Below are positions 1 through 64,000 of a stretch of 64,000 nt of DNA, in pieces. The stretch comes from Paracoccaceae bacterium (GTDB lineage: Bacteria > Pseudomonadota > Alphaproteobacteria > Rhodobacterales > Rhodobacteraceae). The notes under the pieces were generated by a model. The model did no database searches. It saw nothing but the letters and a program-made list of their open reading frames with translations, and was not told where the DNA came from. The position numbers were made by a program, and so were the translations under genes. Position 1 is the stretch's first letter, and the number at the start of each line of letters is the position of its first letter. The stretch is taken from contig JAIXZY010000039.1 in the NCBI GenBank assembly GCA_027489355.1, forward strand, positions 124,001 through 188,000, in the 5' to 3' direction.

Positions 1-55
1 GGCACGGAAGCGGTGGGCGCTGTTGTGGCAGGCGCTCACGGGGCGCTGGTAGGGC

Positions 56-90
56 CGGAGTTTTCGAAAACTCCGACCGATTTCTTCGGT
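56..90. repeat. Two adjacent hairpins (20-bp perfect palindrome plus 5-bp stem)
   Basis: Positions 56-75 form a perfect 20-bp palindrome centred on TTTTCGAAAA. It is followed at once by ACCGA-TTTCT-TCGGT (76-90). The element lies 10 bp past the stop codon of the minus-strand MFS gene. It resembles the back-to-back hairpins seen elsewhere in this window at gene ends. It is probably a terminator or a dispersed intergenic repeat. Confidence 0.6.
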
Positions 91-100
91 GAATTCGGAT

Positions 101-1306
101 TCAGGCGCGGCGTGCCTCGGGGCGCAGCCAGAGCCAGATCAGCGCGCCGCCGGCGAGGACCAGGAAGGGCAGCATGGCGAGATTGACCATTTGCCATCCG
201 GCCTGGACCGAGCCGCCCGAGCAGTTCATCAGCCCGCCCGAGGAGAAGCTGGCCATCGTCACGCCTCCGAACACCACGAGGTCGTTCAGGCCCTGAAGGC
301 GGCCGCGTTCCTCGGGGCGTTGCGCGCTGGTCAGCATGGTGGTCGCCCCGATGAACCCGAAGTTCCAGCCGAGGCCGAGAAGCATCAGCGCGATGAAGAA
401 GTTTTCCAGCTGCACACCCGCCATCGCCACCGCCCCGGCGGCGGCGAGGATGGTCAGACCGAGGGCGATGATGCGCTCGGTCCCGAAGCGGGCGATCAGG
501 TGGCCGGTGAAGAACGAGGGCGCATACATCGCAAGGACATGCGCGGTCACGATGTCGGCGGCGTTGCCCTTGGTGAAGCCGCAGCCGACGACGGCCAGCG
601 GCGATGACGTCATCACCAGGTTCATCAGCGCGTAGGACACCGTGGCGCAGATCATCGCGACAAGGATTGTCGGGGTGCGGATCAGCTCGCCCCGGCTGCG
701 GCCGAGAGGGCTGCCCTCGGCGGGAGGCTTCGGCTTGGGGATGTCGAGGGCGAAGAAGAGGACGGAGCCCGCAAGGTTCAGCACGATCACCGTCAGGTAG
801 GAGCCGAGGAAAGGCACCGCCATCTCGTCCGCGGTGAATTTCACCAGCTGCGGGCCGACGACGGCGGACAAGAGACCCCCGGCCATGACCCAGCTGATCG
901 CCTTGGGCCGGAAGGATTCGGATGCGGTATCGACGGCGGCGAATCGGTAAAAACCGTTTGCGGACATGTAGATGCCAGAGATGACCGCCCCAATGCAGAA
1001 GACGAGGAAGCTGCCGATCGACAGGCCCCAGGCGCCGATTGCGGCACCGGTGGCGCCTCCGGCCGCGCCAAAGAAGAAGCCCACGCGACGGCCGAACCGC
1101 TGCATGAGCATGGAAAGCGGCGTCGCCGTGAGCATCGAGCCGATGACCATCATGGTGATCGGCAGGGTGGCCCAGCAGACGTTCGGAGCAAGAGAGGACC
1201 CGGCGAGTCCGGCAATGGTGAAGATCATCGGCAGTTGCGCGCCAAGGACGGCCTGGGCTGCGACAAGGACGAGGACGTTGCGGCGGGCGGTGGAGTCGGA
1301 GGTCAT
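101..1306 (-). CDS. MFS transporter, 401 aa
   Basis: This is a twelve-helix Major Facilitator protein that would sit in the inner membrane. The chain is hydrophobic throughout, with the basic loop MQRFGRR after helix 2 (the MFS motif A region) and a final helix before the tail LRPEARRA. The length is usual for the family. The start chosen is the ATG at 1304-1306, because residues upstream of it in the same frame are Arg/Pro-rich and do not look like protein. It is divergent from the AlkA-like gene. The substrate cannot be told from sequence. The family call is firm and the function is open. Confidence 0.85.
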   Translation of the reverse strand: MTSDSTARRNVLVLVAAQAVLGAQLPMIFTIAGLAGSSLAPNVCWATLPITMMVIGSMLTATPLSMLMQRFGRRVGFFFGAAGGATGAAIGAWGLSIGSFLVFCIGAVISGIYMSANGFYRFAAVDTASESFRPKAISWVMAGGLLSAVVGPQLVKFTADEMAVPFLGSYLTVIVLNLAGSVLFFALDIPKPKPPAEGSPLGRSRGELIRTPTILVAMICATVSYALMNLVMTSSPLAVVGCGFTKGNAADIVTAHVLAMYAPSFFTGHLIARFGTERIIALGLTILAAAGAVAMAGVQLENFFIALMLLGLGWNFGFIGATTMLTSAQRPEERGRLQGLNDLVVFGGVTMASFSSGGLMNCSGGSVQAGWQMVNLAMLPFLVLAGGALIWLWLRPEARRA

Positions 1307-1390
1307 GCGGTATCGGTAGAACCGCCGATACCGGGGGGCAAGCGGAAAGCGCGGTTGCCTTGGGCGGGGAGATTTGCGCAAGGATGTGGC

Positions 1391-2017
1391 ATGGTTGGAC
1401 GGATCATCACTTCGCTGGACTGCGTGGCCGAGGGAGCGGACTGGCTTGGCCGCAAGGAGCCGCGCTTTGCCGAGGCGCTGCCCCTGTGCGGGCCGCTTCC
1501 CTTGCGACGGGAAGAGGACGGATTCGCCGCCTTGCTGCGGGCGATCGTGGGGCAGCAGGTCTCGGTTGCCTCGGCGCGGGCGATCTGGGGGCGGCTGGAA
1601 GTTATGGGGCTGACCGAGGCGGCGGCGATGGCGGCGGCGTCGGACGAGGACCTGCGGGCGGCCGGCCTGTCGCGGCAGAAGGCGCGGTACGGTCGGGCGC
1701 TTGCGCAGGCGGGCATCGATTTCAACGCATTGCGGGCCGTTCCTGATGCGGATGTCGTGCGGACCCTGGTTGCGGTGCCGGGGATCGGCGTCTGGACAGC
1801 CGAAATCTACGCGATGTTCGCGCTGGGGCGTGCGGATGTGTTTGCGCCGGGTGATCTGGCCTTGCAGGAAGCGGCGCGGATCCTCTTCGGGCTGGAGGCG
1901 CGCCCTTCGGAGAAGACTCTGCGGGCGATGGCCGAGGACTGGTCGCCCTGGAGGTCGGTTGCGGCGCGGATCCTCTGGGCCTACTACCGGGTGGCGAAGG
2001 AACGGGAAGGGATTTGA
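1391..2017 (+). CDS. DNA-3-methyladenine glycosylase, AlkA/HhH-GPD family
   Basis: This is a base-excision repair glycosylase removing alkylated purines, 208 aa. The helix-hairpin-helix is visible as VAVPGIGVWTAE (residues 127-138). The catalytic aspartate is Asp155 in FAPGDLAL, followed by the conserved WSPWRSVAARILW segment (185-196). It lacks the N-terminal domain of E. coli AlkA, as many short bacterial homologues do. The start at 1391 has AAGGA just upstream. The esterase gene begins 2 nt after its stop, so the two are probably co-transcribed. Substrate range is inferred from family only. Confidence 0.88.
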   Translation: MVGRIITSLDCVAEGADWLGRKEPRFAEALPLCGPLPLRREEDGFAALLRAIVGQQVSVASARAIWGRLEVMGLTEAAAMAAASDEDLRAAGLSRQKARYGRALAQAGIDFNALRAVPDADVVRTLVAVPGIGVWTAEIYAMFALGRADVFAPGDLALQEAARILFGLEARPSEKTLRAMAEDWSPWRSVAARILWAYYRVAKEREGI

Positions 2018-2019
2018 GG

Positions 2020-2685
2020 ATGCGGGAACTGCGCTACGGCCGGGCAGGGGTCGAGAAGGGTGAAGCCATTGGAATGGTTGTGTTCCTGCATGGCTACGGG
2101 GCTGACGGAAACGACCTTCTGGGCCTTTCCGACCCGATGGCCCAGCATCTGCCGGGAGTGGCCTTCGCGGCCCCCGACGCGCCCGAACAATCCCGCGGCG
2201 GCGGGTTCGGCTATCAGTGGTTCCCGATCCCCTGGCTGGACGGCTCGACCGAGGAGGCCGCCAGGGCGGGGATGGCGGCGGCATCCGAGGATCTGAACGG
2301 GTTCCTTGACTGTCTGCTGGAGGACGAAGGGCTGACACCGGACCGCCTGGTGCTGGTGGGCTTCAGCCAAGGCGCGATGATGAGCCTGGACATTGCGCCA
2401 CGCCGCGACAAGGAAGTTGCCGGAATCGTTGCGATTTCCGGTCGCCTTCTGCGGCCGGAAGCTCTGGCGGCCGAGGCGCGGGTGAAGCCTCCGGTCCTGC
2501 TGATCCACGGCGACCAGGACCCGGTGGTGCCGTTTTCGGATATGGGCAAGGCCGGGGACGCGCTGACGGCGGCGGGGTTTCCGACCTATGGGCATATCAT
2601 GCAGGGGACCGGCCACGGGATTTCGCCCGATGGGCTGGGTGTGGCGCTGCAATTCATCCGCGAGCGGTTGGGACTGACGGGTTGA
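2020..2685 (+). CDS. Phospholipase/carboxylesterase family alpha/beta hydrolase
   Basis: This is a 221-aa serine hydrolase of the YpfH/acyl-protein-thioesterase type, probably cytoplasmic. The triad is complete: Ser116 in GFSQGAM, Asp167 in HGDQDPVVP and His199 in GTGHG. HGYGAD (residues 24-29) forms the oxyanion-hole strand. A TTG overlapping the upstream stop could serve as start, but the ATG at 2020 sits behind GGGAAGG and fits the family. It follows the AlkA-like gene with a 2-nt gap. The natural ester substrate is unknown. Confidence 0.88.
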   Translation: MRELRYGRAGVEKGEAIGMVVFLHGYGADGNDLLGLSDPMAQHLPGVAFAAPDAPEQSRGGGFGYQWFPIPWLDGSTEEAARAGMAAASEDLNGFLDCLLEDEGLTPDRLVLVGFSQGAMMSLDIAPRRDKEVAGIVAISGRLLRPEALAAEARVKPPVLLIHGDQDPVVPFSDMGKAGDALTAAGFPTYGHIMQGTGHGISPDGLGVALQFIRERLGLTG

Positions 2686-2735
2686 AAGGGTGATTACCCT
2701 GGGTCAGGTTCGCGACAAATCGATCAGGATCGACG

Positions 2736-2782
2736 GGCAAGCCGCTGAGACATCGGCCTAATCCGGGAAGGAGCGGCTTGCC
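2736..2782. terminator. Inverted repeat, 11-bp perfect stem, between convergent genes
   Basis: GGCAAGCCGCT (2736-2746) is exactly complementary to AGCGGCTTGCC (2772-2782) across a 25-nt loop. It lies in the 174-bp gap between the ends of the esterase (+) and glucokinase (-) genes. No T-run follows on either strand, so Rho-independent action is uncertain. A second short hairpin (GGCGT/ACGCC) lies near 2821-2835. Nothing else was recognised in the gap. Confidence 0.5.
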
Positions 2783-2859
2783 GGGTTTCGACTTTCTGTC
2801 GTGCCTCCGTCGGGCGCTTTGGCGTTTGGGACGCCGGCACCCAGGTTGCCCGAATCGGG

Positions 2860-3831
2860 TCAGCTGACGGCCTCGAGATAGACCGCGCATCCGGTGAGGG
2901 CGGCGTAGTCGTCATCGACCACGGTTACCGAGAAGTCCTTCTCCAGCAGGTCCACCCTGCGGGCTTGGCGGAAGGATTTCACCAGGCCGAAACGGTCGAA
3001 ATGCGGGGTCAGGGCGCGGGACATGCCGCCGATCAGGTAGATCCCGCCATAGGGCAGGTGAATGAGCGCGAGATCTGCAAGCATCTGGCCCAGGATGTGG
3101 ACGTAAAGCCGCGCGGCATGGGCGGCGATAGTGTCACCGGCGTCCAGCGCGGCCAGGACCTCGGCCGAGGTAAGGTTTGAAGGATGGCCGGCGGCATAGG
3201 CGGCGAAGGCATGCAGGTTGGCAAGGCCGCGCCCGGCGAGCACTTCCTCGACCCCGGCGTGGGGGACCTCGCCTTCGGCCCTGAGCTTCTGTTCGATGAA
3301 GCGGACGAGTTGGAAGTCTTCCTCGGTCCGCACCGGCATGTTGACGTGGCCGCATTCCGAGGGCGGCACGACGCGGCCCTTCGGTGCCGGATGGACCGGG
3401 GCGGCGTTGACGCCGGTGCCAAGGCCCACGACCAGCATCGAGCCTTGCGTCCGGGGGCCGTCGATGACGCGGCGCAGGTTTTCCGGGGCGATATGGCCAA
3501 GCGCCTGGCCCTGGGCCTGCAGGTCGTTCAGCAGCGCCACCCGGGTCGCGCCTGTGGCCCCGGTCAGCTTGGCGGCGTCGATCACCCAGGAAAGGTTGGT
3601 CATCTCGGCCACGCCGTCCTGCACCGGGCCCGCGGCGGCGACGCAGACCCCCGAGACGCTTGCCCCGGTCTGGTCGAGGTAGTCGCGCAGCACATGGCCG
3701 ATGTCCTGGCCCCGCGCCTGGTAGTCCGCGTTCGGAAAGCGGCGGATCGAGTCAAGCCGGACCTGCGTCCCCTCGGCCAATGCGACGCGGGTGTTGGTGC
3801 CGCCGATGTCGGCAAGGATCGCAAGGGTCAT
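2860..3831 (-). CDS. glk: Glucokinase
   Basis: ATP-dependent glucokinase of the ROK-like bacterial Glk family, 323 aa, phosphorylating glucose in the cytosol to feed the Entner-Doudoroff or pentose pathway. The phosphate-binding loop LADIGGTNTR is at residues 6-15. The sugar-binding region FPNADYQARGQD and the ECGHVNMP segment follow in family order. An upstream in-frame ATG at 3897 is possible but the extension is basic and unlike the family. It lies downstream of a LacI-type regulator on the same strand, 66 nt after its stop, suggesting a shared transcript. Confidence 0.93.
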   Translation of the reverse strand: MTLAILADIGGTNTRVALAEGTQVRLDSIRRFPNADYQARGQDIGHVLRDYLDQTGASVSGVCVAAAGPVQDGVAEMTNLSWVIDAAKLTGATGATRVALLNDLQAQGQALGHIAPENLRRVIDGPRTQGSMLVVGLGTGVNAAPVHPAPKGRVVPPSECGHVNMPVRTEEDFQLVRFIEQKLRAEGEVPHAGVEEVLAGRGLANLHAFAAYAAGHPSNLTSAEVLAALDAGDTIAAHAARLYVHILGQMLADLALIHLPYGGIYLIGGMSRALTPHFDRFGLVKSFRQARRVDLLEKDFSVTVVDDDYAALTGCAVYLEAVS

Positions 3832-3897
3832 GGGCCGGGTCCGTGGGTCAGAAGATGGTTCGGTGATACGGCGAAACCGAAGGCCGCGCCAGTGCAA

Positions 3898-4944
3898 TCA
3901 AAGCGCTTCGGACGGCCAGTGCCGGGGCGCGGGACCGGTGGACATGCCCTCGACCAGTTCGGCTTCGAGAAGTTGTTCGGCGGGCGGCTGGTCGGGGCTG
4001 GCGATGCGGTCCAGAAGCAGCTCGGCCACGCGGCGCCCTGCCTCGCGCACCGAAGAGCGCATGGCGGTGAAAATCGGCCGGTCTTCGCCGTTCTTCATGT
4101 AGCTAAGGTCGTCGTCGAAGACGATGAGCGAGACATCGCGGCCCAGCCTCAGGCCGACGCCTTCCACCGCGCGGCGCACGCCCATGCCCGAGATCATCGA
4201 GGCAGCCAGAAAGGCGGTGGGCGGGTCGGACAGGCGCAACATCCGTTCGGCGGCGCGGAAGCCCGCGACCTCGGTCATCTCGTCAGAGGACATGAGTGCG
4301 GGGTCGGGGATCAGGCCGCGCGCCTGCAGCGCCTCGACATAGCCGCGGCGGCGGCGGATGGCGAAGTCCATGTATTCCAGTCCGTTGACCAGCGCGATGC
4401 GGCGGTGGCCGAGGTCGAGGAGGTATTCGGTCGCCCGCAGGAAGGCGCGGCGGTTGTTGACGTCAAGCCAGGAGTAAGGATCGGTCGTGCCGGTTGCGCG
4501 GCCGTGGACGACGAAGGGCAGACCGATCTCGCGCAGAAGGGGGATGCGGGGGTCGTTCTCGCGCGGGGAATGGACGATGACGCCGTCGACGTTTCCCTTC
4601 ACCTTCATCGCGCGGTAGGTCTGTTCCTCTTCGTCGTCGGGGACGACGGAAAGTAGCATGTCGTAGTCGTGGCGCGAGTAGGTCTCGCCCGCACCGGCGA
4701 TGAAATCGGCGAAGACGGGGTTCACGATCTCATGCCGTGTGGCGATGGGGATGACGTGGCCGACGGCCATCGCGCGGCCCGTTGCCAGGCGGATCGCGCG
4801 GGCGTTCGGGTGGTAGTTGTGTTCCTTGGCGGCGGCCATGACGCGCTGGCGGGTGGCCTCGTTGACCTCGGGGTAGCCGTTCAGCGCCCGCGACACCGTG
4901 GTCGGCGACAGGCCGAGCTTCTGGGCGAGTTCCTTCAGGTTCAT
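3898..4944 (-). CDS. LacI-family transcriptional regulator, AglR-like
   Basis: This is a 348-aa repressor. The N-terminal helix-turn-helix is MNLKELAQKLGLSPTTVSRA, followed by the hinge helix region and a periplasmic-binding-protein-like sugar domain (about residues 60-340). The ATG at 4944 is preferred over an in-frame TTG at 4962 because family members begin at MNLKEL. It resembles AglR of alpha-glucoside operons by start and spacing, but no agl transport genes are in view. Its partner here is glucokinase immediately downstream, so it probably responds to a sugar. The effector is inferred, not shown. Confidence 0.85.
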   Translation of the reverse strand: MNLKELAQKLGLSPTTVSRALNGYPEVNEATRQRVMAAAKEHNYHPNARAIRLATGRAMAVGHVIPIATRHEIVNPVFADFIAGAGETYSRHDYDMLLSVVPDDEEEQTYRAMKVKGNVDGVIVHSPRENDPRIPLLREIGLPFVVHGRATGTTDPYSWLDVNNRRAFLRATEYLLDLGHRRIALVNGLEYMDFAIRRRRGYVEALQARGLIPDPALMSSDEMTEVAGFRAAERMLRLSDPPTAFLAASMISGMGVRRAVEGVGLRLGRDVSLIVFDDDLSYMKNGEDRPIFTAMRSSVREAGRRVAELLLDRIASPDQPPAEQLLEAELVEGMSTGPAPRHWPSEAL

Positions 4945-5013
4945 CGCGGGGCGGCTGCTCAATGCGGTTTGGATCGGGGGACCATAGACGTCGGGTGGGG
5001 GCGCGTCAAAGCC

Positions 5014-5136
5014 TTAGAGGCGGATCAGGGCAAGGAGTGCGAGCCAGGCCAGGCAGAGCAGGGCCGCAAGCCCTGCGGGGACCCAGGGAGTGAACCTTGG
5101 GGTGGGGGCCGGGGTCTTGCGCAACGAGGGTTTCAT
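5014..5136 (-). CDS. Putative 40-aa single-pass membrane peptide
   Basis: An ATG at 5134-5136 opens a 40-codon frame ending in TAA. The product has a basic, proline-rich N-terminus (MKPSLRKTPAPTPRF) and then an uninterrupted hydrophobic stretch of about 22 residues ending in ALIRL, a typical single membrane anchor. No strong ribosome-binding site is visible. It lies between the LacI gene and the GNAT gene. The composition is what a real small membrane protein would show, but chance cannot be excluded. Confidence 0.4.
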   Translation of the reverse strand: MKPSLRKTPAPTPRFTPWVPAGLAALLCLAWLALLALIRL

Positions 5137-5183
5137 GGCGGGCATTAAGCGGTTGGAAAGGTTTCCCGCGCGTTAATGCGGGC

Positions 5184-5954
5184 ATGTTCGACGTTTTCCA
5201 AAGCGCGGGGTTCGTGCCGTTTCAGCAAAGCGCGGCCTATGCTGCGGCGGTGGCCGGGTGCGGTGCGCGGGTGCGATGGCTGGACGGGGTGCTGGCGGTC
5301 GAGCGGGGCCGGGTGCGGCTCATCTCGCGCGTGGGGAGGCTGGACCGGGCGGGGCTGCGACGGCTGGCGCGGTGGCCAGGGGTGACGGTGGTGACGCCCG
5401 AGGCCGAGGTGGCGGGCTTCGGTCTGGTGCCCCTGGTCACGCCGATGCACCATGCGGTCTGGGCGCTGGAGGGCGACCTGCGGGCGGGGCTGGCGGGAAA
5501 GTGGCGCAACCGGCTTGTCGCGGCGGAGCGCGCGGGGGTCAGGGTGCGGCTCGGCGCGGGGGCGACGCTGGAGGCGCTGCTGACCGCAGAAGGCGGACAA
5601 CGCCGGGCAAGGGGCTACCGGGCGCTGCCGGAGGGGTTCTCGCGGGCTTTGCCGGAGCGGTCCTTGCGGCTGTGGGAGTGGCAAGGCGCGCGCGGGTTCG
5701 GCGCGGGGATGTGTTTCGTCGTGCATGGGACAACGGCGACCTATCACCTGGGCTGGGCGTCGCCGGCGGCGAAGGCAGAAGGCGTGCATGGCGTGATGCT
5801 GATGCGCGCGGCCGAGGATTTGCGGGCCGAGGGGGTGCGCTGGCTAGACCTCGGGTCAGTGGACACCGAGGCCGCACCGGGTCTGGCGCGGTTCAAGCTG
5901 GGGACGGGGGCCGAACTGCGGCGGCTGGGGCCGACCTGCCTGGTCTTGCCCTGA
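5184..5954 (+). CDS. GNAT/FemAB-like acyltransferase
   Basis: This is a 256-aa cytoplasmic protein with the fold features of FemAB/GNAT acyltransferases. It contains GKWRNRLVAAERAGV, as in peptidyl-transferase-type members. Near the C-terminus YHLGWASPAAKAEG and VRWLDLGSVDTEAAPGLARFK match the acceptor and CoA-binding core. The start chosen is the ATG at 5184. An earlier frame from 5097 runs into sequence that does not look coding. The PhyH-family oxygenase follows 43 nt later on the same strand. Substrate is unknown. Confidence 0.75.
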   Translation: MFDVFQSAGFVPFQQSAAYAAAVAGCGARVRWLDGVLAVERGRVRLISRVGRLDRAGLRRLARWPGVTVVTPEAEVAGFGLVPLVTPMHHAVWALEGDLRAGLAGKWRNRLVAAERAGVRVRLGAGATLEALLTAEGGQRRARGYRALPEGFSRALPERSLRLWEWQGARGFGAGMCFVVHGTTATYHLGWASPAAKAEGVHGVMLMRAAEDLRAEGVRWLDLGSVDTEAAPGLARFKLGTGAELRRLGPTCLVLP

Positions 5955-5997
5955 CCGTCCCGTCGGGGCAGGGTGCGCCGAAAAGGGGAGGTGCCGC

Positions 5998-6786
5998 ATG
6001 GTCACGGTGACGGAGGAGATGGTCGAGGCCTACCAGCGCGACGGGGTGGTGATGGTGAAGGGGCTTTGGGCCGACTGGGTGGACATGCTGCGGGCCGGCG
6101 TGGCGCGGAACATGGCAGCCCCGACGCAGCAGATGGCGACGCTGAAACCGGGCGAGCCGGGATATTTCTTCGACGACTACTGCAACTGGACCAGGATCCC
6201 GGAATTCGCCGCCGTGATCCGGCAGTCGCCGGTGGCAGAGGTCGCGGCAAAGCTGATGCGCTCGGACCGGGTGCAGATGTTCCACGATCATGTGCTGGTG
6301 AAGGAGCCCGGCACGACGAAGCCGACACCCTGGCACACTGACGGGCCGTACTATTTCGTCGAGGGGAAGCAGACGGTGAGCTTCTGGTCGCCGCTCGACC
6401 CGGTGAAGGAGGCGAGCCTGCGCTGCGTTGCGGGATCGCATCTGTGGCCGAAGGACGTTCTGCCGACGCGGTGGATGTCGGAGACGAACTTCTACCCGGG
6501 CGAGGACGACTACATGCCGGTGCCGGACCCCGAAGCCGAAGGGATGCGGATCCTGGAATGGGAGATGGAGCCGGGCGATGCCGTGGCCTTCAACTTCCGC
6601 ACGCTGCACGGGGCGCGGGGGAACACGACCGCGAACCGGCGGCGGGCATTCTCGTTGCGGCTGGTCGGCGAGGATGCCCGCTACGTCGAGCGGCCAGGCC
6701 CGACCTCACCGCCATTTCCGGGACACGGGATGGTCGCCGGGCAACGGCTGCGGGAGGACTGGTTTCCGGTCCTGCGCGCCGGCTGA
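5998..6786 (+). CDS. Phytanoyl-CoA dioxygenase (PhyH) family protein
   Basis: This is a 262-aa Fe(II)/2-oxoglutarate-dependent oxygenase. The iron triad is visible: HxD in WHTDGPYYF near residue 115, and the distal histidine in TLHGARGN near residue 203. RRAFSLRLVG supplies the 2-oxoglutarate-binding arginine. A GGAGG lies 8 nt before the ATG. Bacterial PhyH proteins hydroxylate varied small molecules, so the substrate cannot be assigned. The neighbouring GNAT and TehA-like genes give no clear pathway. Confidence 0.85.
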   Translation: MVTVTEEMVEAYQRDGVVMVKGLWADWVDMLRAGVARNMAAPTQQMATLKPGEPGYFFDDYCNWTRIPEFAAVIRQSPVAEVAAKLMRSDRVQMFHDHVLVKEPGTTKPTPWHTDGPYYFVEGKQTVSFWSPLDPVKEASLRCVAGSHLWPKDVLPTRWMSETNFYPGEDDYMPVPDPEAEGMRILEWEMEPGDAVAFNFRTLHGARGNTTANRRRAFSLRLVGEDARYVERPGPTSPPFPGHGMVAGQRLREDWFPVLRAG

Positions 6787-6919
6787 GGCCGAGGAACCTT
6801 TTGCCACCGGCCCGCGGGTTGCACCTGCGGGAGCCTCCGACGGCAGGGTCTGGCGCTGCGGCATCGAAGGGGCTGCACCGGGCCGGGCGGACTTGCTATG
6901 AACGTGGCAGGAGGCGCGC

Positions 6920-7915
6920 ATGTCCGAAGCCCAGTTCCGCCCGAAACGCTATCCGCCGCCCGAATTCCCGCCACGGCGGGCGAAGCTGTTCGCCCGGACG
7001 CCGCCGGCGGTGTTTCCGGCGATCCTGGGGCTTCTGGGCCTTGCCTCGGCCTTGCGGCTGGGGCTGGGACGGATGGGCTGGGACATGGGGCCGGGGGACC
7101 TGGCTGCTGGGCTGGTCGTGGCGCTTTGGGCTTTTGCGGCCATCGCTTACGCGGTGAAGGTGGCACGGCGGCCAAGGGTCGTGCCGGAGGACTTGCGGGT
7201 TCTGCCCGGGCGGTCGGGTCTGGCCGCGCTGACGATGGGCGGGATGCTGGCGGCGGGGCTGGTCGGTGCCTACAGTGCCCCGGCCGGGGCGGTGCTGCTG
7301 GGGCTTTCGCTTGCGGGCCATGCAGTGCTGGCGGTGCTGCTGGTGCGTCTGCTGGCCGGCCTGCCGCCCGAGGCGCGGGCAGTGAACCCCACGCTGCATC
7401 TGAGCCTGGTGGGCGTCATCGTCGCGGTTGCTCCGGCGCTGGCGCTTGGGTGGCAGGTGCTGGCCGAGGCGCTGTTCTGGGCGCTGCGTCCACTCGCCGC
7501 GGCGATCTGGGCGCTGAGCCTGCGACAGTTCGCGGTCGCGGTGCCGCCCGCGCCGCTGCGGCCCTTGCTGGCGATCCACCTGGCCCCGGCGGCGCTTCTG
7601 GCGCTGGGGGCGGGGCTTCTGGGCAAACCGCTGCTGACCAGCCTCTTCCTGGGCTTGGGGACGGTCTACGGGCTGGTCCTGCTGGCAGGCTGGCGCTGGG
7701 TGACAGAGTCCGGGCCTTCACCGCTGTGGGGGGCTTTCACCTTTCCGCTGGCCGCACTGGCGAGTGCGATGCTGGTCGCGGGTGGGGCCTGGCTGTGGCC
7801 GGGGCTGGCGCTGGTTGCTGTCGGGCTGGGCGTGATCCCGGCGATTGCCTGGTGGGTGCTGAAACGCTGGCCGGGCGGCAAGCTTGCGGCGGTGACCAAC
7901 GCGGCCGAGGCCTGA
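6920..7915 (+). CDS. TehA/SLAC1-type (TDT) membrane channel or transporter
   Basis: This is a 331-aa integral membrane protein with about ten helices after a basic, proline-rich N-terminus. The layout, the early TPPAVFPAILGLLGLA segment and WGAFTFPLAALASA near residue 275 fit the tellurite-resistance/dicarboxylate transporter family that includes TehA and plant SLAC1. AGGAGG stands 6 nt before the ATG. The family forms anion channels or exporters. Which anion is carried here is unknown. The adjacent 133-bp gap upstream holds no gene. Confidence 0.75.
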   Translation: MSEAQFRPKRYPPPEFPPRRAKLFARTPPAVFPAILGLLGLASALRLGLGRMGWDMGPGDLAAGLVVALWAFAAIAYAVKVARRPRVVPEDLRVLPGRSGLAALTMGGMLAAGLVGAYSAPAGAVLLGLSLAGHAVLAVLLVRLLAGLPPEARAVNPTLHLSLVGVIVAVAPALALGWQVLAEALFWALRPLAAAIWALSLRQFAVAVPPAPLRPLLAIHLAPAALLALGAGLLGKPLLTSLFLGLGTVYGLVLLAGWRWVTESGPSPLWGAFTFPLAALASAMLVAGGAWLWPGLALVAVGLGVIPAIAWWVLKRWPGGKLAAVTNAAEA

Positions 7916-7971
7916 GGGTCAGGAGCGGCTTTCAGATGGTGCGCTGACGCGCAAGCCTTTTGTCTCGCCTT

Positions 7972-7992
7972 TTGCGCGCAAGGGGCGCGCAA
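7972..7992. terminator. Hairpin between convergent genes
   Basis: TTGCGCG (7972-7978) pairs perfectly with CGCGCAA (7986-7992) around a 7-nt loop. It lies in the 124-bp gap between the ends of the TehA-like gene (+) and the amidotransferase gene (-). There is no clear T-run, so it is a candidate bidirectional terminator only. Confidence 0.4.
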
Positions 7993-8039
7993 CGGCTTGG
8001 CGCCTCTGGCGGAGAGATTCGGGCAAATGTGAAAGGCTA

Positions 8040-8738
8040 TCAGCGGATAAGGGACACCCAGGCGCGGGCGAGAGCGAGGCCGTGAGCGTCGGCTTCCAGT
8101 CCGCGCGTCCGGGCAAGCTCGGCGTGGCGGGTGGTCCAGCCGGGGGACATCCGGTCGGTGACCTCGGGGAAAGTCCGGGTCCAGTCCTGCACCACGCTGC
8201 GGTTCGCCTCGAAGTGGAACTGCGTGCCATAGGTCGCGCGGCCGATGCGGAAGGCCTGATGGCGGGCAGTGGCGCTGTGGGCGAGATGGGTGGCGCCTTC
8301 GGGCAGGGTGAAGGTGTCCGAGTGCCACTGGAAGATCGGGAACGTCCTTGGCACCTGCGACAGGACCGGGTCGGCGCGGCCTTCCTCGGTCAGGGTGACG
8401 TCAACCCAGCCGAATTCGGGCGCGGTGCCAAGATGATTTTCGGCTCCGAAGGCGCGGGCGAGGAGCTGGGAGCCGAGGCAGATGCCAAGGACGGGCTTGC
8501 CGGCGGCGGTGTAGGCCGCCATGAGATCGGCAAGCGCGGGCAGGTAGGGGTGGGTATGGTCGTCGGTCGCGGCCTGTTCGCCGCCGAAGACCACAAGTGC
8601 ATCGGCATCGTCGTTGCCCGGAAGCCGGCTGTCGGACCAGGGTTTCCAGAGGTCGACGAGGGCCGCCTGTTCATGCAGCGCCACACCAACCTGGCCGTGA
8701 TGGGTGATCCTTGTATTCTCGACGATGGCGACGCGCAT
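8040..8738 (-). CDS. Class I glutamine amidotransferase-like protein
   Basis: This is a 232-aa stand-alone GATase1 domain (GMP-synthase glutaminase-like). The nucleophile cysteine is in GICLGSQLLA, and the catalytic histidine is in YGTQFHFEAN. It opens with MRVAIVENTRITHHGQVG. The start is the ATG at 8738 behind GAGGGAG. Such proteins can act in gamma-glutamyl hydrolysis or as detached amidotransferases. It is divergent from guaB, 134 bp apart, but is not GuaA. The acceptor is unknown. Confidence 0.85.
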   Translation of the reverse strand: MRVAIVENTRITHHGQVGVALHEQAALVDLWKPWSDSRLPGNDDADALVVFGGEQAATDDHTHPYLPALADLMAAYTAAGKPVLGICLGSQLLARAFGAENHLGTAPEFGWVDVTLTEEGRADPVLSQVPRTFPIFQWHSDTFTLPEGATHLAHSATARHQAFRIGRATYGTQFHFEANRSVVQDWTRTFPEVTDRMSPGWTTRHAELARTRGLEADAHGLALARAWVSLIR

Positions 8739-8764
8739 GGGCTCCCTCGGGCTTTTCCGGGTAA

Positions 8765-10321
<1,557 letters not shown>

Positions 10322-11467
10322 GTGACCCCCGGCGCGAGGCTGGCGGCGGCGATCGAGGTTCTGGATCGGGTGCTCGCCGGAGACCCGGCCGAGAAGGCCT
10401 TGACCAACTGGGGCCGGGCTTCGCGCTTTGCCGGGTCGGGCGACCGGGCGGCGGTGCGGGACATTGTTTATGACGCTCTCAGGCGCAGGGCTTCGGCGGC
10501 GGCATCGGGGGGCGCGCTGACCGGACGCGGGCTGGTGCTGGGGCTTTGCCGGTCTGCGGGGCAGGAGGCGCTGTTCTCGGGCGAAGGGCATGCGCCCGCG
10601 CCTCCGCGGCCCGAGGAGGCGGGGCGGGAACCGTCTGCGGCGGAGCGGCTGGACCTGCCGGACTGGCTGGTGCCCGACCTGCGCCAGAGCCTGGGCGCGG
10701 ATTTCGGAGCGGTGGCCGAGGCGCTGCGGTCGCGGGCGCCGGTATTCCTGCGGGCGAACCTGCTGAAGACGGATGTGGCGGGAGCGGTGACTGCACTGGC
10801 CGAGGAGGGGATCGTCGCTCATCCGCATCCGCTTGCGAAGACCGCGCTGGAAGTCACCGAAAACGCGCGGAAAATACAGACTTCGCGGGCCTATCGCAGC
10901 GGCTGGGTCGAGTTGCAGGACGCAAGCTCGCAGGCGGTCGTCGGGGCGTTGCCCCTGGTCGACGGCATGAAGGTGTTGGACCATTGCGCGGGCGGGGGTG
11001 GCAAGACGCTGGCGATGGCGGCACGGGCGCGGCTGAAGCTGCTGGCACATGACGCCAACCAGCGGCGAATGGCGGACCTGCCCGACCGGGCGAAGCGCGC
11101 GGGCGTGACCGTCTCGCTGACCGAACGGCCCGAGGCCGCTGCGCCCTATGACCTGGTGCTGGTCGATGCACCGTGCAGCGGCTCGGGCAGCTGGCGGCGC
11201 GATCCGGAGGGCAAGTGGCGACTGACGCCCGAGGCGCTGGACCAGGTCGTCGCGACGCAAGCCGCAATCCTGGACCGGGTGGCGAAGATGGTGCGGCCGG
11301 GGGGCTCGCTCGCCTATGCGACCTGCTCGCTGCTGGGCCGCGAGAATCGGGGCCAGGTCGAGGCCTTCCTGACCCGGCACCCCGGCTGGCGGTTGCAGCG
11401 CGACCACGCTTTCACGCCGCTGCAAGGCGGGGACGGCTTCTACCTTGCACTTCTGCAGGGAAGCTGA
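10322..11467 (+). CDS. RsmB/NOP-family RNA (cytosine-5) methyltransferase
   Basis: This is a 381-aa SAM-dependent methyltransferase, most like 16S rRNA m5C967 methyltransferase. An N-terminal NusB-like portion (about 1-90) is shortened relative to E. coli RsmB. The catalytic domain shows VLDHCAGGGGKTLAM (SAM site), DAPCSGSGSWRRDPE (motif IV cysteine) and YATCSLLGRENRG (motif VI cysteine). It starts with GTG directly after the guaB stop codon. RNA target is inferred from family, not shown. Confidence 0.88.
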   Translation: MTPGARLAAAIEVLDRVLAGDPAEKALTNWGRASRFAGSGDRAAVRDIVYDALRRRASAAASGGALTGRGLVLGLCRSAGQEALFSGEGHAPAPPRPEEAGREPSAAERLDLPDWLVPDLRQSLGADFGAVAEALRSRAPVFLRANLLKTDVAGAVTALAEEGIVAHPHPLAKTALEVTENARKIQTSRAYRSGWVELQDASSQAVVGALPLVDGMKVLDHCAGGGGKTLAMAARARLKLLAHDANQRRMADLPDRAKRAGVTVSLTERPEAAAPYDLVLVDAPCSGSGSWRRDPEGKWRLTPEALDQVVATQAAILDRVAKMVRPGGSLAYATCSLLGRENRGQVEAFLTRHPGWRLQRDHAFTPLQGGDGFYLALLQGS

Positions 11468-11567
11468 CATCCCGCGCACAACCTGGGCGTGCTTCCGGGT
11501 CCTGTTAACATTGAATTAACCTTGTGCGGCCAAGGTCCGGGCAGATTGCCGAGGGTCTGGACGTGGG

Positions 11568-13628
11568 TTGGAGAGCGGTTTGACGGGTCAGGTGCAGGTG
11601 GAGCGCCTTGGGCGCGGTGTGCTGCTGGCGATCGGGGCCTTGGGGTTGGGCCTTGTGCTGTTCTGGGTCGTGACAGGCGGCGACGGCGGGCCTGCGCAAC
11701 TTCTGGCGGGGCTGGGGCTTGTCTCGGTCGGACTGGGGCTGGGGCTGTGGCAGGTCCTCCGCCATCACCCGAACGAGGACGAGAGCTTGCGCGCCTTCCG
11801 CCTGGTGGCGGCCGATCCGGCACCCTGCTTCCTAACAGATCCGGCGGGCGGTCTGATCCTGCAGAACGAGGCGGCGGAAGCACGCTTTGGCAGCGATGTG
11901 CGGGCGTTGCACCTGGCGCTTGAGCGGCATGTGCTGAGCCCGGGCGAACTGATGCTGCGGCTGCAATCGGCCGCAGACCTGCGGGGCGCCGCGCGCGAGG
12001 ATCTTGCGGGGCCGGACTCGGTGCTGCGGCTGACCGTGCACCGCGCCAGCGGGGACCACTTCTTCTGGCGCGTGGACGAGGTGGACCTGCCCGGCGAGGG
12101 GCAGCTTTACGATCGGGTCGAGCGGCCCGCGGCGATGGCGGTGGGTGCCGATCTGGAGGATGTGCCGGTCGCAATCATGACCTTCGGGCCGGATGGGGTC
12201 ATGCGGGTGGCGAACCATGCCGCGCGCGAGCTGATGTGGCGGGGCGAAATCCGGGCTGCGATGTTCCATGATCTGTTCGAAGGTCTGGGACGTCCGGTTT
12301 CGGAGTGGCTGGCGGACGTGGTTGCGGGGCGGCATCCGGGCGGGTCCGAGGTGCTGCGGGTCCGGGGTGAGGAGGAACGCTTTCTGCAGATCACCCTGCG
12401 CCGCTTCGTCGATGGCGGGCGGCTGGGGGCCTTGGCGATCCTGAACGACGCAACGCGGCTCAAGACGATGGAGGCGCAGTTCGCGCAAAGCCAGAAGATG
12501 CAGGCGATCGGCCAGCTGGCGGGCGGAATTGCGCATGATTTCAACAACCTTCTGACCGCGATCTCGGGGCATTGCGACCTGCTCCTCCTGCGCCACGGCC
12601 GCGAGGACAGCGATTTCGCGGACCTGGAGCAGATCCGGCAGAATGCGAACCGGGCGGCTTCGCTGGTGGGGCAGCTGCTGGCCTTCTCGCGCAAGCAGAC
12701 GCTGAACCCCGAGGTGATCGACCTGGAGGATGTGCTCGCCGACCTGACCCATCTGCTGAACCGGCTGATGGTCGACAAGGTCGAGCTGTCGCTGGGCCAT
12801 GTCGGGCGCGAGACGGGGAAGGTATTGGGCCGGATCCGGGCCGACAAGCGGCAGATCGAGCAGGTGCTGATCAACCTGGTGGTCAATGCGCGCGATGCGA
12901 TGCCCGATGGCGGCGACATCCGCATCGAGACCGAGCCGGTCACACTGGCCGAGGACCTGAAGCGCGACCGCGCGACGGTGCCGGCGGGCGATTACACGGT
13001 GATCCGGGTGGTGGACCACGGCGTCGGGATTCCCGAACACCAGCTGCGCCAGATCTTCGAGCCTTTCTTCACCACCAAGCGCGTCGGCGAGGGCACGGGC
13101 CTTGGCCTGTCGATGGCTTACGGCATCGTCAAGCAGTCGGGCGGGTTCATCTTCGTCGATTCGGTGGTGGGCCGGGGCACGACCTTCTCGCTTTGGTTCC
13201 CGGTTTACGAGGGGGCGGACCAGGTCCCGACGGCCGAGGTGAGACGGATGGCGGTGAAACAGGGCAACGGCGTGATCCTTTTGGTCGAGGACGAGGCCTC
13301 GGTCCGTGCCTTCGCAGGCCGTGCCCTGTCGTTGCGGGGCTATACGGTGCTGGAGGCTGCGACCGCCGAGGAGGCACTGGCCAGGCTGGAGGACAAGTCG
13401 CTGCATGTCGACCTGTTCGTGACCGACGTGGTGATGCCCGGAATGGACGGTCCGGCCTGGGTGCGGCGGGCGCATCTGGACCGGCCGAACGTGAAGGTGG
13501 TGTTCATGTCGGGCTATGCCGAGGACGGGCTGGCCGAGGATCAGGCGCGGGTGCCGAACTCGGTCTTCCTCCCGAAGCCGTTCTCGCTGAACGATCTGAC
13601 GAACACGGTGCAGGGTCTGCTGAGTTGA
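11568..13628 (+). CDS. cckA: CckA-type hybrid histidine kinase
   Basis: This is a 686-aa cell-cycle hybrid kinase of the CckA-ChpT-CtrA phosphorelay. Two N-terminal membrane segments (about 15-35 and 45-62) are followed by two PAS-like sensor regions (75-300). The HisKA domain carries His323 in [13 protein letters not shown]. The ATPase has Asn440 and EPFFTTK. The receiver has Asp620 in [11 protein letters not shown] and Lys670. No ATG fits: TTG at 11568 or TTG at 11580 (behind GGAGAG) is the likely start. In Rhodobacter relatives this pathway controls motility and gene transfer agent release (established for the group). Confidence 0.88.
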
Positions 13629-13641
13629 GCACAGGGGGATG

Positions 13642-13708
13642 GCCGGGGACCAAATTTCTTGAGGAAGAAATTTGACAAATTCCTTGCTTAAGGAATTTGG
13701 GTCCCGGC
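13642..13708. repeat. Double-hairpin (cruciform-like) element, copy A
   Basis: Two perfect 10-bp hairpins stand back to back: 13651-13660/13665-13674 with loop GAGG, and 13676-13685/13690-13699 with loop GCTT. An outer stem (13642-13650 with 13701-13708, one bulged G) encloses both. It fills the gap between the convergent ends of cckA and hemB. A second copy at 40680-40728 differs at stem positions by compensatory changes. It is likely a bidirectional terminator or a family of intergenic repeats. Confidence 0.8.
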
Positions 13709-13722
13709 ATACACGGTCCGCG

Positions 13723-14742
<1,020 letters not shown>

Positions 14743-14840
14743 TCAAGGGACTTGCGGCTTTCGCTTCTGCCTGACATGGAAAGACAGCCGCCTCAAGATA
14801 TCTATGCGGGGCATCGCGATACCTGAAGGAGACCGGGCAG

Positions 14841-15365
14841 GTGGATGTCCTGGACACGGCACTTGAAGTCATCGACCTGAGGTCGTTTTCGAACCTCTGG
14901 TACTGGATCGCGCTGGCGGTGCTGTGGTCCTCGGTCAGCCACTGGGTGCTGGGCGTGCCGCATGACATGCTGCAGCGCGCGCGGCGCGAGGGCGGGCAGG
15001 CGCAGGCCGATGTCGAGGACCTGGTGCGGATCAACATCAATCGGCTCTTGCAGGCGGTGGACCGCGGCGCGCTGGTGATGGTTTCGGGCGCGTTCTTCTG
15101 GCTGACCACCCTGCTGCTTCTTGCCTTCTGGTACGACATCGAATTCGCGCAGGCCGTGGTCTTCCTCTTTGCGCCGATGCTGCTGGTCGTCTGGGTCAGC
15201 GTCCGCACCAGCCGCCGCATCGTCGCCGAGGCTGCCTCGGGCGAGGCGTTGCATCACCGGCTTAACATCCACCGCCGGATCATCCAGGTGATCGGGATGC
15301 TCTCGATCGCCGTCACTGGGTTCTATGGAACCTGGCAGAATCTCAGCGTTTCGATCATCAACTGA
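14841..15365 (+). CDS. Small three-helix inner-membrane protein
   Basis: This is a 174-aa protein starting at GTG behind GAAGGAG. It has hydrophobic segments at about residues 18-38, 75-120 (two helices) and 146-165, separated by a charged loop (QRARREGGQAQADVEDLV). Rhodobacterales relatives are often labelled component of SufBCD complex, but nothing here supports an iron-sulfur role and no suf gene is in view. It ends 8 nt before mfd and is probably co-transcribed with it. Function is unknown. Confidence 0.7.
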   Translation: MDVLDTALEVIDLRSFSNLWYWIALAVLWSSVSHWVLGVPHDMLQRARREGGQAQADVEDLVRININRLLQAVDRGALVMVSGAFFWLTTLLLLAFWYDIEFAQAVVFLFAPMLLVVWVSVRTSRRIVAEAASGEALHHRLNIHRRIIQVIGMLSIAVTGFYGTWQNLSVSIIN

Positions 15366-15373
15366 CCGGACCC

Positions 15374-18300
15374 ATGACTGCCGAACGCATCTTGATGGGC
15401 GGCGCGCCCGAGGGCTTCGACGCCCGAATCCTGGTCCGCGAACTGTCGCGCGGCCTGCCGGTGATGCATGTGACGCGCGACGACAAGCGGGCCGAGGCGA
15501 TGCGGGCGGCGCTGGCGGTGATGGCTCCCGAGGTGGCGGTGCTGGACTTTCCGGCCTGGGACTGCCTGCCCTATGACCGCGTCAGCCCGAACCCCGAGAT
15601 CAGCGCGCGGCGGATGGCGACGCTGGCGGCCTTGGCCGACGGGTTGCCGGGACCGTTCGTGCTGCTGACGACGCTGAACGCGGCGACGCAGAAGGTGCCT
15701 TCGCGTGAGGTGGTGCGGGCGGCCTCGTTCCGGGCCACGGTGGGCGACCGGGTCGACGAGGCGCGGCTGAAGGGGTTCCTGGCGCGGATGGGGTTTACTC
15801 CCGTGTCGACCGTGGCCGAACCGGGTGACTATGCGCTGCGGGGCGGGATCGTGGACATCTTCCCGCCCGGACGCGGGGGGCCGATCCGGCTGGACTTCTT
15901 CGGCGATGTTCTGGACGGGGCGCGGCGGTTCGATCCCGAGACGCAGCGCACAACGGAAAAGCTGAAGAAGGTCGAGTTTTCAGCGGTTTCCGAGGTGATC
16001 CTCGACGACGCCTCCATCGCGCGGTTCCGGCAGAACTACCGGATTTCCTTCGGCGCGGCGGGGACGGACGATCCGCTGTACGAGGCGGTCAGCGCGGGCC
16101 GGAAGCACCAGGGGATGGAGCATTGGCTGCCCTTCTTCCACGAGCGGCTGGAGACGATCTTCGACTACCTGCCCGGGGCTTCTGTGCTGCTGGATGACCA
16201 AGTCACGGCTGCGCGGCTCGCGCGGTGGGAGGGGATCGAGGACAGCTACGACAGCCGCCACGAGGCGATGGGGGCCAAGGGGCGGATCGACACGGTCTAC
16301 AAGCCGGTCCCGGCCGAGGAGCTCTATCTGGACGATGCGGCCTGGGAGGCGGCCCTTGCGGCCTCGCGCGTGGTGCAGCTGTCAGCCTTGCCACAGTCGC
16401 CGGGGCCGGGTGTGCTGGACGCGGGCGCGCGGGCGGGGCGGAACTTCGCGCCGGAGCGTCAGCAGGAGAAGGTCAATCTTTTCGGCACCTTGGCGGACCA
16501 TGTTCAGGCGCTGGCCAAGACCGGACAGGTGGTCATCGCCAGCTGGTCCGAGGGCGCGCGGGAGCGGTTGAAGGGAATTCTGGCCGACAACGGTGTGACC
16601 GGGGCCAAGGAGATCGCCGATTTCCGCGAAGTGCCGGAGGGGAAGGGTGGCCTCTTCCTCGTCGTCTGGCCGCTGGAGGCGGGGTTCGTGGCCCCCGGCC
16701 TGGCGGTGATCTCGGAACAGGACGTGCTGGGCGAGCGGCTCGTCGGAAAGCCCCGCCGGAAGCGGAAGGCCGACAACTTCCTGCGCGAGGTGGATACGCT
16801 CAGCCCCGGCGACCTGGTGGTGCATGTCGAGCATGGGGTCGGTCGGTATCTCGGGATCGAGACGATCACGGCCCTTGGCGCCCCCCATGCGTGTGTCATG
16901 CTGGAATATGCTGACAACGCAAAGCTTTACCTGCCGGTCGAGAACATCGAGCTGCTCAGCCGCTATGGGCATGAGGAGGGTTTGCTGGACCGCCTGGGCG
17001 GCGGGGCCTGGCAGGCGAAGAAGGCCAAGCTCAAGGAGCGGATCAAGGAGATCGCAGACCGCCTGATGCGGGTCGCGGCGGAACGGGCGCTGCGCCATGC
17101 GCCGATCCTGGAGGCGCCACATTCGATCTGGGAGGCCTTCGCGGCGCGGTTCCCGTATCAGGAGACCGACGACCAGCTGGCGGCGATTGCCGATGTGGTG
17201 GCGGACCTCGAAAAGGGCTCGCCGATGGACCGGCTGATCGTCGGTGACGTGGGCTTCGGCAAGACCGAGGTAGCAATGCGGGCGGCCTTCGTGGCGGCCC
17301 TGTCGGGGATGCAGGTCGCGGTGATCTGCCCGACGACGCTGCTGGCGCGCCAGCACTACCGCAGCTTTGCCGAGCGGTTCCGGGGCTTCCCGATCTCGGT
17401 CCGGCCCCTGTCGCGGTTTGTTTCCACGAAGGATGCCAATGCGACCCGGGCGGCGATGGCGGACGGGTCGGTGGACATCGTCGTCGGTACCCATGCGCTG
17501 CTGGCCAAGGGGGTGACGTTCAAGAAGCTGGGGCTTCTGATCATCGACGAAGAGCAGCACTTCGGCGTGTCGCACAAGGAACGGCTGAAGGAAATGCGGT
17601 CGGAGGTGCACGTCCTGACCCTGACCGCAACGCCGATCCCGCGGACGCTGCAACTCAGCCTGACCGGGGTGCGGGACTTGTCGATCATCGCGACTCCCCC
17701 GGTGGACCGTCTGGCGATCCGGACCTACGTTTCCGAATTCGACACGATCACCATCCGCGAGGCGATCCTGCGCGAGCGGTATCGCGGAGGCCAGACCTTC
17801 TATGTCGTGCCCCGCATCGCCGATCTGCCAGAGATCGAGGACTTTCTGAAGACGCATGTTCCCGAGGCGACTTACGTCATTGCCCACGGGCAGTTGGCAG
17901 CGGGGGAGCTGGACGACCGAATGAACCAGTTCTACGACGGGAAGTACGATGTGCTGCTGGCGACGACGATTGTTGAAAGTGGTCTGGATATCCCCACGGC
18001 GAACACGATGATTGTCCACCGTGCGGATATGTTCGGGCTTAGCCAGCTGTATCAAATCCGGGGGCGGGTGGGCCGCTCGAAGACACGGGCCTATTGCTAT
18101 CTGACGACGAAGCCGCGGGCTCCGCTGACGCCGCAGGCGACGAAGCGGTTGCGGTTGTTGGGGAGCCTCGACTCGCTGGGTGCGGGATTCAATCTGGCAT
18201 CCCATGACCTTGACCTGCGCGGGGCGGGGAACCTGCTGGGCGAGGAGCAGTCGGGGCACATCCGAGAGGTGGGCTATGAGCTTTACCAGCACATGCTGGA

Positions 18301-18820
18301 AGAGACGATCGCCAAGATCAAATCCGGCGAGCTGCAGGGGCTGGCGAACATCGACGATGACTGGTCGCCGCAGCTGAACCTGGGCGTTCCGGTCATGATT
18401 CCCGAGACTTACATCCCGGACCTCGACATCCGGCTGGGTCTGTATCGGCGGTTGTCGAGCCTCACGACGAAGGTGGAGCTGGAGGGGTTCGCAGCGGAAC
18501 TGATCGACCGCTTCGGACCGCTGCCGAAGGAAGTGAACACGCTGATGCTGATCGTCCGGATCAAGGCGATGTGCAAGCGGGCGGGGATTTCCAAGCTGGA
18601 CGCGGGTCCGAAGGGGGCCACGATCCAGTTCCACAACGACAAGTTCGCCAATCCGGCGGGACTGGTGGACTTCCTCAAGGCTCAAGGCCCGGCGGCGCGG
18701 GTCAACGGCAACAAGATCGTGCTGACGGGCGAGATGAAGACCGAGGCCGACCGGATCAAGGGCGCGTTCAACATCGCCCGCGATCTGGCCGAGGTGGTGA
18801 AGGCCGGGAAGAAGGCTTAG
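15374..18820 (+). CDS. mfd: Transcription-repair coupling factor
   Basis: This is an 1148-aa ATP-dependent translocase that removes stalled RNA polymerase and recruits UvrA. It shows an N-terminal UvrB-homology region and a CarD-like RNA polymerase interaction domain around LSPGDLVVHVEHGVGRYLG. The RecG-type helicase has Walker A GDVGFGKTE (about 624-632) and Walker B DEEQHFG (about 725). It ends with the TRCF domain. Length is normal. The stop codon overlaps that of the convergent MFS gene by sharing the bases TTAG. Confidence 0.97.
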   Translation: MTAERILMGGAPEGFDARILVRELSRGLPVMHVTRDDKRAEAMRAALAVMAPEVAVLDFPAWDCLPYDRVSPNPEISARRMATLAALADGLPGPFVLLTTLNAATQKVPSREVVRAASFRATVGDRVDEARLKGFLARMGFTPVSTVAEPGDYALRGGIVDIFPPGRGGPIRLDFFGDVLDGARRFDPETQRTTEKLKKVEFSAVSEVILDDASIARFRQNYRISFGAAGTDDPLYEAVSAGRKHQGMEHWLPFFHERLETIFDYLPGASVLLDDQVTAARLARWEGIEDSYDSRHEAMGAKGRIDTVYKPVPAEELYLDDAAWEAALAASRVVQLSALPQSPGPGVLDAGARAGRNFAPERQQEKVNLFGTLADHVQALAKTGQVVIASWSEGARERLKGILADNGVTGAKEIADFREVPEGKGGLFLVVWPLEAGFVAPGLAVISEQDVLGERLVGKPRRKRKADNFLREVDTLSPGDLVVHVEHGVGRYLGIETITALGAPHACVMLEYADNAKLYLPVENIELLSRYGHEEGLLDRLGGGAWQAKKAKLKERIKEIADRLMRVAAERALRHAPILEAPHSIWEAFAARFPYQETDDQLAAIADVVADLEKGSPMDRLIVGDVGFGKTEVAMRAAFVAALSGMQVAVICPTTLLARQHYRSFAERFRGFPISVRPLSRFVSTKDANATRAAMADGSVDIVVGTHALLAKGVTFKKLGLLIIDEEQHFGVSHKERLKEMRSEVHVLTLTATPIPRTLQLSLTGVRDLSIIATPPVDRLAIRTYVSEFDTITIREAILRERYRGGQTFYVVPRIADLPEIEDFLKTHVPEATYVIAHGQLAAGELDDRMNQFYDGKYDVLLATTIVESGLDIPTANTMIVHRADMFGLSQLYQIRGRVGRSKTRAYCYLTTKPRAPLTPQATKRLRLLGSLDSLGAGFNLASHDLDLRGAGNLLGEEQSGHIREVGYELYQHMLEETIAKIKSGELQGLANIDDDWSPQLNLGVPVMIPETYIPDLDIRLGLYRRLSSLTTKVELEGFAAELIDRFGPLPKEVNTLMLIVRIKAMCKRAGISKLDAGPKGATIQFHNDKFANPAGLVDFLKAQGPAARVNGNKIVLTGEMKTEADRIKGAFNIARDLAEVVKAGKKA

Positions 18821-20016
18821 GCCCGGCGCAGTCCGACGCGCATCAGGACAAGGGCGGCGGCGCAGAAGAAGCTGATCCCGACGACGAGCGGGACCTGCGT
18901 CCCGTCGAAGGCAAGGCCGACCGGCACGGCCAGGATCACGGCGACCACTGTCGAGACCGCGGTCATCAGCGAACTTGCCAGCCCCGCGACATGGCCCAGA
19001 TCCTCCATCGCCATCGCACTGAGGTTCCCCTGGGTCAGACCCATCATCGCGATCACGGTCACCGACCAGATCACATGAATGGGAAAGACCACGGCCTCGG
19101 GCAAAAGACCGGACATGAGTCCGGCCAGGAGGGCGAGCGACAAGAGAAGCTCGGCCAGATAGGTCGCGACGATCACGCGCCGCATCCCCAGCCGCATGAC
19201 GATGCGGGAGTTGATCAGGCTGCCGCAAGCCGCGCAAAACGAGATGAAGCCGAACCAGGCGGCAAAGCTGTCCTTGCGGTCGAAGGTCTGCTCGAAAATG
19301 CCCTGCTGTGAGGAAAGCGTGGCGAGAAGGCAGGCGAGGCCGAGCGTCTGGCAGGCGGTCGAGACGACGGCAGTCCGATGGCCCAGAAACTCGCGCGCGG
19401 AAAGCCAGAGATCGCGCGCGCCGAGACTACGTCGGGCGCCGGGCGGCAGGGTCTCGGGCTGGCGCAAGAGCGCCCAGGCGTTGGCCAGGACGGCGAGGCC
19501 GGCGACGACGACGAAGATCATGCGCCATGAGCCGAACGCGAGGATCACCTGACCAAGCAGCGGCGCGGCAGCGGGCGCCATCATGAAGATCATCATGACC
19601 AGTGAGACGATCCGCGCCATCTCGCGTCCCTTGTGCAGGTCGCGAACCATCGCCATGCCGACGACCCGCGGCGCGGCAGCGCCAAGGCCCTGAAGCGCGC
19701 GGGCAAAGAGCAGCGTTTCAAGGCTGGGCGCCAGGGTGCTGAGCGCGGTTCCTGCCAGGTAGATCGCGGCGCAGACCAGGAGCACAGGCTTGCGGCCGAA
19801 CCGGTCCGAGATTGGCCCCGCGATCAGGGTGCCGAAACCCATGCCGAAGAAGAAGCTTGTCACCACAAGTTGCGCCTGGTTCGGGGCGGCTGGCGACAGC
19901 TCGGCGGCGATCTGCGGCAGCGCGGGCAGCATCGCGTCGATCGACAGAGCGACAGAGCCGAAAAGCATCGCCATCAGCGCGACAAATTCACGGTGCGAAA
20001 GCCGGGACGGGGTCAC
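18817..20016 (-). CDS. Bcr/CflA-type multidrug MFS transporter
   Basis: This is a 399-aa drug:H+ antiporter family protein with twelve predicted helices. Motif A appears as GPISDRFGRKPVLLV after helix 2, and the early SVALSIDAMLPALPQIAAEL segment is typical of Bcr/CflA exporters. It starts at a GTG that overlaps the stop of the upstream FrnE-like gene (GTGA), so translation is coupled. It is the last gene of the acyl-CoA ligase/FrnE/MFS operon, which may export a product of that operon (inference). Confidence 0.88.
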   Translation of the reverse strand: MTPSRLSHREFVALMAMLFGSVALSIDAMLPALPQIAAELSPAAPNQAQLVVTSFFFGMGFGTLIAGPISDRFGRKPVLLVCAAIYLAGTALSTLAPSLETLLFARALQGLGAAAPRVVGMAMVRDLHKGREMARIVSLVMMIFMMAPAAAPLLGQVILAFGSWRMIFVVVAGLAVLANAWALLRQPETLPPGARRSLGARDLWLSAREFLGHRTAVVSTACQTLGLACLLATLSSQQGIFEQTFDRKDSFAAWFGFISFCAACGSLINSRIVMRLGMRRVIVATYLAELLLSLALLAGLMSGLLPEAVVFPIHVIWSVTVIAMMGLTQGNLSAMAMEDLGHVAGLASSLMTAVSTVVAVILAVPVGLAFDGTQVPLVVGISFFCAAALVLMRVGLRRA

Positions 20017-20663
20017 TTGTCGGCAAGCCCCGAGATTTCGGCGATAACCTTGCCCCAGGTCTCGGGCGGCTGGGCGCCGGAGACGACGTATTGCTGGGCG
20101 ATCAGGAAGGTCGGGACGGCGGTGACGCCCTTGTGGCGGGCGTCCTGGTCGCGGGCCTGGATGTCATCGGCATCGGCGTCGGACTGGAGGAGGCGCAGGA
20201 TCGCCTCGCGGTTCATGCCGTTTTCGCCCGCGATGTCGGCCAGTGTGGGAAGGTCGCCAATGTCGCGGCCTTCGACCCAGTAGGCGCGCATCAGGGCGTT
20301 GACGACCGCCTGCTGGATGCCCTCGATCCCGGCCCAGTGGATCAGGCGGTGCGCGTTCAGCGTGTTGGGGATGCGCTGCGGCTTGTCGGGGTTCATGTCG
20401 ACACCCGCGGCCTTCGCGACCTCGCGCAGGCGGTCGTGGACGGCATCGACCCGGGCCTTGCCGCCGAACTTCTGCTCCAGGTAGGCGCGTTTGCTGACGC
20501 CCTCGGCGGGCATGTCGGGGTTCAGCTGGAAGGGGTGCCACTGGATCACGAAGGGGTGGTCGGGGTGGTCGGCCAGCGCGCGGTCAAGGTTCGCCTTGCC
20601 GACATAGCACCAGGGGCAGACCGGGTCGGAGAAGATGTCGAGGCGAATGGCGGTGGTGGTCAT
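20013..20663 (-). CDS. DsbA-family oxidoreductase, FrnE type
   Basis: This is a 216-aa thioredoxin-fold protein. The redox motif CPWC lies in FSDPVCPWCYVGKANLD near the N-terminus, and the cis-proline is in GVTAVPTFLIAQQYVVSGAQ. There is no signal peptide, so it is cytoplasmic like FrnE rather than a periplasmic DsbA. FrnE proteins act as disulfide oxidoreductases or in polyketide tailoring (family knowledge). Its start overlaps the acyl-CoA ligase stop (ATGA) and its stop overlaps the MFS start. Confidence 0.87.
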   Translation of the reverse strand: MTTTAIRLDIFSDPVCPWCYVGKANLDRALADHPDHPFVIQWHPFQLNPDMPAEGVSKRAYLEQKFGGKARVDAVHDRLREVAKAAGVDMNPDKPQRIPNTLNAHRLIHWAGIEGIQQAVVNALMRAYWVEGRDIGDLPTLADIAGENGMNREAILRLLQSDADADDIQARDQDARHKGVTAVPTFLIAQQYVVSGAQPPETWGKVIAEISGLADK

Positions 20664-22153
20664 TCGGGTCTCCTGTACCGGGCTTTGAGCGCCTTGCGGA
20701 TGATCTTGCCGGTCCCGGTGCGGGGCAGGGCGTCGAGGCGCTGGTAGTGCCTTGGCTGCTTCCAGCGGGCAAGGGTCTTTTCGGCGCATTCCCGCAGGGT
20801 GGAGGCTTCGATTTCGCAGGGGGCTTCGTAGAAGAGAGCGAGGATCGTCGTGCCGGGGGTGGGTTCCACCTGGGTAGCGGCGCAGGCATTTAAGGGCAGG
20901 TCGTGGAAGGCGGCCTCGATTTCCGCGGGTGAGACTCGGAAGCCGCCCGCATTGAGGAGGTCGTCCTTCCGGCCGAGGTGGGTGATGGCTCCGTCTTCAG
21001 CCATGACGGCGGCGTCGCCGGTGCGGAACCATTGGCCTTGCGGGGGCGGGTGGCCGAGATAGTGGCGCATGAGGCCGGGGTCGGCAGTGGAGACGGCGAG
21101 TTCCCCCGGGGTCCCGCGTTCGGTGGGCTGGCCGTGGTCGTCGAGGATGGCGATGTGGCGGCCTGGCTGGGGATAGCCGGAGCTGCCTTCGGGGGCCGGG
21201 CGGCTGGGTGAGCCGGAGAGATAGGTGGAGACCTCGGACATGCCAAGCGCTTCGTGGAGGTCGGTTCCCGTCTGGTCGCGCCAAAGTTGGCAGACGGCGT
21301 GGGGGAGGTTTTCGCCAGCCGAGAGGCCGTGGCGGAGGTGGGGGAGCGGCGGCAGCTCGGAGCGGAGAAGCTGGCGGTAGACCCCGGGAGCGGCGGCGAG
21401 GATGGTCGCCTGGGCGCGGGCCATGAGGGCGGGGAGGTCGGTCGCGGGCGTTCCAGCGGCGGGGATCAGGGCGGTGGCGCCGACGGTCCAGGGGTCGAGG
21501 AGGCCCGTGCCGAGGGTGTAGGTCCAGTTCAAAGCTCCGGCGTGAAGGAGGCGGTCGGTTTGGGTCAGGCCTTCCCAGTGCTTGTGCATCTGGCTGCGCG
21601 CGAGGATGGCGCGGTGGGCGTGGCTGACGGCCATCGGCGTGCCCGAGGTGCCGGAGGTGAAGATGATGTATGCCTCCCGATCCGGGTCGCCTTGGTGCAG
21701 GGCGGCGGGCGGGAGGTTGGACCAGGCGGCGACGTCCGGCGCGAGGATCGGGGCCGGGTGGTCGGGCAGGGCGATGCCGGGTTCGGCAGCGATGAGTTTC
21801 GGGGTGACGAGGGTGGCGAGTTTGGTGATCTCTGGCCCGGTCAGGGCGGCGGAAGTGGGGATGGGGACGAGGCCGGCCCAGATGGCGCCGAGGTAGAGGA
21901 TCGGGAAGGCGAGGGTGTTGCCGAGGCGGAGGAGGATGCGGTCTTCGGGCGACAGGCCCTGGGAGAGGAGGGCGGTGGCGGTGCTTTGCGTCAGGTGAAG
22001 GAGGTTGGCGGAGGTAAGGGTTTCGTCGCGGTCGGGGTGGAGGATCGTCAGCGCGGCTTTGTCGAGCGACCCGGCGCGGGACAGGACGTGGCCGGCGAGG
22101 TTGAAGGCCTGCGGGACAGTTGGGAAGGGACGGGTGTCGATTTCGGACAGCAT
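20660..22153 (-). CDS. AMP-dependent acyl-CoA synthetase/ligase
   Basis: This is a 497-aa ANL-superfamily enzyme that adenylates a carboxylate and transfers it to CoA or another thiol. Core motifs are AYIIFTSGTSGTPMAV (A3), GMSEVSTYLSG (A5), WFRTGD (A7) and RKDDLLNAGGFRVSPAEIE (A8). The catalytic lysine is in RTGTGKIIRKALK (A10). The substrate is unknown. The protein is shorter than medium- and long-chain acyl-CoA synthetases. It heads a three-gene operon with 4-nt overlaps and faces the XRE-cupin gene 64 bp away, a plausible regulator. Confidence 0.88.
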   Translation of the reverse strand: MLSEIDTRPFPTVPQAFNLAGHVLSRAGSLDKAALTILHPDRDETLTSANLLHLTQSTATALLSQGLSPEDRILLRLGNTLAFPILYLGAIWAGLVPIPTSAALTGPEITKLATLVTPKLIAAEPGIALPDHPAPILAPDVAAWSNLPPAALHQGDPDREAYIIFTSGTSGTPMAVSHAHRAILARSQMHKHWEGLTQTDRLLHAGALNWTYTLGTGLLDPWTVGATALIPAAGTPATDLPALMARAQATILAAAPGVYRQLLRSELPPLPHLRHGLSAGENLPHAVCQLWRDQTGTDLHEALGMSEVSTYLSGSPSRPAPEGSSGYPQPGRHIAILDDHGQPTERGTPGELAVSTADPGLMRHYLGHPPPQGQWFRTGDAAVMAEDGAITHLGRKDDLLNAGGFRVSPAEIEAAFHDLPLNACAATQVEPTPGTTILALFYEAPCEIEASTLRECAEKTLARWKQPRHYQRLDALPRTGTGKIIRKALKARYRRPE

Positions 22154-22217
22154 GGGGAAGGGGTAGGGGCCCGTTGCGGCAGTTGCAAGCGTGGGGCGGC
22201 TGGACTATCGGGGGCTT

Positions 22218-22841
22218 ATGGCTTTGACCGATCCGAAAAGCATGATCCGCGTGGCGCGCGAGGCCGGGGGCGAGGCCCATGTCGAGCCGTTGAACCTGGG
22301 CGAGCGGGTGCGGGAGTTGCGCCGGTCGCTCGGCTGGACGCTGGAAGAAGCGGCGACCAGGGCGGGGTTGGCGCGGTCGACGCTGTCGAAGATCGAGAAC
22401 GGGCAGATGAGCCCGACCTATGACGCATTGAAGAAGCTTGCCGGGGGGCTGGCGATTTCGGTGCCGCAGCTTTTCACTCCACCGTCGAAGCAGCAGGTCA
22501 TGGGGCGGATGGCGGTGACGAAGGCCGGCGAGGGGCAGTCTCAGGCTACGGTCACCTATGAGCATGAGCTTCTGGCCAACGGGCTGACCAAGAAGCAGAT
22601 GCTCCCCTACCGCGCCACGATCCGGGCGCGGGATCTGGATGAGTTCGACGGTTGGGTCCGGCACGACGGGGAAGAGTTCCTGTATGTGCTGACCGGGGTG
22701 ATCCGGCTTTACACCGAATTCTACGAGCCGGTGGAACTGCGCCGGGGGGACAGCGCGTATTACGACGCGGCGATGGGCCACAACGTGATCAGCCTGTCCG
22801 AGGAGGACGCGACGATCCTTTGGGTCACGTCTCTGGTTTGA
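22218..22841 (+). CDS. XRE-family regulator with C-terminal cupin domain
   Basis: This is a 207-aa DNA-binding protein. The helix-turn-helix spans about residues 27-80 (LNLGERVRELRRSLGWTLEE, then LARSTLSKIENGQMSPTYDA). The cupin sensor (about 125-205) has the motif HDGEEFLYVLTGVIRLYTE and ends in TILWVTSLV. The ATG at 22218 is preferred to an upstream GTG. Members often repress adjacent metabolic genes. The divergent acyl-CoA ligase operon, 64 bp away, is the obvious candidate target (inference). Confidence 0.88.
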   Translation: MALTDPKSMIRVAREAGGEAHVEPLNLGERVRELRRSLGWTLEEAATRAGLARSTLSKIENGQMSPTYDALKKLAGGLAISVPQLFTPPSKQQVMGRMAVTKAGEGQSQATVTYEHELLANGLTKKQMLPYRATIRARDLDEFDGWVRHDGEEFLYVLTGVIRLYTEFYEPVELRRGDSAYYDAAMGHNVISLSEEDATILWVTSLV

Positions 22842-22906
22842 TCTGGCTCATGGTGATGCACGCGGCTGCGGGATAGGTTTCCTGAAACAGGGCCGGGAGG
22901 GGCCGG

Positions 22907-23647
22907 ATGAGGGTTGCGGTCCTGACGGACATCCATGCCAATCGCGAGGCGTTCGAGGCGGTGCTGGCCGATGTGGCCGGACATGGCGTCGACCGGATAG
23001 CGCTTCTGGGCGATATCGTGGGCTATGGGGCGGACCCGGAATGGTGCTGCGACCGCGCCGCGGCACTGATGGCCGAAGGGGCGATCTGCGTTCGGGGAAA
23101 CCACGACAATGCGGCCTCTGGCGCGCCAGAGGCAATGTCCCAGCTTGCCAAGCGGGCACTGGACTGGACTTCGGCACGGTTGAATGCCGCGCAAAAGGCC
23201 TTCCTGGGCGGGCTGCCCTACACGGTCGAGGCAGAGGGAGCGCTTTACGTTCACGCCTCGGCGAACCGGCCGGAGGAGTGGTCCTATGTGACAAGCGACA
23301 CCCGCGCGGCGCCGTCCTTTCGGGCGACGACGGCGCGACTGATCCTGTGCGGACATGTGCATGTGCCGATGCTGGCCAGCCGGGACATCGGTGGGGTGGT
23401 GCGGGAGCAGGCGTTCAAGCCGGGGCTGGCGATACCGCTCTTGCCCTCGCGGCGCTGGCTGGCGGTGGTGGGGTCGGTCGGTCAGCCGCGGGACGGGGTG
23501 GCGCAGGCGGCATGGGCGCTGGTGGATACCGCGCGGCAGGAGCTGACCTTCCGCCGCACGCCCTATGATGCGGCGGGGGCCGCGCGGAAGGTGCGCGCGG
23601 CGGGGTTGCCGGAGGAGTTGGCGGTGCGATTGCTGGTGGGACGATGA
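22907..23647 (+). CDS. Metallophosphoesterase, YfcE/MJ0936-like
   Basis: This is a 246-aa calcineurin-like phosphoesterase. Metal ligands are clear: DIH (Asp8, His10), GDIVGYG (Asp36), GNHDN (Asn65, His66) and GHVHVP. GSVGQPRD near the C-terminal third is the family hallmark. Reported activities are on phosphodiesters or phosphoproteins. A GGGAGGGG precedes the ATG. Its stop codon overlaps the start of the kinase-USP gene (ATGATG), so the two are made together and may act on the same target (inference). Confidence 0.88.
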   Translation: MRVAVLTDIHANREAFEAVLADVAGHGVDRIALLGDIVGYGADPEWCCDRAAALMAEGAICVRGNHDNAASGAPEAMSQLAKRALDWTSARLNAAQKAFLGGLPYTVEAEGALYVHASANRPEEWSYVTSDTRAAPSFRATTARLILCGHVHVPMLASRDIGGVVREQAFKPGLAIPLLPSRRWLAVVGSVGQPRDGVAQAAWALVDTARQELTFRRTPYDAAGAARKVRAAGLPEELAVRLLVGR

Positions 23648-25095
23648 TGCAGGTGAGGCCGAAGGAAGGGTTGCAGATCGACGGCTTCACGCTGGGGGAA
23701 AAGCTGCACACTGGCGGGTTCGCGACGATCTGGGCGGTGACGCATCCGGACCATGACCTGCCCATGGTGATGAAGGTGCCGACGATCCTGGACGGCTATG
23801 ACGGGCCGACCATCGTGGGCTTCGAGGTCGAGCAGATGATCATGCCGCGGCTGTCCGGCCCGCATGTGCCGAAGGTGATCGCGACGGGGGGCTTCGACGT
23901 GATGCCCTATATCGTCACGGAATGCATCGACGGCGGGTCCTTCCTGCCGGTGTTCCAGAAGGCGCCCTTGCCCCTGTCGGACGTCATCGAGATCGCCGCG
24001 CGGATGGTGGCGGCGGTGGCGGACCTGCACCGCCAGCACGTGATCCACTTGGACCTGAAGCCCGAGAACTTCCTGCAGCGGAAGACGGGCGAGATGGTGA
24101 TGGTGGACTTCGGGCTGAGCCGCCACGACCAGCTGCCGGACCTTCTGGCCGAGGAATTCACCATCCCGATGGGGACCTATCCCTACATCGCGCCGGAACA
24201 GTACCTACGCTGCCGGGATGACCCTCGGTCCGACCTCTTTGCCCTGGGCGCGATGCTGTATGCGCTGGCGACGGGGCGCAACCCCTGGGGGACGCCTGAA
24301 ACGCTGCGCGGGGTGCGCAAACGGCTCTGGCGCGACCCGGTGCCGCCGCGCGCGCTCCGGCCTGAAATCCCGGAATGGCTGCAGGAGATCATCCTGCGCG
24401 CGCTGACGGTCGATCCGATGCGACGGTATCAGACGGCGGCGCAGATGGCCTTCGACCTGTCTCATCCGCAGCAGGTCACGCTGACGCCGCGGGCACTGAA
24501 GCTGAAGCGCGACAGCTGGCTGACGGTCTTCGACCGCTGGCGGGTGATGCGGAAGATTCGGCGATTTACCGCGCCAGCATCGGTGGCGGCGCAGGTGGCC
24601 TCGGTCCCGATCATCGTCGTGGCGGTGGACCTGTCGCCACAGGGAGAGCGGCTTGCCGAGGTGCTGTTGCGCGCGGTGAAGCGGATGCTGATCCTGGAGC
24701 CGGATGCGCGGATCGCCTGCGTCAACGTGATCAAGACGGCGCGGATCGGGATCGACCAGGGGACGGATGACCAGGGCAACAACCTGCATGTGCTGCGGCT
24801 GGTGCAACTGAAGACCTGGGCCGAGGGGATCGAGCTGCCTGACCACCGGCTGACCTATACCGTGCTGGAAGGGCCGGACCCGGGGCAGGCGATCATCGAC
24901 TATGCCACGTCGAACCAGGTGGACCACATCATGATGGGCGCGCGCGGCCATTCGACCACGCGACGCTACCTCGGCTCGGTCAGCGCGCAAGTGGTGGCCG
25001 AGGCGCATTGCTCGGTCACGGTGATCCGGCTGCGGGAAGGTGGGGCCGAGGAAACGCGCCCGGCACTGTCCGAGGTGGAAACGGCCCCCGCCTAA
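23644..25095 (+). CDS. Hanks-type Ser/Thr protein kinase fused to universal stress protein domain
   Basis: This is a 483-aa cytosolic fusion. The kinase domain (about 14-275) shows a glycine-loop LHTGGFATIW and Lys44. The catalytic loop HLDLKPEN (135-142) has Leu in place of the usual Arg of HRD. DFG is at 155-157 and APEQ at 183-186. A linker (280-318) leads to a UspA-like domain (322-464) with the ATP-site pattern MGARGH...LGSVS. No membrane segment is present. It overlaps the metallophosphoesterase gene by 4 nt. A kinase sensing nucleotide through its USP domain is a reasonable inference. Confidence 0.88.
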   Translation: MMQVRPKEGLQIDGFTLGEKLHTGGFATIWAVTHPDHDLPMVMKVPTILDGYDGPTIVGFEVEQMIMPRLSGPHVPKVIATGGFDVMPYIVTECIDGGSFLPVFQKAPLPLSDVIEIAARMVAAVADLHRQHVIHLDLKPENFLQRKTGEMVMVDFGLSRHDQLPDLLAEEFTIPMGTYPYIAPEQYLRCRDDPRSDLFALGAMLYALATGRNPWGTPETLRGVRKRLWRDPVPPRALRPEIPEWLQEIILRALTVDPMRRYQTAAQMAFDLSHPQQVTLTPRALKLKRDSWLTVFDRWRVMRKIRRFTAPASVAAQVASVPIIVVAVDLSPQGERLAEVLLRAVKRMLILEPDARIACVNVIKTARIGIDQGTDDQGNNLHVLRLVQLKTWAEGIELPDHRLTYTVLEGPDPGQAIIDYATSNQVDHIMMGARGHSTTRRYLGSVSAQVVAEAHCSVTVIRLREGGAEETRPALSEVETAPA

Positions 25096-25103
25096 GGGGC
25101 CGT
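25081..25103. terminator. Hairpin terminator spanning the kinase stop codon
   Basis: ACGGCCCC (25081-25088) pairs with GGGGCCGT (25096-25103). The 7-nt loop contains the TAA stop of the kinase gene. It sits between the convergent kinase and entericidin genes and could stop transcription from either side. There is no strong T-run. Confidence 0.55.
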
Positions 25104-25108
25104 CCGCC

Positions 25109-25222
25109 TTAGAACGTGTCCTGCACCGTGCGCGCGGTCCCCGAGATGTCCTCACCCACGCCGGCGATGGTGTTGCAGCCGGCGAGAACGGCCAGCACGG
25201 CCAGAAGTGCCAGTTTCTTCAT
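25109..25222 (-). CDS. Entericidin-type small lipoprotein
   Basis: This is a 37-aa lipoprotein of the entericidin A/B family. A lipoprotein signal MKKLALLAVLAVLAGC gives lipidation at Cys16. The mature part NTIAGVGEDISGTARTVQD is the family signature. It begins 17 nt after the stop of the peptide-binding protein gene on the same strand, so it is probably co-transcribed. In E. coli entericidins are envelope toxin/antidote peptides. In Rhodobacterales the role is unknown. Confidence 0.85.
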   Translation of the reverse strand: MKKLALLAVLAVLAGCNTIAGVGEDISGTARTVQDTF

Positions 25223-25239
25223 TGCTCTTTGCCTCGTCT

Positions 25240-27060
25240 TCACTTTGCCTCGTACCACCAGGTGTCCGGCAGGAACCCTGTCCAGTCACCGTAAAGCGGT
25301 ATCTTCTGGGGATACTTCAGGTCGGCGGAGTATGCCAAGCGGGAAAGGTCGGAATACCAGATCGGGACAACATAGCGGCCCGAGGTCAGGACCCGGTCAA
25401 GCGCCCTGGTGGCGGCGGTGAACTCCTCGGCATCGGGCGCCTTCAGCATGGCGGCGATCATCGCCTCGACCGCGGGAGAATTCACGCCCATCCAGTTGCG
25501 CGTACCGGATTCCGTCACGCCCGCAGCACCCCAGTAGAGAAGCTGCTCGTTGCCGGGCGACAGCGACAGGGACCGGATGTAGTGGGTCATGTCGAAGTCG
25601 TAGGCGTTGGTGCGTTCCTTGTACTGGGCGTCGTCGACCTTGTTCAGCGTCGCGGTGATGCCAAGCGCCTTCAGCGCCTCGATATAGACCTGGGCGGCCG
25701 AGGCCATCTCGTCCTGGCCGGTGACCAGCAGGATCTCGAAGGCGAAGGGCTCGCCCTTGGCGTTCTTCAGGACGCCATCGTCGCCCACGGTCCAGCCAGC
25801 CTCTTCCAGAAGCTTGGCGGCGGCGCGGATGTTCTTGCGATTGGTCTGGTCGCCGTCCGAGACGGGCAGCGCATAGCCTTCGATCGCGCCGGGGGGAAGT
25901 TCGGCGGCGAAGGGTTGCAGAAGCTCCAGCTCGCGACCCTGGGCCGGGGCGCCGGGCTCCATACCCAGGAAAGAGTTGCCGAAATAGGACGGGATGCGGG
26001 GCAGGGCGCCGCCATTCAGGGTCTGGTTGATGAATTCGAAGTTGAACGCCAGGATCAGCGCCTCGCGCACGCGCCAGTCGGCGAACATCGGGCGGCGGGT
26101 GTTCATCACGAACCCCTCGATCCCCGAAGGGCGGCCATGCGGGATTTCCGCCTTGATGACGTCGCCCGACTGGACGGCGGGGAAATCGTAAGAGGACTGC
26201 CACTTGGCCACGTTCGCCTCGCGGTAGGCTGAAAGCTGGCCGGCCTTGAATGCCTCGAAGATCGCCTGCGGGTTGGCGAAATAGTCGTAGCGGATCTCGT
26301 CAAAGTTCCACTGGCCGCGGTTGAAGGGCAGGTCCTTGCCCCACCAGTCGGGGTTGCGCTTGTAGGTCACCTGCTCACCGAGTTCGGAACTGTCGAGAAG
26401 ATAGGGACCCGAGCCGACCGGGACCTCCATCGTCGCCTCGGCGAAGTCCTTGCCCTCCCATTGCGCCTTTTTCAGGATCGGGCGCAGGCCCAGGATCAGC
26501 GGCAGCTCGCGGTCCTCGACATTGAAAGTGAAGCGGACCGACCGTTCGCCCGTCTTCTCCATCGTGGCGATCTTCTTCCAGGCGGCGGCGTAGCGCGGGT
26601 TGCCTTGCGTTCCCAGCGTCTCCATCGACCACATCACGTCTTCCACCGTGACGGGCGAGCCGTCCGAGAATCGCGCCTCGGGCCGCAGGGTGAATTCGAC
26701 GTAGGTCCGGGCCTCGTCGGTATCAAGCGATTCGGCCAGAAGGCCGTAAAGCGAGAAGGGTTCATCGTAGTTCCGGCCCATCAGGGTTTCGACCACGAGG
26801 GTCGAGATCCCAAGCGTCGGGCGGCCCTTGGTGACAAAAGGGTTGAAGCTGTCATAGCTGCCCGCCTCGCCCCAGCGGTAGGTGCCGCCCTTGGGCGCGT
26901 CCGGGTTGACCTGAGGCAGGGACACAAAATCCGGGGGGAGGGCAGGTTCGCCATACATAGCTATGCCGTGCTTCGGCTCTGCCTGCGCGGCTGCGGCGAA
27001 AAATGCCAGCGCCGCTGCCAGTCCGAACCTGCGCAAGGCGGTGCCCGTTTCCCGTCTCAT
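25240..27060 (-). CDS. ABC transporter substrate-binding protein, family 5 (YejA-like)
   Basis: This is a 606-aa periplasmic oligopeptide-type binding protein. The signal peptide is RRFGLAAALAFFAAAAQA, cut before EPKHG. Family 5 features include the opening MYGEPALPPDFVSLPQVNPD and the DPxxPKGG-like turn (NPDAPKGGTYRWGEAGSYDS), characteristic of YejA and agrocinopine-type proteins. The start at 27060 gives an intact signal sequence. An upstream TTG frame would bury it. No permease or ATPase gene is adjacent, so its partner is elsewhere. The ligand is unknown. Confidence 0.9.
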   Translation of the reverse strand: MRRETGTALRRFGLAAALAFFAAAAQAEPKHGIAMYGEPALPPDFVSLPQVNPDAPKGGTYRWGEAGSYDSFNPFVTKGRPTLGISTLVVETLMGRNYDEPFSLYGLLAESLDTDEARTYVEFTLRPEARFSDGSPVTVEDVMWSMETLGTQGNPRYAAAWKKIATMEKTGERSVRFTFNVEDRELPLILGLRPILKKAQWEGKDFAEATMEVPVGSGPYLLDSSELGEQVTYKRNPDWWGKDLPFNRGQWNFDEIRYDYFANPQAIFEAFKAGQLSAYREANVAKWQSSYDFPAVQSGDVIKAEIPHGRPSGIEGFVMNTRRPMFADWRVREALILAFNFEFINQTLNGGALPRIPSYFGNSFLGMEPGAPAQGRELELLQPFAAELPPGAIEGYALPVSDGDQTNRKNIRAAAKLLEEAGWTVGDDGVLKNAKGEPFAFEILLVTGQDEMASAAQVYIEALKALGITATLNKVDDAQYKERTNAYDFDMTHYIRSLSLSPGNEQLLYWGAAGVTESGTRNWMGVNSPAVEAMIAAMLKAPDAEEFTAATRALDRVLTSGRYVVPIWYSDLSRLAYSADLKYPQKIPLYGDWTGFLPDTWWYEAK

Positions 27061-27112
27061 CCCCCGATGCTCCCATATCCAGCGGTTGTGTGGACGCACA
27101 GTAGGGCGGAGA

Positions 27113-27126
27113 TTGAATCTATTCAA
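27113..27126. promoter_or_regulatory. AT-rich palindrome upstream of the binding-protein gene
   Basis: TTGAAT-CT-ATTCAA is a 6-bp inverted repeat with a 2-nt centre, 53 bp upstream of the binding-protein ATG and just before the -35 box of the small RNA candidate. It could be an operator acting on either unit. No regulator can be named. Confidence 0.4.
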
Positions 27127-27135
27127 ACTTTTAGC

Positions 27136-27164
27136 TTGGCCATCGGCGGAGAGGGGACTATAAA
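27136..27164 (+). promoter_or_regulatory. Sigma-70-like promoter
   Basis: TTGGCC (27136-27141) and TATAAA (27159-27164) are separated by exactly 17 bp. Transcription would begin near 27171 with no coding frame downstream before a strong terminator. This is the best promoter match noticed in the window. Confidence 0.6.
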
Positions 27165-27170
27165 GACTGT

Positions 27171-27247
27171 ACTGCTCGATAGGTTTCTTGCCTGTATGAA
27201 ACCTGCCTCAAAGACTGAACGCCGGCCTTGCGCCGGCGTTTTTTTCT
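27171..27247 (+). ncRNA. Small RNA candidate, about 75 nt
   Basis: A promoter-like sequence ends at 27164 and a textbook terminator ends at 27245, with no open frame between them. The predicted transcript has a 7-bp stem AGGTTTC/GAAACCT (27181-27187 with 27198-27204) around the loop TTGCCTGTAT. An unpaired GCCTCAAAGACTG follows, then the terminator. The layout (one stem-loop, a linker, a U-tailed hairpin) is that of a trans-acting small RNA. It lies between divergent genes. It could also be a bdhA leader attenuator. No known family was recognised. Confidence 0.55.
27218..27245 (+). terminator. Rho-independent terminator of the small RNA candidate
   Basis: AACGCCGGC (27218-27226), loop CTTGC and GCCGGCGTT (27232-27240) form a perfect 9-bp stem, followed by five further T residues. 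No gene on the plus strand ends upstream of it. Confidence 0.85.
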
Positions 27248-27282
27248 TCCCGGGTCCATGACTTCCGTTTCGCCGCAGGGCA

Positions 27283-27303
27283 TGCAATGCTTTCGCAAAT
27301 GCA
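27283..27303. promoter_or_regulatory. TGC-rich element upstream of bdhA
   Basis: The segment reads TGCAATGC-TTTC-GCAAATGCA, a set of TGC/GCA half-sites 18 bp before the bdhA ATG. The polyhydroxybutyrate regulator PhaR of Paracoccus and Rhodobacter binds CTGC-N3/4-GCAG-type sites, so this is a possible but imperfect PhaR site. Confidence 0.3.
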
Positions 27304-27320
27304 GCATTTGGAGGGGTGGC

Positions 27321-28094
27321 ATGACACTTTCGGGCAAACGGGCAGTGATCACCGGATCGAACTCGGGGATCGGGCTCGGCGTCGCCGAGGCGCTGGCGGC
27401 GGCAGGAGCCGAGGTGATTCTGAACAGCTTCACCGACCGGGCCGAGGATCATGAACTGGCGGCAGACCTTGGCGCACGGCACGGCGTCGCGGCCCGCTAC
27501 ATCCCTGCAGACATGTCCAAGGGGGCTGAATGCCGGGCGCTGGTCGAGAAGGCGGGCGGCTGCGACATCCTGGTGAACAATGCCGGCATCCAGTTCGTCA
27601 GCCCGATCGAGGCGTTCCCGGTCGAGAAATGGGATGCGATCCTGGCGATCAACCTGTCCTCGGCCTTCCACACCACTGCCGCGGCGCTGCCGGGGATGCG
27701 GGCAAAGGGCTGGGGCCGCGTGGTCAACATCGCCAGCGCCCACGGACTGACCGCCAGCCCCTTCAAGTCGGCCTATATCGCGGCCAAGCACGGCGTCGTA
27801 GGCCTGTCGAAGACCGTGGCGCTGGAAACCGCGGGGCAGGGCATCACCTGCAACGCGATCTGCCCCGGCTATGTGCTGACCCCGCTGGTCGAGGCCCAGA
27901 TACCCGAGCAGATGAAGGTCCACAACATGGACCGCGAAACCGTGATCCGTGAGGTGATGCTGGAGCGTCAGCCCTCGCGCCAGTTCGCGACGGTCGAGCA
28001 GATCGGCGGGACCACGGTCTATCTCTGCAGCCCGGCAGCGGACCAGGTGACGGGGACCACGATCAGCGTCGACGGCGGTTGGACGGCGCTGTGA
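27321..28094 (+). CDS. bdhA: 3-Hydroxybutyrate dehydrogenase
   Basis: This is a 257-aa short-chain dehydrogenase interconverting (R)-3-hydroxybutyrate and acetoacetate with NAD. The nucleotide loop TGSNSGIGLG is near residues 11-20, NNAG follows, and the catalytic region contains NIASAHGLTASPFKSAYIAAK with Ser, Tyr and Lys. The length is exact for the family. GGAGGGG precedes the ATG. The patatin gene follows by 48 nt, the same order as the bdhA-patD operon described in Legionella. The role is use of stored polyhydroxybutyrate. Confidence 0.93.
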   Translation: MTLSGKRAVITGSNSGIGLGVAEALAAAGAEVILNSFTDRAEDHELAADLGARHGVAARYIPADMSKGAECRALVEKAGGCDILVNNAGIQFVSPIEAFPVEKWDAILAINLSSAFHTTAAALPGMRAKGWGRVVNIASAHGLTASPFKSAYIAAKHGVVGLSKTVALETAGQGITCNAICPGYVLTPLVEAQIPEQMKVHNMDRETVIREVMLERQPSRQFATVEQIGGTTVYLCSPAADQVTGTTISVDGGWTAL

Positions 28095-28142
28095 GCGGTC
28101 AAGATCCTATGGTCCTTTCGTGAAGAATTGCGGGTTCCGGAC

Positions 28143-29156
28143 ATGAGGCGGGTCAGCCTGGCGCTGCAAGGCGGCGGGGCGCATGGAGCGTTCACCTGGG
28201 GCGTGCTTGACCGGCTGCTCGAGGACGACGACCTGGAGATTGCCGGAATCTCGGGCACCTCGGCAGGTGCGCTGAACGGGGCGGCTCTGAAAGCCGGTCT
28301 TCTTGCCGGAGGGCGCGCGGGGGCGCGGCAGCGACTGGACCTGCTCTGGGCCCAGGTGGGCGAGATCGGGGATTTCCGGATGCTCCCTTGGATCGCGGCC
28401 TTCCTGCCCGCGCTGCGCTTCTGGCAGACCGCCAGCGCGGCGTTCCTGCCCTTCTCGCCGCAGGCCATCGCGGCGCAGCTTTATTCCCCCTACGTCTTCG
28501 GCTCGCGCTGGACCAACCCGCTGGACCCGGTCGTACGCGACCTGGACTTCCGCCAGGTCTGTGGTGCGGCCGGGCCGCGGCTGTTCATCAGCGCGACCAA
28601 TGTACGAACCGGGAAGATCAAGGTCTTCGCGGGCGAGGCCATCACGCCCGAAGCGATCCTGGCTTCGGCCTGCCTGCCGACGGTCTTCCAGACCGTCGAG
28701 ATCGATGGCGAGGGCTATTGGGATGGCGGTTTCTCGGGCAACCCGGCGCTGTTTCCGCTGTACGAGCCGGACCTGCCCGACGACATCCTTGTCGTGTCGA
28801 TCAACCCTATGCAGACCCAGGACATCCCGGACACGCCGCTGGAAATCCAGAACCGGATCAACGAGATCAGCTTCAATGCCAGCCTCCTGGGCGAATTGCG
28901 CGCCATCAATTTCGTCCGCCGCCTGATCGCCGAGGGACGGATGGAGCCGGGGAAGATGAAATCGGTCAATGTGCACATGATCGCCGATGATGGACTGATG
29001 AATGCGCTGTCCGCAGAATCCAAGCTGTCGCCGACGCCCTACCTGCTGGAACGGTTGAAGGCGGCCGGGCGAGGGGCGGCGGAACGGTTCCTGTCGAACG
29101 GAGGCAGCAGGATCGGGACCGAGGGAAGCGCCGACCTGCACGGGCTGCTGGGCTAG
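28143..29156 (+). CDS. Patatin-like phospholipase (PatD-like)
   Basis: This is a 337-aa cytosolic lipid acyl hydrolase. The oxyanion motif GGGAHGAF is at residues 11-18. The nucleophile serine is in GTSAG (about 40-44). The catalytic aspartate is in DGG within GYWDGGFSGNPAL. A TTG at 28128 is an alternative start. It is downstream of bdhA, so it may release hydroxybutyrate chains or membrane lipid (inference). It ends convergently with the DUF502 gene, the two stop codons sharing CTAG. Confidence 0.88.
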   Translation: MRRVSLALQGGGAHGAFTWGVLDRLLEDDDLEIAGISGTSAGALNGAALKAGLLAGGRAGARQRLDLLWAQVGEIGDFRMLPWIAAFLPALRFWQTASAAFLPFSPQAIAAQLYSPYVFGSRWTNPLDPVVRDLDFRQVCGAAGPRLFISATNVRTGKIKVFAGEAITPEAILASACLPTVFQTVEIDGEGYWDGGFSGNPALFPLYEPDLPDDILVVSINPMQTQDIPDTPLEIQNRINEISFNASLLGELRAINFVRRLIAEGRMEPGKMKSVNVHMIADDGLMNALSAESKLSPTPYLLERLKAAGRGAAERFLSNGGSRIGTEGSADLHGLLG

Positions 29157-29836
29157 ATCAGCGGCTCTTTCGGCACGGGATAGACAAGGCCCCCCGACAC
29201 GATCAGCTTGGCCGCATCGTCCACGCCCATGTCCATCACGACCAGGTCCTTGGTCGGGACAAACAGGAGCATCCCGCTGGTGAATGGCGTCAGGCCCACG
29301 AAGACCGCCGACATGTCGGCACCCAGTGCGGCCAGACGTTCGGCAAGTTCGCCCTTGGGTCGCGTCGACACGAATCCCAGAGCCCAGGAGCCCGGGCTCG
29401 GAAACTCGACCAGCACCACCTTGTCGAAGCTCTTTTCCTTCTTGTTGAAGAAGGTTTCGGCGATCTGCTTGATCGCGCCGTAGACCGAGCGCACCACGGG
29501 CATCCGGTCGACGAGATCCTCGCCCGAGCGGATGATGGAGCGGCCGATCAGGCCTTTGGCGAGCCAGCCGATGATGATGGTGACGACCAGGAAGACAAGG
29601 ACGCCCACGCCCCGGACGGGAAACTCGTATTCGGGCCCGAACCAGCGGCCAATGACGGCGTCGGGCTGCCAATAGGCTGGGATCAGGGGCAGAATCCAGC
29701 CGTCCAGCCAGCCGATGAAGGCCCAGACGATGTAGATCGTCAGGCCGATGGGCAGGACGACGACAAGCCCCGTCAGGAAACTGGCGCGCAGGCTTCCCAG
29801 AAAGCCGCGACGGTGAGGCGATGTCGGTTCGGTCAC
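29153..29836 (-). CDS. DUF502 inner-membrane protein
   Basis: This is a 227-aa protein with two membrane helices (about residues 15-45 and 75-95) and a conserved soluble domain containing PVVRSVYGAIKQIAETF and the end MDMGVDDAAKLIVSGG. These are hallmarks of DUF502. The family has no settled function. The divergent neighbour gap to psuG is 80 bp. Its stop overlaps that of the patatin gene. Confidence 0.9.
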   Translation of the reverse strand: MTEPTSPHRRGFLGSLRASFLTGLVVVLPIGLTIYIVWAFIGWLDGWILPLIPAYWQPDAVIGRWFGPEYEFPVRGVGVLVFLVVTIIIGWLAKGLIGRSIIRSGEDLVDRMPVVRSVYGAIKQIAETFFNKKEKSFDKVVLVEFPSPGSWALGFVSTRPKGELAERLAALGADMSAVFVGLTPFTSGMLLFVPTKDLVVMDMGVDDAAKLIVSGGLVYPVPKEPLI

Positions 29837-29916
29837 GAGTGGTTGTCCCCTTCGTCGCCTATCTAGGGGGTAGGCCGCGCGCTTCGCAAGGATGCGTGCG
29901 GCAAATCGCGGGAAAT

Positions 29917-30840
29917 TCAGCCCTGGGCGGCCAGTTCCCGGGCAATCGCGGCGCCCAGCCGGGCATTGTTCAGCACCAGCTCGATGTTGGCGGTCAGCGA
30001 GCGGCCTTCCGTCAGCTCGAAGATGCGTTGCAGCAGGAAGGGGGTCACGGCCTTGGCGGCGATGCCCTTAGCCTCGGCCTCGGCCAGTGCGGCCTCGATA
30101 TGCGGGGTGATCTCGGCGCGGGGGATCTCGGCGGTGGACGGGATCGGGTTCGCGACAAGCTGGCCGCCCGGAAGGCCAAGGCGAGCGCGCATGATCATGG
30201 CGGCGGCGATCTCGGCGGCCGTATCCATCCGCAGCGGCGCCTTCAGGCCCGAGGCCCGCGACCAGAAGGCGGGAAAGTCGTCCTGACCGTACGCGATGAC
30301 CGGAACCCCAAGTGTTTCCAGGTATTCCAGCGTCTTCGGCAGGTCGAGGATCGCCTTGGCCCCGGCGGCGATGACGGTGACCGGGGTTTCTGCAAGTTCG
30401 CGCAGGTCGGCCGAGATGTCGAAGCTCGTCTCCGCGCCTCGGTGCACGCCGCCGATGCCGCCCGTCGCGAACACCTTGATGCCCGCAAGATGGGCGCAGA
30501 TCATCGTCGCGGCGACCGTGGTGGCCCCGGTGCCGCCGGTGGCGAGGCAGGCCGCCAGGTCCGCGCGCGACAGCTTCGCCACCCCGGTCGCCTGTCCCAG
30601 CGCGTCAAGTTCGGCCTCGGTCAGCCCGACGTGGATCTTGCGGTCCAGAATTGCGATGGTGGCAGGGGTGGCCCCTTGTGAACGGACCTCGGCCTCGACC
30701 CGGCGGGCCGTTTCCACATTTTGCGGGAATGGCATGCCGTGCGTGATGATCGTGCTTTCCAGTGCAACAATCGCGCCGCCCTTGGCCCGGGCCTCGGCGA
30801 CCTCCGGCGAAAGGACCAGGGGGAGGGTAGGGGAGGTCAT
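29917..30840 (-). CDS. psuG: Pseudouridine-5'-phosphate glycosidase
   Basis: Cleaves pseudouridine 5'-phosphate to uracil and ribose 5-phosphate in the cytosol. It is 307 aa. Family segments include ALESTIITHGMPFPQNVETA near the N-terminus and LATGGTGATTVAATM. The metal/phosphate region is KVFATGGIGGVHRGAE, and the C-terminal part has NIELVLNNARLGA. It overlaps the upstream kinase gene by ATGA, so the pathway enzymes are made together: kinase first, then glycosidase. Confidence 0.95.
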   Translation of the reverse strand: MTSPTLPLVLSPEVAEARAKGGAIVALESTIITHGMPFPQNVETARRVEAEVRSQGATPATIAILDRKIHVGLTEAELDALGQATGVAKLSRADLAACLATGGTGATTVAATMICAHLAGIKVFATGGIGGVHRGAETSFDISADLRELAETPVTVIAAGAKAILDLPKTLEYLETLGVPVIAYGQDDFPAFWSRASGLKAPLRMDTAAEIAAAMIMRARLGLPGGQLVANPIPSTAEIPRAEITPHIEAALAEAEAKGIAAKAVTPFLLQRIFELTEGRSLTANIELVLNNARLGAAIARELAAQG

Positions 30841-31727
30841 GAGCCGATGTCTCCGGATACATAGGTTGCAGCGGCGCGCAGCGCCTCGTCGAGCGCGGGT
30901 TGCCGGTCGGCGCCGCGGCGTTCGGCCACCAGATGGGCAGCCATGAAGGTGTCTCCGGCCCCGGTGACGCGCGTCACCAGGACCTTGGGCGGCTGGCCTG
31001 TGACGACGCCCGCACCACGGCGGCCCTCGGCGGCGGGCTCGCCACCGTCCGTCACCAGAACCCGGCCCGCCCCCCGCGCAAGCAGCGCCTCGGCGGCTTC
31101 TGGGGCGGTCGGGGCCTCGGACCGGGCGAGGATGTTCGCCTCCTCGAGGTTGACGTACAGCGTGGCCGAGGGGTGGTCGAGCAGCGGCAATAGGCGCCCG
31201 GCCTTCCCGGGCGAAGCCGGGGCCACGCGCAGATCGGCGGCGGCAAAGAGGGGCGAGGCGGCGATGTCGGCCAGCAGCCCCTCGGTCAGGTTGCCATCCA
31301 GCGCGATCGGGCCGGTCCAGGGCGCTTCGGGCGTGCCGAGTCGGCCGTCCGCCAGCGGGCGCAGGATCTTGTCGCCCGCGGCCTCCAGCGAATGGGCGTC
31401 CGCGATGGCGGCGATCAGGCCGTTTGCGCCTTCGATCCCCATGTAGCGGTCGGTCGGCAGGTCGTCCGAGCGGTAGACCATCCCCGTCACCAGCCCCAGC
31501 CGGTCGCAGGCGGCGACCAGTTCGTCGCCCTCGGCGTCGCGTCCGATGGCCGTCAGTAGCGCGGGCGTCATCCCGAAGCGGCGCAGCGTCATCGCGATGT
31601 TCATCGCCACCCCGCCGGGCAACCGCGTGATCCGGCCCGGCACGTCCGAACCAAGCCGCATCGAGGTGGGCGAGCGGCCGATGATGTCCCACAGGACCGA
31701 ACCGATGCAAAGGATGTCTGGCGTCAT
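30837..31727 (-). CDS. psuK: PfkB-family carbohydrate kinase, probable pseudouridine kinase
   Basis: This is a 296-aa ribokinase-fold enzyme. It opens with [14 protein letters not shown], has the first PfkB signature region [17 protein letters not shown] and the catalytic [12 protein letters not shown] near the C-terminus. The overlap with psuG supports pseudouridine as substrate, phosphorylated before cleavage. E. coli has the same pair as psuK-psuG. By sequence alone it could be another PfkB kinase. Confidence 0.88.
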
Positions 31728-31779
31728 GGCCTTCCATCGCCGAAACCCCGCCCCCGTGCAAGGGCGGAACGGCAGGGGC

Positions 31780-31808
31780 TTGCGCCCCGGCGCGGGGACG
31801 TCTATACG
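31780..31808 (+). promoter_or_regulatory. Probable rpsB promoter
   Basis: TTGCGC (31780-31785) and TATACG (31803-31808) are 17 bp apart. Initiation near 31815 would leave a 5' leader of about 113 nt before rpsB. Confidence 0.5.
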
Positions 31809-31814
31809 CGCGCC

Positions 31815-31927
31815 ACTTCACAGGTGTCGTCGGGGCCGACGCGGGGAGAAATCCCGTGCGGTCCACCGGTTGCCCCGCAAGGGGTGAAGACGATGGCACC
31901 GAGGTTCAAACCGGAAAAGGATATAGC
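31815..31927 (+). promoter_or_regulatory. Structured 5' leader of rpsB
   Basis: The untranslated leader can fold in several ways. CCCC-GCAA-GGGG is a tetraloop hairpin just after CGGTTG, and CGGTTGCC can instead pair with GGCACCG further on. Upstream, CCG...GGG-GAGAAAT-CCC...CGG forms another stem. Competing folds next to a ribosomal protein gene suggest autogenous control by S2, as in other bacteria. This is inference. Confidence 0.4.
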
Positions 31928-32692
31928 ATGGCTCTTCCCGAGTTCTCCATGCGTCAGCTCCTGGAAGCTGGCGTTCACTACGGCCACCAGACCGCCCGCT
32001 GGAATCCCCGCATGGGCGAGTACATCTACGGTGACCGCAACGGCATCCACATCATCGACCTGACCCAGACCGTCCCCCTGCTGGACCAGGCTCTGAAGGT
32101 CGTGCGCGACACCGTCGCCAAGGGCGGCCGCATCCTGTTCGTCGGCACCAAGCGTCAGGCCCAGAAGCCCGTCGCCGAAGCGGCCGAACGCTGCGCGCAG
32201 TTCTACATGAACCACCGCTGGCTGGGCGGCACGCTGACCAACTGGAAGACCGTTTCGCAGTCGATCCAGCGCCTGAAGCACCTGGACGAGGTCCTGGGCG
32301 CCGGCGGCGAAGGCCTGACCAAGAAAGAGCGTCTGGGCATGGAACGTGACCAAGCCAAGCTGCAGGCCTCGCTGGGCGGCATCCGCGAGATGGGCGGCAC
32401 CCCGGACCTGATCTTCATCATCGACGTGGGCAAGGAAGACCTGGCCGTGCAGGAAGCCCAGAAGCTGGGCATTCCGGTCGTGGCCGTGGTCGACACCAAC
32501 TGCTCGCCCAAGGGCGTGACCCATGTCATCCCCGGCAACGACGACGCGGCCCGCGCCATCGCTCTCTACTGCGACCTGGTGGCCCGCGCGGCGCTGGACG
32601 GCATGTCGGCCCAGATGGGCGCGGCGGGCGTCGACCTTGGTGCTCTGGAAGCGGCTCCGGAAGAGGAAGCGGTCGCCGAAGCCGAGGCCTGA
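31928..32692 (+). CDS. rpsB: 30S ribosomal protein S2
   Basis: This is a 254-aa small-subunit protein. It opens with [20 protein letters not shown] and contains [31 protein letters not shown] and [21 protein letters not shown]. The acidic tail [10 protein letters not shown] is typical of alphaproteobacteria. Codons are strongly C-ending, unlike the G-ending style of nearby genes, as expected for a highly expressed gene. tsf follows after a hairpin, the usual pair. Confidence 0.98.
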
Positions 32693-32716
32693 GCCCCGGC
32701 TGTCATCTGACTTTCA

Positions 32717-32739
32717 CCCGGCGGGCCTATCCCGCCGGG
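32717..32739 (+). terminator. Hairpin between rpsB and tsf
   Basis: CCCGGCGGG, loop CCTAT and CCCGCCGGG make a perfect 9-bp stem. No T-run follows. It probably attenuates transcription or guides processing between rpsB and tsf rather than ending the transcript. Confidence 0.55.
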
Positions 32740-32764
32740 CCATCTATTCCAAGGAGTGGGAAAC

Positions 32765-33673
32765 ATGACGATCACCGCCCAGATGGTGAAGGAACTGCGC
32801 GAATCGACCGGCGCAGGCATGATGGACGCCAAGAAGGCGCTCACCGAAGTGAACGGCGACATGGAAGCCGCGGTCGACTGGCTGCGCACCAAGGGCCTCG
32901 CCAAGGCCGCCAAGAAGGCTGACCGCGTCGCGGCCGAAGGCCTGATCGGCGTGGCCGTGACCAACGGCAAAGGCGTCGCGATCGAGATCAACTCGGAAAC
33001 CGACTTCGTTGCCAAGAACGAGGACTTCCAGGCGCTGGTCCGTGACGTGGCCAATGTCGCGCTGACCACCGGCGACTCGGTCGAGGTCGTCAAGGCCGCC
33101 GGCCTGAATGGCAAGACGGTCGAGGAAGTGATCCAGGAAGCCATCGCCCGCATCGGCGAGAACATGACCTTCCGCCGGATGCACGTCCTGGAAGGCGACA
33201 CCGTCGTCTCTTACGTCCACAACGCGGCCACCGCGGGAATGGGCAAGATCGGCGTTCTCGTCGCGCTGAAGGGCGACAAGGCCAAGGCCGAGGAGATTGG
33301 GAAGCAGTTCGCGATGCACATCGCCGCGACCAACCCGCTCTCGCTGTCGGAAGCCACTCTCGACCCCTCGGTGGTGGAGCGTGAGCTCGCCGTGCAGACC
33401 GCCAAGGCTCTGGAAGAGAACGCCGCCTCGGCCAAGCCCAAGCCCGAGCAGGTGATCCATAACAACATCATTCCGGGCCGGATGAAGAAGTTCCTGGCCG
33501 AGAATACGCTGATGGGCCAGGCCTTCGTGATCAACCCGGACGTGACGGTCGAACAGGCCGCCAAGGACGCCGGGGTAGAGATCACCGGCTATGCCCGCGT
33601 CGCCGTCGGCGAAGGCATCGAGAAGAAGCAGGAAGATTTCGCCGCCGAAGTGGCGAAGGCGCTGCAGGGCTGA
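32765..33673 (+). CDS. tsf: Elongation factor Ts
   Basis: Nucleotide exchange factor for EF-Tu, 302 aa. The N-terminal UBA-like part is [20 protein letters not shown] followed by KKAL. The core contains [14 protein letters not shown], the EF-Tu contact TDFV. An AAGGAG stands 8 nt before the ATG at 32765, which decides this start over a GTG 9 nt upstream. Codon use matches rpsB. A strong terminator follows. Confidence 0.98.
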
Positions 33674-33695
33674 TTTCCGCGCAAGCGGGGCAGGG

Positions 33696-33726
33696 GGCCG
33701 GTGCGAGCGATCGCGCCGGCCTTTTC
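33696..33726 (+). terminator. Rho-independent terminator of rpsB-tsf
   Basis: GGCCGGTGCG (33696-33705) and CGCGCCGGCC (33712-33721) form a 10-bp stem with one G-U pair and loop AGCGAT, followed by TTTTCC. Confidence 0.85.
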
Positions 33727-33751
33727 CTTTGCGCCGGTCAGAAAATGGAAA

Positions 33752-33779
33752 CGGCGCGGTCCCGGGGAGAACCGCGCCG
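33752..33779 (-). terminator. Minus-strand terminator downstream of the luxR gene
   Basis: CGGCGCGGT (33752-33760) pairs with ACCGCGCCG (33771-33779). Read on the minus strand the hairpin is followed by TTTCCATTTTC. It stands nearly 200 nt beyond the luxR stop codon, leaving a long C/U-rich untranslated stretch in between. Confidence 0.6.
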
Positions 33780-33971
33780 CAGGTCCTGCCCCGACCCCAG
33801 GGGATGAGGGAACGGGAGGGCAAGACGTGAAGTCGGCCGTCTGAATGCTCGGCCTATGCAAGAAAAAAGCGGGATCGGCCAATACTTTGCCGGTCCGCGT
33901 GACTTTCGGTTTCCCTAGGGTCACCTGCATGTGATGCCACGACAACCCGCGCGGGGCGAGTGCGGAAAACC

Positions 33972-34754
33972 CTACCTCGCGGCGCGGGCGACCTCGGGCA
34001 GGCGCTGGAAAATCATGTTCAGAAGCGCGCCCTTGGCGACCGCCTGGGCGGTGGTCTCGACCGCCAGCGCCTCACGCGCAAGACGCAGGTGCTTTTCGAC
34101 CATCGCCGGGCTGACACCCATCAGCAACGCCACGTCCTGCGTGGTCTTGCCATCTGCAACCCATTCCAGCGCCTCGCGCTGCCGCGGCGACAGCGCACGG
34201 TGGCGGCTCAGCTGCGGCAGGTGGACGATTGTCAGGTGCATCATGTTCGCCACCGCCATGATCTCTTCCTTGCGGGCAGCAAAAATCTGGTCGACCTGGG
34301 CCGGGCTGATCCCCGGGTCCGCGATCAGTCCCAAGGCGCCTTTCGACCGTGACGAGACCTCGGGAAAGCTGACAGACATCCCGGCCACGATCCCCATCGC
34401 CGCGTTCTGCCGCACCGCCTCGGCCTCCTCGGCCGACAGGCGTCCGGCCTCGAAGGCCTCCTTCACCCAGGACCAGGTGCAAGCGCCCGAGTGCTGTTCC
34501 GCCCAGCGGAAGACCGGAGTCTTGGAGTAGAACCCGCCCTGGAAATACCGCTTCACATAATCGGCGTCGCAGGTGGTCAGGAACAGCGCGTCCTCAGGAT
34601 CGCCGATGGTCTTGAGGTGTTTGAAGCGGGTGAAGCCATAGTTGGCGCGGCGAAAGCCGAGGGCGGCGAAATAGGCGGTTCCGCGTTCCCAGGCCTCGTC
34701 TATCGACGAGGAACTGGCGATGCGGTTCAAAAGTGCAAGTATCGTCTCGCTCAT
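33972..34754 (-). CDS. LuxR-family regulator (solo) with autoinducer-binding-like domain
   Basis: This is a 260-aa protein with an N-terminal autoinducer-binding-like domain (about 20-165) and a C-terminal LuxR helix-turn-helix (187-245). The latter contains ALSPRQREALEWVADGKTTQ and SPAMVEKHL. In the ligand pocket the usual DPV reads TPV (Thr79 in FYSKTPVFRWA), so the aspartate that contacts the acyl-homoserine lactone amide is missing. No luxI gene is in the window. It may bind another ligand or act without one (inference). Confidence 0.85.
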   Translation of the reverse strand: MSETILALLNRIASSSSIDEAWERGTAYFAALGFRRANYGFTRFKHLKTIGDPEDALFLTTCDADYVKRYFQGGFYSKTPVFRWAEQHSGACTWSWVKEAFEAGRLSAEEAEAVRQNAAMGIVAGMSVSFPEVSSRSKGALGLIADPGISPAQVDQIFAARKEEIMAVANMMHLTIVHLPQLSRHRALSPRQREALEWVADGKTTQDVALLMGVSPAMVEKHLRLAREALAVETTAQAVAKGALLNMIFQRLPEVARAAR

Positions 34755-34879
34755 GGTCTTGTCCCTGTTGCCTGGAATGGACCGCCGGTGAAACCTGACC
34801 CTGCGGCATTCGGAGCTTGGACGTGAGATAAGGCCGGTTTCCTTGGCTTGTCTATGCCTTGCACCGTGATTTGGGCGTC

Positions 34880-34905
34880 AAAAGACAACCATGACGGAAG
34901 TTGTC
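34880..34905 (-). terminator. Terminator of the rpe-gph operon
   Basis: GACAAC (34884-34889) and GTTGTC (34900-34905) form a 6-bp stem. On the minus strand the hairpin is followed by TTTT. It begins 2 bp past the gph stop codon. Confidence 0.6.
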
Positions 34906-34906
34906 A

Positions 34907-35596
34907 TCACACTCGGGGGGTCTCTGCCTGAAGTCGCGGCGCCAGATGCGCAACAAGCCGGGGCAGGGCGGCGTGATCGTCAAAGACAAGCTTCGCGCCA
35001 AGACTTTCAGCACTGGCAGTGCGGTACCCACCGGCAAAAAGCGCCAGCGGCACGCCGGCGGCCTTGGCGGTTTCGGCATCCACCTCGCTGTCGCCGACGA
35101 AAAGCGTTGGCGCCGGTCCAAGTAGCCTCATGGCAGCCAGAAGAGGGGCGGGGTGCGGTTTGCGTTCCGCCAAGCTGTCGCCGCCGATCACAACCGGGAA
35201 CAGGTGATCCAGCGCGAAGTGGCGGAGCACCGCACGCGTGGGACCGAGCGGTTTGTTGGTGCAGATTGCAAGACGGTGCCCGGCGTCAGCAAGACGGTTG
35301 AGAGCTGTAGATACACCCGGATAAAGCGTTGTAAGACCAAACTCTTGCTCGTAGATCCTGATGAAAGCGTCCACAAGGGCTGCCTGAACCTCGGCGTCCA
35401 GCTTCATGCCGGCGTGGCCCATCAGCCGACTGACCAGAGTGCCCAGGCCATTGCCGATGAACATTCGAACAACAGAATAAGGAAAAGGGGATAAACCCTT
35501 GGCCTGGAATACTTTATTGGCTGCATCATGGATCTGCGGCGCGCTGTCGATCAGCGTGCCGTCCAGATCGAAAACCAGGTTCAGAGTGTCAACCAA
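34907..35596 (-). CDS. gph: Phosphoglycolate phosphatase
   Basis: This is a HAD-superfamily hydrolase of about 229 aa that removes 2-phosphoglycolate formed by Rubisco or DNA repair. Motif I is [13 protein letters not shown], motif II ICTNKP, and motif [13 protein letters not shown] and [16 protein letters not shown]. The likely start is the TTG at 35596, inside the last codons of rpe. No ATG fits the family start. Overlap with rpe implies co-expression. Carbon-fixing relatives keep the same pair. Confidence 0.87.
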
Positions 35597-36278
35597 GTGC
35601 CGCCTCGGCCGCCGCCCGGATCGCCCGGATATTGTCGCCATAGGGCGCAGGGTTCTCTACCGAGCCACCCTTGAAGACCGCCGAACCTGCAACCAGCACA
35701 TCCGCTCCGGCCCTGGTCACCAGCGGCGCCGTGGCTGCCGTGATGCCGCCATCGATCTCGATATGCACCGGCCGGTCGCCAATCATCTGGCGCAGGCGGG
35801 CAATCTTCGCCACCTGGCTTTCGATGAAGCTCTGGCCGCCGAAACCGGGGTTGACCGTCATCACGCAGACCATGTCCACCATGTCCAGAAGCTCGGCCAC
35901 GGCCTCGACCGGCGTGCCGGGGTTCAGCGCCACGCCAGCCTTTTTCCCAAGTCCGCGAATGGCTTGCAGCGTGCGGTGAATGTGCGGGCCGGCTTCCACA
36001 TGGGCGGTGATCACATCGGCGCCGGCCTTGGCATAGGCTTCCAGGTACACGTCGACCGGCGAGATCATCAGGTGCACATCCATCACGCCCTTGATATGCG
36101 GCCGGATCGCCGCGCACATCGCCGGGCCGAAGGTCAGGTTCGGCACGAAATGGCCGTCCATCACATCGACATGCACCCAATCCGCGCCTTGCGCCTCGAT
36201 GGCGCGACATTCCGCACCGAAATTCGCGAAATCCGCAGCGAGGATCGAGGGCGCGATCTTGATGGAACGGTCGAACAT
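35589..36278 (-). CDS. rpe: Ribulose-phosphate 3-epimerase
   Basis: This is a 229-aa TIM-barrel enzyme interconverting ribulose 5-phosphate and xylulose 5-phosphate. Motifs are [32 protein letters not shown] (metal His and Asp), [19 protein letters not shown] and EIDGGI. It heads a two-gene operon with gph. The upstream region is unusually AT-rich and carries the probable promoter. Confidence 0.97.
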
Positions 36279-36335
36279 GCGGCAGGCTCCGGCTGGGTTG
36301 GCGCGTCATATCCCGGTGCATCCCGGCTTTCCAGC

Positions 36336-36375
36336 GCCTATTACATTACATAATACTCATTACGCGATAATCCAA
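36336..36375 (-). promoter_or_regulatory. AT-rich promoter region of rpe-gph
   Basis: This 40-bp AT-rich island in a GC-rich genome contains repeated ATTAC units (ATTACATTACATAATAC, then ATTACG). On the minus strand it reads TTATCG, a 16-bp spacer and TAATGT, about 60 bp upstream of the rpe ATG. The direct repeats could bind a regulator. Confidence 0.4.
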
Positions 36376-36405
36376 TCCGCCGATCCGCACCCTGCCCGCA
36401 AACGA

Positions 36406-36435
36406 AAACGGCCCGGTCGGAAGACCGGGCCGTTT
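36406..36435 (-). terminator. Terminator of ndk
   Basis: AAACGGCCCGGTC, loop GGAA and GACCGGGCCGTTT make a perfect 13-bp stem 19 bp past the ndk stop codon. On the minus strand it runs into TTTTCGTTT. Confidence 0.85.
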
Positions 36436-36453
36436 CCAGACGCTGTGTCGCGA

Positions 36454-36876
36454 TCAGCCGACCAGTTCGAGGCCCGAGAAGAAGAACGCGATCTCGCGCG
36501 CGGCGGAAGCCTCGCTGTCCGAGCCGTGGACCGAGTTCTCGCCCTTGGACAGCGCGAATTCCTTGCGGATCGTCCCGTCGGCGGCGGCGGCCGGATCGGT
36601 CGCGCCCATCACTTCGCGGTTCTTGGCAATGGCGCCTTCGCCTTCCAGCACCTGCACCACGACCGGTTCGGAGGCCATGAACGTACAGAGCTCGCCATAG
36701 AACGGACGCTCCTTGTGCTCGGCATAGAACTGGCCGGCCTGGGCCGGGCTCAGGTGGATGCGCTTCGACGCAACGACGCGCAGGCCCGCGTCCTCGAACT
36801 TGGCAACGATCTTGCCGGTCAGGTTGCGTTTGGTCGCATCGGGTTTAATGATCGACAGGGTACGTTCGACGGCCAT
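36454..36876 (-). CDS. ndk: Nucleoside-diphosphate kinase
   Basis: This is a 140-aa enzyme balancing nucleoside triphosphate pools by a phosphohistidine intermediate. It has [16 protein letters not shown], the [11 protein letters not shown] region and the active-site histidine in [11 protein letters not shown]. The ATG at 36876 has GGAGAG upstream and gives the normal length. An upstream in-frame ATG at 36888 is less likely. It is divergent from the ABC-F gene. Confidence 0.97.
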
Positions 36877-36998
36877 GTGGCTCTCCATTCTTGGGGGCCA
36901 GCGCGGCCCTTTTCGGATGGCGGGCTGCTACCACGGGGCGCGACCTTTGAAAAGGTGCCGCCATTGACGTTTTGTCCCGGTTGAGGCACTGGCAGACC

Positions 36999-38849
36999 AT
37001 GCTGAAGATCGAGGACATCACCTACAACGTCGAGGGCCGCCCCCTGTTCGAGGGCGCGTCGGCCACCATTCCCACCGGGCACAAGGTCGGCCTCGTGGGC
37101 CGCAACGGGGCCGGCAAGACCACCCTCTTCCGCCTGATCCGGGGCGAGCTGGCGCTTGAGGGCGGCGCGATCACCCTGCCCCAGCGCGCCCGGATCGGCG
37201 GCGTCGCGCAGGAAGTCCCATCGTCGGAAACCTCGCTGCTGGATACGGTACTGGCCGCCGACACCGAACGCGCAGCCCTGATGGCCGAGGCGGAAACGGC
37301 ACATGATCCACACCGCATCGCCGAAATCCAGGCGCGTCTGACCGACATCGACGCCTGGTCGGCCGAGGGAAGAGCATCCAGCATTCTCAAGGGCTTGGGC
37401 TTCGGTGCTGAAGCACAGCTGATGCCCTGCAGTGCCTTTTCCGGCGGCTGGCGGATGCGTGTGGCGCTGGCCGGCGTGCTGTTCGCCCAACCCGATTACC
37501 TGCTTCTCGACGAACCGACCAACTACCTGGATCTTGAAGGCGCGCTCTGGCTGGAGAGCTACCTGCAGAAGTATCCGCACACCGTTATCATCATCAGCCA
37601 CGACCGCGGGCTTTTGAACCGGGCGGTCCAGGGGATCCTGCATCTGGACAACCGGAAGCTGACCTACTGGCAAGGCGGCTACGATCAGTTCGCCCGCCAG
37701 ATGGCCGAACGCCGCGCCGTGCTGCAGGCCGAGGCGAAGAAGGTCGAGGCCCGACGGGCACATCTGCAAAGCTTCGTCGACCGCTTCAAGGCCAAGGCCA
37801 CGAAGGCTGCGCAGGCGCAGAGCCGTGTGAAGATGCTGGAGAAGCTGACCCCAATCACCGCGCCGGAAGAGGCGAAGAAGGTCGTCTTCACCTTCCCCAA
37901 GCCCGAGGAACTGGCGCCCCCGATCATCAACCTGGACGGCGCGGCCGTGGGTTATGGCGGCCCGCCGGTGCTGAAGCGGCTGAACCTGCGCATCGACCAG
38001 GATGACCGCATCGCGCTACTGGGTCGCAATGGCGAAGGAAAATCCACACTTTCCAAGCTTTTGGCAGGTAAACTTCAACCGTGCGAAGGAAAGATCGCCC
38101 GGTCCTCCAAGCTCCGGATCGGCTATTTTGCCCAGCATCAGGTAGATGAGTTGCATCTGGACGAAACGCCCCTGCAGCACATCCAGCGCCTTCGCCCGGA
38201 CGAAGGCCAGCCGAAGCTCCGCGCTCGATTGGCGGGCTTTGGGTTGATGGCGGATCAGGCGGACACCGTGGTGGGTCGGCTTTCGGGCGGACAGAAGGCG
38301 CGATTGTCATTGCTATTGGCAACAATCGACGCGCCACACCTCTTGATCCTGGACGAGCCGACCAACCACCTGGACATCGAAAGCCGCGAGGCGCTGGTGG
38401 AAGCTTTGACCGAATACCCCGGCGCGGTCATCCTGGTCAGCCACGACATGCATCTTCTCGGCCTCGTGGCCGACCGCCTGTGGCTGGTCAAAGGCGGCTC
38501 GGTGACGCCCTATTCCGACGACCTAGAGGCCTATCGCCGGCAGCTGCTTGCGGGCGATGAAGAGGTGAAGGTCGCCGCAAAACCCATTGAAAAACCTAAG
38601 AAAGCAAGCCGGGACGAAATGCTCGCGCTCAAGGCCGAAGTCCGCAAATGCGAGGACCGGCTGGAGAAGCTGAACGAGATGCGGGATAAATTGGCCAGGA
38701 AGCTTGCCGATCCCGACCTCTACGACGACAGCCGCAAGGGAGAGCTGACGACCTGGAATGCGAAATATGCCGAGGTGATGGAGGCGCTGGACAAGGCGGA
38801 AGCGCTCTGGATGGCAGCGCAGGAAAAGTTCGAGTTGGCCTCAGCCTGA
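36999..38849 (+). CDS. ABC-F family ATP-binding protein (Uup/YheS-like)
   Basis: This is a 616-aa soluble protein with two ATPase domains and no membrane part. Walker A sites are GRNGAGKTT and GRNGEGKST. The signatures are FSGGWRMRVALAG and LSGGQKARLSLL, and the Walker B sites are LLLDEPTN and LILDEPTN. The linker between domains is charged (QAEAKKVEARRAHLQSFVDR), and the C-terminal tail is a coiled coil. ABC-F proteins act on ribosomes. Whether this one confers drug tolerance or helps translation is open. The ATG at 36999 is chosen. Confidence 0.92.
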   Translation: MLKIEDITYNVEGRPLFEGASATIPTGHKVGLVGRNGAGKTTLFRLIRGELALEGGAITLPQRARIGGVAQEVPSSETSLLDTVLAADTERAALMAEAETAHDPHRIAEIQARLTDIDAWSAEGRASSILKGLGFGAEAQLMPCSAFSGGWRMRVALAGVLFAQPDYLLLDEPTNYLDLEGALWLESYLQKYPHTVIIISHDRGLLNRAVQGILHLDNRKLTYWQGGYDQFARQMAERRAVLQAEAKKVEARRAHLQSFVDRFKAKATKAAQAQSRVKMLEKLTPITAPEEAKKVVFTFPKPEELAPPIINLDGAAVGYGGPPVLKRLNLRIDQDDRIALLGRNGEGKSTLSKLLAGKLQPCEGKIARSSKLRIGYFAQHQVDELHLDETPLQHIQRLRPDEGQPKLRARLAGFGLMADQADTVVGRLSGGQKARLSLLLATIDAPHLLILDEPTNHLDIESREALVEALTEYPGAVILVSHDMHLLGLVADRLWLVKGGSVTPYSDDLEAYRRQLLAGDEEVKVAAKPIEKPKKASRDEMLALKAEVRKCEDRLEKLNEMRDKLARKLADPDLYDDSRKGELTTWNAKYAEVMEALDKAEALWMAAQEKFELASA

Positions 38850-38857
38850 GCATTTTC

Positions 38858-38886
38858 GTATATACACTCGGGCGCATTGTATATAC
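38858..38886. promoter_or_regulatory. Duplicate palindrome GTATATAC, 21 bp apart
   Basis: GTATATAC, itself a palindrome, occurs at 38858-38865 and 38879-38886. The start-to-start distance of 21 bp is two helical turns, so the two sites lie on the same face. It ends 23 bp before the DUF2267-like gene. The core resembles GntR-type operators (TNGTATATACNA). The regulator is unknown. Confidence 0.5.
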
Positions 38887-38909
38887 CATTTGATGTGCAG
38901 GTGTGAACA

Positions 38910-39365
38910 ATGCCCATGCCCTGGACCTATCGCCAAGCGACCCGCGAATGGCAGGCGTTTCTGGCCGAGGCGCGGGCGGCGATGGACCTTACGTCGGACA
39001 ATGCGGCCTACACCGCAGTCCAAGGCGTGCTGCTGGCGTTCCGGCGGCGGTTGACAGCGCAGCAGGCGATCGACTTCGCCCAAGTGCTGCCCTCGGTCCT
39101 GCGGGCTCTGTTCGTGGCGGACTGGCGGCTCGAGGACCCCGTCCCTGCCGGCACGCGCGCCGACTGGACGGCCGAGGCGATGGCCCTGCGGCCGCACCAC
39201 AACCTGACCCCGCCCAACTGCGTCGAAGCGACCGCGCTGGCGTTGCGAAAATCCATCCTGCGCGAGGATCTGGATCGCGTGCTCGCCACCCTGCCCACCT
39301 TTGCGGCCGAGTTCTGGTCGACCCCCGGCACCGACCCGACCCTGCTTGGCCCGAGCATCGTCTAA
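38910..39365 (+). CDS. DUF2267-like protein
   Basis: This is a 151-aa soluble helical protein. The segment AYTAVQGVLLAFRRRLTAQQ then AIDFAQVLPSVLRALFV matches the DUF2267 repeat, and a weaker second copy follows after LTPPNCVEATALALRKS. No catalytic motif is visible. Two palindromes directly upstream suggest specific control. The broken marC gene follows by 55 nt. Function is unknown. Confidence 0.7.
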   Translation: MPMPWTYRQATREWQAFLAEARAAMDLTSDNAAYTAVQGVLLAFRRRLTAQQAIDFAQVLPSVLRALFVADWRLEDPVPAGTRADWTAEAMALRPHHNLTPPNCVEATALALRKSILREDLDRVLATLPTFAAEFWSTPGTDPTLLGPSIV

Positions 39366-39420
39366 CTTGCGCTTCCCAAACGGCGGGACGACGCCTAGCC
39401 TGCAGCAAAGCGAGGGGACG

Positions 39421-39959
39421 ATGCCCGAGACCGCCTTCCTGATCACCGCTTTCGCCACGCTCTTCGTGGTGATCGACCCGCCCGGCCTGGTGCCTCTGTT
39501 CATCGCGCTGACCCGCGGCATGGGGGCCGAGAAGCGGCGGGCGATGGCGCGGCGGGCGCGTTCCGCATCGCAGGCGGGATCCTGCTGTTCCTGACGGCGC
39601 TGGACATGATGTTCGAGCGCCGGACCCAGCGGCGCGAGGGGCAGCAGGCCGAGCCGGACCACGACCCCTCGGTCTTTCCGCTGGCGACGCCGCTGATTGC
39701 AGGGCCGGGTGCGATTGCCTCGGTGATCCTTCTGGTCGGGCAAGGCGGCCCAGGCTGGGGCGGGACGGTTGCCGTGCTGGCCCTGATGCTGGCGATGATG
39801 GCCGTGACCTATGCCTTCCTCCTCGCCTCGCCGCCGCTGGAGCGGATGCTGGGTCGGACCGGGGTGATCGTCATCACCCGGCTGCTGGGAATGCTTCTGG
39901 CGGCGCTGTCGGTGCAGTTCGTGATCGACGGTGTACGGGGAACGGGGTTGATCGGCTGA
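39421..39959 (+). pseudogene. marC-family membrane protein gene broken by internal deletion
   Basis: The first part reads MPETAFLITAFATLFVVIDP then PGLVPLFIALTRGMG..RRAMA, a normal MarC start. After about 39545 the reading frame changes, and the protein resumes in another frame as AAGAFRIAGGILLFLTALDM then MFERRTQRRE and runs to the usual end VIDGVRGTGLIG. Roughly 30 residues of helix 2-3 expected between are absent. In the first frame a stop occurs at 39594. Both the frame change and the missing helices argue for a deletion of about 90-100 bp, so the gene is probably dead. An assembly error is possible. Confidence 0.8.
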
Positions 39960-40010
39960 CCTTCCCAAGCCAGCGCCCTGCCCCCATATCTCCCTGAACC
40001 GGAGGTTCGG

Positions 40011-40586
40011 ATGGACGGAGAAACCCTGGCCCGCGTGGGCTATCTGGCGATCATCCTGGTCGCCTTGGGCGGCTGGGTGATGGTGGAGTTCCGCCAGCGG
40101 ATGGGGCAGGCCCTGCGGATGGGGTTGGCCTGGGGGCTGATCTTCGTGGGCATGATGGCGGGCTACGGGCTGTGGTCGGACATCCGGCGGGACGTGATGC
40201 CGATCCAGGAGGTCGTTCAGGACGGCGCGGTGGAAGTGCCGCGGGCGGCGGACGGGCATTACTATCTGACCCTGCTGATCAACGGGGCGGCGGTGCCGTT
40301 CATGGTCGATACCGGGGCTTCGGGGATGGTGTTGGCCGCGGCGGATGCCGTGCGGCTGGGGATCGATCCGGCAAGCCTGACCTTCCGGGGGCAGGCGAAC
40401 ACGGCGAACGGGGTGGTCAGGACGGCGCGGGTGACGCTGCCGCTGGTTGAGTTGGGGCCGTTCCGGAACGAGAATTTCGGGGCCTTCGTGACCGAGGGGG
40501 CGCTGGAGCAGTCGCTGCTGGGGATGGACTACCTGGGGCAGTTCCGGATGGAGTTCGACGGGGGAAAGCTGGTCCTGCGGCAGTAA
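40011..40586 (+). CDS. TIGR02281-type retropepsin-like aspartic protease, membrane anchored
   Basis: This is a 191-aa protein with two N-terminal membrane helices (about 8-27 and 36-55) and a clan AA protease domain. The catalytic motif is VPFMVDTGASGMVLA with DTGAS. The flap region and a second glycine-rich motif LLGMDYLGQFRMEFDGG follow. It would face the periplasm. Only one DTG is present, so it should dimerise. Substrates are unknown. Confidence 0.85.
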   Translation: MDGETLARVGYLAIILVALGGWVMVEFRQRMGQALRMGLAWGLIFVGMMAGYGLWSDIRRDVMPIQEVVQDGAVEVPRAADGHYYLTLLINGAAVPFMVDTGASGMVLAAADAVRLGIDPASLTFRGQANTANGVVRTARVTLPLVELGPFRNENFGAFVTEGALEQSLLGMDYLGQFRMEFDGGKLVLRQ

Positions 40587-40679
40587 GCGTCCACGGTGGA
40601 CAAGCCGGGAGTCGGACGTAAAATCAAAGGCTTGCCGATTTTCGTTAACGAAGTGGCAAGGATGTCTGGCTGGCCTATG

Positions 40680-40728
40680 CAAAATCCTTGAGCAAGGATT
40701 CTGACAAATTTCTTGCTTAAGAAATTTG
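40680..40728. repeat. Double-hairpin element, copy B
   Basis: Hairpin 1 is CAAAATCCTT-GAGC-AAGGATTCTG (one A/C mismatch) and hairpin 2 is CAAATTTCTT-GCTT-AAGAAATTTG (perfect). They are joined by one A, as in copy A at 13642-13708. The following CCCGGCAT is also shared. The element lies between the convergent ends of the aspartic protease and holC genes. Confidence 0.8.
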
Positions 40729-40739
40729 CGGCCCCGGCA

Positions 40740-41207
40740 TCAGCGGGCGGTGCTTTCGGCCTTCTTTTCCCAGCGCCCCGATTCCTCGGACCAGTATTGC
40801 GCGGCATGTCCGGCGCCGGTCATCGTCTTCCACTGGCCCCGCGCGGCCTGGAGGCGGGCGGAGTCGTTCCCGTCAAAGAGGACCCAGACCCGCTCCATCG
40901 CGGCGATCTCGGCGTCGCTGGCTCCGGCACCGTCGACCAGCGCCAGCACCTTGGCCCCGTTCGCGGGCGCGCCGAGACCCAAGAGCACCGGCTGGTCGGC
41001 ATCATGCGGGCCGCCCTCCAGCCCGTGGGGCAGGAAGCTTTCGTCGCCGCCCTTGAGCCAGAGCGCCGCGTCCAGCCGTTCCAGCGACGCCAGATCGGTG
41101 CCGCGCACCATCACGCGCCAGCCCTGCCCCAGCGCGCGCGGCGCGTTGATCGCCAGCGTATCGGCCGGGGCCGATTGCATCAGGTGGAAGAACATCACCG
41201 TGCCCAT
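40740..41207 (-). CDS. holC: DNA polymerase III chi subunit
   Basis: This is a 155-aa clamp-loader accessory protein that contacts SSB. It opens with MGTVMFFHLMQSAPADTL, has GWRVMVRGTD, ALWLKGGDESFLPHG and RVWVLFDGND. It follows pepA by 18 nt, the pepA-holC order kept across Proteobacteria. It ends at the copy B hairpin element. Confidence 0.9.
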   Translation of the reverse strand: MGTVMFFHLMQSAPADTLAINAPRALGQGWRVMVRGTDLASLERLDAALWLKGGDESFLPHGLEGGPHDADQPVLLGLGAPANGAKVLALVDGAGASDAEIAAMERVWVLFDGNDSARLQAARGQWKTMTGAGHAAQYWSEESGRWEKKAESTAR

Positions 41208-41225
41208 CGGCCCGCGCCTTGCGCC

Positions 41226-42695
41226 TTACTTCTCGAACCGGTCGCGGATCAGGCGATCCAGCGCCATCACGCCCCAGCCCGTCGCCCCTTTCGGCGCAAG
41301 CGTCGTGTCCGCCTTGAGAAGCGCGGTCCCGGCGATGTCCAGGTGGATCCACGGCGTTTCCGGCTTGACGAAGCGCTGCAGGAACTGCGCCGCGGTGATC
41401 GACCCGCCGTCGCGACCCCCGACGTTCATCATGTCGGCGATGCGCGATTTCAGCTTGGCGTCATAGGCGTCACCCATCGGCATCCGCCAGGCGCCCTCGC
41501 CTTCCGCCTTGGCAGCGGCGAGGAAGGCGTTGCAGAGATCGTCGTTGTTCGAAAAGACGCCGGTGTTTTCATGGCCCAAGGCGATGATGATCGCGCCGGT
41601 CAGGGTGGCGAGGTCGATCATCCCGGTCGGCTTGAAGCGTTCCTGCGCGTACCACATCACGTCGGCCAGCACCAATCTGCCCTCGGCGTCGGTGTTGATG
41701 ACCTCGATCGTGTCGCCCTTCATCGATCGCACCACGTCGCCCGGACGCTGGGCGCGGCCGTCGGGCATGTTTTCCACCAGGCCCACAAGGCCCACCACGT
41801 TGGCCTTGGCCTTGCGCAGCGCCAGGGTCCGCATGACGCCGGCGACGACGCCCGCGCCGCCCATGTCCATCGTCATGTCTTCCATGCCGGCGGCGGGCTT
41901 GATCGAGATGCCGCCGGTGTCGAAGACGACGCCCTTGCCGATCAGCGCCAGCGGCGCCTCGCCCTTGGTCCCGCCGTGCCATTGCATGACGACCACCTTC
42001 GATGGGCTTTCCGACCCCTGTCCCACGCCCAGTAGCGCGCCCATGCCCAGCTTGGTCAGGTCTTCCTCTTCCAGAATATCGACGTCGAGGCCAAGTTCCT
42101 GCATCGCGGCCAGGCGGGCGGCGAAATCATGCGTGGTCAGCACGTTGGCCGGTTCGTTGACCAGATCGCGGGTGAAGAAAACGCCTTCGGCCACGGCAGC
42201 CATCGGAGCCGCGGCCTTCGCCACCGCCTCGGGGTTGGCGGCCATCAGGATAACCGGGCCGGGGGCGGTCTTCTCGCCACTTTTGTGCGTGTCAAAGTCA
42301 TAGGCGCGCATGGCGAGGCCGAAGGCGACGTCGGCGGCGCGGGCGTGGCCCTCGGCCAGGACAAGCGAGCCCCCTGCCCCGTGCGTCTTGCCGACGGCGG
42401 CCCCGGCCTTGCGCGCCTGCGCCTGGTCTGCCTTCTTCGGCAGGCGGATCAGCTGGATCGCATCTGCCGCAAGTCCCGGCGGAAAGGCGAGGTCCATCGC
42501 CTCGCCCGGTTTCAGCTTGGCAAAGGCCTCGGAGCCCGCGGCGCGCGTCAGCGCCCCTTTGGTCAATCTGTCCAGCCGCTTGAAGCCCGCGCTTGCCGGC
42601 TGGCCCGCATCGGCCAGCACTGCAATGCGGCCCGTGGCGCTGGCCAAAGCCTCAAGATCGGTGGCCTGGAACTGGATCGGCAGGGGTTTCGGCAT
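41226..42695 (-). CDS. pepA: Leucyl aminopeptidase (M17)
   Basis: This is a 489-aa cytosolic hexameric zinc/manganese aminopeptidase. The N-terminal domain (about 1-165) is followed by the catalytic domain with KGVVFDTGGISIKPAAGMEDM, the metal signature NTDAEGRLVLAD and DLATLTGA. Length and motif order are normal. It is co-transcribed with holC and divergent from lptF. Confidence 0.96.
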   Translation of the reverse strand: MPKPLPIQFQATDLEALASATGRIAVLADAGQPASAGFKRLDRLTKGALTRAAGSEAFAKLKPGEAMDLAFPPGLAADAIQLIRLPKKADQAQARKAGAAVGKTHGAGGSLVLAEGHARAADVAFGLAMRAYDFDTHKSGEKTAPGPVILMAANPEAVAKAAAPMAAVAEGVFFTRDLVNEPANVLTTHDFAARLAAMQELGLDVDILEEEDLTKLGMGALLGVGQGSESPSKVVVMQWHGGTKGEAPLALIGKGVVFDTGGISIKPAAGMEDMTMDMGGAGVVAGVMRTLALRKAKANVVGLVGLVENMPDGRAQRPGDVVRSMKGDTIEVINTDAEGRLVLADVMWYAQERFKPTGMIDLATLTGAIIIALGHENTGVFSNNDDLCNAFLAAAKAEGEGAWRMPMGDAYDAKLKSRIADMMNVGGRDGGSITAAQFLQRFVKPETPWIHLDIAGTALLKADTTLAPKGATGWGVMALDRLIRDRFEK

Positions 42696-42845
42696 CTTCT
42701 TCTCTCGCTTGGTCGGGTTTTCCGCCTCTCGGCGGCGGCTTGCCGGGACGCTACAACCCTGCCCGGCGCTTGGCCAGATAGCAGTTTTCGCCGCCGGCGA
42801 ATTCCGCTAGGGTCGGGGCTAGATGTTGTAGGGGCCAAGCCGGGC

Positions 42846-43958
42846 GTGTCTAGATTCGACAGATACCTGATGTCGCAGCTTCTGTCGCTGTTCGGCTTCT
42901 TTGCGCTGGTGCTGGTGGCCGTCTACTGGGTGAACCGGGCGGTGGGGCTGTTCGACCAGCTGATCGGCGACGGGCAGTCGGCGCTGGTGTTCCTGGAGTT
43001 TTCGGTCCTGACCCTACCGAACGCCATCCGGCTGGTGCTGCCGATCGCTGCCTTTGCGGCAACCGTCTATGTCGTCAACCGGCTGATGCAGGAATCCGAG
43101 CTGGTGGTGATGCAGGCGACCGGGTTTTCGGCGTTCCGGCTGGCGCGGCCGGTCCTGTTCTTCGGGCTGGCGGTCATGGTGATGCACCTGGTGCTGACCA
43201 ATGTGCTGGTGCCGGCCAGCCAGCGCATCCTGAGCCAGCGGTCGACCGAGATTTCTCAGAACATCACCGCGCGGTTCCTTACGGCGGGGCAGTTCATGCA
43301 CCCGTCGAAGGGGATCACGCTTTACATCCGCGAAGTCAGCCCGACGGGCGAGCTTATGGATCTGTTCCTTGCCGATGAGCGGTCGGCGGCGGACCGGGCG
43401 GTGCACACGGCGCGCAAGGCGTTCCTGGTGCGTGGCGAGGTGGCTCCGAAACTGGTGATGGTCGACGGCTCGACGCAGCGGCTTTCGCGGAAGGACGGGC
43501 GGATGGCGGTGACGCGGTTTTCCGACTTTACGCTGGACCTTGCCGGGCTGATCGCGGTCGACGACGCCGGACCGGTGGCGCTGAATGCGTTGCCGACGCC
43601 GGTGCTGCTGGAGGCGTCGGAGACGGCGGCGGCGGCGACCGGGTCAGGGGTCGCCGAGATGCAGGAAGAGGGGCATTCGCGGCTGGCGGGGCCGCTTCTG
43701 TCGGTGGCCGCACCGCTTCTGGGCTTTGCGGCGCTGATGCTGGGGTCATTCTCGCGCTTCGGGCTGTGGCGGCAGATGGCGGTGGCGGTGGGGCTCTTGA
43801 TCGGGATGCAGCTTCTGTGGACCTGGGGCGGGGCCGTCGCGATGGCGACCGTGGGGGCCTGGCCTGCGGTCTATGTCGGGCCGCTTTCAGGGATCGTGCT
43901 GGCCGCGGGGCTGTTGTGGTGGGCGCAGCGGCCGCGGCGGAGGCGGGTCTTCGCATGA
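42846..43958 (+). CDS. lptF: LPS export permease LptF
   Basis: This is a 370-aa inner-membrane subunit of the LptB2FGC extractor. Helices at about 12-32, 50-75 and 98-118 precede a periplasmic jellyroll (about 140-255) and three C-terminal helices. It starts at GTG (VSRFDRYLMSQLLSLFGFF), giving the family length. Its stop overlaps the lptG start (ATGA). The segment QESELVVMQATGFSAFRLAR is the LptF/G coupling helix. Confidence 0.93.
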   Translation: MSRFDRYLMSQLLSLFGFFALVLVAVYWVNRAVGLFDQLIGDGQSALVFLEFSVLTLPNAIRLVLPIAAFAATVYVVNRLMQESELVVMQATGFSAFRLARPVLFFGLAVMVMHLVLTNVLVPASQRILSQRSTEISQNITARFLTAGQFMHPSKGITLYIREVSPTGELMDLFLADERSAADRAVHTARKAFLVRGEVAPKLVMVDGSTQRLSRKDGRMAVTRFSDFTLDLAGLIAVDDAGPVALNALPTPVLLEASETAAAATGSGVAEMQEEGHSRLAGPLLSVAAPLLGFAALMLGSFSRFGLWRQMAVAVGLLIGMQLLWTWGGAVAMATVGAWPAVYVGPLSGIVLAAGLLWWAQRPRRRRVFA

Positions 43959-45052
43959 CGTTGAGCCTTTACATCGCGCGGCGCTTCCTCGGCTCGGTCG
44001 GGCGGGTGTTCCTGGCGTTCTTCGTGATCCTGATGCTGATCGACATGATCGAGCAGCTGCGGCGGTTCTCGGATGCGGGGATCGGGCTGGCTGGGGCGGC
44101 GCAACTGTCGCTTTATTCGGTGCCCGAGACGCTGTACCGCATCCTGCCGCTGATCCTGATCCTGGGCGCGATTGCGAATTTCCTGGGGCTGGCGCGGTCC
44201 TCGGAACTGGTGGTGGTGCGCGCCGCCGGGCGGTCTGCGCTGCGATTCCTGGTCACGCCGCTGGTGGTGTCGGTTGCCCTGGGGCTGCTGGCGGTGGCCT
44301 TCTTCAATCCGTTGGTTGCAGCGACGTCCAAGGCCTATGACGACATGCGGTCCCAGTTGACGCAGGGCGGTCGGTCAGTGCTGTCGGTGGCGGATACGGG
44401 GCTTTGGCTCCGCCAGGGCTCGGCCGAGGGGCAGACGGTGATCCAGGCGGCGCGGTCCAACCTGGACGGGACCGAGCTGTTCGGGGTGACGTTCCTTGGG
44501 TTTGACCAGGAGGGGCGCCCGACCAAGCGGGTCGAGGCCGAGGAGGCGAAGCTGGTCGAAGGGGCCTGGGAGCTGCGGGGGACCAAGACCTGGGACCTCA
44601 TGGCGGCGAACCCGGAACTGACGGCAAAGCGCGCGGCGGGGCCGGTGGCGCTGCCCTCGGACCTGACGCCCGAGCGGATCCGCGACAGTTTCGGCACGCC
44701 CTCGGCGATCAGCTTCTGGCAACTGCCCGGCTACATCGGAGACCTGGAGCGCGCGGGCTTCTCGGCCCAGGCCTACAAGCTGTGGTATCAGATGGAACTG
44801 GCGCTGCCGATGCTGATGGCGGCGATGGTGCTGGTCGCGGCGGGGTTCACCATGCGCCATGTCCGCTTCGGCGGCACCGGGCGGATGGTGCTCTATGCCC
44901 TGCTGGCGGGCTTCGGCTTCTACTTCCTGCGCAACTTCGCCCAGGCCCTGGGAGACAGCGGCCAGATCCCCATCCTTCTGGCCGCCTGGAGCCCGCCCGT
45001 CGCCGCGGTCATGCTCTCGCTTGGCCTGCTGCTGCATCTTGAGGAGGGCTGA
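43955..45052 (+). CDS. lptG: LPS export permease LptG
   Basis: This is a 365-aa partner of LptF with the same fold: MTLSLYIARRFLGSVGRVFL, the coupling segment RSSELVVVRAAGRSALRFL, a periplasmic jellyroll and three final helices containing MLMAAMVLVAAGFTMRH. The start overlaps lptF. lptD begins 1 nt after its stop, so the bridge ends of the machine are encoded together. Confidence 0.93.
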   Translation: MTLSLYIARRFLGSVGRVFLAFFVILMLIDMIEQLRRFSDAGIGLAGAAQLSLYSVPETLYRILPLILILGAIANFLGLARSSELVVVRAAGRSALRFLVTPLVVSVALGLLAVAFFNPLVAATSKAYDDMRSQLTQGGRSVLSVADTGLWLRQGSAEGQTVIQAARSNLDGTELFGVTFLGFDQEGRPTKRVEAEEAKLVEGAWELRGTKTWDLMAANPELTAKRAAGPVALPSDLTPERIRDSFGTPSAISFWQLPGYIGDLERAGFSAQAYKLWYQMELALPMLMAAMVLVAAGFTMRHVRFGGTGRMVLYALLAGFGFYFLRNFAQALGDSGQIPILLAAWSPPVAAVMLSLGLLLHLEEG

Positions 45053-45053
45053 C

Positions 45054-47195
45054 ATGGCGCGCCTTCTGACCCTGTTCGCGATCCTGCTGACGCTTGCCCT
45101 GCCCGCCCACGCGCAGGATCAGGCGACGCTGGTCTCGGACAGCCTGCAGATCACCGGCGACACGCGCCTGATCGCGGACGGCAATGTCGAGGTCTTCTTC
45201 AAGGGCCGCCGTCTGAAGGCCAGCCGCATCGTCTTTGACCAAGCGACCGACCGGCTGGAGATCACCGGGCCCATCGTCCTGACCGAGGAGTCCGGGCAAA
45301 CCCTGATTCTGGCCAGCCAGGCCGATCTGGCCGCCGACCTTTCCGAGGGTATTCTGACCAGCGCGCGGCTGGTGCTGAACCAGCAGTTGCAACTGGCCGC
45401 CAGCCAGATGATGCGCGTCTCGGATCGCTATACCGCGCTGCAGACGGTCACCGCGTCGTCCTGCAAGGTCTGCAAGGGCGATCCGACCCCGCTGTGGGAA
45501 ATCCGTGCCCGACGCGTCGTCCACGATGAAGTCGAGCGGCAGATCTACTTCGACCACGCGCAGTTCCGCCTGGCGGGGGTGCCGCTGCTTTACATTCCGC
45601 GCCTGCGGATGCCCGACCCGACGCTGAAGCGCGCCACCGGCTTCCTGATGCCGTCGATCCGCACCACCTCGGACCTTGGGACCGGGATCAAGGTGCCCTA
45701 CTTCATCGTGCTGGGAAAATCCGCCGACCTGACGCTGACGCCCTACATTGCTGCACGCAACAGCCAGACGCTGGGCCTGCGCTATCGCCAGGCCTTTGCC
45801 ACCGGCCTGATCACCCTGGACGGGTCGGTCAGCCGCGACGAGCTTCGTCCGGGCGAGACGCGGGGCTATCTGCGCGCGCAAGGGTCCTTCACCCTGCCCG
45901 AACGCTTCCTCCTCAGCTTCGACGGCCAGACGGTCACCGATCCGGCCTATATGCTGGACTATGGCCTGGGCAATGCCGACCGGCTGGACAGCCGCGTCGA
46001 AGTGAGCCGCACGCGGCGGAACGAACATATCTCGGCCCGGATCATCAGCTTCCAGACCCTGCGCGACGACGAGGACAACACCACGATCCCGACCGTGGTG
46101 GCCGACCTGACCTTCCACCGCCGCTTCTCGCTGGGGCCGTTGGGCGGCGAGGGCGGGCTGCGGCTGCAGACGCACAACCACTATCGCAGCTCGACCAGCC
46201 CGCTGGACGGAGCGGACAGCGACGACATTGCCGATGGCCGCGACGTTGGCCGCATCTCGGCCCGGATCGACTGGCGGCGCAGCTTCTTCCTGCCGCTGGG
46301 GATCGAGGGCACGGTGCTCGGCGAAGTCACGGCGGACGCCTATTCCATCTCGGATGACGCGGTTTACGCGGGCAGCACCTCGCGCACGCATGGCACGGCC
46401 GGAGTCGAGCTGCGCTGGCCCTGGACCAAGACCGAAGCGGGTGGCGCGGTGCAGGTGATCGAGCCGGTGGTGCAGCTGCTGTATTCCTCATCGGATGCCG
46501 AGACCTTGCCGAACGAGGATTCTGTTCTGGTCGAGTTCGACGAGGGCAACCTGTTCGCGCTGGACCGTTTTCCCGGTTCGGACGCGGTAGAGCGCGGGCC
46601 GCGCGCGAATATCGGGATCAGCTGGACGCGGTTCGACCCGCAAGGCTGGTCGATGGGCGTGACGCTGGGCCGGGTGTTCCGCGAGGCGGATCTGGGCCAG
46701 TTCGGCCCCGGCTCGGGTCTGGCCGGGTCCAGCTCGGACTGGCTGGCGGGGGCGACCTTCACCCTGTCCGACAGCCTGGCGCTGAGCGGACGGATGGTGC
46801 TGGACGACGACCTGAGCCTGACCAAGGCCGAGGCGCGCGTCACGGTCAGCACGCCGAAGACGGCGCTGTCGTCGTCGCTGATCTGGGCGGTGGCCGATCC
46901 GCTGGAAAACCGGCCGGACCCGACGCAGGAGATCACCTTCGACGCGCGGCGCAAGCTGACGCAGAACCTGACGGCCAAGGTTTCGGGACGCTACGATTTC
47001 GTCGGCGACCAGGGCACGCTGGCGGGCCTGGGTCTGGAGTTCCTGAACGAATGCGTGCGGTTTGATGTTTCCCTCTCGCGTCGGTTCACGTCATCCACTA
47101 GTGTAAGCCCGACGACGGATTTCGGTCTGTCGCTGGACCTTGTCGGGTTCGGCGGCGGCGTGACCGGGGGGCCGGCGCGAAGCTGCCGGCAATGA
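45054..47195 (+). CDS. lptD: LPS assembly protein LptD
   Basis: This is a 713-aa outer-membrane barrel inserting LPS into the outer leaflet. Signal peptide ARLLTLFAILLTLALPAHAQ. An OstA/LptA-like jellyroll (about 30-200) is followed by the barrel. Cysteines at 137 and 140 (SSCKVCKG) and at 667 and 711 fit the disulfides that set LptD maturation. GAGGAGGG precedes the ATG. The SurA-like gene follows by 71 nt. Confidence 0.95.
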   Translation: MARLLTLFAILLTLALPAHAQDQATLVSDSLQITGDTRLIADGNVEVFFKGRRLKASRIVFDQATDRLEITGPIVLTEESGQTLILASQADLAADLSEGILTSARLVLNQQLQLAASQMMRVSDRYTALQTVTASSCKVCKGDPTPLWEIRARRVVHDEVERQIYFDHAQFRLAGVPLLYIPRLRMPDPTLKRATGFLMPSIRTTSDLGTGIKVPYFIVLGKSADLTLTPYIAARNSQTLGLRYRQAFATGLITLDGSVSRDELRPGETRGYLRAQGSFTLPERFLLSFDGQTVTDPAYMLDYGLGNADRLDSRVEVSRTRRNEHISARIISFQTLRDDEDNTTIPTVVADLTFHRRFSLGPLGGEGGLRLQTHNHYRSSTSPLDGADSDDIADGRDVGRISARIDWRRSFFLPLGIEGTVLGEVTADAYSISDDAVYAGSTSRTHGTAGVELRWPWTKTEAGGAVQVIEPVVQLLYSSSDAETLPNEDSVLVEFDEGNLFALDRFPGSDAVERGPRANIGISWTRFDPQGWSMGVTLGRVFREADLGQFGPGSGLAGSSSDWLAGATFTLSDSLALSGRMVLDDDLSLTKAEARVTVSTPKTALSSSLIWAVADPLENRPDPTQEITFDARRKLTQNLTAKVSGRYDFVGDQGTLAGLGLEFLNECVRFDVSLSRRFTSSTSVSPTTDFGLSLDLVGFGGGVTGGPARSCRQ

Positions 47196-47266
47196 CGGCC
47201 GACGGTTCGGGCAGGGCAGAACGGCGGGCCGAAGACCCGCGGGAATGAGGAAGAGCGGCGGGAACG

Positions 47267-48481
47267 ATGCGATTTTCGGTTCTGAAACGGCAGGCGGCGG
47301 CGGCGACACTTGGCCTTGCGCTGGCGGTCCCGGCACTTGTGGCTCCGGCCCTGGCGCAGGACCTGTTCGCGCCGCGGATGTACATCAACGACCGGGCGAT
47401 CACCGAATACGAAGTGGCGCAGCGGGCGCTGTTCCTGCGGCTTCTGCGCGCCCCCGGCAACCCCGAGGACGAGGCGCTGAAGGCGCTGATCGACGACCGG
47501 CTGCGGCAGAGCGAGGCCGAGCGTCTGGACATAAAGCTGACCGAGAAGGAGCTGACCGACGGCCTGACCGAATTCGCGGCGCGCGCGAACCTGACGACCG
47601 AACAGTTCGTGGCCGAGCTGGGCAAGGCCGGAGTCGCGCCTGAAACCTTCCGCGATTTCGTCTCGGCCGGGCTGCTGTGGCGTCAGGCGGTGCGGGCGAA
47701 ATTCCTGGGCCAGGTACCGATCAGCGAGGCCGACATCGACCGCGCGCTGGAGGCCTCGGCGCGGCCGAAGGCGCTGCAGGTGCTGGCGAGCGAGCTGGTG
47801 ATCCCCGCGCCCGAGGGCCAGGAGGCGGCAGCGATGGCCCAGGCGCAGGAGCTGTCGGACAGCCTGAGCGGCGAAGGTGCCTTCGCGGAAGCGGCGCGAC
47901 GGTACTCGGCCGCACCCACGGCCGGTGCGGGCGGGCGGCTCGACTGGCTGCCGCTGGCGAACCTGCCGCCGGCGATCGGGCAGAAGATCCTGGCGCTGGA
48001 TGCGGGCGAAGTGTCGGACCCGATCTCGGTTCCCGGTGCCGTGGTGCTGTTCCTGCTGCGCGACGTGGCCGAGGATACCACGGCCGAGCCGCTGTCGGTT
48101 TCCGTGGAATGGGTGGAACTTCTGGTCCCCGACGATGCGGCGGAAATTGCGCGCATCCAGGCGGCAGCGGATGATTGCGACATGCTGCAGGCCGAGGCCG
48201 GGGGGCAGACCGACCGGGTCTCGCTGACCAAGGCGGCGATGGGCGAGGTACCGGGCGATGTGGCGCTGGAACTGGCGAAGCTGGACCCGAACGAGACCTC
48301 GGTCGCGCTGACCCGGGGCGGTTTGCGGCGGATGCTGATGCTTTGCGGCCGCGAGGCGGTTCAGGAGCCCGCGCCCACGCGCGAGCAGGTGCGCGAGCAG
48401 GTGATCAACCAGAAGCTTGAAGGTCTGGCCGAGGGCTACATGGAAGAACTCCGCGCCGCCGCCCTTATCCGCGAGCCGTGA
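47267..48481 (+). CDS. surA: Periplasmic chaperone/peptidyl-prolyl isomerase, SurA-like
   Basis: This is a 404-aa protein with a signal sequence ending in APALAQ. The chaperone N-domain (about 35-150) contains INDRAITEYEVAQRALFLRL. One parvulin domain (about 165-260) shows GRLDWLPLANLPPAIGQKIL. A C-terminal helix follows. The two-parvulin layout of E. coli SurA is reduced. Position between lptD and pdxA is the classical surA place. Its stop overlaps the pdxA start (GTGA). Confidence 0.9.
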   Translation: MRFSVLKRQAAAATLGLALAVPALVAPALAQDLFAPRMYINDRAITEYEVAQRALFLRLLRAPGNPEDEALKALIDDRLRQSEAERLDIKLTEKELTDGLTEFAARANLTTEQFVAELGKAGVAPETFRDFVSAGLLWRQAVRAKFLGQVPISEADIDRALEASARPKALQVLASELVIPAPEGQEAAAMAQAQELSDSLSGEGAFAEAARRYSAAPTAGAGGRLDWLPLANLPPAIGQKILALDAGEVSDPISVPGAVVLFLLRDVAEDTTAEPLSVSVEWVELLVPDDAAEIARIQAAADDCDMLQAEAGGQTDRVSLTKAAMGEVPGDVALELAKLDPNETSVALTRGGLRRMLMLCGREAVQEPAPTREQVREQVINQKLEGLAEGYMEELRAAALIREP

Positions 48482-49431
48482 GCGCGCCGGTCCTTCTGAC
48501 CTGCGGCGACCCGTCCGGCATCGGGCCAGAGATCGCGGCAAAGGCCTGGGCCGCGGGCGAACGCTTCGTCTGGATTGGCGATCCGCGTCATCTTCCCGCG
48601 GGCACGGACTGGCGCGAGGTGGCCGAGGGCGAGGTGCCGGGCAACGGGCCGATGGCGGTGCTGCGGCATGACTTCGCGGCCCTTGCGCCTGCGGGTCGCC
48701 CGGAGGCAATGAACGCGGCGGGTGTGGTCGCGGTGATCGAACGGGCGGTGCGGCTGGTTCAGGCGGGGCTTGGCTCGGCGGTCTGCACGGCGCCGATCAA
48801 CAAGAAGGCGCTGAAAGACGGCGCGGGCTTCGCCTTTCCGGGGCATACCGAGTTCCTCGCGCATCTGGCGGGGGTGGACCGCGTGGTGATGATGCTCGCC
48901 TGCCCCGATTTGCGGGTGGTGCCGGCGACGATCCACATCGCGTTGTCCGAAGTGCCGGCCGCGCTGACCGAGGCGCTTCTGGAAGAGACGATCCGCATCA
49001 CCCATGCCGGGCTGGTGCGCGATTTCGGGTTTGCGGCGCCGCGGATCGCGGTGGCGGGGCTGAACCCCCATGCCGGCGAAGGCGGCGCGATGGGCTGGGA
49101 GGAGGAGCGGATGATGCGGCCCCTCCTGGCGCGGCTGCAGGCCGAGGGAATCGCTGTGACGGGACCCTGGCCGGCGGACACGATGTTTCATGCCGCTGCG
49201 CGGAAGGGCTATGACGCCGCAGTCTGCGCCTATCACGACCAGGCGCTGATCCCGATCAAGACCATCGACTTTGCGGGTGGGGTGAACGTCACGTTGGGAC
49301 TGCCCTTCGTGCGGACCTCGCCCGACCACGGCACGGCCTATGACATCGCGGGGCGCGGGATTGCCGATCCGTCAAGCCTGATCGCCGCGCTGCGGATGGC
49401 GCGCGAGATGGTGGCGGCGCGCGAGCTTTGA
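48478..49431 (+). CDS. pdxA: 4-Hydroxythreonine-4-phosphate dehydrogenase
   Basis: This is a 317-aa NAD-dependent enzyme of vitamin B6 synthesis. It has [30 protein letters not shown] with [25 protein letters not shown] and [14 protein letters not shown], which include the metal histidines. It starts with GTG overlapping the surA stop. A GC-rich repeat separates it from rsmA. Confidence 0.96.
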
Positions 49432-49439
49432 CGGGCGGA

Positions 49440-49490
49440 CCGGGGGCCAGCCCCCGGACCCCCGGAGTATTTGGGAAAAGAGCAAGCACT
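49440..49490. repeat. GC-rich hairpin repeat between pdxA and rsmA
   Basis: CCGGGGGC-CA-GCCCCCGG (49440-49457) is an 8-bp stem with a 2-nt loop. It is followed by ACCCCCGGAGTATTTGGGAA and AAGAGCAAG. Sequences of this type recur in Rhodobacterales intergenic regions (from general knowledge of the group). It probably acts as a transcript-processing or attenuating repeat inside the operon. Confidence 0.6.
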
Positions 49491-49501
49491 GGGGCTTTTT
49501 C

Positions 49502-50338
49502 TTGGGAACGATCGACGGCCTGCCCCCCCTGCGCGAGGTGATCCGGGCGCACGAGCTGGTGGCGAAGAAGCAGCTGGGGCAGAACTTCCTGCTGGACCTG
49601 AACCTGACTGCCAAGATCGCGCGGGCGGCGGGGAACTTGTCGGACTGCGATGTGCTGGAGGTCGGGCCGGGGCCGGGCGGGCTGACGCGGGGGCTTCTGG
49701 CCGAGGGCGCGCGGCGGGTGGTGGCGGTCGAGAAGGACGCGCGCGCCCTGCCCGCCCTGGCAGAGATCGCTGCCCATTATCCGGGGCGGCTGGAGGTGCT
49801 GCACGGCGACGCGCTGGAGCTGGACCTCGCGGCGCATCTGACCCCGCCCTTCAAGATCGTGGCGAACCTGCCCTACAACGTCGGCACCGAGCTGCTGATC
49901 CGCTGGCTGACACCGGACGCCTGGCCGCCGCTCTGGTCATCGTTGACGCTGATGTTCCAGAAGGAAGTGGCGGAGAGGATTGTTGCGAAACCGCGAACCG
50001 AGCATTACGGGCGGCTTGCGCTTCTGGCGCAGTATCGCTGCGAGGCCCGGATCGTGATGACCCTGCCGCCCGAGGCCTTCACCCCCGCCCCCAAGGTGCA
50101 TTCGGCGGTGGTGCAGCTGACCGCGCTGCCCCAGCCGAGATTTCCCTGCGACTTCAAGGTCCTGCAACGCATCACGGCGATGGCCTTCAACCAGCGGCGC
50201 AAGATGCTCCGGGCGAGCCTGAAGGGGCTGCGGCCGGACATCGAGGCGGTTCTGGAAAGCGTCGGCATCCCCCCCACCGCCCGGGCTGAGGAGATCGGGT
50301 TGGAGGCCTTCTGCGCCCTGGCCCGGGCAATCGCCTAA
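49502..50338 (+). CDS. rsmA: 16S rRNA A1518/A1519 dimethyltransferase
   Basis: This is a 278-aa KsgA methyltransferase modifying two adenines near the 3' end of 16S r[23 protein letters not shown], the SAM loop [15 protein letters not shown] and catalytic [11 protein letters not shown] are present. The start is a TTG ([14 protein letters not shown]); no ATG fits. It is convergent with the choline-kinase-like gene and the stops share CTAA. Confidence 0.95.
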
Positions 50339-51213
50339 CGCGACGCCGAGAGCGACTGGCGATAGGTGTCGAGATACTGCGCCGTGTAGGCGTGGTAATC
50401 GAAGTCGAGCTGCGAGTGGATTTCCTGCACCATCGACCACATCGCCTCGCGCAGGGCGGCGGCGGCCTTCATCGCGCGGTAGCGGCGCCAGAGATCGGCG
50501 TCGGGTGGCGCGCCGAAATAGGCTTCGAGCACCCAGGCTTCCTGCGCTTCGCCAAGGCCGCAGTTCGCGGCAAGCCCGCCCAGATCGAAGAGCGGCGAAC
50601 CCCAGCCGGCATAATCCCAGTCGATCAGCCACATCCGCGTGCCATCGTGCAGGAAGTTGCCCGGCAGCAGGTCGTTGTGACCAAAGACCATCTCGATCCG
50701 GCCCACCGCACGCTCCAGCGCCTCGGCTTCCGACAGAAGACCGGGCAGCACGGGGCGGTGGCGTGACCGGGAATCCTGCAGCGTCGCCGCATAGTCGCGC
50801 ACCACCTGGAAGACCCAGAAGGTCAGCGCCGGTCCCCGCAGATGGCGGGGAATGTCGCGATGGGCATGCATCACCAGCGCCAGGGCCTGTTCAAGGAGAT
50901 CCTGGTCGTGCAGATCCTCGGCCGTCATGGTCCGGCCCTGGATGAAGTCGATCACCAACGCGCCGGGTTCATGGTGCAGCACGGCGGGCGAGACCCCCGC
51001 GGCATGGGCGGCACGGCTGGCGGCCAGTTCGTTGAAGCGCATGATCTGGTGGACCGGAATGTCGTCGCCGATCCGCACAACCGCCCGGCGGCTGCCATCG
51101 GTCACCAGAACGTTCAGGTTGGTGATCCCGCCGCCCAGCGGGGTTGCCCGGGCCTCGCCCTGCCAGATCGGCAGCGCCAGCGCCCGCGCCAGGGGGTCCA
51201 GACGATCCTGCAT
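50335..51213 (-). CDS. Choline/ethanolamine kinase-like phosphotransferase
   Basis: This is a 292-aa aminoglycoside/choline kinase fold enzyme. The catalytic loop is [13 protein letters not shown] and the metal site is [32 protein letters not shown] near the N-terminus is the nucleotide loop, as in LicA/ChoK proteins. The ATG at 51213 behind GGGGAGG decides the start. A role in phospholipid head-group supply or salvage is likely but the substrate is not proved. Confidence 0.82.
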
Positions 51214-51362
51214 GCCACCTCCCCTTATCCCGGCGATGGGTCGGGGACGCCGCCTGTCAGGGGTTCCGTACGACGCCACCGACACCAGACACGCGGACCG
51301 CTTTCCGTCGGCTGCTGCCCGCGCGCGCAGAATGCGGGCAAGCGCCTGAGCTGTCAAAGCAA

Positions 51363-54300
51363 TTAGGCGTCCGTGGACGGCGCCGGCTGATCGACGCACT
51401 GCCAGAGCGCCTGGCCCAGCATCTCGATCCGGATCGGCTTGGCCACGACGGCCGAGAAGCCGTGGCCGAGATATTCGTTCACCTGGTGGGTCATCACGTT
51501 CGCGGTGACGGCAATGGCGCGGGGCGCGGGCCTGCCCATCTCGCCCGCCATGGCGTTCAGGGCATTCAGCGTGTCCATACCGTCCATGCCGGGCATGGCG
51601 ATGTCCAGAAGCACGGCGTCGAAGCTGTCGCTGCGGAAGCGGTCCAGGGCCTCGGCCCCGTCCGAGACGATCACCGTCTCAACCCCAAGCGCCTGCAACA
51701 TGCTTTGCAGGATGATGCGGTTGGTCGCGTTGTCCTCGGCCGCGAGCACGCGCATCGGCGGGAGACGCAGGGCGGCGGCGCCCGCATCATCGGCGGACCC
51801 TGCGGCCAGGACCGGGACCTTCAGTGAAACCCGGGCAGTGACGCCCTGCCCTTCCACCGACTGCAGGCTGACCGCGCCGCGCATCAGGCGGGCCAGACGG
51901 CGCACGATGGGCAGGCCGAGGCCGGTGCCGACATGGCTGCGGCGCGAGCCGCCCATGCCTTGCGTGAACTCCTCGAAGGCGCGGGAGATCTCGGCGGGTG
52001 ACATGCCGATGCCGGTGTCCTGAACCTCGATGGTGATGCCATCGGCGGCCGAGCAGTCGATGGTGACGCTGACCTGGCCCACGTCCGTGAACTTGAGCGC
52101 GTTGCCGACCAGGTTGTGCAGGATCTGGATCAGCCGCATCTCGTCGCCGAGCCGGATCTCTCCGGGAGTGCCGCCGATGCAGCGGGTGATCAGCCGGACG
52201 CCCTTGTCGCTGGCCGAGACCTGGTGGAGCGCGGCGACGCGGGCCAGAATGTCGGGCAGGCGGATCGGGCGGGGGTCAAGCGCAAGGCGGCCGGCCTCGA
52301 TCTTGGCGAGGTCGAGGATGTCGTTGATGACACCCAGGAGATGTTCGCCGGAATCGCGGATCACCCGGACCATCGCCTGCTCTGCCGGGTCCTGCAGCCG
52401 CGCGGCAAGCACGGTTGCCATGCCGAGCACGCCGTTGAGGGGGGTGCGAATTTCGTGGCTCATCGCGGCGAGGAAGTCGGACTTGGCACGGTTGGCGGTC
52501 TCGGCCGCGGTCATCGCGGCGCGGAGGCGGTCCTGGCTTTGCACTTCGTCGGTGATGTCGGTGAAGGTGCAGACGACAGCGTGATCCGAACCGGGCGCGG
52601 ACAGGCGGGCCGAAGTGACGGCGACGACCCGGCGTTCGCCGGAGGGCCAGGTCAGGTCGTGACGGATCTCGTGCATCCCCGGCTCGCCGGCCAGGGCCCG
52701 GGCGACGGGAAGCCGGTCGGGCGGGATCGGGACGCCGTCCAGGTCGGCCACTGCGGCCGTGCCAAGAAGCGACAGGAGGCAGTTGCCGGGGCTGACCTTG
52801 CAGCCCAGCACGCGTTCGGCAGCGGCATTGGCGAAGACCACGCCGCCACGTTCGTCGACGACGACGATGCCCGAGACCGAGGCCTCCATCACGCGGGCCA
52901 GCGTGTCGCGTTCGCGGGCCAGCGCGGTTTCGAGGGCCTTGGCGGCGCTGATGTCGAGATTGATGCCGTTGGTCCTGACCGGACGGCCGTCCTCGTCCCA
53001 TTCCGCGACCTGGGTGCGGGTCAGCACCCAGACCCAGTGCCCGTCGCGGTGACGCAGGCGCAGTTCCTGCTCGTACTGCCATTCGCCGGAATCGAATGCC
53101 TCACGCTCATGCGCAAGCAGGCTTTCGGCATCGCCCGGGTAAAGCATTCCGAGCCACCGGTCGAGCGAGATCGGGTTCAGCTCGACCGCGCGGTAGCCCA
53201 GAATCTCGGCCCAGCGGTCGCTGACCAGAGTGACACCGGTCCGGATGTCATGTTCCCAGGTGCCGACCTTGGTGCCGTCGATCACCTGGCCAAGCCGCTG
53301 TTCCGCCTCGGACTGGACGGTCACGTCCAGCGTGATGCCAGAGATGCGCCGCGGGCTGCCGTCGGCCCAGCGGGAGGCGACATGGCCGGTGGTGAACAGC
53401 CAGACCCACTTGCCGCTCTGGTGCCGCATCCGGCAGCGCAGGGTGAAGGTCTCGCAGCCGGTCAGGAACAGCTCGCGCTGCGCCTCGGCCACGGCCATCC
53501 GGTCCTCGGGGTGGACCAACTCGATCAGGTCGGCCAGCGCGCGCGAGGAGCCGAGGCCCAGCATGGTTTCCCAACAGTCGTTGATCGTGCTGAAGCCGTG
53601 GTCGCTGTCCCAGTCCCAGACGGCGATGCCGCCGCCCTCGACCACCTGCTGCAATCGGCGGTCAGCCAGGCGGCGGGCAGTGACGTCTTCGTAAAGCCCC
53701 ACCGTCTCGCGCTCGGGCGTGGCGCGTTCGCGGACCCAGATCAGGCGGCCGTCCGCAAGCTGGTCCTCGTTGTCCCAGATTTCGGTCAGCGGCCGGTCCA
53801 GCCGGCGCTGCAGGTTCGCGTCGTCGCGCTCGCCTTCCTCGCCGAACACGCCGCGAGCGATGGCCGCGCGCAGAAGGTCGTCATAGAGCGCGCCTTCCCG
53901 GATCAGATCGGCGATGCGGTCGAAGACCTTGAGATAGGGCGTGTTCCACAGGACCAGCCGGTCCTCGGCGTCGAAGATGGCAAAGCCGTCGTCCAGCGCC
54001 TCGATGGCGGCAAGGAAGCGGGCCTTCGTCGCCTCGAGCGCATCGCGCCCGGCCTGAAGCGCCGCCTCCTTGGCGCGGATTTCCATCACGTTCTCGATCA
54101 GCGACCAGACGAGGCGACGGCCGTTCGGATCGACGCTGACGAAACAGCGGACGACGGCGGGGAAATCCCGGCCGCCCTTGCAGCGGAACGTCGCCTCGAC
54201 CGGGCCATAGGTCTGCGACCCGCGCAGCGCCGACCTTGCGCCCAGGAGCAGCCAGGCCCCGTCATCCGGCAGGATCTGCTGAACCTGAAGGTTGATGCCA

Positions 54301-55370
54301 GCCTGCGGATCAAGGCCGAAGGTGTCCTTGAACGCCCGGTTCACGTCCACGATCTCGCCGGTGTCGTAATCGTTGACCAGGATCGGATGCGGCAGCATCT
54401 CGAAGAAGGCGGTGAACTGCCCTTCTCGGAACGAGGTCATCTCGCTGGAGCGGTCCGAGGCTGCGATGTCGCGGATCACCACGATCAGGTTCGCCGCCCC
54501 TCGCGGCGATGCGGGGTCCAGCCGCGCGACCGAGACTTCGTAACGGTGCGGCGTGACCAGCGTCGGGACCCCGACCCGTCGGGTCAGCGAAACCCCGTCG
54601 CCAGGTGGCGCGGCCAGCACCTCGTCCATCAGCTGCGCCAGCGGCAGCGGCAGGACCTGGGCGACCGGCCGGCCGATCCCCGCGCGGACCAGGCCCGAAA
54701 GCCAGGGCAGCTTGTCGCTGTGGCAGGCCACCACCTCGCCCGACGGAGCGATCTCGATCACCAGGTCGGGAAGCGCGTTCAGCGTCGCGGCCAGATGGCT
54801 GCGCGAGGCGGCCTCGGCCCGCGCTGCCTCGGTGCGCAGAAGCACGGACGAGACCGCCCGACCGATCGACGTCAGCAGGAAGACCACGTCCTCTTGCCAG
54901 CGGCGATCCGCCCGGCAGCAGTCGAAACCGATGACGCCAAGCAGCCGAGCCCCGTCGCAGAGCGGTACCATCAGCGTCGAGTGGACCCCGATCTCGGTCA
55001 GGAACTGCCGCTCGGGCGAGCCCGCAGGCAGGGACTCACGGTCGCGGACGGCGACGATGCGGCCTTCGACGAAGGCCTGGTGCCAGGCCGGCCGCATGAC
55101 CGGCGCGCCAACCTGCATCACCGGCTTGAGCGCCGGCACGCCGGGTGCCACCCATTCGTGGGTGTTGGCATATCCGTTCGTGGGCGTGTAGCTGAAGACA
55201 AAGGTGCGGGCAAAGCCGTAGGCCTCGCCCAGGACCTGCATCACGGCGGAGATTTCGCTGTCGATGGTGTCCGGCGTCACGTCGAGCAGACGGTTCATCA
55301 GCTCGACCACGCGGAGCTCTACCCGCGCAGGTTGTGCAGTCCCGGTGTCAGGCTGACCTGCGTGTCTCAT
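51363..55370 (-). CDS. Multi-PAS hybrid histidine kinase with GAF domain
   Basis: This is a 1335-aa soluble sensor. A GAF domain (about 35-175) comes first, followed by about six PAS/PAC units to residue 945. The HisKA domain has His972 in FLAAMSHEIRTPLNG. The ATPase has GTGLGLPIV. The C-terminal receiver has phospho-acceptor Asp1256 in VLLDIAMPGMDGMD. No transmembrane segment is seen, so the signal is cytoplasmic. The ATG at 55370 behind GAGG is preferred over a TTG at 55385. No response-regulator gene adjoins, so phosphate probably passes to an Hpt protein elsewhere. Confidence 0.93.
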   Translation of the reverse strand: MRHAGQPDTGTAQPARVELRVVELMNRLLDVTPDTIDSEISAVMQVLGEAYGFARTFVFSYTPTNGYANTHEWVAPGVPALKPVMQVGAPVMRPAWHQAFVEGRIVAVRDRESLPAGSPERQFLTEIGVHSTLMVPLCDGARLLGVIGFDCCRADRRWQEDVVFLLTSIGRAVSSVLLRTEAARAEAASRSHLAATLNALPDLVIEIAPSGEVVACHSDKLPWLSGLVRAGIGRPVAQVLPLPLAQLMDEVLAAPPGDGVSLTRRVGVPTLVTPHRYEVSVARLDPASPRGAANLIVVIRDIAASDRSSEMTSFREGQFTAFFEMLPHPILVNDYDTGEIVDVNRAFKDTFGLDPQAGINLQVQQILPDDGAWLLLGARSALRGSQTYGPVEATFRCKGGRDFPAVVRCFVSVDPNGRRLVWSLIENVMEIRAKEAALQAGRDALEATKARFLAAIEALDDGFAIFDAEDRLVLWNTPYLKVFDRIADLIREGALYDDLLRAAIARGVFGEEGERDDANLQRRLDRPLTEIWDNEDQLADGRLIWVRERATPERETVGLYEDVTARRLADRRLQQVVEGGGIAVWDWDSDHGFSTINDCWETMLGLGSSRALADLIELVHPEDRMAVAEAQRELFLTGCETFTLRCRMRHQSGKWVWLFTTGHVASRWADGSPRRISGITLDVTVQSEAEQRLGQVIDGTKVGTWEHDIRTGVTLVSDRWAEILGYRAVELNPISLDRWLGMLYPGDAESLLAHEREAFDSGEWQYEQELRLRHRDGHWVWVLTRTQVAEWDEDGRPVRTNGINLDISAAKALETALARERDTLARVMEASVSGIVVVDERGGVVFANAAAERVLGCKVSPGNCLLSLLGTAAVADLDGVPIPPDRLPVARALAGEPGMHEIRHDLTWPSGERRVVAVTSARLSAPGSDHAVVCTFTDITDEVQSQDRLRAAMTAAETANRAKSDFLAAMSHEIRTPLNGVLGMATVLAARLQDPAEQAMVRVIRDSGEHLLGVINDILDLAKIEAGRLALDPRPIRLPDILARVAALHQVSASDKGVRLITRCIGGTPGEIRLGDEMRLIQILHNLVGNALKFTDVGQVSVTIDCSAADGITIEVQDTGIGMSPAEISRAFEEFTQGMGGSRRSHVGTGLGLPIVRRLARLMRGAVSLQSVEGQGVTARVSLKVPVLAAGSADDAGAAALRLPPMRVLAAEDNATNRIILQSMLQALGVETVIVSDGAEALDRFRSDSFDAVLLDIAMPGMDGMDTLNALNAMAGEMGRPAPRAIAVTANVMTHQVNEYLGHGFSAVVAKPIRIEMLGQALWQCVDQPAPSTDA

Positions 55371-55552
55371 CCGACCTCGATCCAATGCGGCGAATTATCC
55401 GCGAGAAGCCGCGTTGCCGCAACCCCGCTTGTCCGCTACGGGATGCACGGCAGCAACGACGCACAACCGGAAGTTTTTCGCCTCAGGTGCGGACGGCCGC
55501 AGCAGGGGATGAAAACGGCTTTCACCACACATGCCGCACCGCAGAAACACCC

Positions 55553-55912
55553 CTAAAGTCCGACCATCACGGCGGCAAGCGCCAGCGCGGCGGGAAGGGC
55601 CTGGACATATAGGATGCGCCGCCCGGCCGTGGCAGCGCCGTACAGCCCGGCGACGATCACGCAGGCAAGGATGAAATGCGCAAGCCCCTGCCCCGGACCC
55701 GGCAGGCCCTGGATCAGGGCCAGGATCAGCCCCGCGGCCAGGAAACCGTTGTAGAGACCCTGGTTCGCCGCCAGCACGCGGGTCGCGGCGGCGAAGTCGG
55801 GCGTCGTGCGGAAGATGGCCCGCACGCGGGGCGTCTCCCACAGGACCATCTCCATCACCAGGATCGCGACATGGATCAGCGCCACCAGCGCGACCAGTGC
55901 CGCGCCGATCAT
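55553..55912 (-). CDS. DUF1304 membrane protein
   Basis: This is a 119-aa protein of four hydrophobic helices. The family signature is ANQGLYNGFLAAGLILAL, preceded by MEMVLWETPRVRAIF. It overlaps the stop of the M20 gene upstream (ATGA), so they are translated together. DUF1304 has no assigned function. Confidence 0.88.
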   Translation of the reverse strand: MIGAALVALVALIHVAILVMEMVLWETPRVRAIFRTTPDFAAATRVLAANQGLYNGFLAAGLILALIQGLPGPGQGLAHFILACVIVAGLYGAATAGRRILYVQALPAALALAAVMVGL

Positions 55913-57075
55913 GCCGCGGGCATCCGGCTTTCAGCCATCTCGGCATACCAGCTGGAGCCGAAGGGGATCGCGCTGTCGTCGAAGTTGTAGGCGGGATGGT
56001 GGACCATCGCCGTGTCGCCGTTCCCAAGGAAGATGTAGGCGCCGGGGCGTTCGTTCAGCATGAAGCTGAAATCCTCGGCCCCCATCAGGGGCGCGGTATC
56101 GGTGTCGACATGTCCCGAGATGTTCCGCGCCACCTGGGCGGCGAACTCGGTGTTTTCGGGAGCGTTGATGGTGACGGGATAGCCGCGCTGGTAGTGGACC
56201 TCGGCCCGCGCGCCAAGGGCAAGGGCGGTGCCTTCGACAATCTGGCCGATGCGGGATTCGACGAAGTCCTGGACCTTGGGGTCCATCGTGCGGACGGTGC
56301 CCTTCATCTTCACGACCTGCGGGATGACGTTGTGCGCGGTGGAGTCGGTTTCGACCGTGCAGACCGAGACGACGATCTGCTTCAAGGGATCGACATTGCG
56401 GCTGGCGATGGTCTGGAGTGCGACGATGATATGGGCCGATACGACCGTGGTGTCGACGCAGTCATGCGGTTTCGCCGCGTGGCCGCCCTTCCCCGTCACC
56501 ACGATCTCGAACTGGTCGGCGGCGGCCATCATCGCGCCGGGCCGGATGGCGAAATGGCCGACGGGGATGCCGGGCATGTTGTGCATGCCGTAGACCTCTT
56601 GCACGTTCCAGCGCGCGAGCATCCCGTCCTTCACCATCTCTCGGCCGCCGCCGCCGCCCTCTTCGGCGGGCTGGAAGATGCAGACCACGGTGCCGTCGAA
56701 GTTGCGCGTCTCGGCCAGGTATTTCGCGGCGCCGAGCAGCATTGCGGTATGTCCGTCATGGCCGCAGGCGTGCATCTTGCCGGGCGTCTTCGAGGCATAA
56801 GGCACCCCGGTCTGTTCGATGATCGGAAGCGCGTCCATGTCGGCGCGCAGGCCAACGACGCGGCCCTTCGAGTCGCTCCGCCCCTTGATCACGGCGACGA
56901 CCCCGGTGCGGCCGATGCCTTCCACCACCTCGTCACACCCGAACGAGCGGCAGAGCTCGGCCACCTTGGCGGCGGTGCGGTGGACGTCGAACAGAAGCTC
57001 GGGGTGTTCGTGGAAATCGCGGCGCCAGGCGGTGATCTCGGGCAGAAGCTCGGCGAAACGGTTCTTGGGCGGCAT
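55909..57075 (-). CDS. M20 family amidohydrolase (hippurate hydrolase-like)
   Basis: This is a 388-aa metal-dependent N-acyl amino acid hydrolase. It contains RRDFHEHPELLFDVHRTA, the metal motif KMHACGHDGHTAMLLGAAK, FQPAEEGGGGG and MGAEDFSFML. AAAGGAG before the ATG fixes the start. Likely substrates are N-acylated amino acids such as hippurate (inference from family). Confidence 0.9.
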   Translation of the reverse strand: MPPKNRFAELLPEITAWRRDFHEHPELLFDVHRTAAKVAELCRSFGCDEVVEGIGRTGVVAVIKGRSDSKGRVVGLRADMDALPIIEQTGVPYASKTPGKMHACGHDGHTAMLLGAAKYLAETRNFDGTVVCIFQPAEEGGGGGREMVKDGMLARWNVQEVYGMHNMPGIPVGHFAIRPGAMMAAADQFEIVVTGKGGHAAKPHDCVDTTVVSAHIIVALQTIASRNVDPLKQIVVSVCTVETDSTAHNVIPQVVKMKGTVRTMDPKVQDFVESRIGQIVEGTALALGARAEVHYQRGYPVTINAPENTEFAAQVARNISGHVDTDTAPLMGAEDFSFMLNERPGAYIFLGNGDTAMVHHPAYNFDDSAIPFGSSWYAEMAESRMPAA

Positions 57076-57106
57076 GTCTGGTCTCCTTTGGATCCAAGGT
57101 GGACCT

Positions 57107-57125
57107 CTTGCCGGAAAACGGCAAG
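57107..57125. other. Hairpin in the leader of the M20 gene
   Basis: CTTGCCG-GAAAA-CGGCAAG is a perfect 7-bp stem, 31 bp upstream of the M20 ATG, followed by CCCCGCGGCGGGG. This 206-bp gap also holds the promoter of the Gln-rich gene on the other strand. No specific role was recognised. Confidence 0.35.
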
Positions 57126-57281
57126 CCCCGCGGCGGGGTCAGGAAAACCGGAACGTGATCAAACACCTGTTGCCGATGTCGCACGTTTTCGCCATATCGT
57201 CGCAAAATCGACATACACCCGGCTTGTTGCGGTCAAGGACCCGCGCAATATCGGGCAAACAGAGCCAAACGGAGCAGTCAG

Positions 57282-57413
57282 ATGGCCACCCAACCCAGCC
57301 AGCCGCAGCAAGGCGGCACCTCGCAACCCGCCCCGCAGCAGCAGGGCCAGCAGGCCGGGGGCTCGACCCAGCAGGCCGGACAGCCGATCTTCCGGGACTG
57401 GGCCTCGATCTGA
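57282..57413 (+). CDS. Small Gln-rich protein, 43 aa
   Basis: The frame ATG at 57282 to TGA is 44 codons. The product is largely Gln, Gly, Ser, Pro and Thr (MATQPSQPQQGGTSQPAPQQ opens it) and ends in QPIFRDWASI, an unusual non-repeated tail. A GGAG stands 8 nt upstream and a strong terminator follows 37 nt after the stop. So this looks like a real one-gene transcript. The low-complexity sequence suggests a disordered protein. Function is unknown. Confidence 0.55.
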   Translation: MATQPSQPQQGGTSQPAPQQQGQQAGGSTQQAGQPIFRDWASI

Positions 57414-57450
57414 CCCTTTCCACCCTCTGACAAGCCGGTTGACAACACAG

Positions 57451-57480
57451 GGGCCAGCGGCGACGCTGGCCCTGTTTTGT
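57451..57480 (+). terminator. Terminator of the Gln-rich gene
   Basis: GGGCCAGCG (57451-57459), loop GCGA and CGCTGGCCC (57464-57472) form a 9-bp stem. TGTTTTGT follows. It is 37 nt past the stop codon of the small gene. Confidence 0.8.
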
Positions 57481-57495
57481 TCTCATGCCCCGGCC

Positions 57496-57834
57496 ATGTC
57501 CAGCCCCGTCTCCTCGATCCCGAACCTCGGCCCCGCGTCGGAAGCCGCCTTCGCCCGCGCCGGTATCACCTCGGCCGAGGAAATCCATGCGCTTGGCCCC
57601 GATGAGGCCTATCGAAGGCTTCTCGAAAGCGGCGCGCGGCCGCATTTCATCGGCTATTACGTCCTGGTGATGGGACTGCAAGGCCGCCCCTGGAACGATT
57701 GCAAGGGCGAGGAGAAGAAGGCGCTCCGCCGGCGGTTCGACAAGCTGTGTGCCGGGTTCAACCGGTCGGACGCCAAGCTGCGCGCCGATCTTGAGCAGAC
57801 ACTCAGCTTTCTGGGCGTGGTGGAACGGACGTAG
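57496..57834 (+). CDS. TfoX C-terminal domain protein
   Basis: This is a 112-aa helical protein. IPNLGPASEAAFARAGITSA then EEIHALGPDEAYRRL is a helix-hairpin-helix-like TfoX_C motif. The middle segment has HFIGYYVLVMGLQGRPWND. It lacks the N-terminal TfoX domain, so it is not a full Sxy/TfoX. Its role in competence is therefore doubtful. It ends 47 bp before the tRNA gene. Confidence 0.8.
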   Translation: MSSPVSSIPNLGPASEAAFARAGITSAEEIHALGPDEAYRRLLESGARPHFIGYYVLVMGLQGRPWNDCKGEEKKALRRRFDKLCAGFNRSDAKLRADLEQTLSFLGVVERT

Positions 57835-57881
57835 GGTGGGCGTGTCGCCCACCTTACCGCAAGGCGCGCGCAGGCGGGATG

Positions 57882-57957
57882 TGGTGCCCCCAGAGGGACT
57901 CGAACCCCCGACCCTCTGATTACAAATCAGATGCTCTACCAGCTGAGCTATAGGGGC
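57882..57957 (-). tRNA. tRNA-Thr (UGU)
   Basis: This is a 76-nt tRNA including encoded CCA. The acceptor stem GCCCCTA pairs with TGGGGGC. The anticodon stem TCTGA/TCAGA encloses loop TTTGTAA with anticodon TGT. The T-loop is GTTCGAGTC. All four arms are intact. Its two ends show no flanking direct repeat to suggest an integration site. Confidence 0.97.
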
Positions 57958-57999
57958 CACGGCATCCAGATACCCCCGCTCTGCCGCCCGCGCAAGCAC

Positions 58000-59652
58000 T
58001 CAGTCCTGGCTGCGGGCCACGACAACCACGGCCAGAAGCCCCACGGCCATGACCAGCAACGCAGCCGGGGCGGCTTCGGAGAGGCGCTCCAGGCTGGAAA
58101 GCTCGAACACACGGGTGGACAGCGTGTTGAAGTTGAACGGCCGCAACAGAAGCGTTGCAGGCAGTTCCTTCACGCAGTCGACGAAGACCACGAGAAGCGC
58201 CGTGAGGACCGAACCGCGCATCAGCGGCAGGTAGACCGACCGCAAGGTCCCGGTGGCCGACCGGCCCAGCGACCGCGCCGCCATCGAGAGCGATGGCGAC
58301 ACCCGGCCGAAGGCCGCGTCCACCGCGCCCTGGGCAATCCCGAAAAAGCGCACCAGGTAGGCCAGCCCCAGCGCTAAGGCGGTCCCGGTGATCAGCAGGC
58401 CCGGGTCCCAGCCGGTGAGCGCCAGCACCGTATCGGCCTGCCAGTGGTCAAGGACCGCGAGCGGCAGCAAAAGCCCCAGCGCCAGCACCGCCCCCGGCGC
58501 GGCATAGCCGATCAGCGTCATGGGCAAAAGCCACTGCGCCGCGCGCGAGCCCTTCATCCGCAGCGCGTAGACCAGGAAGATCGCCGCCCCGACCGTCGCC
58601 AGCGCCGCCAGCCCTCCGACGACCAGCGTGTTGACGAGGGCGTCCAGCAAGCCAGGGGCGAGCCAGCCTTCGGGCGCGGCGGCGGAGTGGACCAGCATCA
58701 CCGAGACCGGCAACAGGAAGCCTCCGGCAAAAGGCACCAGGCAGAGCAGCGTGGCATACCACCGCTTGCGCCCGGCAATCGCCGTCGGTTCGTGCGGTTG
58801 CGAACCGCGGCCCAGCCGGTGGAACCGCGCCTTGCCGCGCCCTACCCGCTCCAGCCCGACCAGCATCAGGATCAGCACCAGGATGACCCCGGCAATCTGC
58901 GCCGCGCCCCCCGCGTTGCCGCCGTTGAGCCAGGTGGAAAACACGCCCGTGGTCAGCGTCTGCACACCGAAATGCAGGACCGTCCCGTAATCGGCCACCG
59001 TCTCCATCATCGCCAGCGCTACACCCGCCGCAATAGCCGGGCGGGCCAGGGGCCAGCCGATGCGCAGGAACATCCCCCAGGGACCGCAGCCAAGCGCGCG
59101 GGCGACTTCGTAGGCGCGGCCCGACTGCTCGCGGTAGGCGGAGCGGGCCAGCAGGTAGACGTATGGATACAGCGCGAAGGAGAGGACCAGGATCGCCATC
59201 GGCAGCGACCGCGTTTCGGGGAACCAGTAGTCACGCGCCGAGGTCCAGCCGAAGGTCGCCCGGAGGCCTGCCTGCACCGGCCCGGCATAATCCAGCAGAT
59301 CGACCAGCGCGTAGGCCCCGACATAGGCCGGGATCGCCAGCGGAAACAGCAGCGCCTGGGACAGCCAGTCGCGGCCGGGAAAGCGGTACTGGCTGACCAG
59401 CCAGGCCGCGCCCGTTCCCATCGCCGCGGAAAGCACCGCCACCCCCGCCATCAACAGAAGCGTCGTCCCCAGATAGCGCGGCAGGACCGTGGCCATCAGG
59501 TGCGGCCAGATGTTCTCGGTCGGGTTCAGCGCGATCCAGGCGATCGAGACGATGGGCGCAAGCACCACGGCCGCGATCAGCACCGCGCCCACGGTCCAGA
59601 AATCCGGCAGTGGCCAGGCCTTGCGGGCAAGTTGAGTGAAACGGTCGGACAT
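58000..59652 (-). CDS. Iron-type ABC transporter permease, fused double module
   Basis: This is a 550-aa inner-membrane protein with two permease modules of the FbpB/SfuB kind. EAA-like loops are EVARALGCGPWGMFLRIGWP in the first half and MAARSLGRSATGTLRSVYLP in the second. About twelve helices span the membrane. No binding protein or ATPase gene adjoins. Ferric iron is the usual cargo of this family but is not shown here. Confidence 0.88.
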   Translation of the reverse strand: MSDRFTQLARKAWPLPDFWTVGAVLIAAVVLAPIVSIAWIALNPTENIWPHLMATVLPRYLGTTLLLMAGVAVLSAAMGTGAAWLVSQYRFPGRDWLSQALLFPLAIPAYVGAYALVDLLDYAGPVQAGLRATFGWTSARDYWFPETRSLPMAILVLSFALYPYVYLLARSAYREQSGRAYEVARALGCGPWGMFLRIGWPLARPAIAAGVALAMMETVADYGTVLHFGVQTLTTGVFSTWLNGGNAGGAAQIAGVILVLILMLVGLERVGRGKARFHRLGRGSQPHEPTAIAGRKRWYATLLCLVPFAGGFLLPVSVMLVHSAAAPEGWLAPGLLDALVNTLVVGGLAALATVGAAIFLVYALRMKGSRAAQWLLPMTLIGYAAPGAVLALGLLLPLAVLDHWQADTVLALTGWDPGLLITGTALALGLAYLVRFFGIAQGAVDAAFGRVSPSLSMAARSLGRSATGTLRSVYLPLMRGSVLTALLVVFVDCVKELPATLLLRPFNFNTLSTRVFELSSLERLSEAAPAALLVMAVGLLAVVVVARSQD

Positions 59653-59683
59653 GCTGCAACCCGGTTACAGGAAAGCGGTTTAA

Positions 59684-59706
59684 CTGTCCAGAAAAGCCCG
59701 TATAGT
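59684..59706 (+). promoter_or_regulatory. Candidate promoter of the 59748 gene
   Basis: TATAGT (59701-59706), five of six -10 consensus bases, lies 41 bp before the ATG. The -35 region is weak (TTAAC near 59680). Confidence 0.35.
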
Positions 59707-59747
59707 CGCCCCGCCGGGCCGCGTGACGCCCGGGTTACGAAGCGGGC

Positions 59748-60623
59748 ATGATGCGCATTGTCTACCACCTGGGTGTCCATTGCACCGACGAGGACCGGCT
59801 GGTCCGCTGCCTGCTGAAGAACCGCGCCGCCCTTGCCGAACAGGGTATCATCGTTCCCTCGCCCACCCGCTATCGCAAGCTTCTGCGCGATGCCGCGACC
59901 CAACTGCGCGGGGCGCGCGCCTCGGACGACACCGCGTCGATGATCCTGGACCAGATCGTCGATGACCCGGGTGCGGATCGGCTGATCCTGTCCTGGACCA
60001 GCTTCATGAGCTTTCCCGCCTATGTCGTCAGCGACCGGCTATACGCCCAGGGCGGCGAACGGCTGCACGGCTTCACCCAGATCTTCCCCGACGCCGAGGC
60101 CGAGTTCCACATGGCGATCCGCAACCCGGCCTCGTTTCTGCCGGACCTGCGCAGCCGGGCGGAAAGCAAGGGACACGGCGACATCCTGCAGGGCGTCGAT
60201 CCCCGGGGCCTGCGCTGGTCGGACACGATCCGCGCGATCAAGGAGTCCAACCCCGGCGTGCCAGTGACGGTCTGGTGCGACGAGGACACGCCGCTGATCT
60301 GGACCGAGGTGCTTCAGGCGATCGCGGACCACGCGGCGGACACGCGTCTGGAGGACGACGACGAACTTCTGGCCGAATTGATGACCGAGACCGGATTTGC
60401 CCGGTACAAGACCTATTGCGCCGAGCATCCGCCGCAGTCCGTAGCGCAGCGGCGGCGCATCGTCACGGCCTTCCTGGAAAAGTTCGGACGGACCGACCGG
60501 CTGGAGGCCGAGGCCGGCGCCCCCGGCTGGTCCGAGGCTCTGGTAGAGGAGCTGACACAGTCCTACCTGCGCGACATCGACCGCATCGTCCGCATTCCGG
60601 GCGTGCGGCTGATCGAACCCTGA
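59748..60623 (+). CDS. Hypothetical protein with sulfotransferase-like N-terminus
   Basis: This is a 291-aa soluble protein. The start MMRIVYHLGVHCTDEDRLVR then CLLKNRAALAEQGIIVPS follows the spacing of a sulfotransferase opening (H-G-x-K-T-G-T...LxxNRxxLxxxG), but the PAPS-binding Lys/Thr loop is replaced by VHCTDED. The rest is charged with no other known motif. It may be a degenerate relative. It abuts gapR end to end, with no gap. Confidence 0.6.
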   Translation: MMRIVYHLGVHCTDEDRLVRCLLKNRAALAEQGIIVPSPTRYRKLLRDAATQLRGARASDDTASMILDQIVDDPGADRLILSWTSFMSFPAYVVSDRLYAQGGERLHGFTQIFPDAEAEFHMAIRNPASFLPDLRSRAESKGHGDILQGVDPRGLRWSDTIRAIKESNPGVPVTVWCDEDTPLIWTEVLQAIADHAADTRLEDDDELLAELMTETGFARYKTYCAEHPPQSVAQRRRIVTAFLEKFGRTDRLEAEAGAPGWSEALVEELTQSYLRDIDRIVRIPGVRLIEP

Positions 60624-60878
60624 TCAGCTCATCCCCAGCGCGGCCTTGTAGACCTCAAGCACGGCTTCTTCCTCGGCGATCTCGTCCGGCTTGCGCTTGC
60701 GCAGCGCGATCACCTTGCGCATGACCTTGGTGTCGTAGCCCCGCCCCTTTGCCTCGGCCATCAGCTCTTTCTGCTGCTCGGTCACGTCCTTCTTCTCGGA
60801 TTCGAGCTGTTCATAGCGTTCGATGAACTGGCGCAGCTCGTCGGCGGTGACGGCATAGGGATCGGTCGCGTCGGCCAT
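60624..60878 (-). CDS. gapR: GapR-like nucleoid protein (DUF2312)
   Basis: This is an 84-aa coiled-coil DNA-binding protein. Its sequence (LRQFIERYEQLESEKKDVTE then QQKELMAEAKGRGYDTKVMR) is the DUF2312 family of which Caulobacter GapR binds overtwisted DNA ahead of forks and RNA polymerase. The lysine/arginine ends and helix length fit. The convergent neighbour ends on the previous base. Confidence 0.92.
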   Translation of the reverse strand: MADATDPYAVTADELRQFIERYEQLESEKKDVTEQQKELMAEAKGRGYDTKVMRKVIALRKRKPDEIAEEEAVLEVYKAALGMS

Positions 60879-61025
60879 TCGGGTCCTCGGGGTTATCGGG
60901 TGGTTCCGGGTTCCTACCCCGCCCGGCCCCGTGGGTTCAAGGCAGGATCGGCGAGGCTGCGGCGGATTGCTTGCGTGCGGGGGCCAGACCGGCTAGCTGG
61001 ACCGCATCGGCCAGAGGAGAGCATC

Positions 61026-61241
61026 ATGCAGGCATTGATCTGGGCAGGCGCGGCGCTGACGCTTCTGGGACTCGCGGGCCTTGCCTACTGCATCCTGCGT
61101 GCGACGAAAGCCAAGCGGTCCGGCCTTGACGACGCCGCGATGCGGGCCGAACTGCAGCGCGTGGTCGCCATCAACCTTGGCGCGGTCGGCCTGTCGGCGC
61201 TTGGCCTTGCGGCGGTGGTGACAGGCATCCTTCTGGGCTGA
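61026..61241 (+). CDS. Small two-helix membrane protein
   Basis: This is a 71-aa protein with hydrophobic segments at about residues 4-24 and 47-70, joined by a basic-acidic loop (RATKAKRSGLDDAAMRAELQ). GAGGAGAG stands just before the ATG. Nothing else is recognisable. It is divergent from gapR, 147 bp apart. Confidence 0.75.
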   Translation: MQALIWAGAALTLLGLAGLAYCILRATKAKRSGLDDAAMRAELQRVVAINLGAVGLSALGLAAVVTGILLG

Positions 61242-61276
61242 GCCTGTCCGCCCACCGGACGCTCAAAACCGGACGC

Positions 61277-61471
61277 TCAAACCGGCATGTTGTCGAACCC
61301 GGCCTCGATCTCGGCATCGGTCGGCTGGTCCGGATGATCCCCCGGCATCAGCGCGGCCAGCGCGCGCATCTCGGCCAGAAGCAGCTCAAGTCCCTGATGC
61401 TGCAGCTCGATGTTCGCGGCGAGGAGCTTTGCCTCGTCACGGATGAGGTCGGTGGGTTGTCGGGCGATCAT
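61277..61471 (-). CDS. Small coiled-coil protein
   Basis: This is a 64-aa helical protein (IRDEAKLLAANIELQHQGLE then LLLAEMRALAAL) with an acidic Pro-containing tail. The ATG at 61471 is decided by its overlap with the stop of the TraR/DksA gene (ATGA) and an AGGAA 10 nt upstream. It is made with that regulator and could be its partner. Family unknown. Confidence 0.65.
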   Translation of the reverse strand: MIARQPTDLIRDEAKLLAANIELQHQGLELLLAEMRALAALMPGDHPDQPTDAEIEAGFDNMPV

Positions 61472-61797
61472 GGCGCACAATTCCTGCAATGGGGGGTCCA
61501 GGGAAGAAGGTCCAGCCGTGCCTCGGCGATGGATTCGCCGCAGCGGACGCAGGTGCCGTAGCTGCCATCGGCGATTCGGCCAAGAGCCGCGCGGATCTGG
61601 GTGATCTCGGCCAGGCCGGCATTGCCGGTGGCTTCCAGCACCTCATCACCCTCGCGTTCGGTCGCCAGCTCTTCCCAGTCGCGGTTCTGGTGCGAATCAA
61701 GCTCTTCCTCGATCGCTTCCAGCCGGACCCCAAGCTCGACGAGCCGCTTTTCCAGCGCGGCCTTGCGGGCGGCAATCTTCGACGTCTGAACTGGCAT
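61468..61797 (-). CDS. TraR/DksA-type zinc-finger regulator
   Basis: This is a 109-aa protein with a coiled coil (about 10-50) and a C4 zinc finger, CVRCGE and CRNCAP, linked by SIAEARLDLLPWTPH. AAGGAGG directly before the ATG is a strong start. DksA-like proteins bind the RNA polymerase secondary channel. This short one may work with ppGpp or alone. It is translationally coupled to the downstream coiled-coil protein. Confidence 0.88.
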   Translation of the reverse strand: MPVQTSKIAARKAALEKRLVELGVRLEAIEEELDSHQNRDWEELATEREGDEVLEATGNAGLAEITQIRAALGRIADGSYGTCVRCGESIAEARLDLLPWTPHCRNCAP

Positions 61798-61942
61798 CAA
61801 TTCCTCCTTCTTCTGAAGCCACCTTAGCCTGTGCCGGCACAGCCGACCTTGACCCAGGTCAACGGCTTTGCGCTTTCCGGGCGGGCTGGCTATGGTCGGC
61901 ACGATTTCAGACCCGCGCTCCGGCGCGCATGTGGAGGAAGCC

Positions 61943-62368
61943 ATGGACATCCGCGCGATCACCCCCGACTACGCCGTCTCGCCCCAGATCGAGCCGGGCG
62001 ATCTGCCCGCAATCAAGGCGGCGGGCTATGTCACCGTGATCGACAACCGCCCCGACGCCGAAATCCCGCCGCATCTGCATACCGGGGAGATGCGCCGCGC
62101 GGCCGAGGCGCTGGGGCTGGTCTTTGTGGCAAACCCGGTGATCGGCGGGCAACTGACGATGGACAACGTGACAGCGCAGGGCGCGGCGATTACGGGTTCG
62201 GCCGGACCGGTCCTGGCCTACTGCGCCTCGGGCAACCGGTCGTCGATCGTCTGGGCGCTGGCCAATGCCGGAAAGCGTCCGACGGACGAGCTAATCGGCC
62301 TTCCCGCGGGTTTCGGCTATCAGCTTGAGCATCTGCGGCCGCAGATCGAGGCCTTGGCGAAGGGGTGA
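61943..62368 (+). CDS. DUF442/TIGR01244-type phosphatase-like protein
   Basis: This is a 141-aa PTP-fold protein of the beta-lactamase-hydrolase-like Blh family. VTVIDNRPDAEIP and HTGEMRRAAEALG lead to the loop AYCASGNRSS, a CX4R variant of the phosphatase P-loop. GAGGAAG precedes the ATG. Family members occur with sulfur metabolism, but this one has no such neighbour. Reaction unknown. Confidence 0.85.
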   Translation: MDIRAITPDYAVSPQIEPGDLPAIKAAGYVTVIDNRPDAEIPPHLHTGEMRRAAEALGLVFVANPVIGGQLTMDNVTAQGAAITGSAGPVLAYCASGNRSSIVWALANAGKRPTDELIGLPAGFGYQLEHLRPQIEALAKG

Positions 62369-62371
62369 TCC

Positions 62372-63325
62372 CTAGCCGGCAGCGCGAAGTTCGGGCGGCG
62401 GGGCTTCGGTCGCCGCCGCCCGCTGCGGTGCAGGCGGAGCTGCGCTTGCCCGGACCATCACAGCCTCGTTCAATTTCAGCGCGCGCATTCCCCGGTGCTG
62501 GCCAAGCCTTGCTCCCGCCACGCGCCGCCCGTCGATCGTTTCCAGAGAAATCGCATCCAGCGCGGCCGAGGGCAGGACAAGCACCTCCCCGACCTGCAAT
62601 GCCATGATCTGCCGCAACGGAAGCGTCAACCGTCCGATCACTGCATCCAGACGGCAGTCGGCCTGCAGGACCTGCGCCGACAGTGCGGCTGTGAACTGCG
62701 GCGCTTCAAGCTCTTCCTCGGCAGGAGCCATGAGAGGCGCCTGGCCCTTGCCGATGGCGGGCAGGACCAGGATAACCCGGCCCTCACGCCCGCCGCCGCC
62801 CAACGCCACCTCGGCCGACAGGACGCGATACTCCTCCTCCTCCAGCATGAGGCCGAGGGGACGCGCGTCTTCCAGGTAGCTTGCATAGCGGAAGCCGCCT
62901 GCCCAGATCAGGTCCGCCTCTTCGGCCAGGGCTTCGTCCAGACCGGCGAGCGCCCGGTCGATGACCCCCGCCACCATCGCCGCGTCGATCCGGCTGGCCT
63001 TGCGCGGCGGCGGCGTCTGGGACGAGATGCGGCCAAGGGTCTGCTTCTCGATGAAGGTCGCGGTCACCGTGGGCGCCAGCATAATCACCCCCAACCCGCC
63101 TTGCGGCCCGTCAAGCAGCCCGAGCAGTGCGAGGTCCGGGACCTGTTCCAGGATCTCGGCCAGGCTTTGCCGAGAGATGGAGAGGCTGCGGAATTCGAGG
63201 TCCAGCCCCATCGCGTCGCGCGCGGCCCGGGCCAGCGCCAGCCGCCAGCCCCGGTCAGCCCCCGGGGCGCCTTCCGCCTGAGCCGGGCGGGCGCGGTCGA
63301 TCTTGCGGCGGATCACGTCGGTCAT
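62372..63325 (-). CDS. FliM-like flagellar motor switch family protein
   Basis: This is a 317-aa protein whose C-terminus is a SpoA/FliM-FliN domain (RLTLPLRQIMALQVGEVLVL then PSAALDAISLETIDGRRVAG). The N-terminal part is acidic-basic mixed with a long middle helix region. The usual FliM N-terminal CheY-binding LSQxEIDALL motif is not seen. No flagellar gene adjoins in the window. The start at 63325 follows the family. It could be a specialised switch protein of Rhodobacterales. Confidence 0.82.
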   Translation of the reverse strand: MTDVIRRKIDRARPAQAEGAPGADRGWRLALARAARDAMGLDLEFRSLSISRQSLAEILEQVPDLALLGLLDGPQGGLGVIMLAPTVTATFIEKQTLGRISSQTPPPRKASRIDAAMVAGVIDRALAGLDEALAEEADLIWAGGFRYASYLEDARPLGLMLEEEEYRVLSAEVALGGGGREGRVILVLPAIGKGQAPLMAPAEEELEAPQFTAALSAQVLQADCRLDAVIGRLTLPLRQIMALQVGEVLVLPSAALDAISLETIDGRRVAGARLGQHRGMRALKLNEAVMVRASAAPPAPQRAAATEAPPPELRAAG

Positions 63326-63390
63326 TGCCTGTCCCCTCGGACACAACTCTAGCGCGGCCTTCCCTACCAAAGGGTTAAGACCCTCGGGCC

Positions 63391-64000
63391 TCAGGCTGCC
63401 AGCCGCTCCAGCCGCAATGGCACGGTCACCCGGAACGCCGCGCCGCGCTGGCCGGGCAGATAGGCAACCGAGCCACCGAGGTTGGTCATGATCTCGCGGC
63501 AGATCGCCAATCCCAGCCCCGCGCCGCCGGCCCGGTTGGCATCGGTCAGGCGCGCGAATTTCTCGAAGATCAGCGCCTGGCTTTCCTTGGGAATGCCCTT
63601 GCCGTTGTCGATGAAGTCCACTGTCACCCGCCCCGACCGCTGGAGGACCACGATCCGCAGTTCCGCCCGCGGCGCATCGCAGTATTTCCGCGCGTTCGAG
63701 ATCAGGTTGATGAAGACCTGGGTCAGCCGGTCGGCGTCGGTCCGCAGGTAGATCGCCTCGGCCGGAAGGTCGCGGACGACCTGAAAGTCCCGGTCGGGCC
63801 GGGTCTGGCGCGCGGCGGTCAGTGCGGTGTCGATCATGCCCTGCAAGCTGGCGAGGCCCAGGTTCAGCTGCACCGCGCCGTTCTCCAGCACCGAGAGGTC
63901 CAGGAGATCGTCCAGAAGACGGGTAAGCCGCTTCGCCTCGTCATGGATGATCCGGCCATAGCGCATCACCGCCTCGGCCGGCAGGTCCCCCTCGGTCAGG
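63391..64000 (-). CDS. Sensor histidine kinase, C-terminal part (cut by window edge)
   Basis: The frame is open at the right edge and gives the last 202 residues. Visible are the second half of HisKA (IIHDEAKRLTRLLDDLLDLS) and the ATPase boxes: NLISNARKYC (N box), DNGKGIP (G1), IFEKFARL (F box) and GGAGLGLAI (G2). The phospho-accepting histidine and sensor region lie beyond 64000. The FliM-like gene follows 65 bp downstream on the same strand and may be co-transcribed. Confidence 0.88.
   Translation of the reverse strand, partial: LTEGDLPAEAVMRYGRIIHDEAKRLTRLLDDLLDLSVLENGAVQLNLGLASLQGMIDTALTAARQTRPDRDFQVVRDLPAEAIYLRTDADRLTQVFINLISNARKYCDAPRAELRIVVLQRSGRVTVDFIDNGKGIPKESQALIFEKFARLTDANRAGGAGLGLAICREIMTNLGGSVAYLPGQRGAAFRVTVPLRLERLAA

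Follow-up and report, generated by a model that had tools for sequence, protein, structure and literature searches.

Between a divergently oriented ABC transporter gene and bdhA, the genome of a Paracoccaceae bacterium contains a short intergenic region for which a reading made from the sequence alone had proposed a small RNA with its own promoter and terminator. This raises the question of whether such a gene exists and what its product might do. The window analysed here is the whole stretch of 64,000 nucleotides, located on contig C49 of a 4.2-Mb source genome; its relevant features are collected in Table 1, with the neighbouring proteins named using Pfam and NCBIfam.

Table 1. Features of the small-RNA locus and its surroundings, in window coordinates
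Feature	Position	Strand	Evidence
Divergent ABC transporter solute-binding protein, family 5	25240..27060	-	PF00496, 227.2 bits
Conserved upstream box TTCAAACTTTTA	27122..27133	+	Exact 12-mer once in 5 of 6 genomes, always at this promoter
-35 element TTGGCC	27136..27141	+	Each position of TTGG conserved in 94-96% of 175 copies
-10 element TATAAA	27159..27164	+	Positions 1-3 are T, A, and T in 170, 173, and 171 of 175 copies (97-99%)
Predicted 75-nt small RNA	27171..27245	+	Fold; found in 384 of 394 genomes of the family and in all 121 of the order sample
39-nt frozen block (5' tail, hairpin, linker)	27172..27210	+	Identical in 212 of 213 copies
Hairpin 1, stem TAGGTTTC/GAAACCTG	27180..27205	+	Fold; pairs invariant in 81 aligned copies
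Linker CCTGCCTCAA, proposed seed	27202..27211	+	In 2 same-genus genomes, its complement TTGAGGCAGG lies in the 5' leader of nrdR
Intrinsic terminator, stem 27217-27241 plus T tract	27217..27245	+	Fold; 6 pairs with compensating double changes
bdhA, 3-hydroxybutyrate dehydrogenase	27321..28094	+	TIGR01963, 362.5 bits (cut-off 307.05)
LuxR-type regulator with autoinducer-binding domain (Pfam)	33972..34754	-	Leader holds two RNA complements in the window genome

Promoter, hairpin, and terminator were all found where the sequence-only reading had placed them. The -35 and -10 elements are separated by a 17-bp spacer, the first hairpin counts 8 pairs, including one U-G, around the 10-nt loop TTGCCTGTAT (27188-27197), and the terminator stem counts 10 pairs, with the Ts running to its end. 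The predicted start is the A or C ahead of TGCTCGATAGG, near 27171, and the first 4 nt of the linker sit inside the stem of hairpin 1. That no coding gene precedes the terminator on the plus strand likewise holds: the upstream gene, which starts at about 27060 and whose product we take to be YejA-like, points the other way, and bdhA starts only beyond the terminator. Taken as a single sequence, the 82-nt strand has a folding energy of -27.4 kcal/mol, the mean of its shuffles being -16.95 (z -3.9, with 1 of 200 shuffles as good), a strict sigma-70 scan finds no promoter at 27136-27164, and terminator-like sites over 10 kb number 6 against a mean of 4.6 in shuffles. Because the strict scan misses the promoter and the terminator count lies near expectation, the single sequence alone is no proof; the claim that the parts fit together too well for chance is not borne out by one-sequence statistics but stands by conservation across hundreds of genomes.

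Distribution and upstream signals

A search of relatives, a check that the sequence-only reading had suggested, recovers homologues in nearly all Rhodobacteraceae sampled. The element is present in 30 of 32 same-genus genomes, in 384 of 394 genomes of the family (393 genera; 345 of the 347 of good quality), and throughout an order sample of 121 genomes, every one of them Rhodobacteraceae, two of which show a second, weak match (29.5 bits). As judged from these searches, the RNA gene appears to be usually single-copy per genome and to occur in nearly all Rhodobacteraceae. Matches in a class sample are confined to 10 of 240 genomes, 3 belonging to Rhodobacteraceae and scoring strongly and 7 to other groups and scoring weakly (27.9-33.7 bits); inspected by eye over 200 nt each, none of these seven has the frozen block and most have only a terminator-like hairpin. 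An exact 32-nt pattern is found in at least 118 named stretches, including Paracoccus, Ruegeria pomeroyi, Leisingera, Cereibacter, and Neomegalonema, the last being placed in a separate family of Rhodobacterales in NCBI taxonomy. In Paracoccus versutus and P. pantotrophus (loci L205 and L206), the RNA gene lies on a replicon of 1.5-1.7 Mb recorded as a plasmid, which fits a chromid.

Promoter signals were compared in the 175 of 179 copies with enough sequence, using best-match positions, which makes the agreement given in Table 1 somewhat flattering; the distance from TTGG to the -10 element is 19 nt in 140 of the 175. The exact 12-mer of the upstream box has no copy in the sixth of the six genomes searched, the best match to TTCAAACTTTTAGCTTGG reaches at least 15 of 18 positions in 141 of 175 copies, and several Paracoccus copies retain the box only partly. 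That the box is unique is no surprise, given how rich in A+T it is and how rich in G+C the genomes are, but its conservation is unexpected; the box could represent an activator site or an UP element. A CenR site was considered and set aside, the motif TGA-N8-TGA given in excerpts of PMC9275681 not fitting the box. RpoH promoters carry TTG according to excerpts of PMC3441632, and the criterion applied for RpoHI/RpoHII was TTG at -36 to -34 and A at -12, with T at -9 for RpoHI; when the start is set at 27172, the TTG, C-37, T-13, and A-12 fit RpoH whereas T-9 does not, and a sigma-70 reading also fits.

Frozen RNA body, changing terminator, and neighbouring genes

The 39-nt block, which begins at the second base of the predicted RNA and stops short of the terminator, is unchanged in 178 of 179 and 34 of 34 copies from 209 distinct contexts, the sole exception (L075) carrying one change. 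These copies are partly dependent: in four pairs both members have one and the same context, and 118 copies were fetched by an exact match to 32 of the 39 nt, so that those 118 were unable to vary at these positions. The fairest sample comes from the 121 genomes of the order sample: when their best matches are ranked by score, the block is unchanged in 20 of the 20 at the bottom of the ranking; these copies stand outside the exact-match selection, but the search model was built from such copies. In an alignment of 81 copies, picked for variety from 170 distinct sequences, the terminator stem shows compensating double changes at 6 pairs, and none of the nine pairs in the hairpin part varies, with no covariation either way. 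The hairpin thus rests on thermodynamics, invariant pairs by themselves being uninformative on pairing. The fixed portion is the RNA body, and the terminator sequence and the flanks change freely. This comparative evidence supports the proposal of an intergenic small RNA with its own promoter and terminator, and the locus can be considered, with very high confidence from its sequence and conservation, a real small-RNA gene.

The gene neighbourhood bears on the possibility that the RNA is a terminated leader, an attenuator or riboswitch, of bdhA, the attenuator being a case that the sequence-only reading had named as overturning its proposal. Of the 168 testable loci (179 in total, 11 being too short upstream), 162 have the divergent solute-binding gene, and the RNA is kept in the 6 without it. 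A bdhA start follows within 700 nt downstream in 132 of 160 testable loci (179 in total, 19 being too short) and lies 75 nt past the T tract in the window, both of which speak for a leader. In the other 28, where bdhA is found further downstream in 8 and is unseen in 20, often with only 1.5 kb of sequence, the RNA and its terminator are intact, which argues against an attenuator, as does the freedom of the terminator to change when the RNA body does not. A TGC-rich stretch between terminator and bdhA that is also kept in part of the genus points in the same direction, and a bdhA leader is highly unlikely. This stretch, GCATGCAATGCTTTCGCAAATGCAGCAT at 27275-27312 of the window, is TGC/GCA-rich, lies just upstream of bdhA, and is reminiscent of what may be a PhaR-type site. 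Still less probable is a dwarf peptide encoded within the block (AUG AAA CCU GCC UCA ...): an AUG is indeed present and followed by a short frame in many copies, but the third positions of the codons CCT, GCC, and TCA never vary, the length and end of the frame differ between copies, the AUG straddles loop and stem, and no Shine-Dalgarno sequence is seen by eye at the right distance. The invariant third positions, shifting frame end, and missing Shine-Dalgarno sequence led to the rejection of this reading.

Comparison with known RNAs

No Rfam family reaches its gathering score on the element, so that the statement of the sequence-only reading that no known family is recognised holds for Rfam. 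The best match, SorX (RF02784), scores 23.7 bits against a cut-off of 46.6. It resembles the RNA in its length of about 75 nt, single hairpin, C/U-rich linker, U-tailed terminator, and occurrence in the same bacterial family, but differs in the linker (CCUCCCUGUUGGA against CCUGCCUCA) and in that the RNA has no coding gene ahead of it on the same strand. The source genome has SorX elsewhere, at C7:185783-185857 (75.4 bits, over the cut-off), with a diverged copy beside it (C7:185684-185746, 32.1 bits) and a third at C51:97667-97719 (44.5 bits). SorY (RF02651) scores 17.8 bits against a cut-off of 111; it shares with the RNA an own promoter, a size of about 80 nt, a terminator, and its occurrence in Rhodobacteraceae, but lies at 1,632,645 in Rhodobacter sphaeroides, where the RNA homologue lies at 1,443,997. 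SorY-like RNAs match 323 of 394 family genomes at E <= 1e-6 and only 1 passes 111 bits; this Rfam cut-off may be set much too high for the true family. The alphaproteobacterial MmgR/suhB (RF00519; 19.5 bits, cut-off 41) gives a weak alignment over its full length with two hairpins, and is tied to PHB granules by its Rfam name as the neighbouring bdhA is to the PHB cycle, but the first stem and the CCUCCCU linker are not common to both RNAs. The Xanthomonadaceae RNA Xoo2 (RF02241) likewise aligns weakly (20.5 bits, cut-off 45) and differs in the aligned first stem. SorX, SorY, and MmgR were rejected as identities for the RNA. The CCUCCUCCC motif, which CcsR and other cuckoo RNAs presumably carry in exposed loops, is absent from the 75 nt.

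The possibility that the RNA is the R. sphaeroides sRNA StsR (RSs0827) in another host was weighed by position and description only. Excerpts of PMC8307010 describe StsR as a 72-nt, Hfq-associated, and RpoHI/RpoHII-dependent RNA, and both the similar size and the TTG of RpoH promoters at the RNA's promoter speak for identity. The R. sphaeroides homologue lies on the minus strand of chromosome 1 (1,443,997-1,444,071), flanked by the same two genes; the contig in question (C4 of genome G082) is almost certainly chromosome 1 of R. sphaeroides 2.4.1, as anchored by the SorY match and by two FNR-site anchors within about 90 bases. RSs1543 is taken here to be SorY, and PcrZ to be RSs2430. Published positions, as given in excerpts of PMC6238624, are 1,632,642 for RSs1543 and the start of SorY, 1,724,505 for RSs1624, and 2,565,820 for PcrZ, and UpsM (RSs0682) is located by motif matches beside the dcw genes near 0.7 Mb. 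The RSs numbers seem to rise with chromosome position, and by interpolation the homologue would correspond roughly to RSs1370, with RSs0827 expected near 0.85 Mb, about 0.6 Mb away from the homologue at 1.444 Mb. Since the numbers appear to follow position, the homologue is probably not StsR, and the RNA itself is very improbable as a StsR counterpart. StsR-like candidates were absent under a strict pattern in 160 kb of R. sphaeroides and also near RSP_0820-0829, the latter being uninformative as RSs numbers are not RSP numbers.

Two intergenic candidates of P. denitrificans, 134 and 60, are described in excerpts of PMC5107571 as RNAs of 80-84 nt found in many Rhodobacteraceae; they may differ from the RNA described here, being reported also in Streptomyces or Sphingomonadales, whereas the RNA was unseen outside its family in the class sample, a search covering Alphaproteobacteria only. 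Six sequence strings found no match in an open-licence library of papers. An earlier listing of the RNA without a name is possible, for instance in R. sphaeroides lists, of which RSs1386, near the interpolated position of about 1370, is presumably an example. What stands out is how strongly the RNA is conserved and that no name for it appears in the literature searched.

Putative mode of action and candidate targets

The arrangement of an own promoter and an intrinsic terminator in an intergenic region, which characterises Hfq-dependent trans-acting sRNAs, is found here in both sequence and conservation. In the mechanism proposed, a 75-nt non-coding RNA would be made from its own promoter, ended by the intrinsic terminator, and act as an Hfq-associated trans-acting regulator. 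Its exposed tracts, the loop UUGCCUGUAU and the linker CUGCCUCAA, each of which contains UGCCU, would pair with purine-rich AGGCA/GAGGCRG stretches near the ribosome binding sites of several mRNAs and lower the translation or stability of these targets. Base-pairing regulation in trans is the likely function, and the joint reading, in which the self-contained RNA would act with Hfq through its two tracts, is probably correct.

Target prediction with the loop had also been proposed by the sequence-only reading. The loop complement ATACAGGCAA has 16 matches in five genomes, 5 of which are the gene itself, and no leader site recurs among the exact loop complements; the only recurring site (L237/L249) was discarded as it looks like coding sequence on the other strand, and two sites, each in a single genome (L235, L244), lie just before an ATG. 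Within the window, duplex energies against 47 start regions place bdhA 7th and the solute-binding gene 19th and were judged unspecific. Exact complements of 9-11 nt occur in six places, none longer than 10, two of which lie 25-45 nt before an ATG, namely at 22881 and before the LuxR-type gene at 34754, whose leader has a 9-mer complement plus a loop complement. When 20 same-genus regions were fetched, the LuxR-type gene was found in 20 of the 23 sequences searched and 18 leaders were readable, among which the 9-mer occurs in none and CAGGCAA in one; as the complements are unconserved, this gene was rejected as a target.

The exact linker complement TTGAGGCAGG occurs, with the RNA gene itself included, 7 times in the source genome, 8 times in Tabrizicola thermarum (G031), and 8 times in R. 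sphaeroides. Among the 20 non-self sites in these three genomes, two places recur. One of them (L262/L269) was dismissed because it looks by eye like coding sequence; the other (L257/L264), shared by the source genome and T. thermarum, lies about 36 nt ahead of nrdR, with a small hairpin before it and the ribosome binding site after it. An NrdR search of 31 family genomes gave 29 matches, of which 28 leaders were readable (L301 being dropped) and, with L264, made up a set of 29. GAGGCRG is found at -25 to -39 in 12 of these 29 leaders (10 of 27 once the two genomes behind the lead are left out), this lead being post hoc, drawn from 31 non-self sites in five genomes, and the leaders being related rather than independent. 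The same word occurs in 12 of 816 other genes, which a simple ORF rule had called in the window and the fetched loci, and at a mean of 0.88 and a maximum of 5 in 2000 shufflings of the leaders; among 210 rearrangements it comes out on top, the runner-up having 9. It is missing from 17 of the 29 leaders, and nrdR can be named as a target of the RNA only tentatively from these sequence comparisons. Nor can nrdR alone explain the freezing of the block, which stays fixed also in genomes whose nrdR leader is without GAGGCRG. In several Rhodobacteraceae (L257 and L264, and among L273-L300), the nrdR leader shows a small hairpin, then GAGGCRG, then the ribosome binding site, and this hairpin together with GAGGCRG may form a separate regulatory element.

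The RNA could also act mainly by binding a protein, either as a sponge or in a dedicated RNA-protein particle, with the frozen hairpin as the recognition site. The invariance of both stem strands and the loop, with no exchange in the 81 aligned copies, the near-complete identity of the 39 nt among all copies, and the failure of any leader with an exact loop complement to recur in the five genomes would all be accounted for in this way. The hairpin, C/U-rich linker, and U-tailed terminator form the architecture of base-pairing sRNAs such as SorX, and we know of no protein partner of the RNA, both of which count against a protein-binding role; it is unlikely, if less so than a bdhA leader or a peptide.

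Base-pairing regulation stays the preferred reading, but the invariance of both stem strands counts against it, exceeding what a regulator acting through seed and loop would require. A possible, if speculative, explanation is that the whole order Rhodobacterales has here a signature regulatory RNA that went unnamed, its 39-nt body being held fixed in both stem strands by the need to meet a fixed molecular partner, which would be either a dedicated RNA-binding protein or a large number of mRNAs simultaneously. The Rhodobacteraceae include common marine and soil bacteria as well as the model phototroph R. sphaeroides, and across them the frozen 39 nt suggest a strong, shared regulatory need and an important control job for the predicted RNA. 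The field gains a defined gene for deletion tests in tractable strains, and the RNA is a ready family for Rfam.
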